This document shows positions 1-64,000 of a DNA stretch of 64,000 nucleotides, in pieces; position 1 is the first letter of the stretch; the number at the start of each line of letters is the position of its first letter. The notes beneath the pieces are model-generated. The model worked only from the letters and a program-made list of their open reading frames with translations, was not told the DNA's origin and made no database searches. The stretch is from Polyangiaceae bacterium. Its GTDB lineage: Bacteria; Myxococcota_A; Polyangia; Polyangiales; Polyangiaceae. The DNA lies in the NCBI GenBank assembly GCA_019637295.1, contig JAHBVX010000004.1, forward strand, positions 558,001 through 622,000. The letters are read 5' to 3'. The translations under genes were made by a program, and so were the position numbers.

Positions 1-1
1 G

Positions 2-1543
2 CGCCCACTCGACGCGGAGCGTGAAGAGCTCGAGCTCGTGCTCCAGGGCAGCGCACGGCGGGTAGTGGGCGAGGACGTGGTCGAGACCCGCGCCGTCGAC
101 CTGCGACCAGGCGAGGAGATCATGGTGCAGGAGGGGGACGTCGTCCCGGTGGACGTCACCTTGACGGCGGGCAGCACCACCGTCGCGCCCTGGTGGGGTA
201 GCCGACAGACGGTCTCGCGTGGCGAGGGGGATGCGCTGGTGGCTGGCGCGCGGGTGCTCTCAGGCCGGGCGCGAGGTGTGGTCGCCTGGACCGGCCACGA
301 CCGCGCGTGGCTTCGGCTCACGTCTGACCCCAGGCGACGAGCGGACCTGCTCGCGCCGCTCGCTCGGCTGGGCAAGCTGCTCGCGGAGCGGGGAGCACCA
401 GTAGCAGCAGGCCTGGCTGCCCTCGCCGCCTACGCCGAGAACCAGGGAGGGCTCGACATCGCCTTGTTCGCCGTCACCGCGCAGCTGTGCCTGGCGAACG
501 CTTCGCTCGCGCAGATTGGCGCGCTGAGCACCTTGGCGGGCGTCCTGACGGCCCTACGCCGTGGCATCGTGTTCCGGACGGCGCAGGCCTTCGACGACGC
601 GGGCAAGGTGGCCATCGTCGCCTTCAACGCACGTGGCACGTTGTTGCTCGGTGAGCCGGAGGTCACGAACATCGAGCCCGTCGGTGACGTCACCGCGGAG
701 CGCGTACTCGCGCTCATGGCTGGCGCGGAGGCCGGCTCGACGCAGCCCGGCGCGACCGCGGTACTGCGCGCCGCACGGGCCCGCGGGATCCGTCCCGACG
801 GAGTCCGCAGCCCAAATCACGTCGCCGGCCTGGGTGTGACGGCGATCGCGTCCAACGGGAAGCCCCTGGTGGTCGGCAGCAGGGCGCTGATGCTCAGGGA
901 GCGAACCAGCGTGGCCATGGCCGAGAGCCAGATCACCGAGCTGGAGGCGCTGGGGCGGACAGTGGTGTTGGTCGCGCTCGGGGGCAGGCTGGTGGGTGTC
1001 GTCGGACTGCAAGATGGCCTTCGGCCGGGCGCCCGAGCGGCGGTGCAGCACTTGCTCGACATCGGCGTGGAGCCGGTCCTCCTCTCGGGGGACGCACGCG
1101 AGACCTGCGAGGCCATTGGCCGCACCCTCGACATCGAGCATGTGCGGCCAGAGGTCCTCCCCGCTGACCGGGGGGACGAGATCACTCACCTCGCCGATGG
1201 CGGCGCGCTGGTCGCGGTGGTCGGCAAGAGCCCCGTGGACGACATCGCGCTGTCCGCAGCGAACGTCGCCATCGCGCTGGACTCAGCGGGCAGCAGCGCG
1301 AGCGACTGGAGCGTGCAGCTCGCCTCCGACGACGTCCGCGACGCCTCCCTGGGTGTGCGCATCGCCCACGAGTCGCGGCGGGCCGCCCGAGCGGGCCTGC
1401 TGATCGCCGCCCTGCCCGCAGCCGGGGCGGCCCTGCTGGTGGCGCTCACCGTCGTGCCTCCCGCCCTCGGCCCCCCGATCGCCCTGGCGGGCGCGCTGGG
1501 CGCCCTGCTCCGCCGAAGTCCCCTGGGCTCCGGTCGCCCTTGA
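2..1543 (+). CDS. Degenerate P1B-type ATPase-like protein, 3' part
   Basis: The reading frame is open from base 2, so the 5' end lies outside the window. The visible 514 codons follow the P-type ATPase layout: actuator-like domain, two membrane segments (about 400-570), P/N domain and C-terminal hydrophobic hairpin. The phosphorylation loop, normally DKTGT, reads NARGT, with Asn (codon 626-628) in place of the phosphorylated Asp. The TGES loop is not recognisable, the CPC-type metal motif of the preceding membrane helix is absent (LCLANAS), and GDGxND reads GKSPVDD (1223-1243). Only LLSGD, equivalent to the TGD motif, is kept. It therefore looks like a catalytically dead homologue of a heavy-metal ATPase. 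The frame is intact, so it is probably not decaying. A Fur-family gene follows 27 bases downstream on the same strand, which fits a metal-related context. Sequencing error cannot explain several independently lost motifs. Confidence 0.8.
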   Translation, partial: RPLDAEREELELVLQGSARRVVGEDVVETRAVDLRPGEEIMVQEGDVVPVDVTLTAGSTTVAPWWGSRQTVSRGEGDALVAGARVLSGRARGVVAWTGHDRAWLRLTSDPRRRADLLAPLARLGKLLAERGAPVAAGLAALAAYAENQGGLDIALFAVTAQLCLANASLAQIGALSTLAGVLTALRRGIVFRTAQAFDDAGKVAIVAFNARGTLLLGEPEVTNIEPVGDVTAERVLALMAGAEAGSTQPGATAVLRAARARGIRPDGVRSPNHVAGLGVTAIASNGKPLVVGSRALMLRERTSVAMAESQITELEALGRTVVLVALGGRLVGVVGLQDGLRPGARAAVQHLLDIGVEPVLLSGDARETCEAIGRTLDIEHVRPEVLPADRGDEITHLADGGALVAVVGKSPVDDIALSAANVAIALDSAGSSASDWSVQLASDDVRDASLGVRIAHESRRAARAGLLIAALPAAGAALLVALTVVPPALGPPIALAGALGALLRRSPLGSGRP

Positions 1544-1570
1544 CCCGTGGGCTCGCGGAGGTGATGAAGG

Positions 1571-2065
1571 GTGAACGTGAAGAGCGGGGCTCAACCGACC
1601 ACCGGACTCGCGCCGCGTCCACCGGACCTGGAGCGCCTCCGACACCAGCTCGTCGAGTTCATGGCCGCGCGTGGTCTGCGCTCTACCGAGCAGCGCCGCC
1701 TGATCGTCGATGCCTTCTTCGAGCAGACCGAGCACGTCTCGGTTGACGAGCTGCTCGAACGAGTCAAAGCCAAAGACCCGCGCATTGGCTACGCGACCGT
1801 GTATCGCACCCTCAAGATGTTGGTCGAGAGCGGCATCGTCCACGAGCACCGCTTCGGGGACGGCTACACGCGCTATGAGCTCACGGACGACGACGCCCAC
1901 CACGACCACTTGATCTGCCTGGAGTGCGGCAAGATCACCGAGTTCGAGGAGCCGCAGATCGAGGCGCTGCAGGACCGTATCGCGGCGCGCTATGGCTTCC
2001 ATGTGGAGAGCCACAAGCACGAGCTGTACGGCAAGTGCTCCGAATGCGTGGCGCGCCAGGCGTGA
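1571..2065 (+). CDS. Fur-family metal-dependent transcriptional regulator
   Basis: 164 aa. The N-terminal winged helix (about residues 20-95, with RSTEQRRLIVDAFF and IGYATVYRTLKMLVESG) is followed by the dimerisation/metal domain with HHDHLICLECGKITEF and a second Cys pair, CSEC, near the C-terminus. Two CxxC pairs predict a structural zinc site. The His-rich stretch is the usual regulatory metal site. The exact class (Fur, Zur, PerR) cannot be fixed by eye. The start is GTG at 1571, preceded by GGAGGTG (1557-1563). It probably shares a transcript with the P-type ATPase-like gene just upstream, which suggests metal-responsive control of that unit. Confidence 0.9.
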   Translation: MNVKSGAQPTTGLAPRPPDLERLRHQLVEFMAARGLRSTEQRRLIVDAFFEQTEHVSVDELLERVKAKDPRIGYATVYRTLKMLVESGIVHEHRFGDGYTRYELTDDDAHHDHLICLECGKITEFEEPQIEALQDRIAARYGFHVESHKHELYGKCSECVARQA

Positions 2066-2114
2066 GCAAGCTCGCTGCCCCGCCGGCGCGAGCTGTACCG
2101 GAGAGTTGAGTCGC

Positions 2115-3086
2115 GTGCACGTCCTCTTGCTATTGATCGTGGGCGTCGTCGTCGCCTTGCTGCTGCTGACCGTTGAGGTGAGCGGGCGAGGACTGCTCGT
2201 TACCGCGCTGGCTTCGCTGGCAGCAATACCGGCAGCGCTGTTCGGGGCGTACTGGGCCTCGGGCGCGAGACGCGAGGACTTCTCGGTCCGCGCCATGGTG
2301 CCCTGGTCGTCCCTGTTCGCGCTCTTGACCTGGCTGACGGCGACGCTTGGCATCGTGTTGTTCGGCGCCGAGCCGCTGTGGCTGCCCCCGCTGCTCGGCT
2401 GGTCCGTGGCAGGGCCCGTGTTCTTCTCGGCCGCGTCTTTGTGGCTCCTGCCGCTCCGGCCCATCTTCCGCATGCGAAGCGCGCTCGGGGATCCATCGAG
2501 GGTCGACTCCCTCGCCCGAGCGCTCGTAGCGTCATTCGAGGAAGTTGCGCGGCCGCACAGCGCGATGGCCGCCCGCCGTCAGGCCAATCGCGCGCTGGTC
2601 GCCACCAACGTGCTGAACGACGCGCTACGTTTCGACGACGCAGCGCGGGTGCTCGCGACGGTCCCCGTGGCGCTGCTGGACGCGCCGCGACGCGCCGCCA
2701 TCCAGGCCAGTCGCACCACCATGCTCCTGTATGGGCAGGACAGGAACGAGGCGTGGAGCGCGCTCAAGGACGCCGCTGCCCACGCCAAGGACCCCGCCGT
2801 CCTGCGCGTGATCGAGTTGACCGACGCACTGCTGTCGGCGCTCGACGGTCAGGGAGGGCGCGCGCTCGAGCGCCTGGGCGCGACCGCGCCCGAACAACCG
2901 AAGTTGCGGCGCGCGTGGCTGATCGCCCGCGCGCACGCGCTGTGTGCCACGGGCGACGCGGACGCCGCGCGTTCCACCCTGACGGAGCTACGTGCGCTCG
3001 CCCCGGATGGCCTTCGCCGCGTGCAACTGCTGCGCGGGCCGGCCTCGGCTCTGGCCGCAGACCTCGGCCGGGACTCGAGCGACTGA
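2115..3086 (+). CDS. Membrane protein with C-terminal helical-repeat domain, function unknown
   Basis: 323 aa from a GTG at 2115, chosen because it opens directly into the first membrane helix (HVLLLLIVGVVVALLL). A GGAG lies about 10 bases upstream. About four hydrophobic segments fill residues 3-130. The remaining about 190 residues are Ala-rich amphipathic helices in a TPR-like rhythm (for example NRALVATNVLNDALRFDDA and HALCATGDADAARSTL). That suggests a membrane-anchored protein-interaction module. It starts 49 bases after the Fur-family gene and may be cotranscribed. No family could be named. Confidence 0.75.
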   Translation: MHVLLLLIVGVVVALLLLTVEVSGRGLLVTALASLAAIPAALFGAYWASGARREDFSVRAMVPWSSLFALLTWLTATLGIVLFGAEPLWLPPLLGWSVAGPVFFSAASLWLLPLRPIFRMRSALGDPSRVDSLARALVASFEEVARPHSAMAARRQANRALVATNVLNDALRFDDAARVLATVPVALLDAPRRAAIQASRTTMLLYGQDRNEAWSALKDAAAHAKDPAVLRVIELTDALLSALDGQGGRALERLGATAPEQPKLRRAWLIARAHALCATGDADAARSTLTELRALAPDGLRRVQLLRGPASALAADLGRDSSD

Positions 3087-3115
3087 GCCTCCTGGCCGCG
3101 CGCTGCTAGCGCGCA

Positions 3116-3736
3116 TCACGCTTCGACCCGGAGCACACGTTCATCGCTCACGACCAAGTCGCAGCGTACGTCGCGCGGCTCCCGAGGCAGTTCGACGACG
3201 AGCTGAAAGTCGAAGACGACGACGACCGCCGTAGCCGGGGGTCTCACGTCGGACAGCGTCGAGTCGTAGAAACCGAGCCCATAGCCTAGGCGATCACCCT
3301 GCTCGGTGGCAGCTAGGGCGGGTACCACCACGAGATCCACGTCGCCTGCCTCGGCCACGTCGCCGTCGCTGGGCTCGCGGAACCCCCGCCCGCGATCGAC
3401 GAGGCTCTCCAGGCTCGTGACGCGTCGAAAACCGGTTCTGAAGCCACCCTCGGTCGGATCCATGAACGGGTAGAACACCCGCTTTCCTGCAGCGCGCGCG
3501 CGCGCGTCCAGCTCCCGAAGATCGACCTCGTGCCGCTCCGACATCGGGTAGAAGAGCGCGATGGAACGGGCGCCGTCGAACTCCCCGAGCGCCGCGAGGG
3601 CCTGAACGATACGGGCGCTCCGCTCCGCCAGGCGCGCGGCCGGCAGCGCCATGCGCAGCTGCCGCATCCGCAGTCGGAGTTGGCGCTTCACACGCACGGC
3701 GAGCTGCCTCTTGTCGTCCTCGGAGACCTCGGCCAT
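3116..3736 (-). CDS. 5-formyltetrahydrofolate cyclo-ligase
   Basis: 206 aa from ATG at 3736. The family converts 5-formyl-THF to 5,10-methenyl-THF with ATP. The signature LGYGLGFYD near residue 165 matches the GxGxGYYD loop of the family. An N-terminal helical region rich in Arg/Lys (RVKRQLRLRMRQLR) and the segment ALFYPMSERHEVDL also fit. The frame stays open further upstream, but that extension overlaps the divergent glycosyltransferase leader and lacks family similarity, so the internal ATG is preferred. No clear ribosome-binding site is visible. It is convergent with the preceding membrane-protein gene, with 29 bases between the stops. Confidence 0.88.
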   Translation of the reverse strand: MAEVSEDDKRQLAVRVKRQLRLRMRQLRMALPAARLAERSARIVQALAALGEFDGARSIALFYPMSERHEVDLRELDARARAAGKRVFYPFMDPTEGGFRTGFRRVTSLESLVDRGRGFREPSDGDVAEAGDVDLVVVPALAATEQGDRLGYGLGFYDSTLSDVRPPATAVVVVFDFQLVVELPREPRDVRCDLVVSDERVLRVEA

Positions 3737-3872
3737 CGCGGGTCGAGGGTAACGCGAGGCCACGGCGCACGTCCACGTCCGGCGGCAGCGGCCGATAGGG
3801 TGGCGGACCGGCGCCGGCGTGCAAGAATTCCATCCCCCCTCGGCGCCGCCGTGGCAGCGTGCGGCGCGTCGA

Positions 3873-4559
3873 ATGGAGCTCTGTTTCGTCATACCTGCTC
3901 TGGACGCCAGCGAGACCGTCGGCCAGGTCATCGACGGCCTGCATCGCGAGGCGCAGAAGCTCACTCACCACGCACGGGTCTGGGTCATCGACGATGGAAG
4001 TCGCGACTCCACCGCCGAAGCGGCCGAACGGGCAGGCGCAGTGGTGCTGCGTCACCCGCAGAATCTAGGCAAAGGTGCGGCGCTCCGTCGGGGGCTTCGC
4101 TGCGCCCGGGAGCATGGTGCCACTGCCGTGGTCAGCGTCGATGCGGACGGACAACACCCGCCGGCGGAGGCCGTCGCGCTGGCGCTTCATCCAGCACCCG
4201 ACGCCGCCCTCGTGCTCGGTGTGCGCAGCCTCTCGCGCGACGGCGCGCCGCGCAAGAACCAGCTCTCGAACGGCATCTCCAACCAGTTCTTGTCCTGGTT
4301 CTCGGGCCGCGCGTTGCGAGACACGCAATGCGGGCTGCGCCGCTACCCGGTGGCCGGGACGTTGGCATTGGGCGCTCGCGACGCGGGCTACGCATTCGAA
4401 GCGGAAGTCTTGCTGCGCGCCGCTCGCGCCGGTTGGGAGCTGGTCGAAGTGCCCGTCCACGTCGTGTACCCGCCGCCAACCAGTCACTTCCACGTGGTCA
4501 GAGACCCCGCGAGGATCGTACTGCGCGTGCTGTCCACACTGTGGGACACGCGTCGATGA
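3873..4559 (+). CDS. GT2-family glycosyltransferase (polyprenyl-phosphate glycosyltransferase-like)
   Basis: 228 aa from ATG at 3873. It has a GT-A fold with the nucleotide-sugar loop FVIPALDASETVGQV, WVIDDGSRDST, and the metal-binding motif VSVDADGQHPP. The later segment with RDTQCGLRRYP and GYAFEAEVLLRAAR is typical of dolichol/undecaprenyl-phosphate mannosyl- or glucosyltransferase relatives. There is no C-terminal membrane anchor, so it is likely cytosolic or peripheral. Its stop overlaps the next start by four bases (ATGA at 4556), indicating translational coupling with the C45-type gene. Confidence 0.88.
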   Translation: MELCFVIPALDASETVGQVIDGLHREAQKLTHHARVWVIDDGSRDSTAEAAERAGAVVLRHPQNLGKGAALRRGLRCAREHGATAVVSVDADGQHPPAEAVALALHPAPDAALVLGVRSLSRDGAPRKNQLSNGISNQFLSWFSGRALRDTQCGLRRYPVAGTLALGARDAGYAFEAEVLLRAARAGWELVEVPVHVVYPPPTSHFHVVRDPARIVLRVLSTLWDTRR

Positions 4560-5953
4560 GGCTCGGGCGATTGGGCCGCGGGTTAGCCTGGGCGGCGGCG
4601 GGCGCGGCCGTGCTGCTCGTGAGCCTTCATTTTGGGATCCAGTACACGACGCGCATGGCGCCACCCGAGGTGCCTCGCTTGGATGGGGACGTCGAGGTCA
4701 TCGATTCCGTCCGTCGCCTCGGCGCGTCATCGCTGCGCAGACGCGGGGAGTTGCTGGAGGCTCGACTGGAGGGCACCCCCGTCGAGATCGGACACGCCCA
4801 CTCCCGCCTGCTCTACCCAGAGATGGACTACGTGGAAGGCGTCATGCTCGGAGAGTTCCGGCGACGCGTGCCAGTTGGCGTGCGGACGGTGTTGCTCGAC
4901 CTCAGCGCGTGGCGCTACCGGTCACTGGCGGACGGCTTCGAACTCGGGCGTCGGCAGGAAATCGCAGCGCAGGCACTGGGTTTCTCCCCGGATCCCTTCG
5001 CAGGCATGTTCCCAACCTACCAGCGCTTCGTGTACCTGAACGCACTGTACGACATCGCGCTGTCCTTCGAGCGCTCGCCGCTGGTGGGCTGCACCACGTT
5101 CTTCGTCGATGCTCGCGAGCGAGGCGGGAGCCTCTTGCTCGCGCGTGCCTTCGACTTCGATGTACACAGCGTGTTCGATCGCAACAAGGTGGTGTTCGCC
5201 GTGTTCGAGAGCGGCAAGATCCCGCTGTTGTCCGTGTCTTGGCCGGGACTCGTCGGCGTCGTTAGCGGAGTGAACCGAGAACGGGTGACCGTCGTGGCGC
5301 ATGGCGCCCGGGCCGGCGAGACCCGGACCCAGGGAGAGCCGGTGGTGCATGCGCTCAGACGAGTCTTGTCTGAAGCGAAGACCGCGCAGGCGGCGGTTCA
5401 GCTCCTCGACCAACGCGAGCCGCTCGTCAGCCACCTGGTCATCGTAGCGGACGCCACAGGCGCGGCATTCGCGGTCGAGCGGGCCCCGGGTCACCCTTCT
5501 CACGTGCGTCCGCTGGGTACTTTCGCCTGCGTGACGAACCACTTCGAAGGTGCGCTGAGTCGCGATCCGAAGAACGAGCGCGTCCGCCGCGAGACCTCGA
5601 CGCTGACGCGCCGCGCGCGTGGGGACGCCCTCGGTGCTGCGAAGGAGGTCCTGCAGGCTCCCGATGCGCTCGCGCTGTTGCGGGACCGTCGCTCGCCCGA
5701 TGGCGCGGAGTTGCCGCTCGGCGACCGGCGGGCGATCGACGCACAGATCGCGGCGCACGGGGTGGTCGTCGATCTCACGGCCGGCGTCGTGTGGGTCAGC
5801 GAGGGACCGAACCTCGTCGGCCGCTTCGTGGCCTTCGATCTGGCCCAGGCCCTGGCGTCACCCGCGCAGCCAGCGGGCCCTGCTCGCACTTTTCCGGCGG
5901 ATCCGCTGCTTCACACGCAGCCGTATCGCGAGCACCAGGACGCCCCGCGCTGA
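4556..5953 (+). CDS. C45-family acyltransferase/hydrolase-like (Ntn) protein, membrane-anchored
   Basis: 465 aa. A basic N-terminus and one membrane helix (residues about 10-28) precede an extracytoplasmic domain resembling the peptidase C45 / penicillin acyltransferase family (N-terminal-nucleophile fold). The candidate nucleophile is the Cys of LVGCTTFFVDA near residue 180, followed by LLARAFDFDVHS and a later VTNHF segment as in that family. In known members the enzyme self-cleaves just before this Cys. Here that would release the N-terminal anchor region from the catalytic part, which is inference. The ATG overlaps the glycosyltransferase stop (ATGA), so glycan or lipid acyl chemistry is a possible joint role. 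An SDR follows 57 bases downstream. Confidence 0.8.
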   Translation: MRLGRLGRGLAWAAAGAAVLLVSLHFGIQYTTRMAPPEVPRLDGDVEVIDSVRRLGASSLRRRGELLEARLEGTPVEIGHAHSRLLYPEMDYVEGVMLGEFRRRVPVGVRTVLLDLSAWRYRSLADGFELGRRQEIAAQALGFSPDPFAGMFPTYQRFVYLNALYDIALSFERSPLVGCTTFFVDARERGGSLLLARAFDFDVHSVFDRNKVVFAVFESGKIPLLSVSWPGLVGVVSGVNRERVTVVAHGARAGETRTQGEPVVHALRRVLSEAKTAQAAVQLLDQREPLVSHLVIVADATGAAFAVERAPGHPSHVRPLGTFACVTNHFEGALSRDPKNERVRRETSTLTRRARGDALGAAKEVLQAPDALALLRDRRSPDGAELPLGDRRAIDAQIAAHGVVVDLTAGVVWVSEGPNLVGRFVAFDLAQALASPAQPAGPARTFPADPLLHTQPYREHQDAPR

Positions 5954-6010
5954 GCCTGGCATCGACACCCTCTGTCGTGCCAGGGGCAGCGGTGCTGTAC
6001 TACGCGCCCA

Positions 6011-6817
6011 ATGCGAAGACTTCAGGGTCGAGTCGCCGTGGTGACCGGTGCTGCCAGCGGTATTGGGCGCGCTTTGGCCGTGGCGCTGGAACGAGCCGGC
6101 GCGCACCTCGCGCTGGTCGACGTCAACGAGCAGGCGCTCGCCGTCACGCGCGAGCTGGTGGGGCAAGCTGCCCGTGTGACGCTGCACCGGGTGGACGTCT
6201 CCGACGAGGCGGCGATGCATCGCCTCGCCGACGACGTGCTGGCTGCGCACGGGCACGTCGAGCTCCTGGTCAACAACGCGGGAGTTGCGGTGGTGGGAAC
6301 CTTCGATGAGCAGCCCACGGAGGAGATGCGCTGGCTCATGGGGATCAACTTCTGGGGCGTGGTCTACGGCTGCAAGGCGTTTCTTCCACATCTGCTGCGG
6401 GCGGACGAGGGGCACATCGTCAACGTCTCGAGCATCTTCGGCATCGTGGGAACGCCCATGCACTCGTCCTACTGTGCCAGCAAGTTCGCGGTCCGGGGTT
6501 TGTCGGAGTCGCTGCGGGCCGAGCTGGCCAGCACCACGGTGGGTGTCACCAGCGTTCATCCCGGTGGCATCGCGACCAACATCGCTCGTGACGGTCGGTA
6601 CCAAGGGGAAGCCCGGCACAAGCGCGAGCGTGCGGTGGCGACGTTCGCGAAGCTCTGGCCACCGGAGCGGGTCGCAGCAGCGACCCTGCGTGGTGTCCGA
6701 CGCAACGCGCAGCGCGTGCTCGTGGCGCCCGAGGCCCACCTGCTCGACGCACTCCAACGGGTCTCGCCCGAGCTCTTGGGGCTGACCCTGGGCAAGTCCT
6801 GGCGCCGACTGTTGTGA
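6011..6817 (+). CDS. Short-chain dehydrogenase/reductase
   Basis: 268 aa, classical SDR. The NAD(P)-binding motif TGAASGIG is at residues 13-20. NNAG, an upstream Ser in NVSSIFG, and the catalytic YCASK complete the active site. The N-terminus MRRLQGRVAVVTG is the expected length, supporting the ATG at 6011 although no strong ribosome-binding site is seen. The substrate is not predictable. The C-terminal part (KSWRRLL) is basic. It may be the third gene of a unit with the glycosyltransferase and the C45-type protein. Confidence 0.93.
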   Translation: MRRLQGRVAVVTGAASGIGRALAVALERAGAHLALVDVNEQALAVTRELVGQAARVTLHRVDVSDEAAMHRLADDVLAAHGHVELLVNNAGVAVVGTFDEQPTEEMRWLMGINFWGVVYGCKAFLPHLLRADEGHIVNVSSIFGIVGTPMHSSYCASKFAVRGLSESLRAELASTTVGVTSVHPGGIATNIARDGRYQGEARHKRERAVATFAKLWPPERVAAATLRGVRRNAQRVLVAPEAHLLDALQRVSPELLGLTLGKSWRRLL

Positions 6818-6830
6818 CGACACCCCGCCC

Positions 6831-7961
6831 TCAAGCGACGCGTTCGAGGCCGAACCAAGCGCCGCTACACGCCAACGCGAAGGCGACGGGCGCCACTGCG
6901 AGCGCCACGAGGACGGCCACGGGAACGGTCACGGACAGCAGCAGGACGGCGCCCGCGATGGCGAGCGCCGAGCCGAGGGCTGGCTCGAGCACGCTGGTGG
7001 CGCCACTGGCGCGGGCGACCAGGTAGCCCGCAAAGGGAAAAGCCAACAGCCCAGCCACGCCGAGCAAGACCAGCGGACCGCTCGCGCGCAGATCGCTCTC
7101 GTCCGCATGCGAGAAGTCGAGCCCGATGAAGTGACCGAGCGCGACGGCCCCGACCAGAAAAGCGATCACCACGCCGAGCGTGACGAGCGCGCCGATCGCG
7201 ATCCAGTGCAGCATCACCGGGCGATCGCTGACAGCGAGCGCTCGGCGCATCGCGGAGAGGGACGGCGGCGCGAGCGCGCCGAGACGCCGTGAGCGCGACG
7301 CCGAGGCGGGGGACACCTCTCGCAGCAGGACCCAGGACACGGCGCCCATGGCGAGCAGCAGGGGCAGTGCTGCTGCCAGAAGCCCAGCGCCACGACCGAA
7401 CACGATGTGTACCAAGAGGCCGTGGCCAACCGCGGCGGACGCCCACGCCAGCGAGAACCAGCGGCCACGACCGCGTCCGAGGCTGTAGCCCCAGAGGCCC
7501 GCGAAGAAGGGATGGGCCGGGAGCGCCGCGGCGACCCGCAGGGCGAACAGGGAGTCATCCCTGGGGGCGAACTGCATGGCCAGCGTCGCGTCGACTGCGG
7601 CGAATCCGGCGCCCGCGCACGCCGCGTAGGCGAGCCCGAGCCGCCGAGTGGTCAGCTCGCGAGCAGCGAACAGCGGCCACACCACGAGCACCTTGGCCGC
7701 TTCGCCGAGGGGTGCAACGAACAGAAACGTGACCATCAGCGCGCCGGCCGCGCCCGCCTCGCTCGCCCGCAGCGACAGCCCCGTCCACTCGAGGACCAGG
7801 CGCTCGGCCAGAAACGCGAGCGCGCCGGCTGCGCCTCCGCCGAGGGTCATCGTCAGCGCGTAGCGCCGCGGTACGCGGCGCTCGGCGCTGAGCCGGCGCC
7901 AGATGAAGAATGCGGCCAGCAGGGGCAAAGCGCCGAGGGCAAGTCCGAGCGCGAGTGCCAC
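6831..7961 (-). CDS. PrsW-like polytopic membrane protein with altered glutamate motif
   Basis: 376 aa from GTG at 7961, with about nine to ten hydrophobic segments. The central part resembles PrsW-type glutamic intramembrane proteases: FLFVAPLGEAAKVLVVW corresponds to the APxxEExxK signature, and LPAHPFFAGLWGYSLG and GHGLLVHIVF correspond to the two His-containing helices. The first Glu of the EExxK pair is Gly here (GEAAK), so protease activity is doubtful. The C-terminal about 150 residues add four further membrane helices not typical of PrsW. The stop is 13 bases from the convergent SDR stop. Confidence 0.7.
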   Translation of the reverse strand: MALALGLALGALPLLAAFFIWRRLSAERRVPRRYALTMTLGGGAAGALAFLAERLVLEWTGLSLRASEAGAAGALMVTFLFVAPLGEAAKVLVVWPLFAARELTTRRLGLAYAACAGAGFAAVDATLAMQFAPRDDSLFALRVAAALPAHPFFAGLWGYSLGRGRGRWFSLAWASAAVGHGLLVHIVFGRGAGLLAAALPLLLAMGAVSWVLLREVSPASASRSRRLGALAPPSLSAMRRALAVSDRPVMLHWIAIGALVTLGVVIAFLVGAVALGHFIGLDFSHADESDLRASGPLVLLGVAGLLAFPFAGYLVARASGATSVLEPALGSALAIAGAVLLLSVTVPVAVLVALAVAPVAFALACSGAWFGLERVA

Positions 7962-7975
7962 GAGCTCCCGCTATC

Positions 7976-8776
7976 TCAGAAGTGCAGACCTGCCACGGCG
8001 GTGAGCGTGACGCCGGCCCCAATGCTGGAGCCGTCAGCCGCGTAGACGTCGTCGGTGCTGCCCGTGCCGGTGTTCAGCTTGCTCGGATCCACGCCCGGAC
8101 GACTCAAGAACAGCATCTCGCCCGTGAGGTTGGCGCCGATGGAGAATGCGGGACTCAAGTACAGATCGATCCCGAAGCCGCCGCGCAGGTTGTAGCCGGT
8201 GATGTCCACGTCGTCGTTGTTCAGGTTGCCGCCCAGGTTACCCGAGTCGAACGAGCCGACGGACGCATAGCCTCCGCCGAAGGTGAAGTACGGTTCGACG
8301 TTGCCCAAGGGGATGCGGATCCCGAGCTCGGCGTTGAGCGTCCACAGTTGCCAGTCCTCGAAGCTGGCCAGGCGGAACCGCGGGCCCAGGGTCAGGAACA
8401 CCAAGCGGACGCCGAGCCCTGCGCCCATGGCGAGACCCGTCTGCGATGTCTTGACTACGCCAGCGTCGACCAGGTTGTTGGCCTTGAAGGTCTGAAGCCC
8501 CAGGTGCTCGCCGCCGATCTCGGCGTTGATGTAGAAGAACTCGAGGCCTCGCCCCGAGTCCTCCCGATCCGCGCGTTCCAGCTCGTGCTGGGTCTGCATG
8601 CTGTTCTGGTCGCTCTGGGAGGTTCCGCTGGGGGGCGCGAGCCCGCCGGAGGACAGGCCCGGCTGGCCCGGCTGCGGCTGGCCGTAGGGTTGTTGCCCGG
8701 GCTGGCCGTAGCCCTGGGCCAGGGCCGCGGAGGAGACCAAGAGAGAAGCGAGCGCACACGCGGAGCGAAGCAGCAT
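7976..8776 (-). CDS. Outer-membrane beta-barrel protein
   Basis: 266 aa from ATG at 8776, chosen because it gives a clean signal peptide (MLLRSACALASLLVSSAALAQ). A TTG at 8812 in the same frame is the alternative. After the signal comes a Gln/Gly/Pro-rich linker (repeats of QPGQQPYGQP type, residues about 20-60), then a domain of alternating hydrophobic strands and turns ending in an aromatic residue (AGLHF), as in small outer-membrane barrels. No enzymatic motif is seen. It stops 14 bases downstream of the start of the PrsW-like gene, so the two may be cotranscribed. Confidence 0.8.
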   Translation of the reverse strand: MLLRSACALASLLVSSAALAQGYGQPGQQPYGQPQPGQPGLSSGGLAPPSGTSQSDQNSMQTQHELERADREDSGRGLEFFYINAEIGGEHLGLQTFKANNLVDAGVVKTSQTGLAMGAGLGVRLVFLTLGPRFRLASFEDWQLWTLNAELGIRIPLGNVEPYFTFGGGYASVGSFDSGNLGGNLNNDDVDITGYNLRGGFGIDLYLSPAFSIGANLTGEMLFLSRPGVDPSKLNTGTGSTDDVYAADGSSIGAGVTLTAVAGLHF

Positions 8777-8845
8777 CGAGCCAAGGGTAGTCCGAGTGCG
8801 GACATTCCTCAAAAGGACTGCGCCAATTGGCGTAGATTCGGAGGT

Positions 8846-9727
8846 TCAGTCGGCGAACTGAGCGACCCGGCCCGGGACCCCGCTCTCCCCCAGCTCGAGA
8901 CACAGCTGCGACAGGGGCTGTCGTCGGGCTCCTCGCCACCGCAGCGCGTCGAGGGATGCGTCGATGGGGGCGTCCCGCCGCAGAGTCGCCAGCTCTCGGT
9001 ACAGCCGCGCCTGTACCCGGTGCTCGGCGAGGCTCCCGGCCAGGCTCGCCGCCCCCCGAACTCCAACCTCCCACTCGCCGGCGTCCTCGGGGATCCGGTC
9101 CAGCGTTTCGTAGCGGGCGAGCAAGGTGGATGCGGACTTGGGTCCCCAACGCGGCACGCCGGGGATCCCGTCAGCGGAGTCACCGACCAGCGCCAGGTAG
9201 TCGGGGATCGAGCGCGGCCCGACCCCGAACTTCTCCCATACCCCTCGCTCGTCCATCGTGCGATCCCGCGCGCGATCCCAGCACACCACCCGGTCGCGGA
9301 CCACGCACTGGGCTAGATCCTTGTCGGGTGAGCACAGGACGACCCGCTCGACCTCGGGCTCGGCGTCGAGCCGGGCCGCAGCGGTCGCCAGCGCATCATC
9401 GGCCTCCAGCTCGACCATCGGGTACGTGAGCACACCGAGCGCTTCAGCCGCGCGCTCCGCGAGCGGGAACTGGGCGAGCAACTCCGGCGGCACCCCCTCC
9501 GCGGTCTTGTACCCGTCGAACAGGTCGTTGCGGAAGGACTCGATCACGTGATCGAAGGCGCAGGCCACGTGTGTCACCTGATGGTCACGAAGCAGAGCGT
9601 TGAGGCTGCGCAGCAGGCCGCGCGCGGCGCCGACCTCACGCCCCGCCGGGTCCTGGGCGGCAGGCGCCCCGAAATGCGCCCGAAACAGCTCATACGTCGC
9701 GTCGACCAGGTGCACCGTGACCGGCAT
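8846..9727 (-). CDS. 5'-3' exonuclease / flap-endonuclease-family nuclease (ExoIX-like)
   Basis: 293 aa. It has the acidic metal-binding motifs of the FEN superfamily: LVDATYELFR at the N-terminus, ELEADDALATAAARL, CSPDKDLAQCV and VGDSADGIPGVP. They are followed by a helix-hairpin-helix element (GPKSASTLL). There is no polymerase domain, so it is a free-standing exonuclease like ExoIX/Xni or the N-terminal domain of PolA. It would process flaps or RNA primers in the cytoplasm. The ATG at 9727 starts directly at the first strand. Confidence 0.9.
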   Translation of the reverse strand: MPVTVHLVDATYELFRAHFGAPAAQDPAGREVGAARGLLRSLNALLRDHQVTHVACAFDHVIESFRNDLFDGYKTAEGVPPELLAQFPLAERAAEALGVLTYPMVELEADDALATAAARLDAEPEVERVVLCSPDKDLAQCVVRDRVVCWDRARDRTMDERGVWEKFGVGPRSIPDYLALVGDSADGIPGVPRWGPKSASTLLARYETLDRIPEDAGEWEVGVRGAASLAGSLAEHRVQARLYRELATLRRDAPIDASLDALRWRGARRQPLSQLCLELGESGVPGRVAQFAD

Positions 9728-9826
9728 GTTCGGGCTGGGAGCCTACCCCATCTGCCCCGTCGCGATGGGGTTGCGTTCCGCGGTCCGAGCGAGAACAATG
9801 TCGCACGAATCGGCCCCGGAAGTATC

Positions 9827-10260
9827 ATGAGGCAACCCATGCGCTCGCTCCACACTGTTGCGCTTCTGTCGTTCATCTCGCTGTCGGCGGGCTGCGCGAT
9901 CATCACTGACGTCGATCGGAGCAAGATCGACCCTGGGGATGCGTCCGCAGCCGGCGGGAGCGGAGCCACTGGCGGGTCCGGCGGGTCCGGCGGGAGCGGA
10001 GCCACTGGCGGGTCCGGCGGGTCCGGCGGCGGCGCGGGGTCGGCCGGCAGCGCGGGCTCGGGCGGCAGCGCGGGCTCGGGCGGCAGCGCGGGCTCGGGCG
10101 GCAGCGCGGGCCTGGGCGGCAGCGCGCGGCTCGGGCGGCAGCGGCGGCAGCGCGGGCTCGGGCAGGCGGCGGTAGCGCGGGCTCGGGTGGCAGCGCGGGC
10201 TCGGGTGGCTCGGCCGGCAGCGGCGGTAGCGCGGGCTCGGGCGGGACCGGCGGGACCTAG
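9827..10260 (+). pseudogene. Gly/Ser-repeat lipoprotein with two +1 frameshifts
   Basis: The ATG at 9827 opens a lipoprotein: a signal with lipobox LSAGC (Cys about residue 23), then a spacer with DVDRSKIDPGD, then tandem Gly/Ser/Ala repeats. From about 10125 the frame leaves Gly/Ser coding and becomes Arg/Ala-rich. Two single-base insertions explain this: an extra C at about 10128 (GCGCGGCTCGG where the repeat unit has GCGGGCTCGG) and an extra G at about 10164. Correcting both keeps Gly/Ser coding to the TAG at 10258-10260. Uncorrected, the frame runs antisense into the next gene to 10312. Either assembly error in low-complexity DNA or real slippage/inactivation is possible. Confidence 0.7.
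9950..10256 (+). repeat. Low-complexity Gly/Ser-coding tandem repeat
   Basis: Imperfect tandem units of the type GGCAGCGCGGGCTCGGGC (18 bases, coding GSAGSG) and GGCGGGTCCGGCGGGTCC fill about 300 bases. This is the region in which the lipoprotein frame shifts twice, so it is both a likely slippage site and a likely assembly-error site. Confidence 0.85.
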
Positions 10261-10748
10261 CGCGCCGCGCGGCGTCGGCGCCGCGCCATGGCCACGGCCA
10301 GCGCCAGGGTAGCCACGAACCACGCGGCGAAGTCGAAGCGCGCGCTCGGACAGACTCGCGCACCGCATCCGTACTGCGGCCCGCAGATCGGCGCCTGGCC
10401 GTCGGTGTTCGGATCCGTGCCGGCCTTCAATTCGGCGATGTCGCTGATGCCATCACCGTCCGTGTCCACCGCGTCCCGATCCAGACCGGCGAGCGCCGCG
10501 CGCAAAGAAGCTTCGTCATCACCCTCGAGCCCCTGATCAATCATCGACTCCGCCACAGGCTTGATGGCGGTGCCCTTGCCGCCGTTCTGGTCCTGGTGGC
10601 AAACGGCGCATGGTGGAGGGCAGGCCGTCTCGAGCTCACTCTCGACCACGCCGGGGTAGCTCGGCGAGGCCAGCGCCGGCAGCGGAACCAGCAGCAAAAT
10701 GAGCAGCGCTCCGCGCAACCCGGGTGTGCAGCGATCAGAGGTACGCAT
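10257..10748 (-). CDS. Exported single-CxxCH protein with TSP3-like repeat and MYXO-CTERM-like anchor
   Basis: 163 aa. A signal peptide (LLILLLVPLPALA) is followed by a haem-c type motif CAVCH (about residue 47), then a calcium-binding thrombospondin-3-like stretch (DTDGDGISDIAELKAGTDP). The C-terminus has three Cys (ICGPQYGC...VC), a hydrophobic helix and an Arg run (MARRRRRAAR). That end resembles the MYXO-CTERM sorting signal of myxobacteria, which suggests surface anchoring. The ATG at 10748 overlaps the end of the upstream gene (stop at 10735) by 14 bases, so the pair is coupled. It may act as an electron carrier for the haem-tagged barrel protein. Confidence 0.82.
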   Translation of the reverse strand: MRTSDRCTPGLRGALLILLLVPLPALASPSYPGVVESELETACPPPCAVCHQDQNGGKGTAIKPVAESMIDQGLEGDDEASLRAALAGLDRDAVDTDGDGISDIAELKAGTDPNTDGQAPICGPQYGCGARVCPSARFDFAAWFVATLALAVAMARRRRRAAR

Positions 10749-12225
10749 GGAGCTGTCCCATCACCGTGAACGGATCCTGCTGCCGGAAGATCGCGTCGAT
10801 GCGCATCTCCAAGCTGGGCAGGAAGAACCAGTCGACCGTCAACCAACCGCCGAAGCGAGGCTTCCCGAGCCCAGCGGCGCGCTCTAGATCGATCCCCGGG
10901 GTCGCGCTGGGCAACGCACGGTAGCCTCGGTCGAGCACCTCGCCGGTACCTCCGAAGTGCAGCCCCTGCACGGGTTCGTAGTCGAGCTGAAGGAACCCCA
11001 CATAGCCCAGCTCTCGGCGGGACTTGTGCAGCGCATCCGCCTCGAACATCAGAACCACGGGCTCCGAGACCTTGACGCGGAAGAAGACGCCGTGCGCGCC
11101 GCGCACGGTCTTCTGTTCCTCGAGCGTGATGTTGTCGGCCTCCGCCACCGTCATCAGGCTGCTCACGCCCGTCGCGAATGGCTCGGTGACCAGCGTCTCC
11201 ACGTACACGCCATAGCCGCGCTCGCGGTAGCGATCCGGGTTGATCTGGTAGTTGCCGGCTATGAGCATGGCCTCCCCGCGGAACAAGGAGCCGCTATATG
11301 CCAGGGCCGCGCCGTGCTGCTGATCGCTCTCCCGGTCGGTCTTGGTGGCTTCACGAACCCACATCACATGCTCGGAGAGGCGAACACCGAAGGGTACGTT
11401 GAGTCGTCCGGCCCGCAGCAACACCTCCGGGCCGAGATCGAACCCGACCCAGTGCGTGCGAGAGATCGCGTTGAGCTCCTCCCCCTGTCCGGTGGTGATC
11501 TGCGCGGCGCGAGCGTGGGGTGAGCCCACGGGGACCCGGGCCACGCCGATGCTACCCGCCAGACGTATGGCTCCGAACGCCATCTGTCCATACAGGTCCG
11601 CCTGCATCGGAAATGTCCGGAAGTCGGAGCCGCGGAGCATGTTGACGTAGCGAAAGCTGCCACCCAGCAAGAGCCAATCCGGCGTGTCGATCAGGCCCCA
11701 GAGAAAGCCCGACGCCGCGCCCGGCCCTTCGTCCTCCTGCGTTTCGTCTGCGCTCCGACCGCCGGCGCCCCCTGCGGCGGCGGACACGGACCCCGGCTCG
11801 TCGAGGTCTTCGACCTCCTGGCGCTTGCCATCGGCGCCCGCCCCACCGGCCTTGGCCTGCCTCACGTCGGCGTTGCCCGCCTCTTTGCCGCCGCCCGCGT
11901 CGTCGAAGTCGTCGAAGTCGTCGAACGAGCTGGACGTCCGCGTGCCGCGCTCGCTGCCGGATGCGGAGAGCTCCGTGTTGCCGTAGCGCATGCGCAGGAT
12001 GAGGTCTCCCTGCGCGCGCCCGTACTTGGTGAGCAACTCGCCTCCCGAGGGATCGGCGTGACACCCTGCGCAGCCCCCGTACCCATGACGAATCATCCAA
12101 GGATAGGCGGAGGCCACGGTCGTCCAGACCATGGACACCATGAACGCCACCAGACCGAACCCCCAACTCGAGTGTGCGAACTGTCGGCGGACGGCGGCCG
12201 ACCGGCTCCCTCGCGAGCGATGCAT
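10735..12225 (-). CDS. Predicted outer-membrane beta-barrel with N-terminal CxxCH haem motif
   Basis: 496 aa. The N-terminal signal/anchor (FGLVAFMVSMVWTTVASA) is followed at once by a single c-type haem motif in GYGGCAGCHADPSGG (about residue 53). A 100-residue acidic, low-complexity linker with FDDFDDFDD and Glu/Asp-rich stretches comes next. The remaining about 320 residues alternate amphipathic strands and turns (LLLGGSFRYVNML, LRAGRLNVPFGVRLSEH and others) and end in Leu after aromatic residues, as expected for an outer-membrane porin. This combination suggests a one-chain porin-cytochrome placing a haem at the periplasmic mouth of a pore. Function is inferred from architecture only. Confidence 0.75.
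   Translation of the reverse strand: MHRSRGSRSAAVRRQFAHSSWGFGLVAFMVSMVWTTVASAYPWMIRHGYGGCAGCHADPSGGELLTKYGRAQGDLILRMRYGNTELSASGSERGTRTSSSFDDFDDFDDAGGGKEAGNADVRQAKAGGAGADGKRQEVEDLDEPGSVSAAAGGAGGRSADETQEDEGPGAASGFLWGLIDTPDWLLLGGSFRYVNMLRGSDFRTFPMQADLYGQMAFGAIRLAGSIGVARVPVGSPHARAAQITTGQGEELNAISRTHWVGFDLGPEVLLRAGRLNVPFGVRLSEHVMWVREATKTDRESDQQHGAALAYSGSLFRGEAMLIAGNYQINPDRYRERGYGVYVETLVTEPFATGVSSLMTVAEADNITLEEQKTVRGAHGVFFRVKVSEPVVLMFEADALHKSRRELGYVGFLQLDYEPVQGLHFGGTGEVLDRGYRALPSATPGIDLERAAGLGKPRFGGWLTVDWFFLPSLEMRIDAIFRQQDPFTVMGQLHAYL
11905..11931 (+). repeat. Nine-base triplicated repeat coding Phe-Asp-Asp
   Basis: Three tandem copies of a GTCGTCGAA unit are seen on the + strand. On the coding (minus) strand they give the FDDFDDFDD stretch of the barrel-cytochrome linker. 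The unit length keeps the frame, so copy-number change would only alter linker length. Confidence 0.6.
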
Positions 12226-12265
12226 CCCGACGGTTATTTCATCCCATCGGCCGCGGCGTCAACGC

Positions 12266-12811
12266 TCACTTGTCGCGCAGCTTGAACTTCACCTTGAGCT
12301 TCACGTCGGGTTCGACGCAAACACGCAGCCAGCAGGGTTGTTCGATGTCGTGATCCCGAATGTCCACCGTGGCCAGCGCCTGCACGTGGTAGTCGCTGCC
12401 CGTCCGCTTGGCCTTGTAGGTGAACTTGAGGGGTTTGGTCACGCCGGCGATGGTGAACTGCCCGGTAGCCGACGAGCGCAGCTCCTTGCCGTCCGCGGGA
12501 AGCTTCAGCTTGGCGCGATCGATCTGCAGCGTCGCGTTCGGGTTCTTGTCGGTCTTCAGGTAGCCGCGCAGGTGCCGATCGCGCAGACCAATGCCGGTCT
12601 TGAGGTCGCCGACCGGGACGGTGATGCGTAGCACACCGTTGTGCTCGCGTGCGCTGAGCGACGACGCTTTGCCGTTGATCTTCATGCCCGCTGTACCCTC
12701 GGCGAGGAAGGTCACGTCCTCGTCTCCGGCGCTGACGAGCGCCGCGGACGCAATCGCGGAGACGGTCAGCGCGGCCGACAAGAGGGAGGCGATGAGTGCG
12801 CGTCGTTTCAT
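12266..12811 (-). CDS. YceI-family periplasmic protein
   Basis: 181 aa. A signal peptide (LIASLLSAALTVSAIASA) precedes a lipocalin-like YceI barrel. Typical elements are LRITVPVGDLKTGIGLRDRHL, the NATLQIDRAKL strand and GQFTIAGVTKPLKFTYKA. The family binds long isoprenoid lipids such as polyprenyl quinone-like molecules in the periplasm. It lies 40 bases upstream of the barrel-cytochrome gene on the same strand, so it is likely cotranscribed with it, compatible with a quinone/electron-transfer theme. A short Cys pair (CWLRVC) near residue 160 is unusual. Confidence 0.85.
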   Translation of the reverse strand: MKRRALIASLLSAALTVSAIASAALVSAGDEDVTFLAEGTAGMKINGKASSLSAREHNGVLRITVPVGDLKTGIGLRDRHLRGYLKTDKNPNATLQIDRAKLKLPADGKELRSSATGQFTIAGVTKPLKFTYKAKRTGSDYHVQALATVDIRDHDIEQPCWLRVCVEPDVKLKVKFKLRDK

Positions 12812-12925
12812 TGCGGGGTGTTCCTTGGGGGTCTCGTTTCGACGTTGAGAGCGGGACAGGCATTCAGCGCGGAGGGAAAGCAGATGCCATGCCAGCGCGT
12901 TTCTTCTGAGTATTCTGCTCGGCTA

Positions 12926-12948
12926 CCTGCGACATCGGACGTCGCAGG
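12926..12948 (-). terminator. Candidate hairpin downstream of rsmG
   Basis: Perfect 8-bp inverted repeat CCTGCGAC / GTCGCAGG with a 7-base loop, located 47 bases past the rsmG stop and before the yceI start. No T-run follows, so it may be a weak terminator or a protein-binding palindrome. Confidence 0.4.
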
Positions 12949-12994
12949 CGAAGTCCTCGGTCACCCCCTAGGGTACGCTCCGCAGCGCGAGTCC

Positions 12995-13624
12995 CTACCC
13001 ATCGATCGCATAGCAGACCGCGCGACGCGGGGTGCGGGTCAAGGGCCAGGTGTAGGTCAGCTCCCTACAGATCCGAGCGCCCGATCGGGTCGGCGCTGCC
13101 TGCCCGGCGAGCAGCACCCAGACCGAGCGGCGAGCCAGCCTCGTACCCTCCGCCAGCCACTGCACCGGCGGCAATGCAGCGCGGCTGACCGCCACATCGA
13201 AGCTCCGCGCTAGGAGCTGTTCGCTGCGCGAGCGCAGCACCCGCACGTTCTCGAGCCCGAGGTCGGCGCCGCTGGTCCGCAGGAAGGCCACTCGCTTGGC
13301 GCGGGACTCCACCAGAGTGAGTTCGAGGGTCGGCCTCAGCATCGCCAGCGCCAGACCCGGCGCCCCGCCGCCCGCCCCGACGTCGACCCACGAGCCCTCG
13401 CTGCCAGCAGCAGCCAACACCCACGCGTCCGCGAGATAGAGATCCACGAGGGTGTCGGGATCGCGCGCTGCGGTGAGGTCGACCCGCTTCGTCCACTCGC
13501 TCACGCGCTCGAGCAGGCGTGGCAGCCGCCCGAGCAACCCGGTCTCCGGTGCCTCGAGGCCAGTCTCTCGAGCGAGCGCGGACGACGCGCGCAGCACCCG
13601 ATCGTGCAGCGAAACACCTGACAT
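12995..13624 (-). CDS. rsmG: 16S rRNA (guanine-N7) methyltransferase RsmG
   Basis: 209 aa, the usual RsmG length. SAM-binding motif I is WVDVGAGGGAPGLALAMLRP, followed by LTLVESRAKRVAFLR and the late SRAALPPVQWLAEG motif. The N-terminal helices (LLERVSEWTKRVDLTAARDP, then LVDLYLADAW) match the GidB fold. It methylates G527 of 16S rRNA in known bacteria. ATG at 13624. The divergent AmgK-like gene starts 65 bases away. Confidence 0.87.
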   Translation of the reverse strand: MSGVSLHDRVLRASSALARETGLEAPETGLLGRLPRLLERVSEWTKRVDLTAARDPDTLVDLYLADAWVLAAAGSEGSWVDVGAGGGAPGLALAMLRPTLELTLVESRAKRVAFLRTSGADLGLENVRVLRSRSEQLLARSFDVAVSRAALPPVQWLAEGTRLARRSVWVLLAGQAAPTRSGARICRELTYTWPLTRTPRRAVCYAIDG

Positions 13625-13688
13625 CTCGAACGGTCTACCTTACTCCGGCGCATCGCGGTAGAAGCGCCCGAATCCACCGCCTCGTCCC

Positions 13689-14732
13689 ATGACCGAGCCC
13701 CTCACCCGCCTCCGTCGGCTCCTCCCAGCGCTGACTGGCCGCAGCGAACCGCTCGCGGTCGAGTCCATGCCAGGGGGGGCGTCGACTCGACAGTTCTTTC
13801 GCGTCACGTTGGCTCCCGGGCAGAGCGCCGTAGCCATGTATGTCCCCGACGCGACCCGCTCGGACGAGATCGTGAAGGCCGATGCTCCCCCGAGCAAGTG
13901 GCCCTTCATCGAAGTCCGCGAGTTGCTCGCCGAGCGCGGCGTCAGCGTCCCCTCGCTGCTGGGGGAGGCCTGCGCGGATGGGTTCATCCTGGTCGAGGAT
14001 CTCGGCGACGACACGCTTGCCCGCTATCTGGAGCGTCAGCCTGACGCACGGGAGGCGCTCTATCGACGTGCAGTACGCGACCTCGCCGAGGCCCAGCGCG
14101 CCCTCTCCGCCCTCCCGGAGCAGAGCGTGGTCCAAACACGCGCTTTCGATGAAGACCTGCTCGAGTGGGAGGTCGACCATTTCCGCGAGTGGGCGCTCGA
14201 GGCTCGCCAGATCGAGCTGGACGCCGAGGGGCGGAGCGTCTTCGCGCGAGCCGCCAAGCACCTGGCAAAGACCATCGCCAGTTGGCCGCGCCACTTCGTC
14301 CACCGGGACTACCAGAGTCGCAACCTGATGGTCCGCACCGGACCGGATGGCCCTGCGCTGGTGTGGATCGACTTCCAGGACGCGTTGCTGGGGCCGCGGG
14401 TGTACGACCTGGTCGCGTTGCTCAGCGATAGTTACCAGACCTTCGACCACGACTTCGTGCAGGCACGCCTCGACGAGTACGCGGCACACCTCGAGCTAGA
14501 CTCCGCGGAGCGCGCAGCGGTAGGCCGCGAGTTCCTGCTCGTGACCGTCCAGCGGAAGTTGAAGGACGCTGGCCGCTTCGTGTACATCGATCGCGTGCGC
14601 GGCAACCCGGCCTTCCTGCAGTTCGTCGAACCCACGGTCGAGAAGGTGCAAGGCGCCCTGTCGCAGCTGACCGACGATCCCGTGCTGGCGGATCTGAAGC
14701 GGCTGCTCGATCGCTCACTCGGAGGCAGCTAA
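13689..14732 (+). CDS. AmgK-like sugar kinase (aminoglycoside phosphotransferase fold)
   Basis: 347 aa. The kinase-like fold carries catalytic HRDYQSRNLMV (about residue 207) and the metal-binding WIDFQDALLGPRVYDLV. These forms are characteristic of AmgK, the anomeric N-acetylmuramate/N-acetylglucosamine kinase of peptidoglycan recycling, more than of antibiotic phosphotransferases. The N-terminal segment PGGASTRQFFRV is the nucleotide loop. AmgK is usually next to the nucleotidyltransferase murU. No murU is in this window, so assignment to that pathway rests on motifs alone. Confidence 0.78.
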   Translation: MTEPLTRLRRLLPALTGRSEPLAVESMPGGASTRQFFRVTLAPGQSAVAMYVPDATRSDEIVKADAPPSKWPFIEVRELLAERGVSVPSLLGEACADGFILVEDLGDDTLARYLERQPDAREALYRRAVRDLAEAQRALSALPEQSVVQTRAFDEDLLEWEVDHFREWALEARQIELDAEGRSVFARAAKHLAKTIASWPRHFVHRDYQSRNLMVRTGPDGPALVWIDFQDALLGPRVYDLVALLSDSYQTFDHDFVQARLDEYAAHLELDSAERAAVGREFLLVTVQRKLKDAGRFVYIDRVRGNPAFLQFVEPTVEKVQGALSQLTDDPVLADLKRLLDRSLGGS

Positions 14733-14785
14733 GGGGCCCGGCCGAATTGGTGAAGCTACGTCGCGCTTCGGCGTGACGTCTGGTG

Positions 14786-15955
14786 TCAGCGTGGTGGCGG
14801 CGGCGTGCTCGCATGCACACCGACCCACTCGGCGCTCCAGTCGCTGTCGAAGAACTGAATCCAAGCGCGCTCGCTCGGCGCGCAGAGGGCCGTGACTTCC
14901 CGCACGATGCGCAGAGACCGCTCTAGACCCTCGAGTGCCAGATCGACGTAAGCGTAGCGCACGCCGAGCCCATTGCCGATTACGGCACCGCGCCCGGGAC
15001 CAAGCGCGCGACCGAGCTGCTCTTCGAGCTCGCGCCGGGCAGCCAGCCGGGTCTCCGAGTCGCCACGAGAGTCCAGCTTGACGTAGGCGAACACCTCGTC
15101 GTGGCGAGAAAACCGCAAGGAGGAGAAGGGTGACCGCTGCAGGTAGCACTTGAGCAACTCGGGCGCGCGCGTGGTGGCGATAGCCACGTCGTCTTGAGCC
15201 GCGTAGTCGCTCGCGAGCTCGGGCTCCGCCTCGAGCAACGTCCACTGCTCGGCATCGCTCTGCTCCGACCACGGCCGCTCCGGCAGCCCCGCGAGCAGCC
15301 CCTCGATGGCCAGAGCGACCAAGCCAGGCAGCTCGAGGAGTGGATGGCTCCCCATGAGCTGATCCTCGTTGGACACCAGCTTGAGCGGGCTCGCTCGCGG
15401 TGCCGGGGCGGCGCCGACTCCGGCAATCCAGTGCTCGTACACGCGCTCGCCAAGTAGGTCTTCGACGAGCATCTCGACAGCGTCGATCGCGCGCTGGTCC
15501 CGCGCGCTCTGAAAGCAGGAGGCTAGCACCACGACCTCGAGCAGGTGCCCACGCACGAAGCCAATCCGTACCCGGGCGCCGTCCAGACTCGCACCGAGGC
15601 GCCTCTCTGCGTCCGCCACCGCTTGGCTGGCCGGCGAGGCTGCGGCGTGTGCGTCGAGCCAGTCGACCCCATCGCTGCTGGCACGAGCGACCAGCCATTC
15701 GACCAGTGGCCTCAGCTCCCGCGCACCCCCCGTCGAAATCAACCAGCGCGCCGTCGACGCGACGCGCGGAGAAGGCACCATCTCCAGGCGACGCTCGAGC
15801 CGTTCAAGGAGGGAAGCCAATGCTCGGATGGCTTCGCGGGAGTCTGGGTGCGTTGCCCGCGCGAGGCGAATCCATTCGTCCGCGAGCGCCACGAGGCGCC
15901 GCGATTGCTCGGCGTCCGCTGAGCAGTCGTCGTGCCCTGCGAATCGAATCCTCAC
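14786..15955 (-). CDS. Conserved-looking hypothetical protein, 389 aa
   Basis: Soluble, without signal peptide or membrane helix. The N-terminal half is helical and Arg/Glu rich (VALADEWIRLARATHPDSREA and following). The C-terminal half has strand-like segments (GVRYAYVDLALEGLERSLRIV, AWIQFFDSDWSAEWVGVHA). No catalytic motif or family was recognised. Codon use is like the surrounding genes and the frame is long and clean, so it is taken as real. It is convergent with the AmgK-like gene and lies 66 bases downstream of the start-distal unknown gene on the same strand. Confidence 0.7.
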   Translation of the reverse strand: MRIRFAGHDDCSADAEQSRRLVALADEWIRLARATHPDSREAIRALASLLERLERRLEMVPSPRVASTARWLISTGGARELRPLVEWLVARASSDGVDWLDAHAAASPASQAVADAERRLGASLDGARVRIGFVRGHLLEVVVLASCFQSARDQRAIDAVEMLVEDLLGERVYEHWIAGVGAAPAPRASPLKLVSNEDQLMGSHPLLELPGLVALAIEGLLAGLPERPWSEQSDAEQWTLLEAEPELASDYAAQDDVAIATTRAPELLKCYLQRSPFSSLRFSRHDEVFAYVKLDSRGDSETRLAARRELEEQLGRALGPGRGAVIGNGLGVRYAYVDLALEGLERSLRIVREVTALCAPSERAWIQFFDSDWSAEWVGVHASTPPPPR

Positions 15956-16021
15956 TCCCCTCTCCTACCCGCACTTTCCGCGGCGCGCCAGGGCGCGGCC
16001 CCGTGCCCCCGCCTGCCCCGC

Positions 16022-16948
16022 TCAGCGCGCGTCCAGGAACTTCTTGGGTATGTAGGGAGCGAAATACAGCGTAGCGAGATCGTGGTTCACGTGCCGATGA
16101 TGCTTTCGGTAGGTCTTGGCCGTCTCGTTCCAAATCTCGTACGTCGGGTGATTGTCACCAAGCCCCTTGAGAATGGTGTCCAGGATATACGCCTCCGAGG
16201 CGATGGGGCCCCGCGCGAGCACCATGGCCGAGGAGCCCGTGCCCGCCAGCCACGGCGCCAGGGTCTCGCGCGAGTGCGCGGCGATCGAGAAGCTGGGAAT
16301 GGCGTTCGCGCTGCGGCTGGGCGTGGGCAGGTCGATCTCTTTGGGGACCTTGCCGTTCCTGAGCAGCGGATTGCGGCCCATGTAGCCCACGACATGCACC
16401 GTCTCGGTTCGCCCACCAAACGTGACGACTCCGCCACCCGAGGCGCGCTCGCGAAAGCGATCCATCGCTTCTTGGTAGCTCTCGCCGTCGATGGCGTGTA
16501 GCACGACGATCTGCTCGACCGTCGAGCTACTGGCGCCCCACCGTCGTCCAGGCGCGTTGCGCTTCAAGACCAGTCGCTCGAGCTCCCCCTGCTCCGTCGC
16601 GGCGGACTCGACCTGCCAGCCGAGGTAGCCCCGCTGCAGGTAGCGCCGCGCGCCCCAGATGGCACCCCAGTACAGGTTGTCGTCGAGGTTCGTCGGATCA
16701 CCAGCGCCCTTGTGCTTACCGCACTTGCCCCCACGCGAGTCCGCGCACAGCGGGACGAACACCTGAACCACGAAGGGCTTGCCCCCGAGGACGTCGCTCT
16801 GGACGCTGGAGTGCCGGTCGGCCCAGCCCTTGGGCCGACCCTGTGCGGTGGCCACCTCGAGGGCCTGGGGCTGCGCCGCCACCGGCGGCGCCAGCGCCGC
16901 ACCCGCGACGACCGCCGCTCCCAGTACTCTTGCCCATCTGACCGCCAT
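16022..16948 (-). CDS. Exported protein of unknown function, 308 aa
   Basis: ATG at 16948, preceded by AGGAG at a spacing of about eight. An upstream in-frame extension exists but this start gives a proper signal peptide (ARVLGAAVVAGAALAPPVAAQ). The mature part has notable segments VFVPLCADSRGGKCGKH, DDNLYWGAIWGARRYLQRGY and a C-terminal KHHRHVNHDLATLYFAPY. The Cys pair and clustered His could bind metal, but no family was recognised. It may be periplasmic. Same strand as the preceding hypothetical gene, separated by 66 bases. Confidence 0.7.
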   Translation of the reverse strand: MAVRWARVLGAAVVAGAALAPPVAAQPQALEVATAQGRPKGWADRHSSVQSDVLGGKPFVVQVFVPLCADSRGGKCGKHKGAGDPTNLDDNLYWGAIWGARRYLQRGYLGWQVESAATEQGELERLVLKRNAPGRRWGASSSTVEQIVVLHAIDGESYQEAMDRFRERASGGGVVTFGGRTETVHVVGYMGRNPLLRNGKVPKEIDLPTPSRSANAIPSFSIAAHSRETLAPWLAGTGSSAMVLARGPIASEAYILDTILKGLGDNHPTYEIWNETAKTYRKHHRHVNHDLATLYFAPYIPKKFLDAR

Positions 16949-17034
16949 CGAGCGCTCCTGACCCTGATCCCGCCGTTTGTCGTACGTTAGCGGACAGGGC
17001 GGGCTTCCCGCCAGTAAGGCGCACCCCAACTGCG

Positions 17035-17067
17035 CCCGCACCCCCCCTGGGAAGGCCGGGGTGCGGG
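17035..17067 (-). terminator. Strong GC hairpin downstream of hsp20
   Basis: Perfect 10-bp inverted repeat CCCGCACCCC / GGGGTGCGGG with a 13-base loop, 18 bases beyond the stop of the Hsp20 gene on the minus strand. No T-run follows, as is common for GC-rich myxobacterial DNA. Confidence 0.55.
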
Positions 17068-17084
17068 TCTGGCGGCACGGGCGG

Positions 17085-17540
17085 CTAGGAGCTTCCGCCG
17101 GCGGCGTTGGGCTCGGTCCCGCCGGCGCGGACTTGGATCTTGCGGACCTGGCTCTGCGCCGCCTTGGGCAGGCGGACCGTGAGGACCCCTTGCTTCATGG
17201 TGGCGTCGATCTGCTGGGTGTCCACCGTGTCCGGCAGCACGAAGCGTCGGCTGAACGCGCCATAGCGACGCTCCACGCGGTGATAGCTGCCGCCGCCCTC
17301 GGCCTTCTCCGCCCGCCGCTCTCCCGAGAGGGTCAGCACGTTGCCATCCACCTCGAGGGACACGTCGGCCACGTCCAGCCCCGGGAGCTCGACGCTGACC
17401 AGGTAGGCCAGCTCGTCTTCCCGGATGTCGGCCGCTGGCGCAAAGGCAGGGCGCTCGGGCGCGGCAGCGCGCTCACGCGTGGCGCGGAAGAGGTCGTCTA
17501 CTCGCAACAGGTCATCGAATCCGTTCCATAGGCTCAACAT
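17085..17540 (-). CDS. Hsp20 / alpha-crystallin-family small heat-shock protein
   Basis: 151 aa from ATG at 17540 with GAGGAG upstream. The frame is open further 5' but the N-terminus MLSLWNGFDDLLRVDDLF is the normal bacterial Hsp20 start. The alpha-crystallin domain spans about residues 40-135, with YLVSVELPGLDVADVSLEV, NVLTLSGER and the C-terminal GVLTVRLPKA motif. It is an ATP-independent holdase of the cytoplasm. Upstream, TTGACG-N16-TACCTT (17683 down to 17656) is a possible promoter; no heat-shock inverted repeat (CIRCE) was seen. Confidence 0.92.
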   Translation of the reverse strand: MLSLWNGFDDLLRVDDLFRATRERAAAPERPAFAPAADIREDELAYLVSVELPGLDVADVSLEVDGNVLTLSGERRAEKAEGGGSYHRVERRYGAFSRRFVLPDTVDTQQIDATMKQGVLTVRLPKAAQSQVRKIQVRAGGTEPNAAGGSS

Positions 17541-17655
17541 GGCGGGTACTCCTCGGGCCGGTGCTCCCACCAGGGCGGAGCAACAGGCCACGGCTTGGGT
17601 TGGTCGTTGGCGACCGCAGACGCGATGTGCGTACTGGCCGGTCGAACGTGGCCCC

Positions 17656-17683
17656 AAGGTAAGCAGCGATGAATTGCCGTCAA
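17656..17683 (-). promoter_or_regulatory. Possible promoter of hsp20
   Basis: On the minus strand TTGACG (-35 like) and TACCTT (weak -10) are separated by 16 bases, about 115 bases upstream of the hsp20 ATG. Only the -35 element is close to consensus. Confidence 0.25.
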
Positions 17684-17766
17684 GGGCCGGCAGCGCCGCA
17701 CGCGTCGGGGGCGCCCGCGGAGCGCGGGGTCGCCGACTCGGGTCGCCTGCTCTACGCTCGCCACCC

Positions 17767-18255
17767 ATGCAGCGCCGATGGGTCCCCATCGCAGCCCTGG
17801 TCGTGCTCGCCGCCAGCGGTCTGTGGCTGGCGTCGCCGTCGGCGCCCGAGTCGCGCCTCGAGCGCGAGCTCGTGGGTCTGGCCGAGGCCGTCAGCGCGGC
17901 CCCGGGAGAGCACGCCGAGTCTCGGCTCCGCATGGCGCTGGGCAGCTGGCTCTCTCCGCAGACGACCGGAACCTGGGACGGCCGCACGGTCGTCGGCACT
18001 GGACCCCTGCTCGACGCGGCGGGTGAGGCCCTGCACGACCGCGCGATCGTGGCGCTGGAGGCCGTGAAGATCGAGCGCTATGGCGACGAGACGACGCTGC
18101 GTGCGGTCGTGTCGCTGGCCGACTCGCAGCGCGGCGACCTCCATCGCCGACGTCGGAGTGCCCGCATCGTGCTGCGCCCGAGGGACACTGGCTGGGAGAT
18201 ACTCCGCTTCGAGTTGTCTCCGGTTCTGTCGGAGGAGCCCGAGGCCAGACCTTGA
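17767..18255 (+). CDS. Membrane-anchored or exported small protein of unknown function
   Basis: 162 aa from ATG at 17767. It starts with a basic residue pair and a hydrophobic helix (VPIAALVVLAASGLWLA), then about 130 residues outside the membrane. That part resembles a small alpha+beta SnoaL/NTF2-type layout: a helix (LERELVGLAEAVSAA), then strands (AIVALEAVKIERYGDETTL, SARIVLRPRDTGWEILRF). No active-site residues are evident and the fold guess is weak. It is divergent from hsp20 and 52 bases upstream of the radical SAM gene. Confidence 0.65.
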   Translation: MQRRWVPIAALVVLAASGLWLASPSAPESRLERELVGLAEAVSAAPGEHAESRLRMALGSWLSPQTTGTWDGRTVVGTGPLLDAAGEALHDRAIVALEAVKIERYGDETTLRAVVSLADSQRGDLHRRRRSARIVLRPRDTGWEILRFELSPVLSEEPEARP

Positions 18256-18307
18256 GCACACCGGACCTGTCGCCCCGACCCGAACAGTGCGGTAGACCTA
18301 GCCGCCA

Positions 18308-19165
18308 GTGTCAGACTCCAAGCGCCAACTGACGGTGCATGACCACGACCGCAGCGTGGTCGGCATGACCTACGTGTATCCGGTAGTCTCTCGCCGGGCT
18401 GGTGGCGTCAGCGTGGGCATCAACCTCAACCCCAACGACGCCTGCAACTGGCGCTGCGTCTACTGCCAGGTGCCGAACCTGAAGTTCGGCAAGGGACCGC
18501 CCATCGATCTGAACCGGCTCCGCGACGAGCTCGAGCGCATGCTGGACTCCATCCTTCAGGGCAGCTTCCTGCAAGAACACGTGGCAGAGGGCGCACGGTT
18601 GCTCAAGGACATCGCGTTCTCGGGCAACGGTGAGCCTACGAGCAGCCCGGACTTCGCCGAAGCGGTGGAGGCCGTGGGCCGAGTCATTGACGACCGCGCT
18701 GCGCTCGAGGTGCCCGTAGTGCTCATCACCAACGGCTCGCTGCTGCGCAAGGTGAGCGTACAGAGCGGGATCGACGCCTTGGCGAAGCTGGATGGCCGAG
18801 TGTGGTTCAAGTTCGACAGCGCCACCGCGAAGGGCATGTCACGGATCAACGGCACCCAGGTCGAGCCGCAGGCTCATCTCGAGAACCTCGCCGCCGTGGC
18901 CCAGCGCTGCCCGACCTGGATCCAGACCTGCCTCTTCTCGTGGTCCGGAGCGCCGCCGAGCGAGGACGAGCGCTCGGCGTACCTGGAGGCGATGGACCGT
19001 CTGGTCGGGGCCGCTGTTCCGATCCGCGGAGTGCTGCTCTACACGATCGCGCGCCCTTCGCACCAACCCGAAGCAGCGGAGCTCGGGAGCTTGTCCCGAG
19101 AGTGGTTGGACGATTTCGCCGAGCGCATACGCGAGCGCGGACTGCCGGTTGACGTCAGCGAGTGA
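18308..19165 (+). CDS. Radical SAM enzyme
   Basis: 285 aa from GTG at 18308. The iron-sulfur motif CNWRCVYC (CxxxCxxC, about residue 46) coordinates the [4Fe-4S] cluster, and FSGNGEPTSSPDF is the SAM-binding GGE-type motif. VLITNGSLLR is the next strand of the TIM-barrel core. No extra Cys-rich (SPASM/Twitch) region is seen. The lead-in GVSVGINLNPNDACNW is similar to uncharacterised stand-alone radical SAM proteins. The substrate is unknown. No obvious peptide or cofactor partner sits next to it. Confidence 0.88.
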   Translation: MSDSKRQLTVHDHDRSVVGMTYVYPVVSRRAGGVSVGINLNPNDACNWRCVYCQVPNLKFGKGPPIDLNRLRDELERMLDSILQGSFLQEHVAEGARLLKDIAFSGNGEPTSSPDFAEAVEAVGRVIDDRAALEVPVVLITNGSLLRKVSVQSGIDALAKLDGRVWFKFDSATAKGMSRINGTQVEPQAHLENLAAVAQRCPTWIQTCLFSWSGAPPSEDERSAYLEAMDRLVGAAVPIRGVLLYTIARPSHQPEAAELGSLSREWLDDFAERIRERGLPVDVSE

Positions 19166-19167
19166 CG

Positions 19168-19680
19168 TCAGGGTACGCCCGCCACCTCGAGCACCTCGAC
19201 GCGGACGGACACGACGCCCGCGCGGTGCATCTCGAGCATGTGCGCGGCACGACCCGACACGTCGATGATGCGATCCTGACCCGCGAATGGGCCTCGGTCG
19301 TTGATCGTGACGGTGACCGCGTGTCCCGTGTCCTCGCGCACCACGCGCACCCGCGTGCCGAACGGAAGAGAGCGATGCGCGGCCGTGAGCAACTCCGGAT
19401 CGTAAGGCTGACCGCTGGCAGTCTTGCGTCCCGCCAAACGGGACGAGTAGTAGCTGGCCTTCCCGTGCAGGACTCGCACCACACGCTCGGTCGCCGGCTG
19501 GGCGTCCCCCGCGGGCAACTCGAGCGGGCGCGCGGGCGCGCTCGACTCGTGCCTCTCGGCCACCGTCGGCGGCGGCAGCGGCGGAGGACCCTCGGCCCGG
19601 GGTCCCTGCTCGCGCACACACCCGAGCCAGACCGTCGCGAGCAGCCAGAGCAGGAGGGAGGTACTGCTCGACGTGGGCAT
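19168..19680 (-). CDS. RlpA-like lipoprotein (double-psi beta-barrel)
   Basis: 170 aa from ATG at 19680. The signal ends in lipobox VWLGC (about residue 21), followed by a Pro-rich linker. The RlpA double-psi barrel covers residues about 70-160: GKASYYSSRLAGRKTASGQP, TAAHRSLPFGTRVRV, INDRGPFAGQDRIIDVS and a C-terminal LEVAGVP. The catalytic Asp of the IIDVS segment is present, so lytic transglycosylase activity on denuded glycan is possible. No SPOR domain is attached. The stop lies two bases from the convergent radical SAM stop. Confidence 0.88.
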   Translation of the reverse strand: MPTSSSTSLLLWLLATVWLGCVREQGPRAEGPPPLPPPTVAERHESSAPARPLELPAGDAQPATERVVRVLHGKASYYSSRLAGRKTASGQPYDPELLTAAHRSLPFGTRVRVVREDTGHAVTVTINDRGPFAGQDRIIDVSGRAAHMLEMHRAGVVSVRVEVLEVAGVP

Positions 19681-19806
19681 CGTTCGAAGCGCCCAACAGC
19701 ATGACTGACGGGGGCCCGCCGCGCAAAGCGCACTTTGGCGATTCGACTGCCCTCCCGCGTCGATGACCGGCGCGAGATGGACTACCGTCGCAGACCGGAG
19801 GACGTC

Positions 19807-20634
19807 GTGGAAGAGCAGAGAGTGGTGATGATCACCGGGTGCGGCAGCGGCATCGGACTCGCCTTGGCACGCGAGCTGTACGGCCGGGGCCACGACTTGA
19901 TCGTGACGGACGTCGACGAAGCGCGCCTGCGGTCCGCGTCGCGCGCGCACTTTCCCGAGAGCCAACAGGTGCTGCTGCACACCCTCGACGTGCGCGACGC
20001 TGCGGCGTGGGAGGGGTTGATGGCTCGAGCCGTGAGCCGGTTCGGCCGACTCGACGTGCTCCTGAACGTGGCCGGCTTCCTGGTGGCGCGCTGGTGCCAC
20101 GAGACGACTGTGGAAGACGTGGGGCTCACCATCGATGTCAACGTCAAGGGCGTGATCTTCGGCACCAACGCCGCCGCGCGCGTCATGATCGAGCGCGGCG
20201 CCGGGCACGTCATCAACGTCGCCAGCCTGGCGGCGCTCGTGCCGGTCCCGGGGCTCTCCGTGTACAGCGCTAGCAAGCACGCGGTGCGAGCGTTCTCGAT
20301 CGCGGCCGCGGAGGAATTGCGCACACATGGCGTGTTCGTGACGGTCGTCTGTCCCGGTCTGGTCAGGACGGCGATGATGGACGTACAGCTGCACCGACCG
20401 GAGGCTGCGCTGACCTTCTCCGCGCCCCGCCCACTCGAGCCCGAGGAGGTGGTCACCGCGATCCTAGACCGCGCCATGGTGCACCGACCGCGAGAGCTGA
20501 CCATCACGGTACCGCGCTCGGGACAGGCTCCCATGGCGCGACTTGTCGGCGCCATGCCCGAGCTGGCGACCTGGCTTCAGCCCATCATCACGCGCCTCGG
20601 TCGCCACAACCAGCGGCGCTTGCGAGAACCGTGA
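19807..20634 (+). CDS. Short-chain dehydrogenase/reductase
   Basis: 275 aa from GTG at 19807, preceded by GGAGGA four bases away. In-frame ATG at 19777 and TTG at 19735 are alternatives without a ribosome-binding site. It has TGCGSGIG (residues 10-17), the NVAG variant of NNAG, NVASLAALVPV with the catalytic Ser region, and YSASK. The C-terminus is long and basic (RLGRHNQRRLREP). It resembles the other SDR at 6011 only in family motifs, so the two are not a recent duplication. Substrate unknown. Confidence 0.88.
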   Translation: MEEQRVVMITGCGSGIGLALARELYGRGHDLIVTDVDEARLRSASRAHFPESQQVLLHTLDVRDAAAWEGLMARAVSRFGRLDVLLNVAGFLVARWCHETTVEDVGLTIDVNVKGVIFGTNAAARVMIERGAGHVINVASLAALVPVPGLSVYSASKHAVRAFSIAAAEELRTHGVFVTVVCPGLVRTAMMDVQLHRPEAALTFSAPRPLEPEEVVTAILDRAMVHRPRELTITVPRSGQAPMARLVGAMPELATWLQPIITRLGRHNQRRLREP

Positions 20635-20643
20635 GCCTGGGTG

Positions 20644-22710
20644 TCACGGCTCCACCGGCTCGGACTTGACGTCCCGCACCGACTGCAGCCGGCCGCTACC
20701 GCCGAACACGTAGGACACGGTGAGCAGCGACAGCTCCCCGCCTCGATGGCGCAGCTCGGAGCACTCCGCCGACCAGGCGGCGGATTCCCGCGCGGGAGCA
20801 TCGGGCGGCTTGCGCGGGAGCGGGGTCGGGCGACCAGGCCTTCGCTCCGGCGTCTGCATGGCCACGCTACATGAATCGAGCACGAACCACTGGTCTGGGA
20901 AGCGCGAGAACGAGTCCGAGAGCAGCTTGGAGAGCTCCTCCCGCGACAAGTCTCTACCATCTACGCGCACGAGCGCCGCGACCGACGCGGCGAACTGAGT
21001 CGTCTCGCGTTGGTTGAGCGCGGCCTCGACAGCGAGTAGGCGCTTCGCGGTAGCCGTCAAGAAGGTGCGATTCGGGTTCGTGCTCTTGATCGCAACCGCG
21101 CGATCGCAGCACAGTGCCCCTCGATCAGGAGCGCCGCCTCCACCCGCCGCCACCGCGCGGACATCACAGCCCGCACCGCCGCGCACGACGAAGCCTGCGG
21201 GGTGCGCGCTCAACGTCCAGGACGACGCCCGACCCAGATCGGGATGCAGCGAGCAGGCCCGTGCCCACTGGGCTTCGGTGCACAGGCTCATTCCAGTGCT
21301 CGAGCACAGTCCTTGCGCATCCGCGAAGGGCTGCCCTGTCGCCGCGTCGAGTCGCTGCACCTTGAACTCGTCGATCCAGCGAGGCTCGTCGGGAACGCTC
21401 CCCGAGGGGATGCGACGCGGTGGCGAGCTGCTGAGCAGCGTCTCGCGCGGGGGAACGACCGCGACGTCCAGCGGCGGCGCGGATGACGCAGCGGCCGACG
21501 GCTCGGGGACGCTGGCCGTCGCCCCGGGTTGCCGCAGCAGGGCGATGCCGATCACGCTCGCGACACCGACTCCTGCGGCGGTGACCCCAACCCAGACGAA
21601 CGTGCGCGGGCGAAGGGCCGAGCTCGGCGGAGGCGCGAGCGGTACCCCGGTGCTGCTCGACAGCTCCGTCGCCGCTTGGAGGCGCTCGCCGCGCGACGAC
21701 GGCAGCGACGGCGCGCCACCTTCGACCTCGAACGACAGTGAGTCGAGCTTGGCGTCCGAGCGTTGATAGGGCTCGAGCCCCAGAGCGCCGAGCACCTCGG
21801 CCCAGAACTCGCCCGCGGTGCGGTGGCGCGCCTTGGGGTCGATCGCGAGCGCGCGAGCGATGGCTGTCTCCAGCGCTTCCGGCGCTTGGTCGTAGCCCAT
21901 GCCGCGAAGCGTCGGCCGATGGTTGGGGTCGGCCGCTGCCACGAACAGCTCCGCCACGTCGCTGCCCTCGAGCGCGCGGCGCCCCGTGATGAGCTCGACC
22001 AGCACCAAGGCTAGCGCGAACACGTCCGTCCACGGTCCGGTCGCGCCGTAGCGTCGACTGAACTGCTCCGGCGCGCCGTAAGGCGCCGTGAAAGCCTGCA
22101 GGTTCTTGCCCGTGCTCTCGAACACCTGGCTGGTCTGCACGGCGTCCCCCAGCACCTTCGCGATGCCGAAGTCCAACACCTTGACGGTGGTGCGTCCCGC
22201 GATATCCGTGAGGAACAAGTTCGCGGGTTTGATGTCCCGGTGCGCGATGCCTTGGTCGTGCGCGATCGCCAGCGCCCTGGCTACGGGCTCGAGCAACGAA
22301 ACCGCCTCGAGCAGGCTTCGCCCCCCGAGCCCGGCGGCCGCGCGCGCTTCCAGGTCCGCCTCGAGGCTCTTGCCGTCGAGCCACTCGAGCACGAGATAGG
22401 GCGTCCAGACCCCGTTCGGGCTCACCTCCGCGCCCACGTCCAGCGCCTGGACGATGCCGGTCGTCGCCCGGGACAGGCGATGGAGCAGCCGCCCCTCATC
22501 CAGGAAGCTCTCGAAGAACCGATTGCGCTGCTCGCCCTCGAGCGTCTCTGGGACGCGCAGACACTTGACGGCCACCTGCGCACCGAACCCGAGATGGTGC
22601 GCGAGATAGACCACCCCGAACCCTCCCTCACCAATCACACTCTCGATCCGATACTTCTCGTTCAGGGTGCTGCCCACCCATGCGAACGGATCTTTGGCGG
22701 GGTCGGTCAT
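20644..22710 (-). CDS. Hanks-type Ser/Thr protein kinase with Cys-rich extracytoplasmic domain
   Basis: 688 aa. The kinase domain (about residues 20-310) is complete: glycine loop GEGGFGVVYLA, VAVKCL Lys, HRDIKPANLFL, DFGIAK and an APE-like APYGAPEQF. A single membrane helix lies at about 372-392 (VWVGVTAAGVGVASVIGIALL). The outer part contains a Cys-rich segment with GMSLCTEAQWARAC, which resembles the LCTExEW strand of formylglycine-generating-enzyme/SUMF1-like domains, and a final about 180 residues of unknown fold. It probably senses an envelope signal. It lies 47 bases downstream of hutF on the same strand. Confidence 0.9.
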   Translation of the reverse strand: MTDPAKDPFAWVGSTLNEKYRIESVIGEGGFGVVYLAHHLGFGAQVAVKCLRVPETLEGEQRNRFFESFLDEGRLLHRLSRATTGIVQALDVGAEVSPNGVWTPYLVLEWLDGKSLEADLEARAAAGLGGRSLLEAVSLLEPVARALAIAHDQGIAHRDIKPANLFLTDIAGRTTVKVLDFGIAKVLGDAVQTSQVFESTGKNLQAFTAPYGAPEQFSRRYGATGPWTDVFALALVLVELITGRRALEGSDVAELFVAAADPNHRPTLRGMGYDQAPEALETAIARALAIDPKARHRTAGEFWAEVLGALGLEPYQRSDAKLDSLSFEVEGGAPSLPSSRGERLQAATELSSSTGVPLAPPPSSALRPRTFVWVGVTAAGVGVASVIGIALLRQPGATASVPEPSAAASSAPPLDVAVVPPRETLLSSSPPRRIPSGSVPDEPRWIDEFKVQRLDAATGQPFADAQGLCSSTGMSLCTEAQWARACSLHPDLGRASSWTLSAHPAGFVVRGGAGCDVRAVAAGGGGAPDRGALCCDRAVAIKSTNPNRTFLTATAKRLLAVEAALNQRETTQFAASVAALVRVDGRDLSREELSKLLSDSFSRFPDQWFVLDSCSVAMQTPERRPGRPTPLPRKPPDAPARESAAWSAECSELRHRGGELSLLTVSYVFGGSGRLQSVRDVKSEPVEP

Positions 22711-22757
22711 CGAAAAAGCGCCGAATCGTACACCAACGTCGCGCTCGGTGCACCTCG

Positions 22758-24128
22758 TTACAGCACTTGGCGGAGCGCGGCGCGATATCGCGAAAGCAAC
22801 TCGTCGCGACGCACGTGACGCCCACCACGCACGACTGCGTGCCCACCCACGACGACGTCGCGCACGGCCGCGCTGCCGGCGACGAATACCCAGGCGTCGA
22901 GCACGTCGTCGCGAGCGCGCTCCATCAACGCGGGGTGATTGGGATCGAGCACGATGAAATCCGCGCGGCTACCCGGCGTCAGCGCGCCGACAGGTCGCCC
23001 GAGCGCCGGGGCACCCGCGGCGAGCGCGCGCGAGATCAGGGTGCGGGCGACCGAGGGCTCCTCGGCCGAGCATGACACGTTCCTGCGTCGCAGCAGCAGG
23101 CGCTGCACGTACTCCAGAGAGCGCAGCTCCTGCGCAGGGCACACACACACGTGACTGTCGCTGCCGATCCCGAAGGCACCGGAGCGTGCAAGCAACTCGA
23201 GCACCGGCGCAGGACCATCACCCAGGTTCGCTTCGGTGGTGGGACAGAGCGCGACCGTCGCGCCTCGCGTCACGATGCCATCGAGCTCGGGCGCCGTGAC
23301 ATGGGTCGCGTGCACCAGGCAGAAGTGAGCATCGACGTCGACGTGAGCCAGCAGTCGCTCGACCGGTCGCTGCCCAGAGCTAGCGAGGGAGTCCTCGACC
23401 TCGCGCAACTGTTCGGCGATGTGAACATGTACCGGCACGTCCGGTGCGATGGCCCGCGCGCCGTCGACGAGTGCCGCGAACTGCGGCAGGGACACCGCTC
23501 GCAAGCTGTGCGGCGCGACTCCGAAGCGCACCTGCCCCGACTTCGGCTGGGAGCTGTGCAGGGACTCGAAGAGCCCGAGCACGAAGTCGACGTCCGAGGC
23601 GAAGCGGCGCTGGGAAGGGAGGGTCGCCGGAGCATCGAAGCCCGAACGCGCGTACAGGACGGGCAGCAAGGTCAGACCAATGCCTGCGTGCTCCGCGGCC
23701 GCCAGGATGCGTCGCGACATCTGCGCCGGGTCCGCGTAGACGGCACCTCGCGGGTCGTGATGCAGGTAGTGAAACTCGGCGACGGACGTATACCCGGCCT
23801 CCAGCATCTCCACGTAGAGCCAGGCGGCGATGGCCTCGATGTGCTCGGGCTCGAGCCGGTCGACGAAGCGGTACATCACCTCCCGCCAGCTCCAGAAGCT
23901 GTCCTCCGAGCTCGACCCCCGCTCGGTCAACCCGGCCATGGCGCGCTGGAACGCGTGAGAGTGCAGGTTCGGGATCCCGGCGAGCGCCACGCCGGCGAAG
24001 CGCTCGCTGACTTCTGCGGGCGCTTGGCTCGTGACGCCGAGCACGACCCCGTCCGCGCCGACGCTCACGAAGGCTGGAGCCAGCCAGCCCTCCGGACGCC
24101 ACAGCTGCGACAGCTCGAACACCTTCAC
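22758..24128 (-). CDS. hutF: Formimidoylglutamate deiminase
   Basis: 456 aa from GTG at 24128, which overlaps the hutG stop (GTGA) and has GGGAG upstream. It is an amidohydrolase-superfamily enzyme converting N-formimidoyl-L-glutamate to N-formyl-L-glutamate and ammonia. GIPNLHSHAFQRAMAGLTE is the family signature with metal-binding His. VHVHIAEQ, LVHATHVT and GIGSDSHVCV supply the further His and the catalytic Asp. Together with HutG downstream in the pathway this gives the deiminase route of histidine breakdown. The hutH, hutU and hutI genes are not in the window. Confidence 0.92.
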   Translation of the reverse strand: MKVFELSQLWRPEGWLAPAFVSVGADGVVLGVTSQAPAEVSERFAGVALAGIPNLHSHAFQRAMAGLTERGSSSEDSFWSWREVMYRFVDRLEPEHIEAIAAWLYVEMLEAGYTSVAEFHYLHHDPRGAVYADPAQMSRRILAAAEHAGIGLTLLPVLYARSGFDAPATLPSQRRFASDVDFVLGLFESLHSSQPKSGQVRFGVAPHSLRAVSLPQFAALVDGARAIAPDVPVHVHIAEQLREVEDSLASSGQRPVERLLAHVDVDAHFCLVHATHVTAPELDGIVTRGATVALCPTTEANLGDGPAPVLELLARSGAFGIGSDSHVCVCPAQELRSLEYVQRLLLRRRNVSCSAEEPSVARTLISRALAAGAPALGRPVGALTPGSRADFIVLDPNHPALMERARDDVLDAWVFVAGSAAVRDVVVGGHAVVRGGRHVRRDELLSRYRAALRQVL

Positions 24129-24952
24129 GGCGAGCTCCCGGTGCGCAGAAACTCGACGCACGCCGTGAGCGCGGCTCGTAGCACCGGTCGCAGCCTCTCC
24201 GCCCGGGCGTCATCGAACGCGTAGGGGTGCTCTTCGCGCATGTAGGTCTGCTGCGCGAGCTCGAGCTGCAGAGCGTGCTGCCCCGCGTCGGGTCGCCCGT
24301 AGTGACGGGTGATGTATCCGCCCTGAAAGCGCCCATCGAGCACAGCGCTCAGGCCAGCGTCGTTGTGCTCGAGGGCCTCGAACACGGCCGCGGTGAGCGC
24401 GGGGTGGGCGCTCTTGCCGCCAGCCGAGCCCAGGTTGAGAGCCGGGAGCTCGCCGTCGAAGAAGCGTGGCACCCGTGAGCGGATGCTGTGCGCGTCGAAC
24501 AATACGACCGCGCCAAAGCGAGCACGCAGTCGCTCGAGCTCGAGTCCGAGGGTTCGATGGTAGGGCTCGAAGTAGTCACGAACGCGCGCGGCGATCTCGT
24601 CCCCGCTCGGCTCCTGTCCCGGGAGGTAGATCGCCTCACGCTCGAAGGTCGTCGTAGGACACAGCTCCGTATTGTCGGCGCCTGGGTACAGCTCCGCTCC
24701 GCGGGGATCGCGGTTGAGGTCGACCACGTAGCGGCTCACCCGAGCCACCAGCAGGCTCGCGCCGAGCTGCTGCGCGAACTCATACAGCCGCGCGACGTGC
24801 CAGTCCGTATCCGGCAGCCGCGACGCCGCCGGAGTGAGTCGCTCCCGCAGCCCGCCGGGTAGCTCCGTGCCGTCGTGGGGGAAGCTGAGCAGCAGGGGAA
24901 CGGTTCCCTGCTGCAGGCAGAGCGGTGGCGAGACCATGGCCGCCCCGCTCAC
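24125..24952 (-). CDS. hutG: N-formylglutamate deformylase
   Basis: 275 aa. It hydrolyses N-formyl-L-glutamate to glutamate and formate, the step after HutF. Family motifs are LLLSFPHDGTELP, DTDWHV, VVDLNRDPRG and FDAHSIRSRVPRFF. The GTG at 24952 overlaps the stop of the exported EEP-fold gene (GTGA), so it is translationally coupled to it; an ATG at 24937 is an alternative start. Its own stop overlaps hutF in the same way. Confidence 0.93.
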   Translation of the reverse strand: MSGAAMVSPPLCLQQGTVPLLLSFPHDGTELPGGLRERLTPAASRLPDTDWHVARLYEFAQQLGASLLVARVSRYVVDLNRDPRGAELYPGADNTELCPTTTFEREAIYLPGQEPSGDEIAARVRDYFEPYHRTLGLELERLRARFGAVVLFDAHSIRSRVPRFFDGELPALNLGSAGGKSAHPALTAAVFEALEHNDAGLSAVLDGRFQGGYITRHYGRPDAGQHALQLELAQQTYMREEHPYAFDDARAERLRPVLRAALTACVEFLRTGSSP

Positions 24953-26103
24953 GGCGCCGTGAACGTCACGCTCACCCCATAGTGGTCCGAGTACCCGGTG
25001 ACGATCGTCTCGTCGCAGTTCTCCACCGACAGGGTGCCCTCGAGCACGCGCTCGGTTCGGCTGGTGAAGCCCGAGAACCCACGGCTCAGCACATGATCGA
25101 TCACGACGGATGTCTTGTCGTCATTCCCCTTCTTCACGATGGGGTTGTCGGCGCAGTAGGTGCACTGGTGCCCCGACGTCGCGGTGTAGGGGTTGGCGAA
25201 CCCGGCGCTGACCAGCTTCTGGTAGTTCTGCGGGACCTCCGCCTCGTAGCCGCTACCCGCGGGTCCGGTGTTCAGATCGCCGAGCACGAGCACGTTGGCG
25301 TCGCCCGTCGCCTTGGACGCGACCCACGCGATCAGCTCGTCGAGCTGCGCGGCCTGCTCCTCCTCCCACGAGCCAGTGGCCTTCGGGTAGTCCAGGTTGC
25401 TGAACACGGCGGTGAGGTGAGTGCAGAAGGCGTGAACTTCGCCCACGGGCGTGTCGAGCAGCGCGTAGGCGATGGCGCGGCGATTGGTGGTGCTGTCGAG
25501 CACCTTCACCTCTTGGCTCTTGATCGGGTGTGCGCTGAGCAGGCCGATGCCGAAGGAGCCACCATAGGCGTACTCGATGGCGGGCGCCTCGCACGCCGAT
25601 AGGATGTCATCCAGGCTGTTGCCGACGTTCGCCTGCACGCAGCCGAGGCAGCTTGGCGGCAGCGCGAACAGCTGGCTTGCGCAGTTGTCGAGCCCACAGG
25701 TCACGAGCTTGTCGGAGCAGACGAGATGACAGTCGTTGGCCTGCACGCACTGAAGTAGCGCGTCCGTGTCACCCGACTGACACGGGATGGCCCCGGTGGG
25801 TCCTGGCTCGGGCTCGGGGATCACTCGGTGGGGCAGCCTGGTGGCCCCTTGGACCAGCGCGGCCACGTGGTCGTCGCGCCAGAACTCCTGGACGCACAGC
25901 ACATCCGCCTTCAGCGCGAGGGTCGCCTCGATGGTCTTCGGCGCCCGCGCTTCGGACGCTTCCACGAAGCCGATCGCGAGGCCCGCGTTGACCGTGACGG
26001 CCGTGAGTCGCGCCTTCGCCGGCGCCGGGTCGTCGTCGCTCGAGCAGGCGGCCAGCAGACCGAGACAGAGTGAAGCACCAGCGGAAATGCGCGCTCGGGA
26101 CAT
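24949..26103 (-). CDS. Exported endonuclease/exonuclease/phosphatase-fold lipoprotein
   Basis: 384 aa from ATG at 26103. The signal ends in lipobox LLAAC (about residue 20). The EEP fold is complete: LCVQEFW holds the metal-binding Glu, LGDLNTGP the Asp/Asn pair, VIDHVLSRG and a terminal YSDHYGVSV the catalytic Asp-His. An insertion of about 70 residues is Cys-rich (CHLVC, CGLDNC, CLGC) and probably disulfide-bonded. Members act as nucleases, sphingomyelinases or inositol phosphatases; the substrate here is unknown. It is first in a coupled string with hutG and hutF, an unexpected association. Confidence 0.85.
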   Translation of the reverse strand: MSRARISAGASLCLGLLAACSSDDDPAPAKARLTAVTVNAGLAIGFVEASEARAPKTIEATLALKADVLCVQEFWRDDHVAALVQGATRLPHRVIPEPEPGPTGAIPCQSGDTDALLQCVQANDCHLVCSDKLVTCGLDNCASQLFALPPSCLGCVQANVGNSLDDILSACEAPAIEYAYGGSFGIGLLSAHPIKSQEVKVLDSTTNRRAIAYALLDTPVGEVHAFCTHLTAVFSNLDYPKATGSWEEEQAAQLDELIAWVASKATGDANVLVLGDLNTGPAGSGYEAEVPQNYQKLVSAGFANPYTATSGHQCTYCADNPIVKKGNDDKTSVVIDHVLSRGFSGFTSRTERVLEGTLSVENCDETIVTGYSDHYGVSVTFTAP

Positions 26104-26188
26104 GACCTGTCGTTCGTATCCGAGCGGGGCCTGCCCGTAAATTCGCAAGCTGCCCGCCGGGCGCAGCGGATCTGCTAGGCTCGAAATC

Positions 26189-27997
26189 ATGCGCTTTTCT
26201 CGCCGAGATTTTCTGCAAGCGGTCGTCGTCACGGCGTCGGCAGTCCCCTTCGCGGGCTGCTCCGCGGATGACGAGGAGGGCGGACCCGAGACCTACAGCA
26301 CCGATCCCGAGGACGTCTTGCGGGTCTTCCCGCAGGGTGTCGCCTCGGGCGATCCGAAGCCGGACAGCGTGGTCCTTTGGACGCGCGCGGTCCCGAGCGC
26401 CGCCGGCGCCGTCACCGTCTCGTACGAAGTCTCCACTGACGAGAGCTTTGGCGCCCTGGTCGCCAAGGGCAAGGTCACGACCAGCGCGAACGCGGACTAC
26501 ACGGTCCGCATCAAGCCCGTGGGCCTCTCGCCGTACACCCAGTACTATTACCGCTTCAAGGCCGCCGGCGCGCAGAGCGACGTGGGTCGCACCAAGACCG
26601 CGCCGGAGCCCGGTCAGGATCAGAACATTCGCTTCGCGTTCGCGTCCTGCCAGGACTTCATCGGACGCTACTATCACAGCTGGCAGGCGCTCCTCGAGAC
26701 CGAGGACCCGGTGGACTTCGTCGTGTTCCTCGGCGACTACGTGTACGAGACGAACGGCAACCCGAGCTTCCAGCTGTCGAGCAGCAAGCGTCGGATCGAG
26801 ATCGCCGACGGGCTGGTGCTCGAGGAGGGCGAACCGCCGGTCAAGGCCGCGCTCACGCTCGCGGACTATCGCGGCCTGTACCAGCAGTATCGCAGCGATC
26901 CGCAGCTGAAGAAGGCGCACCAACTCTTCCCCTTCATCTGCATCTGGGACGACCACGAGTTCGCCAACGACGCTTGGCAAGACCACGCCACCGACTTCAA
27001 CGAACTGCAGGGTGACGAGAAGAGCACCGAGCGACGGGAGAGCGCCAGCCAGGCCTGGTTCGAGTACCAGCCCGCGGACGTGGAGTGGCGAAAGGACGCG
27101 AGCTTTCCGCAGGACATCACGATCTACCGTCGCCTGCGCTTCGGCAAGCACATGGATCTGGTGCTGACCGACCAACGCTCGTACCGCTCGGACCACGTGA
27201 TCGCCGAGGGGGCTTCCGTCAACGCGAGGCCGCCGGGCGCCCCGAGCGATCTGCCCACCTACGGCGACGCGGGCAAGCTGCAGCCCCACTCGTCGTTGGG
27301 CTCGCGCAACTTCGTGAAGAAGCCCGGCTTCGACGCGCTCGAGGCCTACGTGTCGCCGACCATGCTCGGGGCCGCACAGAAGCAGTGGCTGCTCGACGCG
27401 CTGTCGGGCTCGGATGCCACCTGGAAGATTTGGGGCAACCAGACGCAGTTGCTGCAGATGGTGCTCGACCTCGAGCCCTTCGCCAGCGTTCCCATCGTGT
27501 TCCGTGACAAGTACTACTTCACCGTCGACCAGTGGGATGGTTATCGCAGTGAGCGCAAGGAGATCTTGTCGGCGCTCTCGGGCGTGGACAACGTGGTCGC
27601 CATCACCGGCGACATCCACGCCTTCTATGCCTCCGAGCTGCAGGTGGACTTCGACGCTCCGGGCGTGCCGGTCGCGGTCGAGTACGTCACCGCGGGCATC
27701 AGCTCCAGCCCCGCCCAGGAGATCACCGCGGTCGCCGTCAAGAGCCTGGATCCGAACGGCGCCTTTGGACTGGCGGCGCTCGTGCCCGATTTCGATCAGG
27801 TGCTGAACGATTCGAACGCTCACTACAAGTACAACAAGAGCTTCGCCCACGGCATCTCGGTGATGGAGGTCAGCGCAGCGGAGGTGCGCGTGACGTACCT
27901 CCACATCGCGGACGTCAAGTCGGAGAGCTGGGACGGGCAGGTGGAGAAGGTCGTGCTCCGTACCCCCGCCGGCCAGAGCATCGTGGAGTTGGTCTGA
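26189..27997 (+). CDS. PhoD-like alkaline phosphatase/phosphodiesterase, Tat-exported
   Basis: 602 aa. A twin-arginine signal (SRRDFLQAVVV) ends in a lipobox-like PFAGC. The PhoD N-terminal Fn3-like domain (about 45-140, with FPQGVASGDPKPDSVVLWT) is followed by the metallophosphatase: FASCQDF, FLGDYVYE, WDDHEFAND and ITGDIHAFYA provide the metal ligands. The family hydrolyses phosphate mono- and diesters such as teichoic acids and phospholipids outside the cytoplasm, with Fe/Ca cofactors. It is divergent from the EEP lipoprotein, with an 85-base shared promoter region. Confidence 0.94.
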   Translation: MRFSRRDFLQAVVVTASAVPFAGCSADDEEGGPETYSTDPEDVLRVFPQGVASGDPKPDSVVLWTRAVPSAAGAVTVSYEVSTDESFGALVAKGKVTTSANADYTVRIKPVGLSPYTQYYYRFKAAGAQSDVGRTKTAPEPGQDQNIRFAFASCQDFIGRYYHSWQALLETEDPVDFVVFLGDYVYETNGNPSFQLSSSKRRIEIADGLVLEEGEPPVKAALTLADYRGLYQQYRSDPQLKKAHQLFPFICIWDDHEFANDAWQDHATDFNELQGDEKSTERRESASQAWFEYQPADVEWRKDASFPQDITIYRRLRFGKHMDLVLTDQRSYRSDHVIAEGASVNARPPGAPSDLPTYGDAGKLQPHSSLGSRNFVKKPGFDALEAYVSPTMLGAAQKQWLLDALSGSDATWKIWGNQTQLLQMVLDLEPFASVPIVFRDKYYFTVDQWDGYRSERKEILSALSGVDNVVAITGDIHAFYASELQVDFDAPGVPVAVEYVTAGISSSPAQEITAVAVKSLDPNGAFGLAALVPDFDQVLNDSNAHYKYNKSFAHGISVMEVSAAEVRVTYLHIADVKSESWDGQVEKVVLRTPAGQSIVELV

Positions 27998-28043
27998 CTC
28001 GGCTTGTCTCGGGGCGCGTCGGCGTCTACCGTCCTGCCACGCC

Positions 28044-30080
28044 ATGCCGGGCCGTGACTCAGAAGCCGCGGTCGCTCTGACCCAGAGCGGGCTCCTGCTC
28101 GACGGTGAGACGGTGCCGCTGTGGGCCGCGGCGGTTCACTACTGGCGCCTGGAGCGGTCCGCCTGGCGCCCGGCGCTGGAGGCCACCCGCGCCATCGGCT
28201 TTCGACTCGTCGACATCTACGTCCCTTGGTCGGTCCACGAGACCGCGTCAGGCGAGCACGACTTCGGGCTTGGCGACTCCCGACGGGATGTCGCCACCTT
28301 CGTGCGCTCGTGCGACGAGCTGGGGCTGAAGGTCATCTTGCGTCCGGGCCCGCACATCAACGCCGAGTTGACGGGCTTCGGCATCCCGGAGCGCGTGCTG
28401 TGGGACCCGGCGTGTCAGGCGAGATCGCCGCGCGGCAACCCCGTCGTGCTGCCGGCGCCGCCGCTGGCTTTTCCGGTTCCGAGCTACGCCAGCGAAGCCT
28501 TCCTGCGCGAGGTGGAGCATTGGTTCGAGAGCGTGGGGCAACAGCTGGCAGAGCTGGTGTACCCGCGCGGACCCATCGTGCTGGTCCAGGTGGACAACGA
28601 GGGCGCGATGTACTTCCGCGACGGCGTGTTCGACCAAGACTACCACCCCGACGCGGTGGCCCGGTATCGGCGCTACCTGCGCCAGAGCTACGGCACCGTG
28701 AAGGCGCTGCAAGACGCGTACGTCGATCCCGACGCCACCTTCGCGCGCTCGGATCCCCCGACGGCATTCTCGGCGCACACGCCGCGCGAGCTGGCGCGCC
28801 ACCTGGATTGGGCGGATCTGCAGGAGCAGGTGCTCGCGGACTCCTTCGCACACATGCGCGCTGCCCTGGAGCGCTCGGGTTTCACGGGCGTGCCCTACTC
28901 GCACAACCTGCCGCTCAGTGAGGGGGTCACCCCGCTGGACCCCGCGCGACTCGGTCAGGTCGTCGAACTCTTGGGGCTCGACTACTACCACGGAGCTTCT
29001 GCGCCGAGCCGGCGCGAGATCGCGCGCCGCACCACCGAGCTGGCGGAGCGGGCGCGCGCCGGGAACTTCCCGCCGTTCGCGTGCGAGCTCGGCGCCGGCT
29101 TCCCGCCGTTCTTTCCGCCGCTCACCGACACCGACAACTTCTTCACCGCGCTGTGCGCGCTCGCCTACGGCCTGCGCGGCCTGAACGCGTACATGCTGGT
29201 GGAGCGGGATCGCTGGATTGGAGCCCCGGTCACCTCGCGGGGGAAGCGACGGCCGAGCAGCGAACGCTGGCAGCGCTTGCTCTCCGCCCTCGAGCGCACG
29301 CGTTTTCACGAGCTCGAGCGCCACGCGGCCGTGCACGTCGTCGTGCCGCGCTCGCTGAGGCGACTGGCTCGCGTGACCCACGCGTTCGGGCCCCTGTCGG
29401 CGGCCGTATTTCAAGTCCTGGGTGCGGGCGCGCCGGAGGCGTGCTTCGAGGACGACTTCGGCCTGGGAGAAGCTCCGGCCATCGCCGCCGAGCGCTTCGT
29501 GCGCCAGCTCGAGTCGGCGCTCGAGCGTGAGCGCATCCCAGTCGCGTTCGCGTCCGGCGATCTCCTCGAACGCTCGCTGGAGCGCGCCGCGTGGACCATC
29601 GTCGTCTCGAGCGGCGCGCTCGAGCCCGAGCTGGTTCAGCTGGTGGATGACGCGTTCCGAGCGGGCCGCGCGGTCTCCGTCGGTCCGCTGCTGCCCGAGC
29701 GCGACCACCGCATGCTCCCGCTCACCACGCGCCTGGGCTGGGACCGCCCCGGCGCCCCGGTGCCGGGCCTGTTGTCCCTGGACCACACTGCCCTCGACCG
29801 CACCGTGGCCAGCGCGGCCCTGACCCTGGCGCTTCCGCGGCTGGCAGTCACCCCCAAGCCGATCTCGGCGACGCTGCACCGCCGGAGCGATGGCAGCGCG
29901 GCAGTGTTGTTCCTGGTCAACCCCAGCGAGCACCCCCTCGAAGCGACGGTCACCGCGGCCGGCGCCAAGGAAGCGTCGGACGCGCTGACTGGCGAGCGCT
30001 TCGCTAGCTCCCTGGGGGCGCTTCACGTGCCCATCGCGGCGCGCACCGTGAGGATGCTGGAGCTTTCCGGCAAGGCGTAG
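28044..30080 (+). CDS. GH35-like beta-galactosidase-type glycoside hydrolase
   Basis: 678 aa, no signal peptide. The N-terminal TIM barrel follows GH35: AAVHYWRLERSAWRPALEA, FRLVDIYVPWSVHE, VILRPGPHINAE, then IVLVQVDNEGAMYF with the acid/base Glu. The nucleophile is likely the Glu of PFACELGAGFPPF. The C-terminal part (about residues 430-678) carries a Rossmann-like stretch and a final beta domain, as in large GH35/GH42 relatives. Substrate specificity (galactoside or other) is not certain. It sits between phoD and a Sua5-family gene with short spacings. Confidence 0.85.
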   Translation: MPGRDSEAAVALTQSGLLLDGETVPLWAAAVHYWRLERSAWRPALEATRAIGFRLVDIYVPWSVHETASGEHDFGLGDSRRDVATFVRSCDELGLKVILRPGPHINAELTGFGIPERVLWDPACQARSPRGNPVVLPAPPLAFPVPSYASEAFLREVEHWFESVGQQLAELVYPRGPIVLVQVDNEGAMYFRDGVFDQDYHPDAVARYRRYLRQSYGTVKALQDAYVDPDATFARSDPPTAFSAHTPRELARHLDWADLQEQVLADSFAHMRAALERSGFTGVPYSHNLPLSEGVTPLDPARLGQVVELLGLDYYHGASAPSRREIARRTTELAERARAGNFPPFACELGAGFPPFFPPLTDTDNFFTALCALAYGLRGLNAYMLVERDRWIGAPVTSRGKRRPSSERWQRLLSALERTRFHELERHAAVHVVVPRSLRRLARVTHAFGPLSAAVFQVLGAGAPEACFEDDFGLGEAPAIAAERFVRQLESALERERIPVAFASGDLLERSLERAAWTIVVSSGALEPELVQLVDDAFRAGRAVSVGPLLPERDHRMLPLTTRLGWDRPGAPVPGLLSLDHTALDRTVASAALTLALPRLAVTPKPISATLHRRSDGSAAVLFLVNPSEHPLEATVTAAGAKEASDALTGERFASSLGALHVPIAARTVRMLELSGKA

Positions 30081-30096
30081 TAAGCGGCGGCAGCCA

Positions 30097-30702
30097 ATGC
30101 TCGTCGAGATCCTCCCCGAGACGCCCGAGCCGCGCAAGATCCGGCGCGCCGTGGACGCGCTGGAAGCCGGCGAGGTGATCGCCTACCCCACCGATACGGT
30201 CTATGGTCTCGGCTGCGATCTCTTCAACAAGAAGGCCGTCGAGCGTCTGTACCAGATCCGAGGGATTCAGTCGGACAAGAAGCTGGCGTTCGTGTGCAGC
30301 GATTTGGGCGACGTGGCACGCTACGCGGTCGTCCACGACGCGGTCTACCGGGTGCTGAAGCGCTTTCTACCGGGGCCCTACTGCTTCATCCTCGAGGCCA
30401 CCCGAGAGGTCCCCAAGATCGTGCACTTGGCGCGCAAGACCGTGGGCGTGCGGATCCCCGACCATCCGGTCACGCTCGCGCTCGTCCGCGAGCTCGGTCG
30501 CCCGATCATCTCGAGCACCGCCGCGCGTGCGGGCGAGGACCCATCACCCGACCCGGACGAGATCGACGCGCAGTTCCCCGGACTTGGGCTCGTGCTCGAC
30601 GCAGGTCCGGGCGGGACCGTACCCACCACCGTCATCGATCTGACCGGTCCGGACCCGATCATCATTCGGGAAGGCGCCGGCGACGTCTCCGCTTTCCGCT
30701 GA
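30097..30702 (+). CDS. Sua5/YciO/YrdC-family protein (threonylcarbamoyl-AMP synthase-like)
   Basis: 201 aa. AYPTDTVYGLGCDLF is the family signature near the N-terminus; FLPGPYCFILEAT, VGVRIPDHP and ISSTAARAGEDP follow. The protein ends after the YrdC domain, so it lacks the Sua5 C-terminal domain. Its proportions are closest to YciO-type proteins, whose role in t6A tRNA modification is less certain than that of TsaC/Sua5. Starts 16 bases after the glycosidase stop, so likely cotranscribed. Confidence 0.88.
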   Translation: MLVEILPETPEPRKIRRAVDALEAGEVIAYPTDTVYGLGCDLFNKKAVERLYQIRGIQSDKKLAFVCSDLGDVARYAVVHDAVYRVLKRFLPGPYCFILEATREVPKIVHLARKTVGVRIPDHPVTLALVRELGRPIISSTAARAGEDPSPDPDEIDAQFPGLGLVLDAGPGGTVPTTVIDLTGPDPIIIREGAGDVSAFR

Positions 30703-30711
30703 CGGCGCGGA

Positions 30712-30740
30712 AATTTCGCAAACAAAAGCTGACAATTTCG
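30712..30740 (+). promoter_or_regulatory. AT-rich element with direct repeat upstream of ferredoxin gene
   Basis: AATTTCG occurs at 30712-30718 and again at 30734-30740, 22 bases apart (about two helical turns), inside a locally AT-rich stretch that stands out from the GC-rich surroundings. A CTGACA (30729-30734) could act as a -35 element with a poor -10 near 30754. It may be a regulator site for fdxA. Confidence 0.3.
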
Positions 30741-30806
30741 TCAAGACGTGTGCAAGGATTCGCGAGCTGACGCCGCGGCCAATCAGCGGCAAGGAGCCTG
30801 TAGGCA

Positions 30807-31112
<306 letters not shown>

Positions 31113-31175
31113 GCCGCCGGCCGGGCGCTGGTGTCGCTTGCTCGCAGCGTGTTAACGTCGCGACAGGAGGCACGG

Positions 31176-31817
31176 ATGATTCGTTCTCTCGCTTCTCGCG
31201 CTTCACTCACCCGGCTAGCCGTCGGCTTGGCCGCGGCTTCATTGGTGTTGGGCGCCGCGGGCACGTCGGAGGCGCAGATCAAGCGCCCGGGAGCCCACCC
31301 GCGCTACGACTTCGAGCTCGAGCCGCACCTGCTGCTGCAGTGGACCCGAGCCTGGGGGGACGAGGGCATCGGCGTGGGTGCCCGCGCCAACATCCCGCTG
31401 TTTCACAACGGGCCGATCGACTCGATCAACAACAACATGGCCGTCGGCTTCGGCCTGGACTGGGTGCACTTCGACGACATCTGCAACTACTGGTGGCGTT
31501 GGTACGCGGGCCCCCGGCCAAACGTCGACTGTTCCGCGGACGTCTTCTGGGCGCCGGTGGTCTTGCAGTGGAACTTCTGGCTGACCGACATGATCAGCGT
31601 GTTCGGCGAGCCGGGGCTCGCCATCGAGCACGCACGCTGGGACTACGAGTTTCGCTGCGGTCCGGGCGGCGCCGAACTCTGTCGCTACAAGGACAGCGAC
31701 ACGGATCTCGAGTTCGTGTTCTTTGCCGGCGCCCGCTTCATGTTCGGCGACACGGTCGGGATGACGGTGCGCCTGGGAACGCCCTACATCTCGCTCGGCG
31801 TGAACTTCCTGCTCTGA
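31176..31817 (+). CDS. Exported beta-rich (outer-membrane-type) protein
   Basis: 213 aa from ATG at 31176, with AGGAGG five bases upstream. Signal peptide about residues 1-33, cleaved after TSEA. The mature part has alternating strand segments with many Trp/Tyr (NYWWRWYAGPRP, VVLQWNFWLTDM) and ends in NFLL, as for a small outer-membrane barrel. Four Cys (DICNYW, VDCSAD, RCGPGG, LCRYK) may form two disulfides. Function unknown. Confidence 0.75.
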   Translation: MIRSLASRASLTRLAVGLAAASLVLGAAGTSEAQIKRPGAHPRYDFELEPHLLLQWTRAWGDEGIGVGARANIPLFHNGPIDSINNNMAVGFGLDWVHFDDICNYWWRWYAGPRPNVDCSADVFWAPVVLQWNFWLTDMISVFGEPGLAIEHARWDYEFRCGPGGAELCRYKDSDTDLEFVFFAGARFMFGDTVGMTVRLGTPYISLGVNFLL

Positions 31818-31824
31818 CTAGGGG

Positions 31825-32898
31825 CTAGCCCGGAGGAGCCTTGCCGACGGCGACCTTCGAGACGAGCGCCGACTGGATCCCCATTCGCTGCTGGTCGTTA
31901 CCTTCGGGGACCAGCGCCGCGCTCAGCTGCTGGTTCACCTCGCCGGAATACGGGAAGAGCGACCCCGGCCGAACCAGCACGCTACCACCCGCCACGAACT
32001 GGAACTGGTCGAGGCGGTGGTTGCCCGGCGGCAAGCCGGCGAGGGTCAGCGCCGTGGTAGCCGCGTAGCGGCGCGTGCTGATGCTGACGGTCGCGGTCTG
32101 CTCGGACAGGCTCTCCAGCTTGAGCATCTGAAAGCCCAGGGTGTCGGCGCCGCTGAAGAACTCGCGACTCGTCACCAACCAGGTGGCGCCCACGCCGACC
32201 TCCTCGCTCGGAAATACGAGCGCCGCGGAGGCCAGCGCTTCGGAGAGCGCGCGCAGCAGCGTGTTCAAGTTCGGGTCCGCGCCTTTGGGCAGCTCGTAGC
32301 GGTGATCCACCGCCGCGCCGTTGCCGAGCACGCGGAACTGGATCTGGCCGCCCTTGAGCTTGGCGACCTCCGTCTTCAGCTCCGCCGGGATGACCTGTCC
32401 CTCGAGCTCGCCGACGAGGATGGCGCTGACCTTGCCGGTGACCGGCACCCCGAGGGCCTCTTCGCCCGCCTTCGGCTTCAGCGCCTCGAACGCCACGCTC
32501 GCCGTCACCGGCGGCATCATCTGGCGCGCGGCGCGCAGCGACAGCTCCACCTGGCCGGTCTCCTTCCAGCCGGGGAGCAGGGGGCTGAACAGCTTGCGAC
32601 GGGGGGGCTGACCCGCGTCGCCCACGACCACCTTCGGCTGCTCACCGCGTTTGAGCTCGGCGTCCGCGCGCCCCGGCTCGAACACCCCGCTCTCGGGAGG
32701 TCCGTCCGTCGCCGCGGACGGCGCGGCGGGATCGCCGGGCTTCGCGGCGCCAGCGACGGCCTTGGCCAGGCTGGGATCGACGGCTGCGGCCCCGGTGGGG
32801 GCCTCCGCATCCGACTTGCCCTTGGCGCGAGGCTCCTTCTTCTCCTCGCAGGCGGAGACGCTCAGAAGGGCGACCAGTGAGAACCAGAAGCAACGCAT
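31825..32898 (-). CDS. Lipoprotein of unknown function, 357 aa
   Basis: The signal ends in lipobox SVSAC at residue 17. Residues 20-95 are a charged, Ala/Pro-rich linker. The remaining globular domain alternates beta strands (TASVAFEALKPK, GKVSAILVGELEG, ATVSISTRRYAATT) with one helix around LNTLLRALSEALASAALVF. The segment VGVGATWLVTSREFF is reminiscent of DUF6263-type envelope proteins, a weak guess. Located downstream of the kinase-PBP1A unit on the same strand, with a 61-base gap. Confidence 0.72.
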   Translation of the reverse strand: MRCFWFSLVALLSVSACEEKKEPRAKGKSDAEAPTGAAAVDPSLAKAVAGAAKPGDPAAPSAATDGPPESGVFEPGRADAELKRGEQPKVVVGDAGQPPRRKLFSPLLPGWKETGQVELSLRAARQMMPPVTASVAFEALKPKAGEEALGVPVTGKVSAILVGELEGQVIPAELKTEVAKLKGGQIQFRVLGNGAAVDHRYELPKGADPNLNTLLRALSEALASAALVFPSEEVGVGATWLVTSREFFSGADTLGFQMLKLESLSEQTATVSISTRRYAATTALTLAGLPPGNHRLDQFQFVAGGSVLVRPGSLFPYSGEVNQQLSAALVPEGNDQQRMGIQSALVSKVAVGKAPPG

Positions 32899-32959
32899 GG
32901 CGGACTTCTAGCGCAAGGCTGCGCCGCGCTCAAAGGGTCAAGCTGCTCCCGCGATGGGC

Positions 32960-35458
32960 TCAGAACGGCGGCAGTTCTTCGATGGGCGCGGGCGGCAGGC
33001 TCTGCGGCTCGAGAGAGTCCACGGACGCGCCCGCATCGGGCGCGGAGCCGACCAGCTCGAGATCCTCACCGAGCGGCGGGCTCTCGGGCGCGGCCGCATC
33101 CGGCCCAAGGGAGCCCGCGTCGTCAGCGTCGAGAACGCCGGCGTCTTCCTCCGCCATCTCGGCTGGCTCGGTACCCGCCAGAAACTCCTCTTCGAGCGCA
33201 TCCTCTTGCCCCGGCCGAGCCAAGAGTCCGGTGCCGCGATCGATGCGCACCCGCACCACCCCTGCGGGCCTGACGAAGTCCGTCGCGGGCCGCTTGCCGT
33301 GCGCCACCTTCATGAAGTCGACCCACGCGGGCAGCGCGGTCACGCCACCGGACTCGCCCCACCCCAGCGGCAGGGCGTCGTCGTAGCCGACCCAGACGGA
33401 CGCGACGAGATCCGTGGAGTAACCGACGAACCAAGCATCCTTCGCGCCGTTGGTCGTGCCCGTCTTGCCCGCGACGGGCCGGCCAAGCACCAGCGCGCGC
33501 TTCGCGGTGCCGTCGGTGACGACCGAACGCATCAAGCTCGTGATCAGGTAGGCCTCGTCGTCTTGCAGTACGCGACGCGAGGGCGGCCGCGACGGCAGCT
33601 CCACGTCCTTGCCGTCCGGGCCGACGATCTTGGTCACCAGGACCGGCGGAGCGAAGGTGCCGCCGCTGGCGAAGGTGGCATACGCGTTGGCGATCTCCAG
33701 AGGACGCACCTCGTACGCGCCGAGCGCGAGCGACAAGTTTGGCTCCAGCTTGGAGTCTATTCCCACTGCACGCGAGTGTTCGACGACGTTGGCAGCGCCC
33801 ACCTGGGCGAGGAGCTGCTCCGCTGCGGCGTTGTCGCTGCGGGCCAGGGCCTCGCGGACGCTCATGCGCCGCTCGGCGAGCTTGCCGTCGCGGGAGGCAG
33901 GCAGCGTCAGGACCGTCGCGGCGGTGACGCGCCGGGACTGTAGCGCATAGCCGTAGACGAACGGCTTGAAGCTCGAGCCGGGCTGCCGGCGAGCGCGGGT
34001 CGCGCGGTCGAGCCCCCCGGCCAGCGCCTCGTAGCTGCCGACCAAGGCACGCACCTCGCGCGTCTTGGGATCCACGGCGGCCAGCGCCGCCTGGGGACCG
34101 AGCTCGAGCCGAAGCGCCACCGGGCCATCGCTGCCCGGCGCTTCGAGCACGCCCACGCGGAGCGCCGCACCGACCGTGACGAACTCGCTCGGGCGCAGGC
34201 GCTTGGGGTTGAAGCGCTCCTCTTTGGCGAGGTTGACGCGACCGCGGGTGTCACCCACCTGCACCTCGATCGTGCCCGCGTCGTCGTCGAGCGCGACCAC
34301 CTTCCCTACGCAGATCTGGTGCGCTCGCGGTGTACCCAGAAAAGCAGGCCCCCACAGGCGCCGCTCGGCGAGGGTGAACGGCGGCGCGAGCTTCTGACGC
34401 GCGAGGTACTTGTCGAGATTCTCGCGTACGACCCGGCGGGCTTCGACCTGCAGCGCGGGATCGAGCGTCGTGGTGACGGTGTAGCCACCCAGCTTGGCGC
34501 GCTCGCCCACCGTCGCTTCCAGCATGCGCCGGACGAGCTGCACCACCTCCGGCGCGAGCTCGCTCTCCGCCTCCTCGCTGGGCGCGAGGTGGACCGGTAG
34601 CTCGATGACCTCTTGAAACAGCGACTCCTCGACGAACCCCTTGTTCCTCATCTGCTCGAGCACGTAGCGGCGACGCTTGGCCGAACGCTCGGCATCGTTG
34701 CGCGGGGAGAAGCGCTCGGGGGAAGCGATGAGCCCGGCGAGCGTCGCGGCTTCCGCGAGCTCGAGCTCCTTGGCGCGCTTGCCGAAGTAGAAGCGCGCGG
34801 CCTCCTCGATGCCGTAGCGGCCGTGGCCGAGGTAGATGTGGTTGATGTACAGGCCGAAGATCTCGTCCTTGCTGAGGTGCTGTTCGAGTCGACGCGCCAA
34901 GATGGTCTCCCGGATCTTGCGCCGGTACGTGCGTTCCGAGTCGAGCAACAGGTTCTTGACCACTTGCTGCGTGATGGTACTGCCGCCTTGAACGGTGCGA
35001 CCCGCTCGCAGGTTCACCCAGAGCGCGCGCAACATGCCGAGATAGTTCAACCCCTCGTGCTCGTAGAAGCTGGCGTCTTCGGCGGCGAGGAACGCTAGCT
35101 TGGCCGCGTTCGGCACGTCGGACAGGGGGATCACCGTGCGGCGCTCGGTGAACAGCGAGGAGAGCAGGGTGCCGTCCCGCGCGAGCACTCGGGTCACCTG
35201 CGGCGGGGCGTAGCCCCGCTTCAGCTCGGCGACGCTCGGGAGGTTCGCCTCGTAGTAGCGCACGACCCCCACGACGCCGACCGCGGCAGCGAGCACGAGC
35301 AGGAGCAGGGAGACGGTGAGCCTCTTGAGCCAAAGCCACATCACAGGCTGCCAACGCTCGCGCACCCGCGCCCACTTCCGCCAGTTTTCCGCGGGCGGGG
35401 CTCCGGGGCGCTCGACGGCCGGGGGCGGCTCGGGGCCGGGGGGGGGCGCCTCGGACAT
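32960..35458 (-). CDS. Class A penicillin-binding protein (PBP1A-type)
   Basis: 832 aa from ATG at 35458. Short Pro-rich cytoplasmic tail, membrane helix about 46-68, then the GT51 glycosyltransferase domain (AAEDASFYEHEGLN with the catalytic Glu, GGSTITQQVVKNL, YINHIYLGHGRYGIEEAA). An OB-like insert precedes the transpeptidase: active Ser in PGSSFKPF, SDN in ARSDNAAAE, and KTGT in AGKTGTTNGAKDAW. The C-terminus is an acidic, Ala/Pro-rich tail of about 90 residues. It polymerises and cross-links peptidoglycan. The ATG shares one base with the kinase stop (TGATG), so kinase and PBP are translationally coupled. Confidence 0.95.
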   Translation of the reverse strand: MSEAPPPGPEPPPAVERPGAPPAENWRKWARVRERWQPVMWLWLKRLTVSLLLLVLAAAVGVVGVVRYYEANLPSVAELKRGYAPPQVTRVLARDGTLLSSLFTERRTVIPLSDVPNAAKLAFLAAEDASFYEHEGLNYLGMLRALWVNLRAGRTVQGGSTITQQVVKNLLLDSERTYRRKIRETILARRLEQHLSKDEIFGLYINHIYLGHGRYGIEEAARFYFGKRAKELELAEAATLAGLIASPERFSPRNDAERSAKRRRYVLEQMRNKGFVEESLFQEVIELPVHLAPSEEAESELAPEVVQLVRRMLEATVGERAKLGGYTVTTTLDPALQVEARRVVRENLDKYLARQKLAPPFTLAERRLWGPAFLGTPRAHQICVGKVVALDDDAGTIEVQVGDTRGRVNLAKEERFNPKRLRPSEFVTVGAALRVGVLEAPGSDGPVALRLELGPQAALAAVDPKTREVRALVGSYEALAGGLDRATRARRQPGSSFKPFVYGYALQSRRVTAATVLTLPASRDGKLAERRMSVREALARSDNAAAEQLLAQVGAANVVEHSRAVGIDSKLEPNLSLALGAYEVRPLEIANAYATFASGGTFAPPVLVTKIVGPDGKDVELPSRPPSRRVLQDDEAYLITSLMRSVVTDGTAKRALVLGRPVAGKTGTTNGAKDAWFVGYSTDLVASVWVGYDDALPLGWGESGGVTALPAWVDFMKVAHGKRPATDFVRPAGVVRVRIDRGTGLLARPGQEDALEEEFLAGTEPAEMAEEDAGVLDADDAGSLGPDAAAPESPPLGEDLELVGSAPDAGASVDSLEPQSLPPAPIEELPPF

Positions 35459-36537
35459 CAGACCGCGAACTTCATGGCCAGGACGGCGAGCGCGATTCCG
35501 GCGAGCAGGCACGCCGCAGCCACGATCACCAGCAAGCCGAGGCCGGGCCCTCGCGCCGCCGCCGGAGCCGGGGCAGGCCCGGGACCAGCGATGGCGGGCA
35601 TGGGTGCGATGGCGGCCGGCGCTGGCGGGGGTTCGGCGCGCGGCGCGGCCTCCACGCGGGCATCCGCGAACGGCCGCAGAGCGGCGATCAACTCCTCCGC
35701 GCTCTGATAGCGATCTTCCGGCTTCTTCGCGATGGCCTTCAGCAACGCTGCCTCGAGCCCCGCGGGAAACGCCTTGCCCGGAACGCGCTTGTTGAGCGGG
35801 ATCGGCGGCTCCATCACGTGCTTCTGGATGTACTCCATGGGAGTCTTGGCATCGAAGGGCAGCTTTCCGGTCAACACCTCGTAGAGAATGACGGCCAGGG
35901 AATAGAGGTCGCTGCGTGCGTCGAGCGTCTTGCCTTGTGCCTGCTCCGGCGACATGAACTCGGGGGTGCCAAAGACCATCCCCTCCTGCGTCAGGATCAC
36001 CGAGCCGGGTCGCATCTGGCGCTCGGTGACCTTGGCCAACCCGAAGTCGAGCACCTTGGCGAAGTCTTTGAGCCCGCCCTGCTCGCACAGGAAGATGTTC
36101 TCCGGCTTCAGATCGCGATGAACGATGCCCATCTGGTGCGCCTCGTGGAGCGCGCCGCAGACTTGAATCAGGATCGGGATGGCGCGATCCGGGGGTAGCG
36201 GCCCGCCCTTTCGCACGGTCTGATTCAGGTTCCGCCCCTCCAAGAACTCCATCACGATGTAGAGCGAGCCGTCCTCTTCGAGCTCGCCATACATGAACAC
36301 CTTCACGGTGTTGGGGTGGGTCAGCTGGCTCATGGCCCGAGCTTCCCGCCGAAAACGCGAGACCAAATCCTTGCGACCCGCGAGCTTCGGATGGAGGATC
36401 TTGATCGCGACCATCCGATTCATTTCGGGCTGGGCCGCCTTGTAGACGGATCCCATGCCACCGGTGCCGATCTTCTGGAGGATTTGGAACTGGCCTCCGA
36501 GGATCTCCCGGCCGATGAAGGGATCGGACGGTCTCAT
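35458..36537 (-). CDS. Hanks-type Ser/Thr protein kinase with C-terminal membrane anchor
   Basis: 359 aa. Complete kinase domain (about 15-275): GTGGMGSVYKAA, VAIKIL, HRDLKPENIFL, DFGLAK, GTPEFMSPEQAQGKTLDARSD. An Ala/Pro linker is followed by one membrane helix at the very end (LGLLVIVAAACLLAGIALAVLAM) with only a few residues outside. There are no PASTA repeats or other sensor domain, unlike PknB/PrkC. The direct coupling to PBP1A through TGATG suggests that it phosphorylates or regulates cell-wall synthesis. It is divergent from pgeF with 50 bases between. Confidence 0.93.
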   Translation of the reverse strand: MRPSDPFIGREILGGQFQILQKIGTGGMGSVYKAAQPEMNRMVAIKILHPKLAGRKDLVSRFRREARAMSQLTHPNTVKVFMYGELEEDGSLYIVMEFLEGRNLNQTVRKGGPLPPDRAIPILIQVCGALHEAHQMGIVHRDLKPENIFLCEQGGLKDFAKVLDFGLAKVTERQMRPGSVILTQEGMVFGTPEFMSPEQAQGKTLDARSDLYSLAVILYEVLTGKLPFDAKTPMEYIQKHVMEPPIPLNKRVPGKAFPAGLEAALLKAIAKKPEDRYQSAEELIAALRPFADARVEAAPRAEPPPAPAAIAPMPAIAGPGPAPAPAAARGPGLGLLVIVAAACLLAGIALAVLAMKFAV

Positions 36538-36587
36538 TCGCTACCACGGGTCATAGCAAAACTTCCTCCCCGCTACGAGAGACAGCC

Positions 36588-37355
36588 TTGGTCGACGAAC
36601 TTTATCTACAAAGCCCGCTCCTGAGCCGCGCGGGGTTCCGCCACGCCTTCTTCACGCGCTCGGGGGGCGTGTCGGTTGGACCCTATCGCAGCCTGAGCTT
36701 CAGCGTCGCGGCGGGCGATGATCCAGCGCATGTCGCGGAGAATCGCCAGCGCGCTGCCGCGGCGCTCGGGGTGCGGGAGGATCGCCTCTACTACCTCTCT
36801 CAGGTCCACGGCGTGCAGCTGCGGCAGGTCGTGGGTGACGAAGACCCGCGCGCCGTGCTCGAGTGGGAGGGGGACGCGCTGCTCAGCACGGCCTCACACG
36901 TGGCCTGCGGCGTCCGCAGCGCGGACTGCGTGCCGGTGCTGATCGGCGACCGGAGCAGCGGCGCAGCGTGCGCCGTGCACGCCGGCTGGCGGGGCGTCGC
37001 GGCGCGGATCGTGCCGAAGACCCTCGAGGCGCTGACGGCACGGCTGCCCGGCGCGCGGTTCGTGGTCGCGATCGGTCCGCACATCTCACTCGACGCGTTC
37101 GAGGTCGACGCCGAGGTGGCCGAAGCCCTCGCGCGTTCGTGCTCGGCGCCCGAGGTCGCCAGCGATCGCTGGCCGAAGCCTCACGTGGATTTGCGACGAA
37201 TCCTGCGCTCTCAGCTCGAGGAGACGGGCCTCGAGGCCAGCTCGATCGACGACGTCCACGGCTGCACGGTCAACGACCCGGCCCGCTTCTTCTCCTTCCG
37301 CCGGGACGGAAAGCTCAGCGGCCGGCACCTCTCGGCGATCGTCCCGCTGGGGTGA
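36588..37355 (+). CDS. PgeF/YfiH-family purine nucleoside phosphorylase (laccase-domain protein)
   Basis: 255 aa from TTG at 36588. The three zinc-ligand motifs are present: LSQVHGVQLRQV, CGVRSADCVPVLIGD and AVHAGWRGVAA. FFTRSGGVSVGPYRSLS is the family N-terminal signature. Characterised members cleave adenosine/inosine and related purine nucleosides; older literature called them polyphenol oxidases. E. coli PgeF also edits misincorporated L-Ser in peptidoglycan precursors. Placement opposite a kinase-PBP1A unit fits that link but does not prove it. Confidence 0.92.
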   Translation: MVDELYLQSPLLSRAGFRHAFFTRSGGVSVGPYRSLSFSVAAGDDPAHVAENRQRAAAALGVREDRLYYLSQVHGVQLRQVVGDEDPRAVLEWEGDALLSTASHVACGVRSADCVPVLIGDRSSGAACAVHAGWRGVAARIVPKTLEALTARLPGARFVVAIGPHISLDAFEVDAEVAEALARSCSAPEVASDRWPKPHVDLRRILRSQLEETGLEASSIDDVHGCTVNDPARFFSFRRDGKLSGRHLSAIVPLG

Positions 37356-37457
37356 GACTCAATGGTTTCGAACACTTGAGCATTCGAGGATGCGCGCCTG
37401 CCGCGGGCCCGGGCAGGAGACGGACGCGCAGGGGTTGCGGGTATTTTGGCCGATCCC

Positions 37458-37486
37458 TTGGCTGGTTCCGCGAGGGCGCGTATAGG
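37458..37486 (+). promoter_or_regulatory. Sigma70-like promoter just upstream of the GltJ-like gene
   Basis: TTGGCT and TATAGG are separated by exactly 17 bases. The predicted start of transcription is within about five bases of the ATG at 37498, and no ribosome-binding site is visible, so the message could be leaderless. Confidence 0.4.
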
Positions 37487-37497
37487 TCACGATTGAA

Positions 37498-39405
37498 ATG
37501 GCCTACGGGGTGAACTGCGAGCACTGCGGCGCCAACTTCGCGCTTCCGGACGACTTGTTCGAGCGCAAGGTGAAGGGTCGCGTCGTCACGATTCGGTGCA
37601 AGCGCTGCCAGCGCGACATCTCCGTCAATGGCGTAGAGCTGGCGTCGTCGCCGCACTCGGACCGGCCCGAAGCGGTGGACGAGGAGTCCATCGATAGCGG
37701 GCCGGAGGAGGGCGGGACGCCCACTGTCCCCCTCGCGTCGATCCCGCCGGCGAAGGTGCTGTGGGTCGTCAGTTTCGCGGCGGACGACGATCGCGAGCTC
37801 ACGGCGCCGCAGATCAAGCGTGCCCTCGAGCGCGGCGAAATCGACGGCGACAGCATCGCCTGGAAAGAAGGCATGGAGGACTGGCTTCCCATCGCCGAGA
37901 TCCCTCCCCTCGCGAAGCTGCTCCCCACCGGCAGCGCGGCGGCGAGCGCCAAGGTCGAGACTGGCGGCTTCCTGGGCACCGGCATGCAGGTCCGCGGTGC
38001 AGACGCGGCGCTGAAGGCGGCCCTCGACAAGGCGAAGAAGAAGCGGCCGACGCTGGCTCCTCCCCCGAGCTCGCCCCGCGCGCCGAAGCCGGGCGACGCT
38101 GGCGAGCGAGCACGCACGCCTCCCGCGGAGGTAGCTGATCCCGAGCTGGGCGAGTTCAAGAGCGTGTCGGCGGGCACACTCGAGGTGGACGAGCAGGCGC
38201 CGCCGAGCAGCGAGGCGCTCAGCATCAACGACAGCGAAGTGGAGGTGGTGGAGTCCGAAGCCGCGCCCGGCGTGGCTGGCGACGCGTCGCCGAAGCCCCC
38301 GCCCGCGCGCCCGCAGCCCAAGCCCAAACAGCTGAGGCAGGCCGAGCCCGAGGAGGAGGACGAGGAGCCCCCGCCCAGCGGCACGCCGGACCTGCGTTCG
38401 CTGACGACGAGCCTCGAGCGCCCGACGGGCGCCAAACCCAAGAAGGACGAGCGCGCAGACGACGAGCTGCTCTCGCTGGGGTTGGGCTCCATCACCGGCC
38501 CCGCGCTCGCACCGCCCACGATCGATCTGAGCGCGCTGCCGGAGCCCGAGCCCGAGCCCGAGTCGAGCCCGAGCTCGGCGCCCGCGAGCAAGCGAAGCGG
38601 CAAGCCAAAGAAGACGAAGAGCGCCGGGAAATCCCTGTCCCCGGCCAAGCCCGGCAAGCGCCCTCGTGACTCGGAGCAAGCGGGCGCCACCAGCCGCTCC
38701 ATGCCCGCGCAGCAGCCCAAGGAGGACGAGTCCCCGGGCAGCTCCATCACGCTCTGGCTCGTGCTCGGCGCGGCGGCGGTCATCGCCGGGATCTGGTGGT
38801 TCAGTCGCCCCACGACGCCGTCCTCGACCGCCAGCACGGCGGAGCCCCAGCCCACGGCTCCGTCCACGGCGGCCACGGTGGAGCCAACCGTGGAGTCCGT
38901 GGCTCCCGAGAGCCCGCCAGAGCCGAGCGCGTCGGCCGAGCCAACCGCCGTCTCCACCGCCGAGCCGACCGCACCACCGCCGAAGGTCACCGACACCGCG
39001 CCGGCCAAGACCCAAGCGCTCAGCGAGCCACCCCTGAAGGCGACCGCCGAACCCAAGCCCACCACCAAGCCCACGGCCGATCCCCCGCCCGCGACTACCG
39101 TCGCGCCCGTGGAGCCCAAGGAAGCCCCCATCGCAGGTCCCTTCGATCGCGCGGCGGCCCTCTCGGCGCTCACGAGCGCTGCCGGCGCTGCGTCGGCCTG
39201 CCGCCAGGAAGGCGACCCCAGCGGGACCGCCGCGGTGATCGTCACCTTCGCGCCCAGTGGTCGGGTGACGAGCGCCACGGTCAACGGCCCTCCCTTCGCC
39301 GGCACCAAGACCGGGGGCTGCATCGCCTCCACCATGCGACGCGCCAAGATCCCGCCCTTCAGCGGCGACGCGGTGACCGTCAGCCGCACGGTCGTCATCC
39401 AGTAG
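37498..39405 (+). CDS. GltJ/AgmX-like protein: zinc ribbon, GYF domain, TM, AgmX/PglI C-terminal domain
   Basis: 635 aa. An MJ0042-type zinc ribbon uses C7, C10, C34 and C37. A GYF-type domain lies at about 86-140 (WVVSFAADDDRELT ... WKEGMEDWLPIAEIP). A long charged, Pro-rich linker follows, one membrane helix at about 416-436, a Thr/Pro/Ala-rich periplasmic linker and a C-terminal domain (about 545-635) with ASACRQEGDPSGTAAVIVTF and a second Cys (GGCIASTMRRAKIPPFSG), matching AgmX/PglI-type ends. This order is that of GltJ (AgmX) of the Myxococcus gliding machinery, where the zinc ribbon and GYF parts contact MglA and AglZ. Polyangia carry several such proteins, so orthology is not certain. 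Confidence 0.8.
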   Translation: MAYGVNCEHCGANFALPDDLFERKVKGRVVTIRCKRCQRDISVNGVELASSPHSDRPEAVDEESIDSGPEEGGTPTVPLASIPPAKVLWVVSFAADDDRELTAPQIKRALERGEIDGDSIAWKEGMEDWLPIAEIPPLAKLLPTGSAAASAKVETGGFLGTGMQVRGADAALKAALDKAKKKRPTLAPPPSSPRAPKPGDAGERARTPPAEVADPELGEFKSVSAGTLEVDEQAPPSSEALSINDSEVEVVESEAAPGVAGDASPKPPPARPQPKPKQLRQAEPEEEDEEPPPSGTPDLRSLTTSLERPTGAKPKKDERADDELLSLGLGSITGPALAPPTIDLSALPEPEPEPESSPSSAPASKRSGKPKKTKSAGKSLSPAKPGKRPRDSEQAGATSRSMPAQQPKEDESPGSSITLWLVLGAAAVIAGIWWFSRPTTPSSTASTAEPQPTAPSTAATVEPTVESVAPESPPEPSASAEPTAVSTAEPTAPPPKVTDTAPAKTQALSEPPLKATAEPKPTTKPTADPPPATTVAPVEPKEAPIAGPFDRAAALSALTSAAGAASACRQEGDPSGTAAVIVTFAPSGRVTSATVNGPPFAGTKTGGCIASTMRRAKIPPFSGDAVTVSRTVVIQ

Positions 39406-39411
39406 CCGAGC

Positions 39412-40125
39412 TCAGCGGCAGTCCGGGAACACTTCCCGGTGAAGCGCGTCGGCCACCACCGCGTGACCGCGCGTGTTCCAGTGCACCAGATCGTTCGCGA
39501 AGCGCCGGAAGCTCGCGCACAAGAGGTCCGGGTCACCGCACGACAAGAGCGGGTGCACGTCCACTGCGTGGCCGACGGCGCCGGACTCGCGCTGAGCGAC
39601 GATCCACTGGTTCAGGGCGCGGGTGGCGTGACCGCGACGATCGAAGTCGCCCCGGAGCTTGCCCCACGGCGGCAGGGTGACCGCGATCACACCCAATCCC
39701 GAAGCCCGGGCGCGCTGATACATGTTCTCGAGGTGAAGCGTGGTGCGCGTGATGGTGGGGGCTCGAAAGGACCCGTAGGCCAGGTCGTTGATGCCACCGA
39801 GCACCAGCACGTGGGTGTACTGTACACGCTGCTCTGGCCGTCGGTGACGTTGTAGGACGTCGCGCTCGAAGCGGTGGCGCATGTGGGCGGTCTGCTGGCC
39901 CCCGACCCCGAGGGCGTCGAAGCGACTCTCGGGGCAGCGCGCCCCGAGCTCGAGCAGATACTTGCCGCCGCCCGCGCGCGGGTCCGTCAGCGAGTCCCCG
40001 ATGGCGGCCACCACGTAGCGGCGGGTGGGCGTCTCGTCCTCGCCTGCGGCGGCGCTTTGTCCCTGCTGCGCCGCCGCCGGGGATGCGACGGCGAGGCCAA
40101 GAAGCACGAGCCCGGTGAGTCGCAT
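39412..40125 (-). CDS. Exported SGNH/GDSL-family hydrolase
   Basis: 237 aa from ATG at 40125, with a signal peptide (LTGLVLLGLAVASPAAAQ). Block I is VAAIGDSLTDPRAGG with the nucleophile Ser, the Gly block is near DALGVGGQQTAHM, block III is LVLGGINDLAYG, and block V DLVHWNTRGH supplies Asp/His. These proteins are esterases/lipases or carbohydrate deacetylases acting outside the cytoplasm. Its stop is six bases from the convergent GltJ-like stop, so the two genes share a termination region. Confidence 0.88.
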   Translation of the reverse strand: MRLTGLVLLGLAVASPAAAQQGQSAAAGEDETPTRRYVVAAIGDSLTDPRAGGGKYLLELGARCPESRFDALGVGGQQTAHMRHRFERDVLQRHRRPEQRVQYTHVLVLGGINDLAYGSFRAPTITRTTLHLENMYQRARASGLGVIAVTLPPWGKLRGDFDRRGHATRALNQWIVAQRESGAVGHAVDVHPLLSCGDPDLLCASFRRFANDLVHWNTRGHAVVADALHREVFPDCR

Positions 40126-40303
40126 CTCGAAAGTATGCGAGCCCGGCGCCCCCGAGAGCCAGTTTCCAGCCGATTCTCGGCCCAAGCGGAGCCCCGAGGG
40201 CCCGCGAGGACCCGGCCGCGCGCGCGGCCTTCACACGTTCAGTTGCCCCCCAAGCCCGAAGCGGTAAGCCTCTCGTCCCCACTCTCACTCGGAGGAACGA
40301 GTC

Positions 40304-41536
<1,233 letters not shown>

Positions 41537-41583
41537 GCACCGCGCGCGGGAGGCCAGAGGGGGGGCCGGGGGGGGACTAGCGC

Positions 41584-41623
41584 CCGGCGCCGAGCGACTT
41601 ACATTGTGTCTTGTCGGCGCCGG
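41584..41623 (+). terminator. Candidate terminator hairpin after the thiolase
   Basis: Nine-base perfect inverted repeat CCGGCGCCG / CGGCGCCGG with a 22-base loop, 48 bases past the thiolase stop. The arms are partly self-palindromic. No T-run follows. Confidence 0.4.
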
Positions 41624-41719
41624 CCGGGACCGAGTGTCGCACCCATCCCCGCCCCCAACCCGCTCGTTGGGACGTATGAGCGCTAGTCCCCTCCAGCGCT
41701 TCTCCCATTCCCGGCCGGC

Positions 41720-41746
41720 CTCCGACACTTTTGTCTTGTGCCGGAG
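41720..41746 (-). terminator. Candidate terminator hairpin after the first HzsA-like gene
   Basis: CTCCGACAC / GTGCCGGAG with a nine-base loop; on the minus strand the single mismatch becomes a G-U pair. It begins nine bases past the stop at 41755. Confidence 0.45.
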
Positions 41747-41754
41747 CGGCGCGG

Positions 41755-44700
41755 TCACGGGAAGGGCGGGCCCTGTATCTTGCCGTCAGCGGAGAGCAGC
41801 GGGGTGGCCTGCTGACCCCGCGCCGCGACGTTGGAGGCTTGGGTGAGCAGATCTGGGTTGACGGCGATGTGGCTCTCCAGACCGTTCACCGATCCATGGC
41901 AACCGCCGCACAAGCCGTTGAATAGCTCCTTCTTGAACGACTGGCGCACCCACTCCCCCGGGTAGAACTGCATCTCCTCGCGCTGGAAGTGCAGCTGCGG
42001 CTTGGCCTCCCCCGCGAGACGCACGGACGTGGCGAGCACCATGGGCATTCCGCCGGGGATCTGGATCTTGAACGAGCTGTCCCCGGCGGGCTGAGCCGAG
42101 CCCCGGAGACGGCGCCGGGCATAGACCTGCCCGAACGCGTCATCCGTCACGAAGCTACCGCCCTGCGCGAAGGTCGTCACGCCGGACTCGGGAGGCAGAC
42201 TCTCCCACACCTCGACCGGGAAGTTCGCTCCCGGCAGCGAACGACCCGTGCGCGTGTTCTGGAACAGCAGGCTCGAGAGGATCTGCATGTCCACCACCGT
42301 GATCTCGCTCTTGTCCCGGCGCGCGTCGTCCGTGTAGATCGTCGTTGCTCCGTTGGCCTCGTCCAAACGAGAGCGGAACACGCCATGGTTCTGGCGGGCG
42401 TACACGGCGACGGGCCAGATGAGGTCGCTGCTGCCGTGGGCCAACAGCGGGGTGCGCTGACCGGTGATGGAATCGACGACGACGAGCTCGAACTTGCCGT
42501 TGATCGACGAGAGGTCCACGACGTTGGGCGCGTAGCTGACAAGCAGCTTTCCGTTGGGCAACGACGCGGGGTTCTTGTAGGCGCCCTGGGTCCCCGACAG
42601 CTTGCCGGTGGCCTGCCCGTCGAGGATGCGCACGGAGCGCTGGTAGAAGGCTGGGTTCGGGTAGCCGATCGCGTCCGGATCTTGGATGTAGTCCGCGGGG
42701 TCATCGCTCAGCTGATCGACGCCGATGCTGCGGTTGATGATGGCCAGCGTGCCCGCGCCGTGCGCCGCGCCCCGCTCACTCAAGATAGCGGCCAGGTTCT
42801 TGTCGGTGAGCTCGACGACGTCGGTGAACTGGTTGTGACCGATGGTGGAGCGCTGGCCGAACAGCGGGTGATAGTCGCCGCCGTCGAGGTTCTGCCGGCG
42901 CCCCGCGAGCTGGTAGAAGCCGGGCGCTCGCTTCTCGGTGACGAAGATCAGCCGGCCGTCGTTCATGAACCCCGGCAAGAACTCCTGGTTGAGCAAGTAC
43001 GTCAGCTGGCGGATCTTGCCGCCTTCGGCCACGTACAGGTTGCTGTTCAGCTTCGAGGGATCCGCGGGCGTGCGCTGCGGGCCTTTGTACTGGAACGCGG
43101 CGGCGTTGGTGACGTTGCCCCGAGTGGAGGCGAAGACGAGGCGACCATCGGGGGCGAAGGCCGGATCGAAGTTGTGGATCAGCTCACCGTTGCTCGGGAT
43201 GGCGGCGCCGGTGTCGTCCACCGGAGCGGCATCAATCGTGGGCTCGACGGCGCAGTTGGCGCCGTCGATGACGTAGACGCGAAAGGGCTCGCTCGCGCCA
43301 GTGCGAGCGGCGAACGCGATCTTCTTGCCATCCCACGACACCGCAGGACGACGAACGTCGACGCTCGCCGGCGACAGGCCGCAGCCACCGAGCAAGCTGC
43401 TCGCGGAGCCGGCGCTGACGTCACCCGAGGCATCCAAGCTCGCTGTCGCCAGCATGAGGTCCGCTCCCGGTGAGTACTCGGCGTAGTCCTGCGGCGTGTC
43501 CTTGCCGGGCTTGGGCGGACGTTCCACGTAGACGATTCCGCTGAGGGGATCGGCTCCCGCCATGCGCTCGCCGCGCTCGAGCTCCATCCACGCCGCGATC
43601 ACGCAGTAGGCGTTCTGCTCGTCGAGGGGCCCGGTGGCGGCGGCGGTCGCGTCGCACGCGGACGGGTCCCCTCCACTGGCCAAGAGCGGGCCACCACGGT
43701 GCAGGATGCCGCCGCCGCCCGCCGTGGGCGGCAGGTTCTTGCGCAGCAGCCGGCTGGCGTTCGGGTCCGGCGACTCGAGCGCGATCTGTTCGACGGTGAG
43801 CTGGTAGTTGCGCCGCGTGGCCGGCAGGCCGAAGTGGCCGCCGCTGCCACCCCGCAGCCGATAGTCATGGAACATGGACGCCGAGTGGCAGCCGAGCATC
43901 ATGCAGCCGCGCTTGACGAGCATGGGCTGGACGCGCTTGGCGAAGAACTCGAAGCCCGGTGACGACGGCACGTTCGTAGGGCCACCCTTGGCCTCGGCCC
44001 ACTTGAGGATGGCCTGATAGCCCGGGTCCGACGCGGACTCGAACAGCGCACCACCCTCGTGGTAGGTGCCGCCTTGGGCGGGGGCCAGGACGCGGCGCAC
44101 GATCTCGCTCGCGGGTGCGTCGACCGACACGTAGTCGCTGGCGGCGAAGTAGTTCCAACGTACCTGCTCGGGCGACGCACCACAGGTCAGGTACAGCGAG
44201 TTGGACGCGTTACCGTGGCAGTTGCCGGCGGCGCAGCTCTGGGCCAGGACTGGCGCTACTTGCTGGGAGAACTGCGCGAAGTCGGCGTCAGCCGGGTCGG
44301 CGCTGGCGTCGAAGCTCGGATCGATGCCCAGCACCTGGGAGCAGGCGGTGAGCACGGGATCCGTCTGCTTGGGGGTCGCGTTGTTCTTCGTGCCGCCGTT
44401 GGCGATCCAGCGTTCGATCTGCGTGTACGACACGCTCGTGAAGTCCATGAGCGAGCCGCCCGCGTGCGCGATGTCCGTGGTGACGGTCTGCGCCGTGCTG
44501 TCCCAAGAGGTGAGCCGGATCTCGAAGGGCGGCACGGCCTTGAGCAAGAGGCCAGGGATGCCGTAGGGGCCGTAGTCGACGAGCAGATCGCGCCGCAGCG
44601 AGAGCGCCTCGAAGCTCGAGAGGTTCAAGTTCCCCAGGGCGTTCCCCTTGTCGTCGGCGCTGACATGACACGACGACTGCGAGGGGCTGGTCGCGCAAGA

Positions 44701-44892
44701 AGTGAGCAGGATCGGTCCGATCTTGCGGTCGTAGAACGTGCTCTCGGGCCCGCGTGGCTCGGCGTTGCAGCCCACCGAAGCCAAGCCGAGCAGCGCCGCC
44801 ACCGCGGCTGGCCGGCCCGCAGCGAGACGGCGGCCGCGGGTCGTGTCGCTGCGCGGCGAGCCGGACAGCGGAGGTCTTGAGGAGCGACTCAT
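41755..44892 (-). CDS. HzsA-related multihaem-type lipoprotein (beta-propeller plus cytochrome)
   Basis: 1045 aa from ATG at 44892 (AGGAAACC upstream). Lipobox ASVGC at residue 42. The N-terminal about 450 residues hold Cys-x(n)-Cys-His motifs of unusual spacing: CATSPSQSSCH (about 65-75), CAAGNCHG (about 219) and CMMLGCH (about 329). The centre is a PD40/WD40-like propeller (DVRRPAVSWDGKKIAFAA, FDPAFAPDGRLVFASTRG). A standard CGGCH lies near residue 995. The layout resembles proteins related to hydrazine synthase subunit alpha. Only the last motif is a canonical haem-c site. The substrate is unknown and hydrazine chemistry is not implied. Confidence 0.78.
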   Translation of the reverse strand: MSRSSRPPLSGSPRSDTTRGRRLAAGRPAAVAALLGLASVGCNAEPRGPESTFYDRKIGPILLTSCATSPSQSSCHVSADDKGNALGNLNLSSFEALSLRRDLLVDYGPYGIPGLLLKAVPPFEIRLTSWDSTAQTVTTDIAHAGGSLMDFTSVSYTQIERWIANGGTKNNATPKQTDPVLTACSQVLGIDPSFDASADPADADFAQFSQQVAPVLAQSCAAGNCHGNASNSLYLTCGASPEQVRWNYFAASDYVSVDAPASEIVRRVLAPAQGGTYHEGGALFESASDPGYQAILKWAEAKGGPTNVPSSPGFEFFAKRVQPMLVKRGCMMLGCHSASMFHDYRLRGGSGGHFGLPATRRNYQLTVEQIALESPDPNASRLLRKNLPPTAGGGGILHRGGPLLASGGDPSACDATAAATGPLDEQNAYCVIAAWMELERGERMAGADPLSGIVYVERPPKPGKDTPQDYAEYSPGADLMLATASLDASGDVSAGSASSLLGGCGLSPASVDVRRPAVSWDGKKIAFAARTGASEPFRVYVIDGANCAVEPTIDAAPVDDTGAAIPSNGELIHNFDPAFAPDGRLVFASTRGNVTNAAAFQYKGPQRTPADPSKLNSNLYVAEGGKIRQLTYLLNQEFLPGFMNDGRLIFVTEKRAPGFYQLAGRRQNLDGGDYHPLFGQRSTIGHNQFTDVVELTDKNLAAILSERGAAHGAGTLAIINRSIGVDQLSDDPADYIQDPDAIGYPNPAFYQRSVRILDGQATGKLSGTQGAYKNPASLPNGKLLVSYAPNVVDLSSINGKFELVVVDSITGQRTPLLAHGSSDLIWPVAVYARQNHGVFRSRLDEANGATTIYTDDARRDKSEITVVDMQILSSLLFQNTRTGRSLPGANFPVEVWESLPPESGVTTFAQGGSFVTDDAFGQVYARRRLRGSAQPAGDSSFKIQIPGGMPMVLATSVRLAGEAKPQLHFQREEMQFYPGEWVRQSFKKELFNGLCGGCHGSVNGLESHIAVNPDLLTQASNVAARGQQATPLLSADGKIQGPPFP

Positions 44893-44979
44893 GGTTTCCT
44901 GGATGCTAGCTCCAAAACTGACAGACGTCATGCCCACTTGATCGCACTCACGCGACGTCACTCGTTCTTGGAAACGCAG

Positions 44980-45014
44980 CGAGCCGGCGACCCACTTGCG
45001 TGAGCGCCGGCTCG
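44980..45014 (-). terminator. Strong hairpin separating the HEAT-repeat gene from the first HzsA-like gene
   Basis: Ten-base perfect inverted repeat CGAGCCGGCG / CGCCGGCTCG with a 15-base loop, 19 bases past the HEAT-repeat stop. On the minus strand CTGCGTTTCC follows. It suggests that the upstream pair is one transcript and the gene at 41755-44892 has its own promoter. Confidence 0.6.
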
Positions 45015-45033
45015 GATGCGGTCGCGATGGCTG

Positions 45034-45963
45034 TCAGATCCGGCGCGTCGCGATCTTGGCGGCGTCACGCACGAAGGGATGAGGATCCTTCAGCGCGGCG
45101 TACACCGCGTCCTTGGCCGACGGATCTGCGATCTGACCCAGAGCCCAGACCGCCGCGGCGCGCACGTTGGCGTCGGGCTCTGCCTCGGGGGTGGTGAGGG
45201 CCACGAGCCCGACCACGGCGTCCTTCGCGCGCATGGCGCCGAGCACCTCCGCTGCGCGCTTGCGAACCAGCGGTGAGTCGTCGCTGATGCGGCTCACGAC
45301 CGAGCCCACCGAGGTGAACACGTTGACGCGAATGGCGCCGCGCAGCGCCTCGAGGCGAACGTCCACGTCCGAGTCGCTCAGCGCCTGGCCGAGCTCGCCG
45401 TTCGGTCCTTCGGTGTTGAGCCGATTGAGCGCCCACACCGCGCTGCGGCGCACCCGAGGCGAGGGGTCATCGAGCGCCGCCTGGGCCACGGGTCCGACGC
45501 CGCTGTGGTGCAAGAACTCACCGAGCGCCTCGACCGCGTGGGCGCGCTGGGTCTCCGACGCGGACATGTCCACGGCCGTCTTGCGCGTCTGCTCGTACAC
45601 CTGGCCGGGCCCGAACACGCCGAGGATCCGGCGCCGTAGCCACCACGCCGCGATCTCGCGGGTCTTCTGGTTGTCGGCATAGAGCAGCTTGGACACGACC
45701 GGGATGCAGTTGAGACACTCCACCTTTTCGCCGTGCTCGAGGCGCCGCCAGATTTCCGTCGGCGCGACGTTGCCGGCGCCAACTCCCATGAGCTGGGCCG
45801 TCGAGGTGATGTGCTCGACCGAGGTCTCGTGTTGGTGCTGGACGTGGTTGGCCCGGTAGCGAGCCTTGACTTCCGAGTCGGCCACCACCGTACCGGTGAG
45901 CAGGGTTGCGGCTCCCGCGATCAGGGAAACCAGGGCGGTCTTGCGAAGGCTGATGCGTTTCAT
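45034..45963 (-). CDS. Exported HEAT-repeat protein
   Basis: 309 aa from ATG at 45963 with GGAG upstream (a GTG 12 bases earlier is less likely). Signal peptide with ALVSLIAGAATLLTGTVVA. Residues about 35-90 hold a His-rich stretch (HVQHQHETSVEHIT) and a CLNC pair. From about 95 on there are five to six HEAT/PBS-lyase-type repeats (for example DPSPRVRRSAVWALNRL, SPLVRKRAAEVLGAM, ANVRAAAVWALGQIADPS). It is a periplasmic scaffold or adaptor. It lies 30 bases downstream of the second HzsA-like gene, probably in one operon, and His/Cys residues could contact haem or metal. Confidence 0.85.
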   Translation of the reverse strand: MKRISLRKTALVSLIAGAATLLTGTVVADSEVKARYRANHVQHQHETSVEHITSTAQLMGVGAGNVAPTEIWRRLEHGEKVECLNCIPVVSKLLYADNQKTREIAAWWLRRRILGVFGPGQVYEQTRKTAVDMSASETQRAHAVEALGEFLHHSGVGPVAQAALDDPSPRVRRSAVWALNRLNTEGPNGELGQALSDSDVDVRLEALRGAIRVNVFTSVGSVVSRISDDSPLVRKRAAEVLGAMRAKDAVVGLVALTTPEAEPDANVRAAAVWALGQIADPSAKDAVYAALKDPHPFVRDAAKIATRRI

Positions 45964-45993
45964 GACGTTCTCCACTCCTCTAGTCTTCCACGA

Positions 45994-48330
45994 TCAGTAC
46001 TGGTTACCGGTGCCGCTGCCGTAAGGCGCGAAGGCCGTGTTCTGACGCGCGTAGTACTGTCCACCGAGGTCGATGGCGCGAATCAGGATCATGCGCTCTT
46101 CGCGGGTGAGCGTGGTGCCCACGTTCTCCGGGTGGAGCGCGCGAGTGCCGCCCTTGATGTTGGGATCCGAGAAGGGCTCACCGAGCTTCCACGCGGTGTC
46201 GGCGGCGTTGTAGAGCGAGACGGCGTTGAGCTTCTCGATCAGAGCGCTCTGACGCGCCGAGCTGTTCACGGCCCAGATGGGCGGGATCGTCCCGGTGACC
46301 GTCGCGTCATCCATTTCCATCTCGAGCGCGCCCGGGTAGAAGATGCTGACATAGGAGGCCGGGTACTCGTTGGTCATGTTGTCGTAGGTGACCGTGATGG
46401 GCCGGTTCGACAGGTCCATGCGCGGGATCTGGTAGACCGTGGCCGCGCCGCCGAGGGGGTCGGCCATGCTGACCGTGTAGAACTCCTGCGGGCCGTTGCC
46501 GTTGGTGGACTCGTTGTGACAGCTCACGCACTTGGCATCGAGCAGCGCCTGCACCTCGTTCATCTCGAAGCCCGCGTTGGCCTTGTACCAGGGGTACTCG
46601 GCGCGGGTCGCGATGGGCTGGTTGAAGTTCTGTGGGCCCTTGCCGGCGGCGATCGTGAGCGCCTGACCGCCCGGATCGAACGGCTTGCCGCGGTCTTCGT
46701 GGCAGCCGCCGCACACCCGGTCCTCTCCGGGCATACCCTGGATCCACGTGGTCTGGTTGCGGATCGAGAGTCCGTACTTGTCGATGGGCTGCAGGTGAAC
46801 CGGTACGTAGGGCGGGATGGCAGCGAGCCAGGAGCCGTCCTCGTACACGTCGGCTTCACCCAGCACCGCGGCGCCTTCAGCCATCGTGAGACCGAACATG
46901 GTGACGCCCGGCGCCGCCTCGGACGAGAAGCCCTCGATGATGCGGACCTTGTCAGTCTGGGCGAGCGCGTCATCCATGGAGGTCGCGTCGAACTGCGCTC
47001 CAGATACCCGCTGTCCGTGCACGCTGAACAGCGAGGTGTTGCGCACGTCGACCGAGCCGAAGACTGCCGCGACCGTCGGGTCGACCGTGTCGGTGACAGA
47101 AGCGATGATCGGCGGCTCCGCGCGCTTGACCACCGGGCGGCCGTACAGCTCCCAGCTCCCCTCGTAGTTGGCGACCAGCTGGTTCTCCCGCGTGGACGGG
47201 TTGTACAGATAGAGGCCGAAGTCCGGCGGCGTGAGCGAGAGCTCGTTGAGCTCGTTGACGAAGCCGCTCGCCCAGGACACCAGGATGCGACCGTCCGGCA
47301 GCGAAACCGGGTAGCGGTAGCGGCCGACGGGCGAGGGATCCATGCCGCGCGGGACGCCCGGGGTGAGCACCTCGAACTTGGGGTCCTCCTCGTAGACCCG
47401 CGTCGGGTCCGACGCGGAGCGTGCGTCCATGCGAATCAGCGCGCCCGCCTGGATGGTGTTCTCGCGGCTGGTCGTGATGCCGAGGAACACGTTCTGCGTG
47501 TTGGTCTCGCTGATCTGCACCAGGCTGTTGCCTGGCTTACCGTGCTGCCCGCCGACGGCGACCATCTGGGAGCAGTCGGGGTTCATGGCGAACAGCTTCA
47601 CGTCGTTGATGTTCTCGAGGTGCTCCCAGCGCGAGAAGCCGATGCGACCGTCCTGCATCGCGAACAGGTTGATCGTGTGTGACAGGTTGTGGGAGCAGAG
47701 CTTGCGGTCTGCGTCTCCACCCGTCTCGGTGACCGTGGCGATCTGCGTGACCACGCGGGAGTGGTTGTACTCGTCCGCGCGGGTGCCCATCTCGGTGTAG
47801 GCCTGGTTGGTCACGAAGGCGATCTTCCCGCCGGCGACCCACACCGGGTAGATGTCGTCGTTGGGCCCGAAGGTGAGCTGCCGAATGGGGAACTTGCCGT
47901 CCGCGCCGCGCTTCAGATCGGCGACGTAGATGTGGAAGTCGTCGTTCGAGTCTTTCTTCATCGAGAACACGACCTTGGTCGCGTCGAACGAGAGGTCGAG
48001 GCTCTGCACGTCCGCGGTCGCGAAGCCCTCGATGACGTTCTGCACCTTGCCCGTGACCAGGTCCTTGATCTCGAGCCGGCCGCCGGGCATGTACCGGCCG
48101 TAGTCCATCACCTGGCCCATGCCACCGGCGACGTTGATGTCCACCGAGCCGTCGCTACCGACGACCTGGGTCTGGCGGACGACGTACACGATCTGCTTGA
48201 CGTCCTTGCCCAGCGCGCCGGACTCCTCGTCGGGGGTGCTGGAGCAGCTGGCGGCGAGCGTGCCGATAGCGGCGAGAAACGGGACCGTCAGGGCACCGAG
48301 CAAACGAAGTTTGGGAGAGATTCGAGCCAT
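45994..48330 (-). CDS. HzsA-related dihaem-type lipoprotein (beta-propeller plus cytochrome)
   Basis: 778 aa from ATG at 48330 with GGAGGA six bases upstream. Lipobox LAASC at residue 29. The N-terminal two thirds are a propeller of PD40-like blades (SLDLSFDATKVVFSMKKD, GPNDDIYPVWVAGGKIAFVT, RIGFSRWEHLENI). The C-terminal cytochrome part has two standard haem motifs, RVCGGCHED (about 538) and KCVSCHNES (about 600). The family resemblance is to hydrazine-synthase-alpha-related proteins found outside anammox bacteria. It heads an operon with the HEAT-repeat protein. Its similarity to the protein at 41755-44892 is in domain order rather than close sequence. Confidence 0.82.
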   Translation of the reverse strand: MARISPKLRLLGALTVPFLAAIGTLAASCSSTPDEESGALGKDVKQIVYVVRQTQVVGSDGSVDINVAGGMGQVMDYGRYMPGGRLEIKDLVTGKVQNVIEGFATADVQSLDLSFDATKVVFSMKKDSNDDFHIYVADLKRGADGKFPIRQLTFGPNDDIYPVWVAGGKIAFVTNQAYTEMGTRADEYNHSRVVTQIATVTETGGDADRKLCSHNLSHTINLFAMQDGRIGFSRWEHLENINDVKLFAMNPDCSQMVAVGGQHGKPGNSLVQISETNTQNVFLGITTSRENTIQAGALIRMDARSASDPTRVYEEDPKFEVLTPGVPRGMDPSPVGRYRYPVSLPDGRILVSWASGFVNELNELSLTPPDFGLYLYNPSTRENQLVANYEGSWELYGRPVVKRAEPPIIASVTDTVDPTVAAVFGSVDVRNTSLFSVHGQRVSGAQFDATSMDDALAQTDKVRIIEGFSSEAAPGVTMFGLTMAEGAAVLGEADVYEDGSWLAAIPPYVPVHLQPIDKYGLSIRNQTTWIQGMPGEDRVCGGCHEDRGKPFDPGGQALTIAAGKGPQNFNQPIATRAEYPWYKANAGFEMNEVQALLDAKCVSCHNESTNGNGPQEFYTVSMADPLGGAATVYQIPRMDLSNRPITVTYDNMTNEYPASYVSIFYPGALEMEMDDATVTGTIPPIWAVNSSARQSALIEKLNAVSLYNAADTAWKLGEPFSDPNIKGGTRALHPENVGTTLTREERMILIRAIDLGGQYYARQNTAFAPYGSGTGNQY

Positions 48331-48523
48331 GGTCTTCCTCCGGGGCGCATGCGCGCTCGGTGACCCGTAGAGCAGGAAGTAGGCCACTTGGTTTCCGGCA
48401 CATTCTGCGAGTTCTCGAGAAACCACGGGGTATCGTGCCCCCAAGCCCCAGCCGGCTCCTGGGGGAGTCGGCCCCCACCTCGAGGCCCTGGGAGCCCGCG
48501 CCGCTCTGGTCCATAAGGAGGCG

Positions 48524-49171
48524 ATGCAGCCCGCCTTCGATGACCGAGGTCTGATCGTCGCGATCGCTCAAGACCGCCGCAGCGGCGAGGTGCGGATGGT
48601 GGGGTGGATGACCGCCGAGGCCCTCGCGCGCACCGCGGAGACAGGGCTGGCCACCTTTCACAGTCGCTCGCGGGGACGGCTGTGGGTCAAGGGGGAGAGC
48701 AGCGGCAATCGGCTCAGGGTCCATGAGATCTGGCTCGACTGCGACGCCGACTCGGTCCTGCTGCTCGTGGAGCCCGAGGGCCCCACCTGCCACACGGGTC
48801 GCCCTACCTGCTTCTTTCGCGACTCGAGCGGCGCAGAGACCGGCGAGCACGGCGCACCCGTGCTCGCCGCGCTCGAGCACCGAATCGAGGCGCGAAAGCT
48901 CGACAGCGCCGAGCGGAGCTACACGCGGACTCTACTCGACGGTGGTCCCGCCTTGATCGGGGCAAAACTTCGGGAGGAGGCGGATGAGCTTGCTCGAGCC
49001 ATCGCCCAAGAGTCGGACCAGCGGGTGGCTGAGGAGGCGGCTGATCTTCTCTACCACCTGTGTGTGGCCCTGGCCGGGCGCTCAGTACCCGTGAACGCGG
49101 TGATGTCCGTGCTCGCAGCCCGGGCGAACACGAGCGGGTTGGTGGAGAAGGCCCGGCGGTCCGGCGCCTGA
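48524..49171 (+). CDS. hisIE: Bifunctional phosphoribosyl-AMP cyclohydrolase / phosphoribosyl-ATP pyrophosphatase
   Basis: 215 aa, the usual HisIE length. The HisI part (about 1-110) has FHSRSRGRLWVKGESSGN, WLDCDADSVLLLV and GPTCHTGRPTCFF with the zinc Cys residues. WVKGE replaces the more common WHKGE. The HisE part (about 125-205) has IGAKLREEADELARA and EEAADLLYHLCVAL, the acidic metal-binding helices. It carries out steps 2 and 3 of histidine synthesis. AAGGAGG precedes the ATG. No other his gene is adjacent. Confidence 0.94.
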   Translation: MQPAFDDRGLIVAIAQDRRSGEVRMVGWMTAEALARTAETGLATFHSRSRGRLWVKGESSGNRLRVHEIWLDCDADSVLLLVEPEGPTCHTGRPTCFFRDSSGAETGEHGAPVLAALEHRIEARKLDSAERSYTRTLLDGGPALIGAKLREEADELARAIAQESDQRVAEEAADLLYHLCVALAGRSVPVNAVMSVLAARANTSGLVEKARRSGA

Positions 49172-49287
49172 GCGCGGGCCTCGCCTGCTAAAGCTTTGAC
49201 CCCCCGCAGAGCGCCCGATATCGTTGGCGCTCCGCGTACTTGCGCGCGGTGAGAACCAAACCCCGCCCCCCCCTCGAGCAAACCCCG

Positions 49288-51498
<2,211 letters not shown>

Positions 51499-52261
51499 GC
51501 GACTGCGCACGACGCGACCACGCCGCGGAGCGCCGCGAGCCCCTGCACCAACCGCGGACCCGGGCGGCCGAGCCAGGCCTCGGGGATGGGCACGACGCGG
51601 CCGTGGCGCAGCGCCGGGAAGTCGCGCCACGCCGCGCGGCGCTCGACCACGTGGCGCCGGTACTTCTCCGTACGAACGCCGCACCAGCTCATGACCACGG
51701 CGTCCGGCTGCGCCAGAGCGGCCTCCTCGTCCGTGATCGGAGTGCTCTTGACCGGCCGGCCTGCGAAGGGATTGCGGCCGCCAGCGAGCTCGATCAGCTC
51801 GCTGACCCAGCTGTCCCGCCCGGGTACGATCACGGGCTTCGGCCACCACTCCACCAGAATGCTCGGTCGGGCGTCGACCACCGGCGCCGGCGCGAAGGCG
51901 CCCGACAAGCGCGCCGCGAGCGCGCGCCCGCGCTGCTGCTGGCCCAGCGCACGGGCGATCTCGCCCACGTCGCGCAGCACGTGTGCCAGACTCGTGGGCT
52001 CGGGCGCCAGATACGGGAGCCCCGCACGCTCCAGGCGTTCGATGATGCGCTCGTGCCCGGGGACCGTGAGTGAGGCCAGCACCAGATCCGGGCGCAGCGC
52101 CGCGACTCGCTCCACATCGATGTCCAAATCCGGACCCACGCGTGGAAGTGCTGCCACGACCTCCTCGGGATAGTCGCTGTGGTCGTCCACGCCGACGAGC
52201 ATGTTGGCGCAGCCCAGCGCGCAGACGATCTCCGTGTTCGAACACGCGAGCGAAACGACCC

Positions 52262-53002
52262 TCATGACCGCTGCGGCTGCTCGTAGCGTCGCCAGTCCCC
52301 GCCGATCAGACGCTCGTGAGGCAAAAACCCGGCCTTGTAACGCATGACTTCGTTCTGCGCGATGAACAGCCCCAGATACAGCCAGCGCAGCTTCAGTCGC
52401 CGGCACAGCGCGATCTGCTCCAGGATGGAGAAGGTCCCGAGCCCCAGACTCTGGTACGCGGGATCGAAGTAGCAGTACACCGCCGACAGGCTGTCTGCGC
52501 CGCGATCCGTGATGGCGACCCCCACCAACTCCGAGCCCACGAAGTATCGCAGCTCGAAGCTGGGACAACAGGTGTCGACCAGGAAGTCGCTGTAGGACTC
52601 GAGGTCGATCGGCGTCTGGCCGTCACCGAGACCCCGCCCGCTCTTGTGCAGGTTGTAGAGTTCGACTCGCCGCGCGTCCGCCACCGGAGGACCCATCTCC
52701 ACGCGCACCACCGCCTGGGCACGTCTTCGGGTGCGACGCATCGAGCGACGCTCCCGGAACTGGGGTACGTCGACACGCAGCGGTTCGCAGCCGCTGCAGT
52801 CAGGGCACGCCGTTCGATAGAGCAGCACTCCCTGGCGGCGATCACCGAGCGCGAGGCGGTCGTCGAGCTCCCTGCCCGAGAGGCGCCGCAGCGGGAGCCG
52901 CAGCGGCAGACGGGCGACCTGGTCCGGGAGGTACGGACACGCCGACAGCCGGTCGTAGACGACTAGCTCAGGCGGAGAGTCGGGGAGGACGGACCGGCTC
53001 AC
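52262..53002 (-). CDS. bpt: Aspartate/glutamate leucyltransferase (Bpt)
   Basis: 246 aa. It transfers Leu from tRNA to N-terminal Asp/Glu of proteins, marking them for ClpAPS degradation. CPYLPDQVARLPLRL, LLYRTACPDCSGCEPLRV, AVYCYFDPAYQSLGLGTF and LYLGLFI are hallmark segments of the arginyl/leucyl-transferase family. The paired Cys near residues 66-72 are conserved in the family. The ATG overlap with the BtuF-like gene makes them a coupled pair. Confidence 0.93.
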   Translation of the reverse strand: MSRSVLPDSPPELVVYDRLSACPYLPDQVARLPLRLPLRRLSGRELDDRLALGDRRQGVLLYRTACPDCSGCEPLRVDVPQFRERRSMRRTRRRAQAVVRVEMGPPVADARRVELYNLHKSGRGLGDGQTPIDLESYSDFLVDTCCPSFELRYFVGSELVGVAITDRGADSLSAVYCYFDPAYQSLGLGTFSILEQIALCRRLKLRWLYLGLFIAQNEVMRYKAGFLPHERLIGGDWRRYEQPQRS

Positions 53003-53028
53003 GATGCCTTCAGCATGCCACGCCTAGG

Positions 53029-53868
53029 TCAGTAGGAGCAGGCCTCATGGTAGCGGAGCGGGTGGGGGGAAAGCCCGCTCACGAAGGTCAACAGCTTGCG
53101 ATTGTTCCAGTACACGTGTCCCTTCTGGCCCTCTTTGATGTCCAGGACCTGGCCGATGCGCTCGCGGGAGCTGTTCTGGATTTCGCTGCGTTTGACCGAG
53201 TCCCCCGGGGAGAGCGCGCGCATGCTGACGTCGAAGACGGCGTTCATGCGGGCCTCGGCGATCTCCGCGCTCGGGTAGACCAGCAAGATCTGAGTCAGCT
53301 GGGTGCCGTCCGGGGCGCGGTAGATGGCGCCGAGCTTGTCGACCACCCCGGGAGCGAGCCGGTCACCGATGGAGGTCACCGGCGCGGTGGCCACGAGCCG
53401 GTACGGACCGACGTTCGGCGCGACCAAGTCGCGGAGGGACCCCGACGAGGGCAGCGCTCCCGACCCGCCGCTGGCGGTGGACGACGAGCTCGAGCCACCC
53501 ATGAACACGAGCAGGATCACCAGCCCGACCACCGCGACCACCGCGAGCACCGCGCCCAAGCAGCCCGCCACGCCGCAGCCGCCCAGCACCTTCATGCCCG
53601 TGTTGTCGCTCTCCGCGGCGACGGGCGTCGGAGCGGGGGCGCCATAGCCGGGACCGGGACCATAGCCGGGGCCGGGACCGGGACCGTAGCCAGGGCCAGG
53701 GCCATAACCGCCGGGTGGCCCTGGCGCCGGGCCCGGACCATAGCCGCCCGCGGGCGGCGGCGCGCCCGCGAAGGGCCGCGGCCCCGGAGCAGGCTGGGTC
53801 TGACCGCAGTTGGTGCAGAACTGAGCCCCTGGGCTCAGCGCCGCTCGACAGTTGAAGCAGTAGCTCAC
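53029..53868 (-). CDS. Zinc-ribbon membrane protein with Gly-Tyr-Gly-Pro repeats
   Basis: 279 aa from GTG at 53868. An N-terminal zinc ribbon (CFNC at about 4-7, CTNC at about 18-21) is followed by GYGPGPG-type repeats (about 40-80). One or two membrane segments follow (about 95-125, VAGCLGAVLAVVAVVGLVILLVF), a Ser/Gly linker, and a about 130-residue outer domain with VDKLGAIYRAPDGTQLTQIL and HVYWNNRKLLTFVSG. The start overlaps the PrsW-like stop (GTGA). It is probably a cytoplasmic-sensor/periplasmic-domain protein. Function unknown. Confidence 0.78.
   Translation of the reverse strand: MSYCFNCRAALSPGAQFCTNCGQTQPAPGPRPFAGAPPPAGGYGPGPAPGPPGGYGPGPGYGPGPGPGYGPGPGYGAPAPTPVAAESDNTGMKVLGGCGVAGCLGAVLAVVAVVGLVILLVFMGGSSSSSTASGGSGALPSSGSLRDLVAPNVGPYRLVATAPVTSIGDRLAPGVVDKLGAIYRAPDGTQLTQILLVYPSAEIAEARMNAVFDVSMRALSPGDSVKRSEIQNSSRERIGQVLDIKEGQKGHVYWNNRKLLTFVSGLSPHPLRYHEACSY
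53640..53760 (-). repeat. Gly-Tyr-Gly-Pro-Gly-Pro coding repeats
   Basis: On the minus strand about five to six units of a GGxTATGGTCCCGGTCCC kind encode a GYGPGP linker. Low-complexity DNA, imperfect copies. Confidence 0.7.
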
Positions 53869-54863
53869 GACTCACCTCCACTCAACATGCCGCGCCGCTC
53901 GGAGATCGCAGTGCGGAGCCGTGCGGCCTCCGCTTCCGCCTGCGCGCGGCGCTGTGCGTCGCTCTCGCTCTTGGCCCGATCTTTCACGAACGCGAGCTGA
54001 ACCTGCAGATTGTGGATGCTGCGCAGCACGAACAGATCGCGGATGCGAAACCCGAGCAGCGTGCGCAGGTACGCGAGCTGCTTGCGGAGCAAGCTGGACA
54101 GGAGCAAATAGTCGTCCGGAGTGACCGCCCCCGAGTCCGCCTCGCTGACGAGCTCCGTCCTGATCGTGCGGCGCTCGGACAACAGCGCGTAGCCAGCGAT
54201 GATGACGATGGCCACCGGCGGCAGCGCGAAGGCGATACGGGAGCGGAGCAGACCCGAGTCCCCCAGCGCGTTGCCATGCGCGAGGTGCGCGTAGCCGAGC
54301 TCGGCGAAGAGCCCGAGCACGAGCCCGACCACCGGCAACGCGGCGCGCAAGAGCGGCGCTGCTGGCCGCGTCGCCGCGCCGAAGCCCGCGCCGATCAAGG
54401 CAGCGGGGATGGCGTCCGCGAGACCGCCGACCGCGCGCTGACCCAAGCCCGAAAAGAACGACGGCTCCATGCCGGGCATCGCCACTGCCCCGACGGTCAG
54501 CTGGTCCATGAGCTGCGCGGCCACACCGAAGCCCATGCCCGCGCAGGTGCCGTACACGATGCCATCCATCGTGCCGTTGACCTCCTCCCATCCCCGGCGC
54601 TGGCCGTACGCGATCAGGATGCCGATGCCCGCGCCGATGGCGAGCAGCTTGCCGAAGGCCACCAACGAGGCGAACAGACTGGTAGACAGGCGGACCGAGG
54701 GTGGCAGGCCCATGAGCAGCAGCGCTGCCACGAAGCCGCCGAGCGCGAAGAGCAGGAGCATCGCCCACAAAGGCTCCTTCTCGTTCGCGTCGACCAAGCG
54801 CACGATGAACAGGTAGCCGAGGGCCAAGATCACCGATCCCACGAGCGCGGACAGCATGGACAC
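53865..54863 (-). CDS. PrsW-family-like polytopic membrane protein lacking catalytic glutamates
   Basis: 332 aa with about eight membrane helices and a C-terminal helical tail (about 260-332, rich in Arg/Glu/Ala). VDANEKEPLWAMLL matches the DxxEKEP motif of PrsW and MDGIVYGTCAGMGFGVAAQL its second signature. The EExxK motif position reads SLVAFGKLLA, so both catalytic Glu are missing. It is likely a non-proteolytic membrane protein. The stop overlaps the zinc-ribbon gene start (GTGA), so the two are coupled. Confidence 0.78.
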   Translation of the reverse strand: MSMLSALVGSVILALGYLFIVRLVDANEKEPLWAMLLLFALGGFVAALLLMGLPPSVRLSTSLFASLVAFGKLLAIGAGIGILIAYGQRRGWEEVNGTMDGIVYGTCAGMGFGVAAQLMDQLTVGAVAMPGMEPSFFSGLGQRAVGGLADAIPAALIGAGFGAATRPAAPLLRAALPVVGLVLGLFAELGYAHLAHGNALGDSGLLRSRIAFALPPVAIVIIAGYALLSERRTIRTELVSEADSGAVTPDDYLLLSSLLRKQLAYLRTLLGFRIRDLFVLRSIHNLQVQLAFVKDRAKSESDAQRRAQAEAEAARLRTAISERRGMLSGGES

Positions 54864-54939
54864 ACCCTTTCTTCGACGGGCATCCTAGCGGACCCCAACT
54901 CCCCAGACCAACGCCAAGATGAGCGACCGGCGGAGGGGG

Positions 54940-56520
54940 TCAGCGGGGCAAGACGGCGGAGCGCGGCCGGAGTCGATACAGCAGGCTGCGCCGCGGAGCC
55001 TCCGCCATGATGCCCTCCCAGGTTCGACGTCGAGGTAGCCGCATCTGGTCGGCCAGCGCGTCTGGGAAGCCCGTGAGGGTGTCGATGTCTTCGATCAAGA
55101 TGGCGTGCTGGTGGACCTTGCCGTCGCTCTTGAGGCCTTGGATGGCGACCACGTCGCCCGGAGAGAAGCGCCTCGACGAGTCGACCAGACTACCGAAGAA
55201 GCGCGCGCGCTCCGCGAAGGGGACGCGCTCCGCAGGCGGGACGCGCTCGTGGTCGAACAGGTCCGGCTGCGCCGTCGCGAACTGCTCGAGGGCGAGGACC
55301 CCACGACGATTGGTGATGCCGTGCGCGTCGAAGTCCAGCGTGCCCACTCGCCGCGCGGGCGTCTCTCCACTGGGCGCGAACCAAGTCCCCTGCGCGCGCT
55401 CGTAGCTCTCGAGCACGAAGTCGACGCACACCTGGGGCGGGCGCGGCCGCCCGTGTCGATCGTAGACCGGGTAGCTCGCCTCCTCGAAGCTGAAGCCCCG
55501 GGCCCCTCGCAGATACGCCGCACGCCACGCCGGACGCAGCTGTCCGTCTCGGTCCGCGGTGGGCTCCTCCCGCGGGCGATCGAAGGGCAGCCCCTCGTCG
55601 AGCGCTCGATCGACCGCGCGTCGCAGCTCGTCGAGCGCGCGCAGTCTGGGCCGAGCGCTCTCGACGTGGCGTTCGAGCAAGCGTCGTGTCTCGGCCGGCT
55701 CGTCGAAGCAGGTGAGCTCGAGGCGCGCGCCCTGAGCGCCGAGCACCGCCCGCGCCCACACTCCGTCCAGCTTCACGCGCGAGAGCACGCCCGACTCGGT
55801 GATGCGCTCCACCTGCATCCGCTCGAAGCCGAGCTGCCGCGCCAAGCCGCGCACGTCACGGTGCAGCGGCGGCCCGGGCTCCTCGCCATCGACGACCACT
55901 CGATCCGCGAGCAGAAGGCGAGCCTCCCGGCCCTGGTCGTCGACATAGCGCTTCGCGCTCGCGTCCCAGCTGACCTCGAACCGAGCCGCGCCGCGCTCGA
56001 TGCTCAGCCGCGGCTCGTCGAACAGCTCCGCGAGCGAGAGGCGCTCCACCAGCGCGAGCGCCTCGATCGGATCGGCGGAGTACAGGTAGTGCTCGCGCAG
56101 GAGCAGCGCCCGGAGCTGGGTCTTCACGCCGCGGAACCGGCGCTTGTAGGCCTCGACCCGCGAGAATGCCGCGCGAGTGGCGTACTGGCGCCTGAGCTGC
56201 CGCGCGTCCTCGTCGAGCTCGTCGTCGGAGGCGGCGCGGGGCTCGCGCAGCCAGAGCACGGGCTCGCCTCGCGCGCGCCCGAGGATGTGGATGCGCTGCC
56301 GCTCGAACTCGGGCGCTCCCGGCAGCGCGACGGCGCTCTCGAGCTCCCGGGCGCGCTCGCGGCACGCTGCGACGACCGGGTCCACCCGGGGGGTGCTGGC
56401 CACCTCGCCGACGCTCGCCCCTTCTCGGGCGCCGTCCGCGGGAGCAGACCGGGCGTGTCGGCAGGCCGGAGCGGAAGCGAGGAGCAGCAGCGCGAGCAGT
56501 GCGCGCCCAAACGACGTCAC
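54940..56520 (-). CDS. Lipoprotein with possible papain/NlpC-like cysteine peptidase domain
   Basis: 526 aa from GTG at 56520. Lipobox LLASAPAC at residue 20. The central part is helical and Arg-rich (DELDEDARQLRRQYATRAAF, RRFRGVKTQLRALLLREHYL). The C-terminal about 160 residues have RPPQVCVDFVLESYERAQGTWF (candidate nucleophile Cys), FSPGDVVAIQG and KVHQHAILIEDID (candidate His), an order seen in NlpC/P60 and CHAP folds. No sequence-specific hallmark confirms activity. Same-strand neighbours are 76 and 70 bases away. Confidence 0.65.
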   Translation of the reverse strand: MTSFGRALLALLLLASAPACRHARSAPADGAREGASVGEVASTPRVDPVVAACRERARELESAVALPGAPEFERQRIHILGRARGEPVLWLREPRAASDDELDEDARQLRRQYATRAAFSRVEAYKRRFRGVKTQLRALLLREHYLYSADPIEALALVERLSLAELFDEPRLSIERGAARFEVSWDASAKRYVDDQGREARLLLADRVVVDGEEPGPPLHRDVRGLARQLGFERMQVERITESGVLSRVKLDGVWARAVLGAQGARLELTCFDEPAETRRLLERHVESARPRLRALDELRRAVDRALDEGLPFDRPREEPTADRDGQLRPAWRAAYLRGARGFSFEEASYPVYDRHGRPRPPQVCVDFVLESYERAQGTWFAPSGETPARRVGTLDFDAHGITNRRGVLALEQFATAQPDLFDHERVPPAERVPFAERARFFGSLVDSSRRFSPGDVVAIQGLKSDGKVHQHAILIEDIDTLTGFPDALADQMRLPRRRTWEGIMAEAPRRSLLYRLRPRSAVLPR

Positions 56521-56590
56521 GGAGACTGAAACGCTCCGACGGTCGAGTTTGTTCGGGAGGCGACGCGTCACGAGACTGCCCGAGTCGAGG

Positions 56591-57289
56591 CTAGCGCTTC
56601 GCGCGAAATCGCTCGATGTAGGGCCCGAGCGCCGCGATGGCGCCGTCGATGTCATCCACGCAAATGGGGATCCGCAGATCCTCCGGGCTGGCGAGGGGAG
56701 CAGCGGGATCGATCAGGTGCTTCTCTCCCCAGGTCACCAGGTCCCGCCACATGGGGCCCACGAGGATGAGGGGGACGTCGTCGAGGTGGCGCACCTGGAG
56801 CAGCTGCCACACCATGAACGTCTCCAGCGTCGTCCCGATGCCGCCGGGCACGACGATGAACGCGTTGGACAGCCTCATGAACTGCGCGAGGCGCGAGAAG
56901 AAGGTGCGATGGGTGTACGCCTTCTCGACGAAGGGATTGGCGCCCTGCTCGAAGGGCAGCTCGATGCGAATGCCGATGCTGCGGGTCTTGTTCTGCGGAT
57001 CCCCGAGGTTCTCGCCTTCGTTCGCGGCCTGCATCAAGCCAGGTCCGCCGCCGGTGACGATGTCGCAGCCGAGCTCCGCCAGGTGTCGCGCGAGATGCTT
57101 GACCTCGTCGTAGTGGGCAGTCCCGGGCCGAGTGCGAGCCGAGCCGAAGATCGCCACGCGGTAGTACTCCGAGCGCTCCTCGCGGATCTGCGACAGCTCG
57201 TTGACGACCGACCAGAGCTCGTCGACCGCGCGCTCCACGACCTTCATGGCCGCGGGGCCGGCACTCACTGGGATTGACTCGTCGCTCAT
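56591..57289 (-). CDS. LOG-family protein (nucleoside 5'-monophosphate phosphoribohydrolase-like)
   Basis: 232 aa from ATG at 57289 with AAGGAGG upstream. The Rossmann-like fold carries VTGGGPGLMQAANEG and VVPGGIGTTLETFM, the PGGxGTxxE motif of LOG / YgdH enzymes that remove ribose 5-phosphate from nucleotides (cytokinin activation in plants). The N-terminal helix (VVERAVDELWSVVNELSQI) resembles the larger PpnN-type variants. Cytoplasmic. Physiological nucleotide unknown. Ten bases downstream of the patatin gene. Confidence 0.92.
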   Translation of the reverse strand: MSDESIPVSAGPAAMKVVERAVDELWSVVNELSQIREERSEYYRVAIFGSARTRPGTAHYDEVKHLARHLAELGCDIVTGGGPGLMQAANEGENLGDPQNKTRSIGIRIELPFEQGANPFVEKAYTHRTFFSRLAQFMRLSNAFIVVPGGIGTTLETFMVWQLLQVRHLDDVPLILVGPMWRDLVTWGEKHLIDPAAPLASPEDLRIPICVDDIDGAIAALGPYIERFRAKR

Positions 57290-57299
57290 CACTCCTCCT

Positions 57300-58055
57300 T
57301 CAGACCTCGATCCGATCTCCAACCACAGCCAGCCCGAGCGCGCGCTCGGCGCCCCGCCGCGCCGCGGCAAACGCCTGCGCCCCGCGATGTAACCGAAATG
57401 GACCTACTCGTGGCAAGTCGCGCACGACCAGCGCGACCAAACCGGCGCGCTGCGGTGGCTCGAGGGCCGAGCTGCCCGGCCGGCGCCAGGGCGAGCGCTG
57501 AGCCAGGTGATGGTGCAGGACTCGCGTGCCGGCGGGCACCCCGGCCAGCCCCGGCCGATCGAGGATCCCTCCGTCGAGCAGGGGACGCCGCTCGACCCAC
57601 GCGGGCTGAAACAGCCCAGGCAGCGAGCACGACGCGACGATCGCCGGTGCGAGCGCTCCGCTGCCGAGCACCCGCGTGTGACGCCCCAGCACGTCGAACA
57701 CGCTGAGGGTCGTGGGCACGCGGCACTCGTCGAAGCCGCGCACCGGGAGCAGCGCCTCCACCCGTGCCCGGAACAGTCGACCGCGAAGCAGCCCGAGGCC
57801 AGGCGCCGGATCCCAGAAGTCCGCGCGCCGCAGCTCGAGCAGCTCGCGCTCGAGCCGCGCTGCGCCGAGACCCGCGGCCCACAAGCCGCCCACCAGCGCG
57901 CCGGCGCTCGAACCGGAGACCCGGGCGGGCAAGAGCCCGCGCTCTTCGAGCACGCTGATCAGTCCGGCGTGCGCGAAGAACCCAAAGAACCCCGAGCTCA
58001 TCGCCAGCGTGAAGGGGCCTTCGGACAGCCACTCACCCAGAGTCGGACCCGCCAA
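57300..58055 (-). CDS. Patatin-like phospholipase
   Basis: 251 aa from TTG at 58055. The catalytic Ser sits in [12 protein letters not shown] (GxSxG, about residue 49), the Asp in LLDGGILD (DGG, about 166), and [12 protein letters not shown] takes the place of the oxyanion loop. An ATG 54 bases further in would remove the N-terminal strand, so TTG is preferred. It probably hydrolyses phospholipid acyl esters. The gene begins six bases after the stop of the AgmX-domain lipoprotein, and they are probably in one operon. Confidence 0.88.
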
Positions 58056-58061
58056 GGCCCG

Positions 58062-58580
58062 TCACTCCGGTGAGAGCTTGACCGGCGCCGTGACGCTGAA
58101 CAGCTCGCCGTCCTGCAGCGGCAGATACTTCAGCTTGCGGAACGCGGCCACGACGCAGTCGGTGAGCACCGGGTCTTCCACGTCGCTGGCGACCAACACC
58201 AGCTCGTAGATGCTGCCATCGTGCTGGAGGATCACTCGAACATCGATGGTGCCGGCGCGTTTGGGGTCACGCTCGAGGGCGGGCGCGTAACAGCGCCGGA
58301 AGTGCGCCTTGCCCTCGTCGAACACCTGCACGAACGCCTTGGACGCCGCCGCGCCAGCGTCCTTCGACATGCCCTGACCGCCGGTCATCATCGCGCTGCT
58401 CAGGCGGACGTTGCCAGCCTCGGGTGGAGGCGGCGCTTCGACCGTGGGCTCTTCAGCCTCGGGCATGTCGACCTCGCCGGGCTCCGGAGGCGCGACGGCG
58501 TCCGGCGGCGGCGCGCCGCCACACGCGAGCATGGGAGTGACCAGGAGGATCCAGGAGAGGCGCCGCGACGGGGTCGACAT
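58062..58580 (-). CDS. Lipoprotein with AgmX/PglI-type C-terminal domain
   Basis: 172 aa from ATG at 58580 (a GTG at 58601 is possible). Lipobox TPMLAC at about residue 20, then a Pro/Glu-rich linker. The C-terminal about 100 residues (FRRCYAPALERDPKRAGTID, then a strand pair with HDGSIYELVLVAS and LTDCVVAAFRKLKYLP) match the domain that ends AgmX/PglI-type proteins, including the two conserved Cys. The GltJ-like protein at 37498-39405 ends in a related domain. Here the domain is free and lipid-anchored. Confidence 0.8.
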   Translation of the reverse strand: MSTPSRRLSWILLVTPMLACGGAPPPDAVAPPEPGEVDMPEAEEPTVEAPPPPEAGNVRLSSAMMTGGQGMSKDAGAAASKAFVQVFDEGKAHFRRCYAPALERDPKRAGTIDVRVILQHDGSIYELVLVASDVEDPVLTDCVVAAFRKLKYLPLQDGELFSVTAPVKLSPE

Positions 58581-58792
58581 TCGAAGGGAGCAGCGCAACA
58601 CGACGCTCGAAGGGAGGCAAGCGCGGCTGTTCCCTCCGGGTCAGCGGGCGGAGTTGCCGCCTCCCCTGCGTCGGCGGGCTCTGCTGCCGGCTCGGCTGGA
58701 GGCTCCACGACCTCGAGCGCGGTCGCGCGCCCGCATGAGCCGCCAGGCGCAGGGCTCGCGCTGCGGCAGGGTCGCGTTATACTTGTCGGCCA

Positions 58793-59755
58793 ATGCGCGA
58801 CCTGAATCGACGAGAGTGGCTGCTCGCCTCCGGGGTGGCGCTGCCGGCAGCCTGGCTGGTCGGGTGTCGCAGCTCGGAGTCGAGCGTGACCCGAGAGCCC
58901 ACCCCGGCGCTGGCCAGCACCGAGCGCGCAGCGAGGTTGGTGCTCCCCTCCGAACCCACCACGGACGGCGCTGGCGTGCGGCTTCGACGCGCGCTCGGCA
59001 ATCGCTCGCTGTCCATGCTCGACCCGTTCTTGATGCTCGACGAGTTCAACAGCGATCGCCCGGGGGACTACATCGCGGGGTTTCCGGACCACCCGCACCG
59101 CGGCTTCGAGACCGTGACGTACATGATCCACGGTGCCATGGAGCACCGGGACAGCTTGGGCAACCACGGCCGGCTCGGGCCCGGCAGCGTGCAGTGGATG
59201 ACGGCGGGGCGCGGCATCATCCACTCGGAGATGCCCAAGCAGGAGCAGGGGCTGATGTGGGGATTTCAGCTGTGGGTCAACCTGCCCGGGCGACTCAAGA
59301 TGACCCGCCCGCGCTACCAGGACATCGAGCCCACTCGCGTCCCGGAGGTCACGCTGGGGAGCGCCACGGTGCGGGTGGTCGCGGGGCAGGCGGGCGGAGC
59401 CACGGGCCCGGTGCGAGACATCGTCACCCAGCCGCAGATGTTCGACGTGCGGCTCGCGAGCGGCGGCAGCTTTCGGCGCGAGCTACCCTCGTCCCACAGC
59501 GCGTTCCTGTACGTGTTCGAGGGCGCGCTAGAGGTGGGCGTGCCCGGGCGCAGCGTGGCCCGGGGCGAGCTGGCCGTGTTGGGCGAGGGAGACGCGGTGT
59601 CCACGCGCAGCAGCGGCGGCGCGCGCTACCTGCTGCTCTCGGGGACCCCGCTGCGCGAGCCCGTCGCGCGACGCGGCCCCTTCGTGATGAACACGCAAGA
59701 GGAGCTCGAGCGCGCCTTTCAAGACTATCGCAGCGGCCGGCTCACCCAGGGCTGA
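58793..59755 (+). CDS. Exported pirin-family protein
   Basis: 320 aa. The N-terminus has a twin-Arg pair and hydrophobic core (NRREWLLASGVALPAAWLVGC) ending in a lipobox-like VGC. Pirin follows: cupin 1 with DHPHRGFETVTYMI, EHRDSLGNHG and HSEMPKQE gives the three His and Glu metal ligands, and the second cupin extends to the C-terminus (FVMNTQEELERAFQDY). Pirins are normally cytoplasmic or nuclear iron proteins, and many have quercetinase activity. Export is uncommon. The gene is convergent with nnrS, five bases from its stop. Confidence 0.9.
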   Translation: MRDLNRREWLLASGVALPAAWLVGCRSSESSVTREPTPALASTERAARLVLPSEPTTDGAGVRLRRALGNRSLSMLDPFLMLDEFNSDRPGDYIAGFPDHPHRGFETVTYMIHGAMEHRDSLGNHGRLGPGSVQWMTAGRGIIHSEMPKQEQGLMWGFQLWVNLPGRLKMTRPRYQDIEPTRVPEVTLGSATVRVVAGQAGGATGPVRDIVTQPQMFDVRLASGGSFRRELPSSHSAFLYVFEGALEVGVPGRSVARGELAVLGEGDAVSTRSSGGARYLLLSGTPLREPVARRGPFVMNTQEELERAFQDYRSGRLTQG

Positions 59756-59759
59756 AGCG

Positions 59760-60977
59760 CTAGCCCGGGCGTCCGTCGACCCGCGACCTCGCGAGCATGG
59801 GCGCCTGCGTCAGCAAGAAGCCGAGAAACCCCAGGCTCCACGCGCCGCCCCCGAGCACCAACAACGGCAGCTGCGCGCTCGGCGTCAGCGGCGCCAGGAT
59901 GCGCACGGTCGCGCCGAGGGCGACGGCGGCGAAGGCGATGGACATCCCCGTTGGTGCGGCGAGCATGCGACCCGTGTGACCGAGGGTGACGCGGCTCATC
60001 ATGCCGAGCGTGAGGCAGCCGATGGCGCCCGCGGTCAGGGCGTGCAGGGTGGCGCCCGAGGGCACCCCCCCGATCAGCCCCGAGGCGGCGCGCAAGAGCA
60101 GCCCGACAGCGATGAACGCATGACCGGCGTGCAAGATCCAGAGCAGCGGATGGCCGAGGGTCCGATGTCCGCCCCAGCGCCGCGCGCGCGCTAGCACGAA
60201 CACCCCGGCGAGCAGTGACACCGCGGCGGTGACGCGCACGTCGCGCAGCAGCACGCCGCACGCCGCGGCGAGCACACACGCGGCCAGCGCCCCGCGGTCC
60301 AGCCAGGGCTCATTGACGATACGAGGATCGCCGAGGGCGTTGCGGGTGAACATCGGGACGATGCGCCCGCTGACGAGCACCATCATGACGACGACCAGAT
60401 CCACCGCCCACAGGGGCGCGAGCCGACTCAGACCACGCTCGGGCATCAGCGCTCCGAGGTGAGTCGCCGCGTCGCACGCGCCCAGCGCGAGCACGATCAA
60501 CAGCAGGCCGTAGTTGCGGCGATTCTTGGCGGCCAGGAGCGGACGTCCGAGCGCGACGCCCAACGCCACGTAGAACGAGGCGCAGGCGAGCGCTCCGAGG
60601 AGCGGCGGCGCGTCGACCAGGCAGGCGACGCGCCCGACCAGCCAGAGCACGCACAGCCCGGCGAGCGCGGGCCCGCGCGCCGTCTCGCGCCCCGTCCAGT
60701 TGCCCGCCGCGGTGAGCAGGAAGCCGGCGATCACGGCCACCGTGAAGCCGAACACCATCTCGTGGGCGTGCCAGACCATGGGACCGAGGGGCAGGTCTGG
60801 GCCCCAGCCGGACAGCACGGCGAGCCAGATGGGCAGGGTCACCACGGCCTGAAGCGCCGCGAGCAAGAAGAACGGTCGGAACCCCTTGGCCAGCAGCGGG
60901 AGGGCGGCGGGCTGGCTGGGGGCCGGGTGGGTCAAGGAGCGAGCGAGCATGCGTGCCCGCTGCGCAGCAAGGTCCAT
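59760..60977 (-). CDS. NnrS-family membrane protein
   Basis: 405 aa, twelve predicted membrane segments. KGFRPFFLLAALQA, MVWHAHEMVFGF, GFLLTAAGNWTG, the SGRIVPMFTRNAL motif and GMMSRVTLGHTGR are hallmarks of NnrS, a haem- and copper-containing protein linked to nitric oxide stress protection. Conserved His residues are present. No FNR/NnrR box was identified upstream. Divergent from the exported LamG set. Confidence 0.93.
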   Translation of the reverse strand: MDLAAQRARMLARSLTHPAPSQPAALPLLAKGFRPFFLLAALQAVVTLPIWLAVLSGWGPDLPLGPMVWHAHEMVFGFTVAVIAGFLLTAAGNWTGRETARGPALAGLCVLWLVGRVACLVDAPPLLGALACASFYVALGVALGRPLLAAKNRRNYGLLLIVLALGACDAATHLGALMPERGLSRLAPLWAVDLVVVMMVLVSGRIVPMFTRNALGDPRIVNEPWLDRGALAACVLAAACGVLLRDVRVTAAVSLLAGVFVLARARRWGGHRTLGHPLLWILHAGHAFIAVGLLLRAASGLIGGVPSGATLHALTAGAIGCLTLGMMSRVTLGHTGRMLAAPTGMSIAFAAVALGATVRILAPLTPSAQLPLLVLGGGAWSLGFLGFLLTQAPMLARSRVDGRPG

Positions 60978-61070
60978 ACCGTCAGCAGAAGTCGTGGTTT
61001 CTTGGCTCGCCCCGAGGGCAAACGCGAAATGGTTGCGCGCGGGGAGTGACGCCCGTCAAGTTGGCGCGAG

Positions 61071-62024
61071 TCACGGGCCGGCGTCGAAGTTCTGCGCGAC
61101 CTCGGCCGCCGAGAGGGCCGCGCAGTAGACCGCGACCAGGTGCAGCTCGCCCCGCCAGTAGCGGGGGACCGCCGAGTCATACTCGTTGGCGATGGCGAAC
61201 CGGTGTTCGGCCCAGTTCGAGAAGGTCCCCCCGAAAGTGGCGTTGGCGATCACGGCCTTGTCCAAGTACAGGACGACCTGGCCCGCGGCGCTGCGCGTGG
61301 CGACGAGGTGAGACAGCTTGGTCTGCACGGTGTTGCCGGTGCTCTGCACCTCGTGCCCCAGGTTCGTGGAGGTGCGGATCCGGACCCCGTACTTGTTGCC
61401 CTCTTGAAACAGGGTGAAGTTCCGACCGGCGGCGTTGGGCGAGCTCGTCACGATGCGCGCCGGACCGCCTTGCGAGGTGTTGAGTGGGAAGAGCCAGGCT
61501 TCGACGGTGAGCGCGTTGCTCGTCTTGCACGCCTCTGCGAGCTTCGCGGGCACGTTCGAGTTCTCGAGGATGGTCGCGGTGTCCACCCTCAGGAAGGTCG
61601 CTGTCCAGCTGACGTTACCGCTGTCCTTGATGCTCAGGTCATGAGGGGTGCCCACTTGGGAGACATCGTGGACCTGGGAGCCGCTGCCCTCGCGGAACGT
61701 GTACAGCAGCTGCAGTCCGGTCGTGACGCGGCCGAGGGCGCCGCCCGTGCCGCCCCCGCCGGAGCCACCCGTCCCTACCGTCCCGCCCGCTCCCGCCACG
61801 CCACCACCCGAACCGGACGCGCCGCTCGACCCCGAGACGCCACCTGCGCCCGCGACGCTCCCGCCCTCTCCTCCGGTAGCGGGGAAGCCGCCGGTCGCTC
61901 CGTCATCGAGCACCGCGCCCCCTCCCACGCCACCAGCGGAGGCGTCGAGCCCCTCGCCGCTGCCCCTCGCGTCCAAGCCGCAGCCCAGGACCACCCCGCC
62001 GAGCACCAGCCATGCGCGGATCAC
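61071..62024 (-). CDS. Gly-rich lipoprotein with LamG/concanavalin-like domain
   Basis: 317 aa from GTG at 62024, which overlaps the stop of the upstream membrane-protein gene (GTGA). Lipobox VVLGC at about residue 15. A Gly/Ser/Ala-rich linker (about 25-100) precedes a LamG-type jelly roll: LQLLYTFREGSGSQVHDVS, ALTVEAWLFPLNTS, YGVRIRTSTNLGHEV and a final ELHLVAVYCAALSAAEV. Such domains bind carbohydrates or serve as surface adhesins. Low-complexity DNA at 61740-61900 makes this region prone to assembly error. Confidence 0.82.
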   Translation of the reverse strand: MIRAWLVLGGVVLGCGLDARGSGEGLDASAGGVGGGAVLDDGATGGFPATGGEGGSVAGAGGVSGSSGASGSGGGVAGAGGTVGTGGSGGGGTGGALGRVTTGLQLLYTFREGSGSQVHDVSQVGTPHDLSIKDSGNVSWTATFLRVDTATILENSNVPAKLAEACKTSNALTVEAWLFPLNTSQGGPARIVTSSPNAAGRNFTLFQEGNKYGVRIRTSTNLGHEVQSTGNTVQTKLSHLVATRSAAGQVVLYLDKAVIANATFGGTFSNWAEHRFAIANEYDSAVPRYWRGELHLVAVYCAALSAAEVAQNFDAGP

Positions 62025-62530
62025 GCCGGGGAGGATAGCACCGCCCGGCGGCGGCCCACCCACCAAGGCACCGCTAGCGCAGGAAGCGCGAGCAGATCCG
62101 TCAGGTCGGGGGTGTGGCGAACCCGAAACTGCGCCGGCAGCTCCCGTCCGGACGCCACCGCGAGCAGCGCCTCGAGAGGCCAGCGCAGCCAGCCGAGAGC
62201 GACCCGGTACGCGTCAGCCGCGCCGGGCACGACCTGAACGGCAGCGAAGACGACGCCCGTTGCGACTACGCACAGCGAGAGGACCCGCAGGGATGGCCGC
62301 CAACGCCGACCGATCAGCACCTGGCTCGTCTCCCATCCCGCCTGCAAGAGCAGAGGGAAGAACACCAGTCCCGCCACGTCGCTCAGCTTGCCGGTGACGA
62401 CGCCCGGCGCGGCGTGCTTCAGGTAGTGATCGTTCGCGACCAGCGTCAGTACCGCGGCGATCGCCGCGGGGTGCAAGAGGGACTCACCCGCGACGGGCGC
62501 TCGGGTCGCTCTCTGCACCCGCGCGCTCAC
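62021..62530 (-). CDS. Integral membrane protein of unknown function
   Basis: 169 aa from GTG at 62530. Four hydrophobic segments. HPAAIAAVLTLVANDHYLKH followed by GKLSDVAGLVFFPLLLQ is a motif I associate with uncharacterised membrane proteins of this lineage; no function is known. It starts two bases downstream of the previous gene's stop and overlaps the LamG gene start, so it is the middle of a coupled triplet. Confidence 0.75.
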   Translation of the reverse strand: MSARVQRATRAPVAGESLLHPAAIAAVLTLVANDHYLKHAAPGVVTGKLSDVAGLVFFPLLLQAGWETSQVLIGRRWRPSLRVLSLCVVATGVVFAAVQVVPGAADAYRVALGWLRWPLEALLAVASGRELPAQFRVRHTPDLTDLLALPALAVPWWVGRRRAVLSSPA

Positions 62531-62531
62531 G

Positions 62532-63092
62532 TCACTCTTCGGTCAGCTCGACGAACGCGCCATCCGGTTGGTGCGCGCCGTCCCCGGAGAAGCCCGCGGT
62601 GAAGCTCCACTCCACGCGCACCGTCTCGGTGGGATGCCCATCGACCAGGGTGAGGTCCACGCGATAGGAGGCCTCGCAGGGCGCCTCGGGGCAGCCGCCC
62701 ACGCTGCTCAGGGAGAGCCGAGTGTCTTCGGGCGCGCCCCGGTCGTCGAAGTCCACGGTCGCCGTGCGCTCGCCGAGCACCTCACCGTCGGGTCGCGTGA
62801 TGCGCACGCGAACCGCGCCCACCGGATCGGCGATGGCTCGGTCCCAGCGCAGGGTCGCGTCCACCCGCACCTCGTGCGGGTGACTCGAGCGCGCCGTGAA
62901 GAGCCGCGCGTCCTCGGGCTGGGAGGCTCGGAGGTCGCTGACCAGACCGTCGATGGAGTCCTCCACCCGCCACTCGGGCGGGCTGGTCGCGATGGATGCC
63001 AGCGCCGAGACCACCACCGCGAGCGCCGCACCGCCGCGCCGAAGTCTAGACCAGCGGCCGCTCGCACCATCGACCCCGTACCGTGTAGTCAT
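62532..63092 (-). CDS. Exported beta-sandwich-like protein of unknown function
   Basis: 186 aa from ATG at 63092; no ribosome-binding site is seen. A basic start and a membrane/signal segment (GAALAVVVSALASIATS) precede about 140 residues with strands (EVRVDATLRWDRAI, AVRVRITRPDGEVLG, SYRVDLTLVDGHPTETVRV) and a Cys pair (GGCPEAPCEA). The order resembles a bacterial Ig-like domain. First gene of the coupled set with the membrane protein and the LamG lipoprotein. Confidence 0.68.
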   Translation of the reverse strand: MTTRYGVDGASGRWSRLRRGGAALAVVVSALASIATSPPEWRVEDSIDGLVSDLRASQPEDARLFTARSSHPHEVRVDATLRWDRAIADPVGAVRVRITRPDGEVLGERTATVDFDDRGAPEDTRLSLSSVGGCPEAPCEASYRVDLTLVDGHPTETVRVEWSFTAGFSGDGAHQPDGAFVELTEE

Positions 63093-63276
63093 CACGGGCA
63101 GTTTAGAGCAATCCTCGTGCCGCGCCCGCCGGCGGTCTTCTGCGTCGTCTGGCGGGGTTTCTGCTCGGGTTCGTGGCCGAGGGTGCCCCACCGCGGCGCT
63201 CGACCCATGACCCGCAGGTCACGGCGGCGATGAGTCTCGTTCACGGTGCGGTCCCCGTCGTATATGCTCCCGCTCC

Positions 63277-64000
63277 GTGTTCCTCGAGTCTCACGCACAA
63301 ACGGACGTCGGCCAGAAGCGCGATCACAACGAGGACCACTTCGTGCGGTCCGACGAGCTGGGTCTCTACATCGTGTGCGACGGCATGGGTGGGCACGCCG
63401 CGGGCGAGGTCGCCTCCGCGTTGGCCGCCAAGACCATCGCCGACCTCGTCCAGAAGGAGCTGGGCAAGGCCCAGCACGAGACCCCGCTCGACGCCGCGTC
63501 CGCCGCCCACCTCGCGGACGTGATGCGGCGCGCGGGTGAGGGCGCCAACACCGCGGTCTACGAGCTGGGCAAGACCGACACCCGCACCCGCGGCTCGGGC
63601 ACCACCTGCACTGCACTGTGCATTCGCGGCGGGCGCGGCGTGCTCACCCACGTCGGGGACAGCCGGCTGTATCTGCTGCGCTCCGGCGAGCTGCATCAGC
63701 TCTCGTTCGACCACAGCTTCGTCGCCGAGGCGATCCGGCGCGGCGTCGATCCGGCGGAGGCGGAGGCGAACTTCCCGTCCAACCTGCTGACCCGCGCCAT
63801 CGGCCCGCTCGAGCGGATCCAGGTGGACACGCTCGAGTTCGAGGTGATCCCGCGCGACGTCTTCTTGCTCTGCTCCGACGGGCTGCACGGCTACTTCCCG
63901 GACGCCGCCGAGCTCGCCCAGCTCTTGGCGGCCGAGCCGGCCGGAGTGCCGCAGCAGCTCGTTCAGCTCGCCAATGACCGCGGGGGCGCGGACAACATCA
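63277..64000 (+). CDS. PP2C-family Ser/Thr protein phosphatase, 5' part
   Basis: GTG at 63277 begins a frame open to the window end (241 codons seen). PP2C motifs are in order: TDVGQKRDHNEDHF, VCDGMGGHAAGEVA, RGSGTTCTALC, LTHVGDSRLYLLR, FDHSFVAEA, LLCSDGLHGYF and the final RGGADNI, which needs the last Asp motif. All metal-binding Asp are present. It likely dephosphorylates Hanks-type kinase substrates; two such kinases occur in this window. It probably ends within about 30 codons beyond the edge. Confidence 0.93.
   Translation, partial: MFLESHAQTDVGQKRDHNEDHFVRSDELGLYIVCDGMGGHAAGEVASALAAKTIADLVQKELGKAQHETPLDAASAAHLADVMRRAGEGANTAVYELGKTDTRTRGSGTTCTALCIRGGRGVLTHVGDSRLYLLRSGELHQLSFDHSFVAEAIRRGVDPAEAEANFPSNLLTRAIGPLERIQVDTLEFEVIPRDVFLLCSDGLHGYFPDAAELAQLLAAEPAGVPQQLVQLANDRGGADNI

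Follow-up and report, generated by a model that had tools for sequence, protein, structure and literature searches.

Iron oxidation by microbes is tracked with Cyc2 as a marker, and Cyc2 is recognised by a single sequence motif. Myxobacteria are known for a heterotrophic, predatory life, and the phylum Myxococcota is not usually regarded as electroactive. According to the cited portions of PMC8406198, Cyc2 is a one-chain fused monohaem cytochrome-porin, an iron oxidase in Acidithiobacillus and Mariprofundus, in which the haem has been demonstrated, the motif AXPXFAR[Q/K][T/Y] upstream of CxxCH is said to be unique to Cyc2, and OprP and OprO are the reported templates for the barrel; a potential of 208 mV is reported for it. 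The same portions describe MtrCAB, MtoAB and PioAB, in which a 26-strand barrel and multihaem chains occur as separate proteins. Cyc2 sequences from Myxococcota are included in PMC12442345, in the portion cited. No description of the particular haem-porin family treated here was found in the literature covered, with subscription journals and preprints largely outside that coverage.

For the window (the whole stretch of 64,000 nucleotides analysed, from a Polyangiaceae bacterium), a sequence-only reading had proposed that a YceI protein, a haem-bearing porin and a second haem protein form an electron-transfer cassette. The gene trio was confirmed on the minus strand, including an overlap of exactly 14 bases between the porin and partner ORFs (10735-10748; Table 1). 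No recognisable respiratory or metal-oxidation genes were found near the trio.

Table 1. Features of the trio in the window (window positions; residues are numbered within each protein)
Feature	Position	Strand	Evidence
Trio YceI, porin, partner (in gene order)	12811-10257	-	ORF coordinates, in agreement with the sequence-only reading
YceI-like periplasmic lipocalin-type protein, 181 aa	12266..12811	-	Pfam PF04264, E 2e-15
Putative monohaem cytochrome-porin fusion (496 aa) of a Cyc2-like sister family	10735..12225	-	One CxxCH and predicted 16-strand barrel
Porin signal peptide, residues 1-40	12106..12225	-	Sequence; cleavage site judged by eye
Porin haem module, residues 39-83, AYPWMIRHGYGGCAGCHADPSGGELLTKYGR	11977..12111	-	Related to Cyc2-motif modules and to partner module
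Porin CxxCH (CAGCH), residues 52-56	12058..12072	-	Sequence; homologous ORFs
FDDFDDFDD in disordered linker, residues 101-109, not conserved	11899..11925	-	Alignment of 54 homologues
Predicted 16-strand outer-membrane barrel, residues 172-496	10738..11712	-	AlphaFold2 model; OprP 2o4v, OprO 4rjw
Partner, predicted exported one-CxxCH TSP3 protein with Cys/hydrophobic/Arg tail, 163 aa	10257..10748	-	PF18884; adjacency
Partner CxxCH (CAVCH), residues 47-51	10596..10610	-	Sequence; 92 aligned partners
Partner TSP3 calcium-binding-type repeat, residues 95-114	10407..10466	-	Pfam PF18884, E 1.4e-7
Partner C-terminal Cys/hydrophobic/Arg-rich sorting-tail-like segment	10260..10370	-	Sequence; loose pattern

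Porin homologues were present in 60 of 377 genomes in a sample of the phylum and in 58 of 183 genomes in a sample of the order. When six peptide patterns were scanned over genome contigs, three loci were recovered, all titled Myxococcales or Polyangiaceae, while tblastn searches of plasmids gave no match with the whole porin as query and a best E of 0.7 with the haem module of a homologue. Synteny was counted over 100 loci, which yield 101 porin ORFs because at one locus (L147) the gene is broken into two ORFs; porin matches that were weak or fragmentary were left out, including 11 phylum-sample genomes with E >1e-30, haem-only or short pieces (G413:C52, G425:C335, G428:C658) and weak secondary matches such as G474:C60.

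A CxxCH just behind the signal peptide of the porin, as first read, was borne out across the family. The motif starts 12 residues past the apparent signal-cleavage site, and exactly one CxxCH occurs in 96 of the 101 homologous porin ORFs, the other five being contig-end, split or truncated ORFs without the N-terminus (96/96 of those with an intact N-terminus). The family consensus around the motif reads A[YF]..[MV]...CxxCH.DP[ST]G, with DP[ST]GGxL following the CxxCH. As the rows of the porin alignment were selected with a CxxCH-containing pattern, the invariance of Cys and His within it is partly by construction; the 101-ORF count is a less selected check, itself using a profile built from that alignment. 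A Met upstream of the CxxCH is also invariant in the alignment, but the selection pattern allowed only Met or Val at this position and dropped a homologue with Ser there (L032), so this Met is not claimed as a haem ligand.

The predicted outer-membrane barrel also held up, with 16 strands confidently modelled by AlphaFold2 (mean pLDDT 81.5). Its nominal best solved folds were OprP (2o4v, Z 24.7) and OprO (4rjw, Z 24.6), with other 16-strand porins scoring within about 1-2 Z of these. Sequence searches of Pfam and NCBIfam with the window porin, and of the PDB with the porin profile, gave no useful match, and across the family Porin_O_P matches in Pfam were weak (18/54 members; best E 1.6e-4). 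The linker between module and barrel is predicted to be disordered (model residues 48-124 at pLDDT <50). The acidic hinge of triplicated FDD that had been described is present, but FDDFDD recurs in only 2/54 aligned homologues, which makes it a local trait in a disordered linker that is itself variable, and it was rejected as a functional element. Strand positions conserved at ≥90% are concentrated in the lumen phase (27/91, compared to 4/89 in the lipid phase), and the 27 include seven Arg, four Glu, three Asp, two His and one Met. The lumen is charged and strongly conserved, a property counted as new relative to the known systems. Such a lumen, together with an OprP/OprO-like fold (the PDB title of OprP refers to an arginine ladder for phosphate transfer), would also suit a haem-bearing gated pore or sensor, in which the module plugs a substrate-specific channel that opens or signals by redox state or by a ligand, for instance NO or CO, with no net electron flow. 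This seems improbable, in that electron exchange would more readily explain why a second, dedicated haem protein with a related module accompanies the porin.

That second protein is a fixed companion of the porin. Of 98 testable porin ORFs, 91 are followed by a partner within 400 nt, and all of the partners adjoining porins, at 92 of the 100 loci, carry CxxCH, in line with the coupled CxxCH partner first proposed. The two Cys and the His of CxxCH are the only invariant columns among the 92 aligned partners (the rows were picked by CxxCH, though no adjacent partner lacked it); in three of the 92 the reading frame continues into additional CxxCH motifs, and the haem module has one in all. The haem modules of porin and partner are related (hhalign score 38.1 against a shuffle maximum of 28.1, E 2.8e-8), and the fixed pairing of a porin with a haem protein carrying a related module is new here. 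The calcium-binding TSP3-like stretch was recognised as PF18884 (E 1.4e-7). A fold search with the partner model gave E 8.6 and Z 2.1 at best and no solved cytochrome fold, which does not imply a new fold.

The MYXO-CTERM anchor ascribed to the partner stands as a layout and not as a model match. A tail of Cys, hydrophobic helix and Arg-rich end, as in the MYXO-CTERM proteins that are sorted by myxosortase according to the cited part of PMC11980579, is found in 89/92 partners with a loose pattern and, by sequence, in the window partner. The window partner differs from these proteins in that the curated MYXO-CTERM model TIGR03901 (cut-off 20 bits) had no match in it, so 'MYXO-CTERM' is used here by layout, not by model; one of ten scanned partners gave a sub-threshold match (15.6 bits). 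Placement of the partner at the cell surface is accordingly suggested by tail layout rather than by the curated model. The word 'cytochrome' is absent from the main text of PMC11980579.

A surface-sorting type of tail (cf. PMC11980579, cited part) and the fixed pairing with the porin are what would be expected if electrons left the periplasm for external acceptors, such as minerals or other cells, with the partner as terminal surface reductase. Outward transfer of this kind is nonetheless unlikely, as the known outward conduits use multihaem chains (PMC8406198, cited portions) and there is one CxxCH per porin and one per partner haem module (92/92). The likeness to MtrCAB, MtoAB and PioAB is confined to a barrel and outer-membrane haem proteins of c-type; the window porin, with a predicted 16 strands, one chain and one haem motif, lacks both the 26-strand barrel and the multihaem cytochrome that threads it.

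The closest likeness is to Cyc2, which shares with the window porin a signal peptide, a single CxxCH module and a 16-strand barrel in one chain. The 496-aa porin lies above the minimum of 365 aa used for a single N-terminal CxxCH joined to a barrel in Cyc2, and its predicted barrel resembles OprO and OprP. Matched to a stand-in profile built from 18 Cyc2-motif proteins, the porin haem module scored 36.4 in hhalign (E 1.7e-7), a score reached by 0/150 and 0/200 column shuffles that kept CxxCH, and the two share the pattern A.P...R ... CxxCH ... LT.[FY]G. The profile matches the haem module only: the barrels show no detectable sequence similarity (E 0.19), and the family-level match drops to a probability of 73% once barrels are included. 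AXPXFAR[QK][TY] was found in 0/54 porin family members compared to 11/18 of the Cyc2-motif comparison set, and the Cyc2 PXL motif, four residues after CxxCH, is likewise absent from the 54, which have DP[ST]GGxL instead. The barrel is variable in Cyc2, whereas that of the myxobacterial porins is conserved and not alignable to Cyc2 by sequence, and the long disordered linker and the YceI and TSP3 haem partner neighbours are further features of the myxobacterial family unlike Cyc2. A c-type cytochrome gene often adjoins a Cyc2-motif gene (annotated directly downstream in 5/6 plasmid records), much as the CxxCH partner adjoins the myxobacterial porin.

Membership in Cyc2 proper was rejected, given the 0/54 for the published motif and the dissimilar barrels; with a related haem module, the window porin is, on its sequence, a member of a myxobacterial family of its own, sister to Cyc2. 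The sequence-only reading was right on the one-chain architecture, but its claim that this is unlike any known conduit was rejected after comparison with Cyc2, already published with a related haem module (PMC8406198, cited portions). That CxxCH binds no haem, acting as a structural or metal site in an ordinary specific porin, is very improbable. In favour of this, the haem is a prediction from sequence, the module falls short of the length of a classical cytochrome c fold, and no PDB cytochrome matches the partner model. Against it, CxxCH is conserved beyond chance, in every one of the 96 porin ORFs (of 101) that keep their N-terminus and in each of the 92 adjacent partners, and the module is similar to that of Cyc2, where haem is demonstrated (PMC8406198, cited portions).

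The identity of YceI was upheld (PF04264, 57.9 bits; gathering threshold 23.7), but its place in a three-gene cassette was only partly so: the CxxCH partner is fixed, whereas YceI is frequent and not constant. Of the 91 porin ORFs preceded by 1000 nt or more of sequence, 47 have YceI ≤600 nt upstream, and it is the commonest upstream neighbour; two loci (L103, L108) have no adjoining YceI although close to 6 kb is available upstream. Ubiquinone-8 has been found in purified YceI proteins, which have also been linked to a cytochrome b561 protecting against lipid peroxidation (PMC9113575, cited part). By analogy with the lipocalin BcnA and the cytochrome b561 LcoA of that work, where a YceI gene likewise stands beside a haem-protein gene, YceI might shuttle quinone between the membranes, with the haem porin and partner exchanging electrons with it and quenching cell-surface oxidants. 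Such antioxidant or quinone recycling, though unlikely, draws on the ubiquinone-8 precedent and on YceI as the commonest neighbour. The BcnA/LcoA system differs in having a b561 in place of the c-type porin fusion seen here. Against the reading, YceI is missing beside about half of the porin ORFs (L103 and L108 included), and, without a dedicated search, no cytochrome b561 gene was recognised at the porin loci.

Overall, the trio is best read as a Cyc2-like, one-chain cytochrome-porin system of myxobacteria (probability roughly 0.55), to which transfer of electrons through the outer membrane can plausibly be ascribed by analogy. A single haem cannot by itself span a membrane, and this, like the lack of recognisable respiratory or metal-oxidation genes near the trio, counts against the Cyc2-like explanation. 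In this Cyc2-like system, sequence and model support an exported 16-strand barrel to which a flexible linker would tether a short c-type haem module at the N-terminus, and, from the next gene, a second putatively exported protein that combines a related module for one haem with a TSP3 repeat and a MYXO-CTERM-like tail. Since the N-terminus of the barrel should face the periplasm, the porin haem may plug or hover at the inner mouth, where a small reduced or oxidised substrate, or a partner docked outside, would meet it via the conserved charged lumen. The circuit would be closed in the periplasm by carriers that might include a YceI-held quinone or another cytochrome. The likelier direction, from the analogy with Cyc2, would be inward, by oxidation of an external soluble donor that need not be iron. 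More tentatively, and with some doubt, the two related haem-module copies could form a minimal trans-outer-membrane electron relay, one on the barrel at the inner mouth and the other on the calcium-binding surface protein docking at the outer mouth.

A Cyc2-like plan without the Cyc2 motif, accompanied by a dedicated haem partner, is found in a sizeable minority of the sampled myxobacterial genomes. If the family moves electrons, motif-based marker searches would underestimate how widespread outer-membrane redox traffic is; if it does not, a fused haem-porin cannot be taken as an iron oxidase. The relay, if true, would let myxobacteria exchange electrons with other cells or soluble substrates by a route distinct from the classical Cyc2-motif protein also encoded in the source genome. 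A PDB sequence search with this latter protein gave no useful match; the cytochrome c assembly family PF01578, which speaks for the Cyc2-like reading, occurs at three places in the same genome.

Sequence and structural models give one CxxCH in each of two coupled genes and a barrel with a conserved lumen, and point to the window system as a further form of fused cytochrome-porin, of putative function, that recurs in myxobacteria. The trio of genes proposed by the sequence-only reading as an electron-transfer cassette is present as described, including the 14-base overlap of the partner gene with the porin gene (Table). The porin begins with an apparent signal peptide (export signals were judged by eye), followed by AYPWMIRHGYGGCAGCHADPSGGELLTKYGR, and its single CxxCH occupies residues 52-56.

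Table. Location and domain matches of the trio and of a second cytochrome-porin cluster
Feature	Coordinates	Strand	Domain match
yceI	12811-12266	minus	Pfam PF04264, E 2e-15
Porin-like gene, 496 aa	12225-10735	minus	No match in Pfam or NCBIfam scans
Partner gene, 163 aa	10748-10257	minus	Bacterial TSP3 repeat PF18884, E 1.4e-7
Classical Cyc2-motif cytochrome-porin cluster	L200:3890-8832 (contig C7, same genome, outside the window)	plus	

Relatives of the porin (porin query, E ≤ 1e-3) were found in 60 of 377 phylum-sample genomes, 11 of them weakly (E above 1e-30), and in 58 of 183 order-sample genomes. The 100 loci fetched around strong matches (L030 included) contained 101 porin ORFs, owing to one split gene. 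Exactly one CxxCH occurred in 96 ORFs and the remaining five, at contig ends, split or truncated, lack the N-terminus, which bears out the expected conservation of the motif's Cys and His. Conservation is concentrated in two blocks, haem module and barrel, joined by a variable linker. An alignment of 54 members (mean column identity, 37%) has 39 invariant columns, with Cys/His invariance partly by construction, as rows were picked using a CxxCH-containing pattern; at least two intact homologues with slightly different spacing or residues (L015 and L032) lie outside it, and L019 was omitted as nearly identical to L020. DP[ST]G, which was not part of that pattern, follows CxxCH in all 54 members. 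The acidic FDD hinge suggested earlier is incidental: FDDFDD is found in only two of the 54.

AlphaFold2 on this alignment predicted the anticipated barrel, with 16 strands (mean pLDDT, 81.5; pTM, 0.78; an extra four-residue stretch was left uncounted) and model residues 48-124 disordered. Foldseek returned 16-strand porins (E down to 1.8e-10; OprP at rank 9), and VIA-align placed OprP at the top (Z 24.7, rmsd 2.6, 286 aligned), nearly tied with OprO (24.6) and a deletion mutant of OmpT (23.8). Scanned singly, 18 of the 54 members weakly matched Pfam Porin_O_P (best E 1.6e-4). With phase set by hydrophobicity rather than coordinates, 27 of 91 lumen-phase strand positions were ≥90% conserved, compared to 4 of 89 lipid-phase positions, and the 27 include seven Arg, four Glu, three Asp, two His and one Met. 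As modelled, the porin resembles a channel whose interior is specific, not a pore for general diffusion, and the usual porin topology would place its N-terminal haem module on the periplasmic side.

A same-strand partner (partner HMM) lay ≤400 nt downstream in 91 of the 98 porin ORFs with ≥700 nt of downstream sequence. Counting all 100 loci, 92 have one; two of the eight loci without it (L134 and L198) stop at or near a contig end. The link is strong, not absolute, as three order-sample genomes (G414, G325 and G395) have a partner-like match (E ≤ 1e-5) and no porin match. The window's genome yielded a single match to the partner query. All 92 adjacent partners carry CxxCH, and by loose patterns a TSP3-like run is present in 75 and a Cys / hydrophobic / Arg tail in 89; the window partner did not reach the curated MYXO-CTERM model, to which one of ten scanned partners comes close. 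The partner's structure model is confident (pLDDT 90.9) and matched no solved structure in a fold search. Among the 91 porin ORFs with ≥1000 nt of upstream sequence, YceI lay upstream of 47 at ≤600 nt and upstream of a further seven at 956-1193 nt.

What sets the locus apart most is its matched pair of haem modules, carried by the pore and by a protein whose tail is of surface type. The partner's haem module aligned to that of the porin with a score of 38.1 (E 2.8e-8; maximum of 150 shuffles, 28.1) and to that of Cyc2 with 34.3 (maximum of 150 shuffles, 28.4), showing that the modules of the pair are mutually related and that the partner's is also related to Cyc2's. Weak matches of 60 of the 92 partners to the NCBIfam ‘GEGP motif-containing diheme protein’ (best E 3.5e-6; window partner, 18.6 bits; cut-off, 300) hint at a wider family of such modules. 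An additional CxxCH-motif protein adjoins the trio at L112, L113 and L115, and at L112, L113 and L143 the partner frame continues stop-free into sequence that contains a further two CxxCH.

In Cyc2, as described in PMC8406198, a monohaem cytochrome and a 16-strand porin (modelled on OprO/OprP) form one chain; AXPXFAR[Q/K][T/Y] precedes CxxCH, PXL follows it, and electrons from Fe2+ pass through the single haem. The sequence-only interpretation was thus half right: the one-chain architecture of one CxxCH and a 16-strand barrel stands, while its unlikeness to known systems, like the hinge, does not. Against 18 Cyc2-motif proteins (six from plasmid records, twelve from Myxococcota), the haem modules aligned in register (A.P...R....CxxCH...LT.[FY]G; hhalign E 1.7e-7, score 36.38, where column shuffles keeping CxxCH reached no more than 32.85 [n = 200] and 36.3 [n = 150]). 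Including the barrels brought the probability down to 73%, and the barrels alone gave E 0.19. The strict upstream motif occurred in 11 of the 18 and in none of the 54 porin family members, which also lack PXL after CxxCH. Partner and YceI profiles (E ≤ 1e-3) had no match around the 18 genes (flanks of about 1.5-3 kb) or at L200; in five of the six plasmid records the gene directly downstream is annotated as a c-type cytochrome. The window porin therefore has the same build as Cyc2 and a related haem module, but without the tested defining motifs it should not be named Cyc2. Of 235 Myxococcota genomes sampled, 19 contained a match to a Cyc2-motif protein (E ≤ 1e-3; L089-L100 and others), and all 12 fetched from Myxococcota have the Cyc2-type haem segment.

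The same genome encodes a classical Cyc2-motif protein (AIPAFARQYGRDCQTCH...PKLTPFG) at L200, preceded by a multicopper oxidase and a gene of no known kind and followed by two Copper-bind (plastocyanin/azurin) proteins; in this myxobacterium the genes may form a cluster for the oxidation of iron or manganese. This protein would be the better iron-oxidation candidate, and given its presence the window system may have another substrate. In the window system, the porin haem at the inner mouth would exchange electrons, in either direction, with a substrate entering the lumen, and the partner would serve the outer mouth. MYXO-CTERM tails are described as leading to the cell surface via lipidation, myxosortase and type II secretion, some steps being proposals (PMC11980579), and YceI lipocalins as able to bind ubiquinone-8 and functionally paired with cytochrome b561 (PMC9113575).

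Convergent with the partner, a Gly/Ser/Ala-rich lipoprotein-like ORF lies on the plus strand (window 9830-10261), its frame apparently shifting near 10128-10170. Short F11-family genes occur on the opposite strand just past the porin or partner at L105, L106 and L107.

Follow-up and report, generated by a model that had tools for sequence, protein, structure and literature searches.

A conserved gene trio of Polyangia encoding two HzsA-related predicted lipoproteins and an exported HEAT-repeat protein

The alpha subunit of hydrazine synthase, HzsA, was formerly thought to be without relatives (see PMC12758564), and the homologues reported in that study accompany betagamma genes. A locus in the window (the whole 64,000-nucleotide stretch of Polyangiaceae DNA that was analyzed) raises the question of what role the HzsA fold plays when it is maintained beside quite different partners, by organisms without sign of anammox. 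The first-pass annotation had recognized there two HzsA-related propeller lipoproteins with cytochrome motifs around an exported HEAT-repeat protein. Along the direction of transcription the order on the minus strand is B (45994-48330), HEAT (45034-45963) and A (41755-44892), at the positions originally given, and a third-position GC content of 0.88-0.91 in the three reading frames provides a strong coding signal. The features of the locus are the following.

45994..48330, minus strand: gene B, predicted HzsA-like diheme lipoprotein of 778 aa (HZS_alpha match, model against 5c2v_A, trio order)
48244..48246, minus strand: lipobox Cys29 of B, invariant in 39/39
47080..48210, minus strand: N-terminal beta-propeller of B, residues ~41-417; the model aligns with the HzsA and TolB propellers
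46696..46896, minus strand: HZS_alpha middle domain of B, residues 479-545 (Pfam PF18582; 39/39 orthologues)
46795..46797, minus strand: His512 of B, a mark of the B family, located 28 residues ahead of the alpha-I motif
46699..46713, minus strand: putative alpha-I haem motif CGGCH of B (540-544), with no Tyr591 equivalent after it; Cys/Cys/His invariant
46516..46530, minus strand: putative alpha-II haem motif CVSCH of B (601-605), invariant in both clades
46132..46134, minus strand: His733 of B, equivalent to the HzsA distal ligand His772 by alignment with HzsA
45034..45963, minus strand: HEAT gene, exported HEAT-repeat protein of 309 aa (HEAT_2; 3' of B in all B loci)
45706..45717, minus strand: C83-L-N-C86 of the HEAT protein, an invariant CxxC (59/59 in two clades)
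44980..45014, minus strand: intercistronic hairpin without U-tract in the HEAT/A gap, with 10-bp perfect arms (RNA fold)
41755..44892, minus strand: gene A, second HzsA-related predicted lipoprotein with extra N-terminal cytochrome-like modules, 1045 aa (model, A-B profile comparison)
44767..44769, minus strand: lipobox Cys42 of A, 52/52
44665..44697, minus strand: module 1 motif of A, C66 to H76 here and CX6-9CH in the family; Cys 52/52, His 51/52
44215..44235, minus strand: module 2 motif CX4CH of A (C220-H226), invariant in 52/52
43885..43905, minus strand: module 3 motif CX4CH of A (C330-H336), invariant in 52/52
43699..44466, minus strand: stretch of A with three HxGG histidines, candidate distal ligands, invariant in 52/52 (H143, 44464-44466; H278, 44059-44061; H398, 43699-43701)
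42394..43548, minus strand: beta-propeller of A, residues ~449-833 (PD40; model)
41896..41910, minus strand: alpha-I-like motif CGGCH of A (995-999), invariant in the 49/49 sequences that reach it and aligned with alpha-I of B

Sequence profiles and predicted models together indicate that B is homologous to HzsA over its full length. The search with an HzsA middle-domain profile that had been proposed at the outset places B in the Pfam family HZS_alpha (PF18582; 53.4 bits, cut-off 26.6), along with every one of its orthologues; B also reaches 22.3 bits against Cytochrom_C (cut-off 21.3) and contains two CXXCH motifs. Among solved structures, HzsA (5c2v) is the sole significant match of a profile of 39 B proteins (E 3.4e-18) and the best match of a profile of 35 A proteins (E 6.9e-9). 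It is likewise the top Foldseek match of the AlphaFold models of both proteins (B: pLDDT 80, pTM 0.81, E 4e-26; A: pLDDT 79.6, pTM 0.82, E 8e-19), leading the structural matches by a wide margin over TolB, which comes second and covers the propeller. Superposition on 5c2v_A by VIA-align gave Z 33.1 and an rmsd of 3.6 over 584 residues for B (model 41-768), and Z 31.5 and an rmsd of 3.4 over 466 residues for A (model 363-1045), so the relationship of both lipoproteins to HzsA that was read from the sequence at the outset is upheld. A tree of 78 sequences places the B proteins in a single, fully supported clade and the A proteins in a separate, long-branched one; the link of B to HzsA and to two planctomycete proteins (L127 and L128) has an SH-aLRT of 83 only. 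In both planctomycete loci the HzsA-like gene has, directly upstream of it, a gene for a two-CXXCH protein, a candidate betagamma. The planctomycete KLAP142 contig (L128 and L144) carries tandem HzsA-like genes, with large proteins nearby that have weak HEAT matches. An HZS_alpha protein of ~740 aa in some relatives that have no trio (L164, 3692-5903; L169, 5566-7777) scores 62-71 bits against the B profile and represents a different subfamily with other neighbours.

Profile comparison and modelling indicate that A is a second, more distant relative of HzsA, in the part that runs from the propeller through the final CXXCH. The homology between A and B covers the propeller and the middle domain through the alpha-I CXXCH (hhalign profile comparison, E 7e-28); in Pfam, PD40 alone exceeds its cut-off in A (37 bits), and HZS_alpha is unmatched by the A of the window and matched weakly, at E <= 1, by 19 of 35 A orthologues. 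The common order of lipobox, propeller and C-terminal cytochrome motifs that the first-pass annotation ascribed to the two proteins holds for the lipobox, the propeller and the alpha-I CXXCH, but the middle domain of A is degenerate, a single C-terminal CXXCH is present, the C-terminal alpha-II haem domain is missing, and three N-terminal modules had been overlooked. Each of these modules consists of a C-Xn-CH motif (n = 6-9, 4 and 4) followed by a HxGG-type histidine, and these residues are almost all invariant among 52 sequences from two clades; modules 2 and 3 are mutually homologous (hhalign E 8e-14), and module 1 is weakly related to both. Searches of Pfam and the PDB with the modules gave no cytochrome match by sequence. 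The motifs suggest that the modules may bind haem, CX6-9CH being no established haem motif. A further family of ~950-1050 aa proteins (L165, L166, L167) shares positions 187-633 of the A profile and has haem motifs of its own.

The protein encoded between B and A belongs to the HEAT-repeat family (HEAT_2, PF13646; 96.2 bits, cut-off 27.7). Two segments had been singled out in it originally, and these fare differently: the CLNC segment is the invariant CxxC, while the histidine-rich stretch is not conserved, with 4 His in the protein of the window and a median of 1 in 39 sequences. Family searches with this protein returned HEAT-repeat families alone, with no thiol oxidoreductase and no haem lyase, and the curated NCBIfam equivalogs score it far under their cut-offs.

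The association of the three genes is maintained over considerable distances. The HEAT gene lies 3' of B in 38/38 loci of relatives that have B, with a B-HEAT gap of -1 to 49 nt, and in 34 of these 38 A comes next, encoded on the strand that carries HEAT; of the other four, two stop at contig ends and two (L059, L060) have A elsewhere in the genome. Among the 84,980 species genomes searched, 56 Myxococcota loci were found, in all of which HEAT follows B and in 46 of which most or all of A lies behind HEAT. Twenty of the 56 make up a second clade that includes Nannocystineae and Kofleriaceae, with a B identity of ~33%, and in which the order B-HEAT-A is found in 17/20 loci, the other three being cut by contig ends; many of the remaining 36 belong to species already represented among the first relatives and were not counted twice. 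The 23 matches outside Myxococcota have neither an A homologue (0) nor a directly adjacent HEAT homologue (0), and two of them show a weak HEAT match within a large protein. Across 146 genomes, B and A occur together in 53 and are both absent from 89, with two genomes having B alone and two A alone, these exceptions being incomplete genomes (Fisher p 9e-35, uncorrected for kinship among the genomes). The survey across Myxococcota that had been suggested as a check thus found the order kept within the class, but B in only 42 of the 379 genomes of a phylum sample, all 42 in the class of the window or closer, and the trio is a trait of one class, Polyangia, and not of Myxococcota as a whole. The genome of the window has a second, solo A paralogue (L150, 8433-11505; G000:C1:193445-196498; 1306 bits) without adjacent B or HEAT, and solo copies are present in several relatives too. 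These paralogues, with the two trio loci in which A sits elsewhere, indicate that A is not strictly tied to B and HEAT.

Outside the trio, a comparison of flanks among relatives found no gene widely common to the loci. The flanking genes are housekeeping genes and vary by lineage (thiolase, HisI/E-like, kinases, MutS); inferring the substrate from the neighbours was therefore rejected, and the original decision to leave the substrate open stands. A HisI/HisE-like gene divergent from B (window 48524-49171) is a conserved neighbour of B in 11 loci from the family of the window. A DsbD-like gene is found upstream near the trio in 9 loci, as would be expected if thiols were reduced there for the attachment of c-type haem. 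The match to the HzsA-related family, the conserved neighbourhood and the propeller fold predicted by the models are the three points on which the first-pass annotation had staked its reading, and all three were found.

The hairpin in the HEAT-A gap had been taken to divide the block into two transcripts. It is present exactly at 44980-45014, the gap has an RNA fold z of -2.4, and similar stems are found where other HEAT-A gaps are long; but a consensus terminator and promoter scan (terminator loops <=8 covered) found nothing at the HEAT-A boundary, so division of the block by a terminator or promoter was rejected. With no U-tract after the hairpin and a HEAT-A gap of 9-60 nt in more than half of the relatives, two transcripts are unsupported, and one operon, perhaps with processing, appears likelier.

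Whether the trio could be a true hydrazine synthase depends largely on the haem ligands, which were compared by aligning B with 12 sequences of genuine HzsA, taken from the genomes of anammox bacteria. The haem Cys and His residues of B and A are nearly all invariant over two clades that are ~33% identical. The bis-His pair of alpha-II is kept in B at the sequence level, His605 corresponding to the CXXCH histidine His689 of HzsA and His733 to His772, the latter position being His in 12/12 HzsA, in 39/39 B of clade 1 and in 18/20 or 20/20 of clade 2, depending on the alignment. At alpha-I, a tyrosine binds the iron in HzsA, according to PMC12607021 and PMC12758564. This Tyr591, four residues past the CXXCH histidine, is found in 12/12 HzsA and in none of the B proteins, in which the column is T/S/A/K. 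The marks specific to the B family are instead His512, Arg547 and His237. Around the zinc-site Cys303 of HzsA the propeller loops do not align reliably with B; some anammox bacteria lack this cysteine, according to PMC12758564. Against the equivalog NF052339 (cut-off 800), B scores 43.9 bits and A 19.2 bits, compared with 1065-1642 bits for true HzsA. A screen for CXXCH in 448 flanking genes of 41 loci found no betagamma-like gene beside the Myxococcota trio: two of these genes have at least two CXXCH, but neither of the two is shared, and one comes from a locus that lacks the trio. No HAO family match was found in the genome of the window. Among relatives, the trio is associated neither with NrfA (14/57 vs 19/89, p 0.69) nor with NosZ (21/57 vs 22/89, p 0.14), and a link to nitrogen respiration was rejected on these grounds. 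The genome of the window does have matches to an NrfA-type nitrite reductase and a NosZ propeller (G000:C11:59235-60503 and G000:C1:437014-437226), far from the trio. That the trio is a hydrazine synthase or another anammox-type enzyme is consequently scarcely credible, in spite of the homology of B to HzsA and its conserved alpha-II ligands, because every B lacks the tyrosine ligand and no betagamma gene adjoins the trio. With a residue needed by the true enzyme missing, the trio is probably an undescribed haem-carrying redox complex of the cell envelope.

The reading preferred here, with about even confidence, is that the trio forms one cell-envelope complex in which two lipid-anchored cytochromes of the HzsA fold, B and A, are joined by a periplasmic HEAT solenoid, and which performs redox chemistry on a small substrate. 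It sets out from the homology and fold of the proteins, their conserved motifs and the missing HzsA tyrosine, and from the order and co-occurrence of the genes. If haem occupies the predicted sites, the alpha-I haem in the middle domain of B (Cys540/Cys543/His544), with His512 and Arg547 near it in sequence, would be the redox or catalytic centre, and the alpha-II bis-His haem (His605/His733) would serve in electron transfer. A might contribute a third haem, of the alpha-I type, and up to three more in its N-terminal modules, giving a complex of up to six haems, and would serve as a wire that passes electrons on to other cytochromes or takes them up from these. The HEAT protein would hold B and A together in the complex, its CxxC acting as a structural or metal site or as a thiol/disulfide switch. 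Any catalysis would consist in the oxidation or reduction of a small substrate, with hydrazine not its product. That the trio is an undescribed, Polyangia-wide periplasmic enzyme of paralogous HzsA-fold cytochromes with a redox-active HEAT protein, catalyzing a new redox reaction of a small molecule and carrying haem at new CX6-9CH sites, is rather unlikely.

The main rival to the redox-enzyme reading is that B and A are electron carriers only, the alpha-I haem of B being bis-His (His544/His512) and the trio serving as a wire that links periplasmic donors to a terminal oxidase or extracellular acceptor. This is a doubtful account: it draws strength from the retained alpha-II pair and from His512 itself, which is present in 39/39 B and in 17/20 of the second clade at a position where HzsA has mostly Cys or Tyr, but 3/20 of the second clade have Arg there, and the large propeller and middle domain exceed the needs of a plain electron carrier. 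It is also conceivable, if improbable, that the complex consists of B and A alone and that the HEAT protein acts in their maturation, in which its CxxC would keep apocytochrome thiols reduced or aid haem loading on the CXnCH sites of A. The invariance of the CxxC, the DsbD-like genes near the trio and the need for dedicated lyases at atypical haem sites elsewhere (PMC6976685) are in keeping with such a role, but the family searches point to HEAT repeats alone, and HEAT stays with B in L059 and L060, where A sits elsewhere in the genome. The second place of TolB among the fold matches of both propellers could be taken to mean that B and A are mainly structural or signalling TolB-like propeller lipoproteins with vestigial cytochrome motifs; this is very improbable, since invariance of the haem Cys and His residues across such distant sequences is not what vestigial sites would show, and the match to HzsA extends far past the propeller.

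The trio makes the role of the HzsA fold outside hydrazine synthesis directly testable, and it shows that "hydrazine synthase alpha" labels derived from PF18582 do not imply anammox. Non-anammox HZS-alpha homologues are already known: Hagglund et al. 2025 (PMC12758564) describe them in Planctomycetota and Desulfobacterota, in clades I-IV. Open-access papers on Myxococcota or HEAT with hydrazine synthase contained no description of a HEAT-linked trio with two alpha-type proteins, which is therefore undescribed within the literature searched. As reported in the passages covered, the homologues of clades I-III resemble B in lacking Tyr591. The homologues of all these clades were selected by co-localized betagamma genes and often occur with CRTAC1/FG-GAP genes, unlike the trio; the histidine equivalent to alpha-His772 is absent from clade I, whereas B keeps it. 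Myxococcota has 0 occurrences in the main text of that study, and the passages covered mention neither a HEAT partner nor an A-type paralogue.

The long Cys-Cys spacing in module 1 of A recalls the atypical c-type sites of SirA/MccA, CX12NKGCH and CX15CH (PMC6976685), but CX6-9CH is shorter, is a predicted haem site, and has no dedicated lyase gene recognized beside A. The HEAT protein shares its repeats with other HEAT_2 proteins (PF13646) and differs from them in its invariant CxxC with a W-W motif after it. The closest comparison remains HzsA itself (PDB 5C2V; NF052339), with which B shares the order of propeller, alpha-I middle domain and C-terminal alpha-II bis-His domain, the CXXCH sites and the His772 equivalent, and from which it differs in having no Tyr591 ligand and no betagamma partner, in being a predicted lipoprotein, and in having the HEAT protein and A as its partners.
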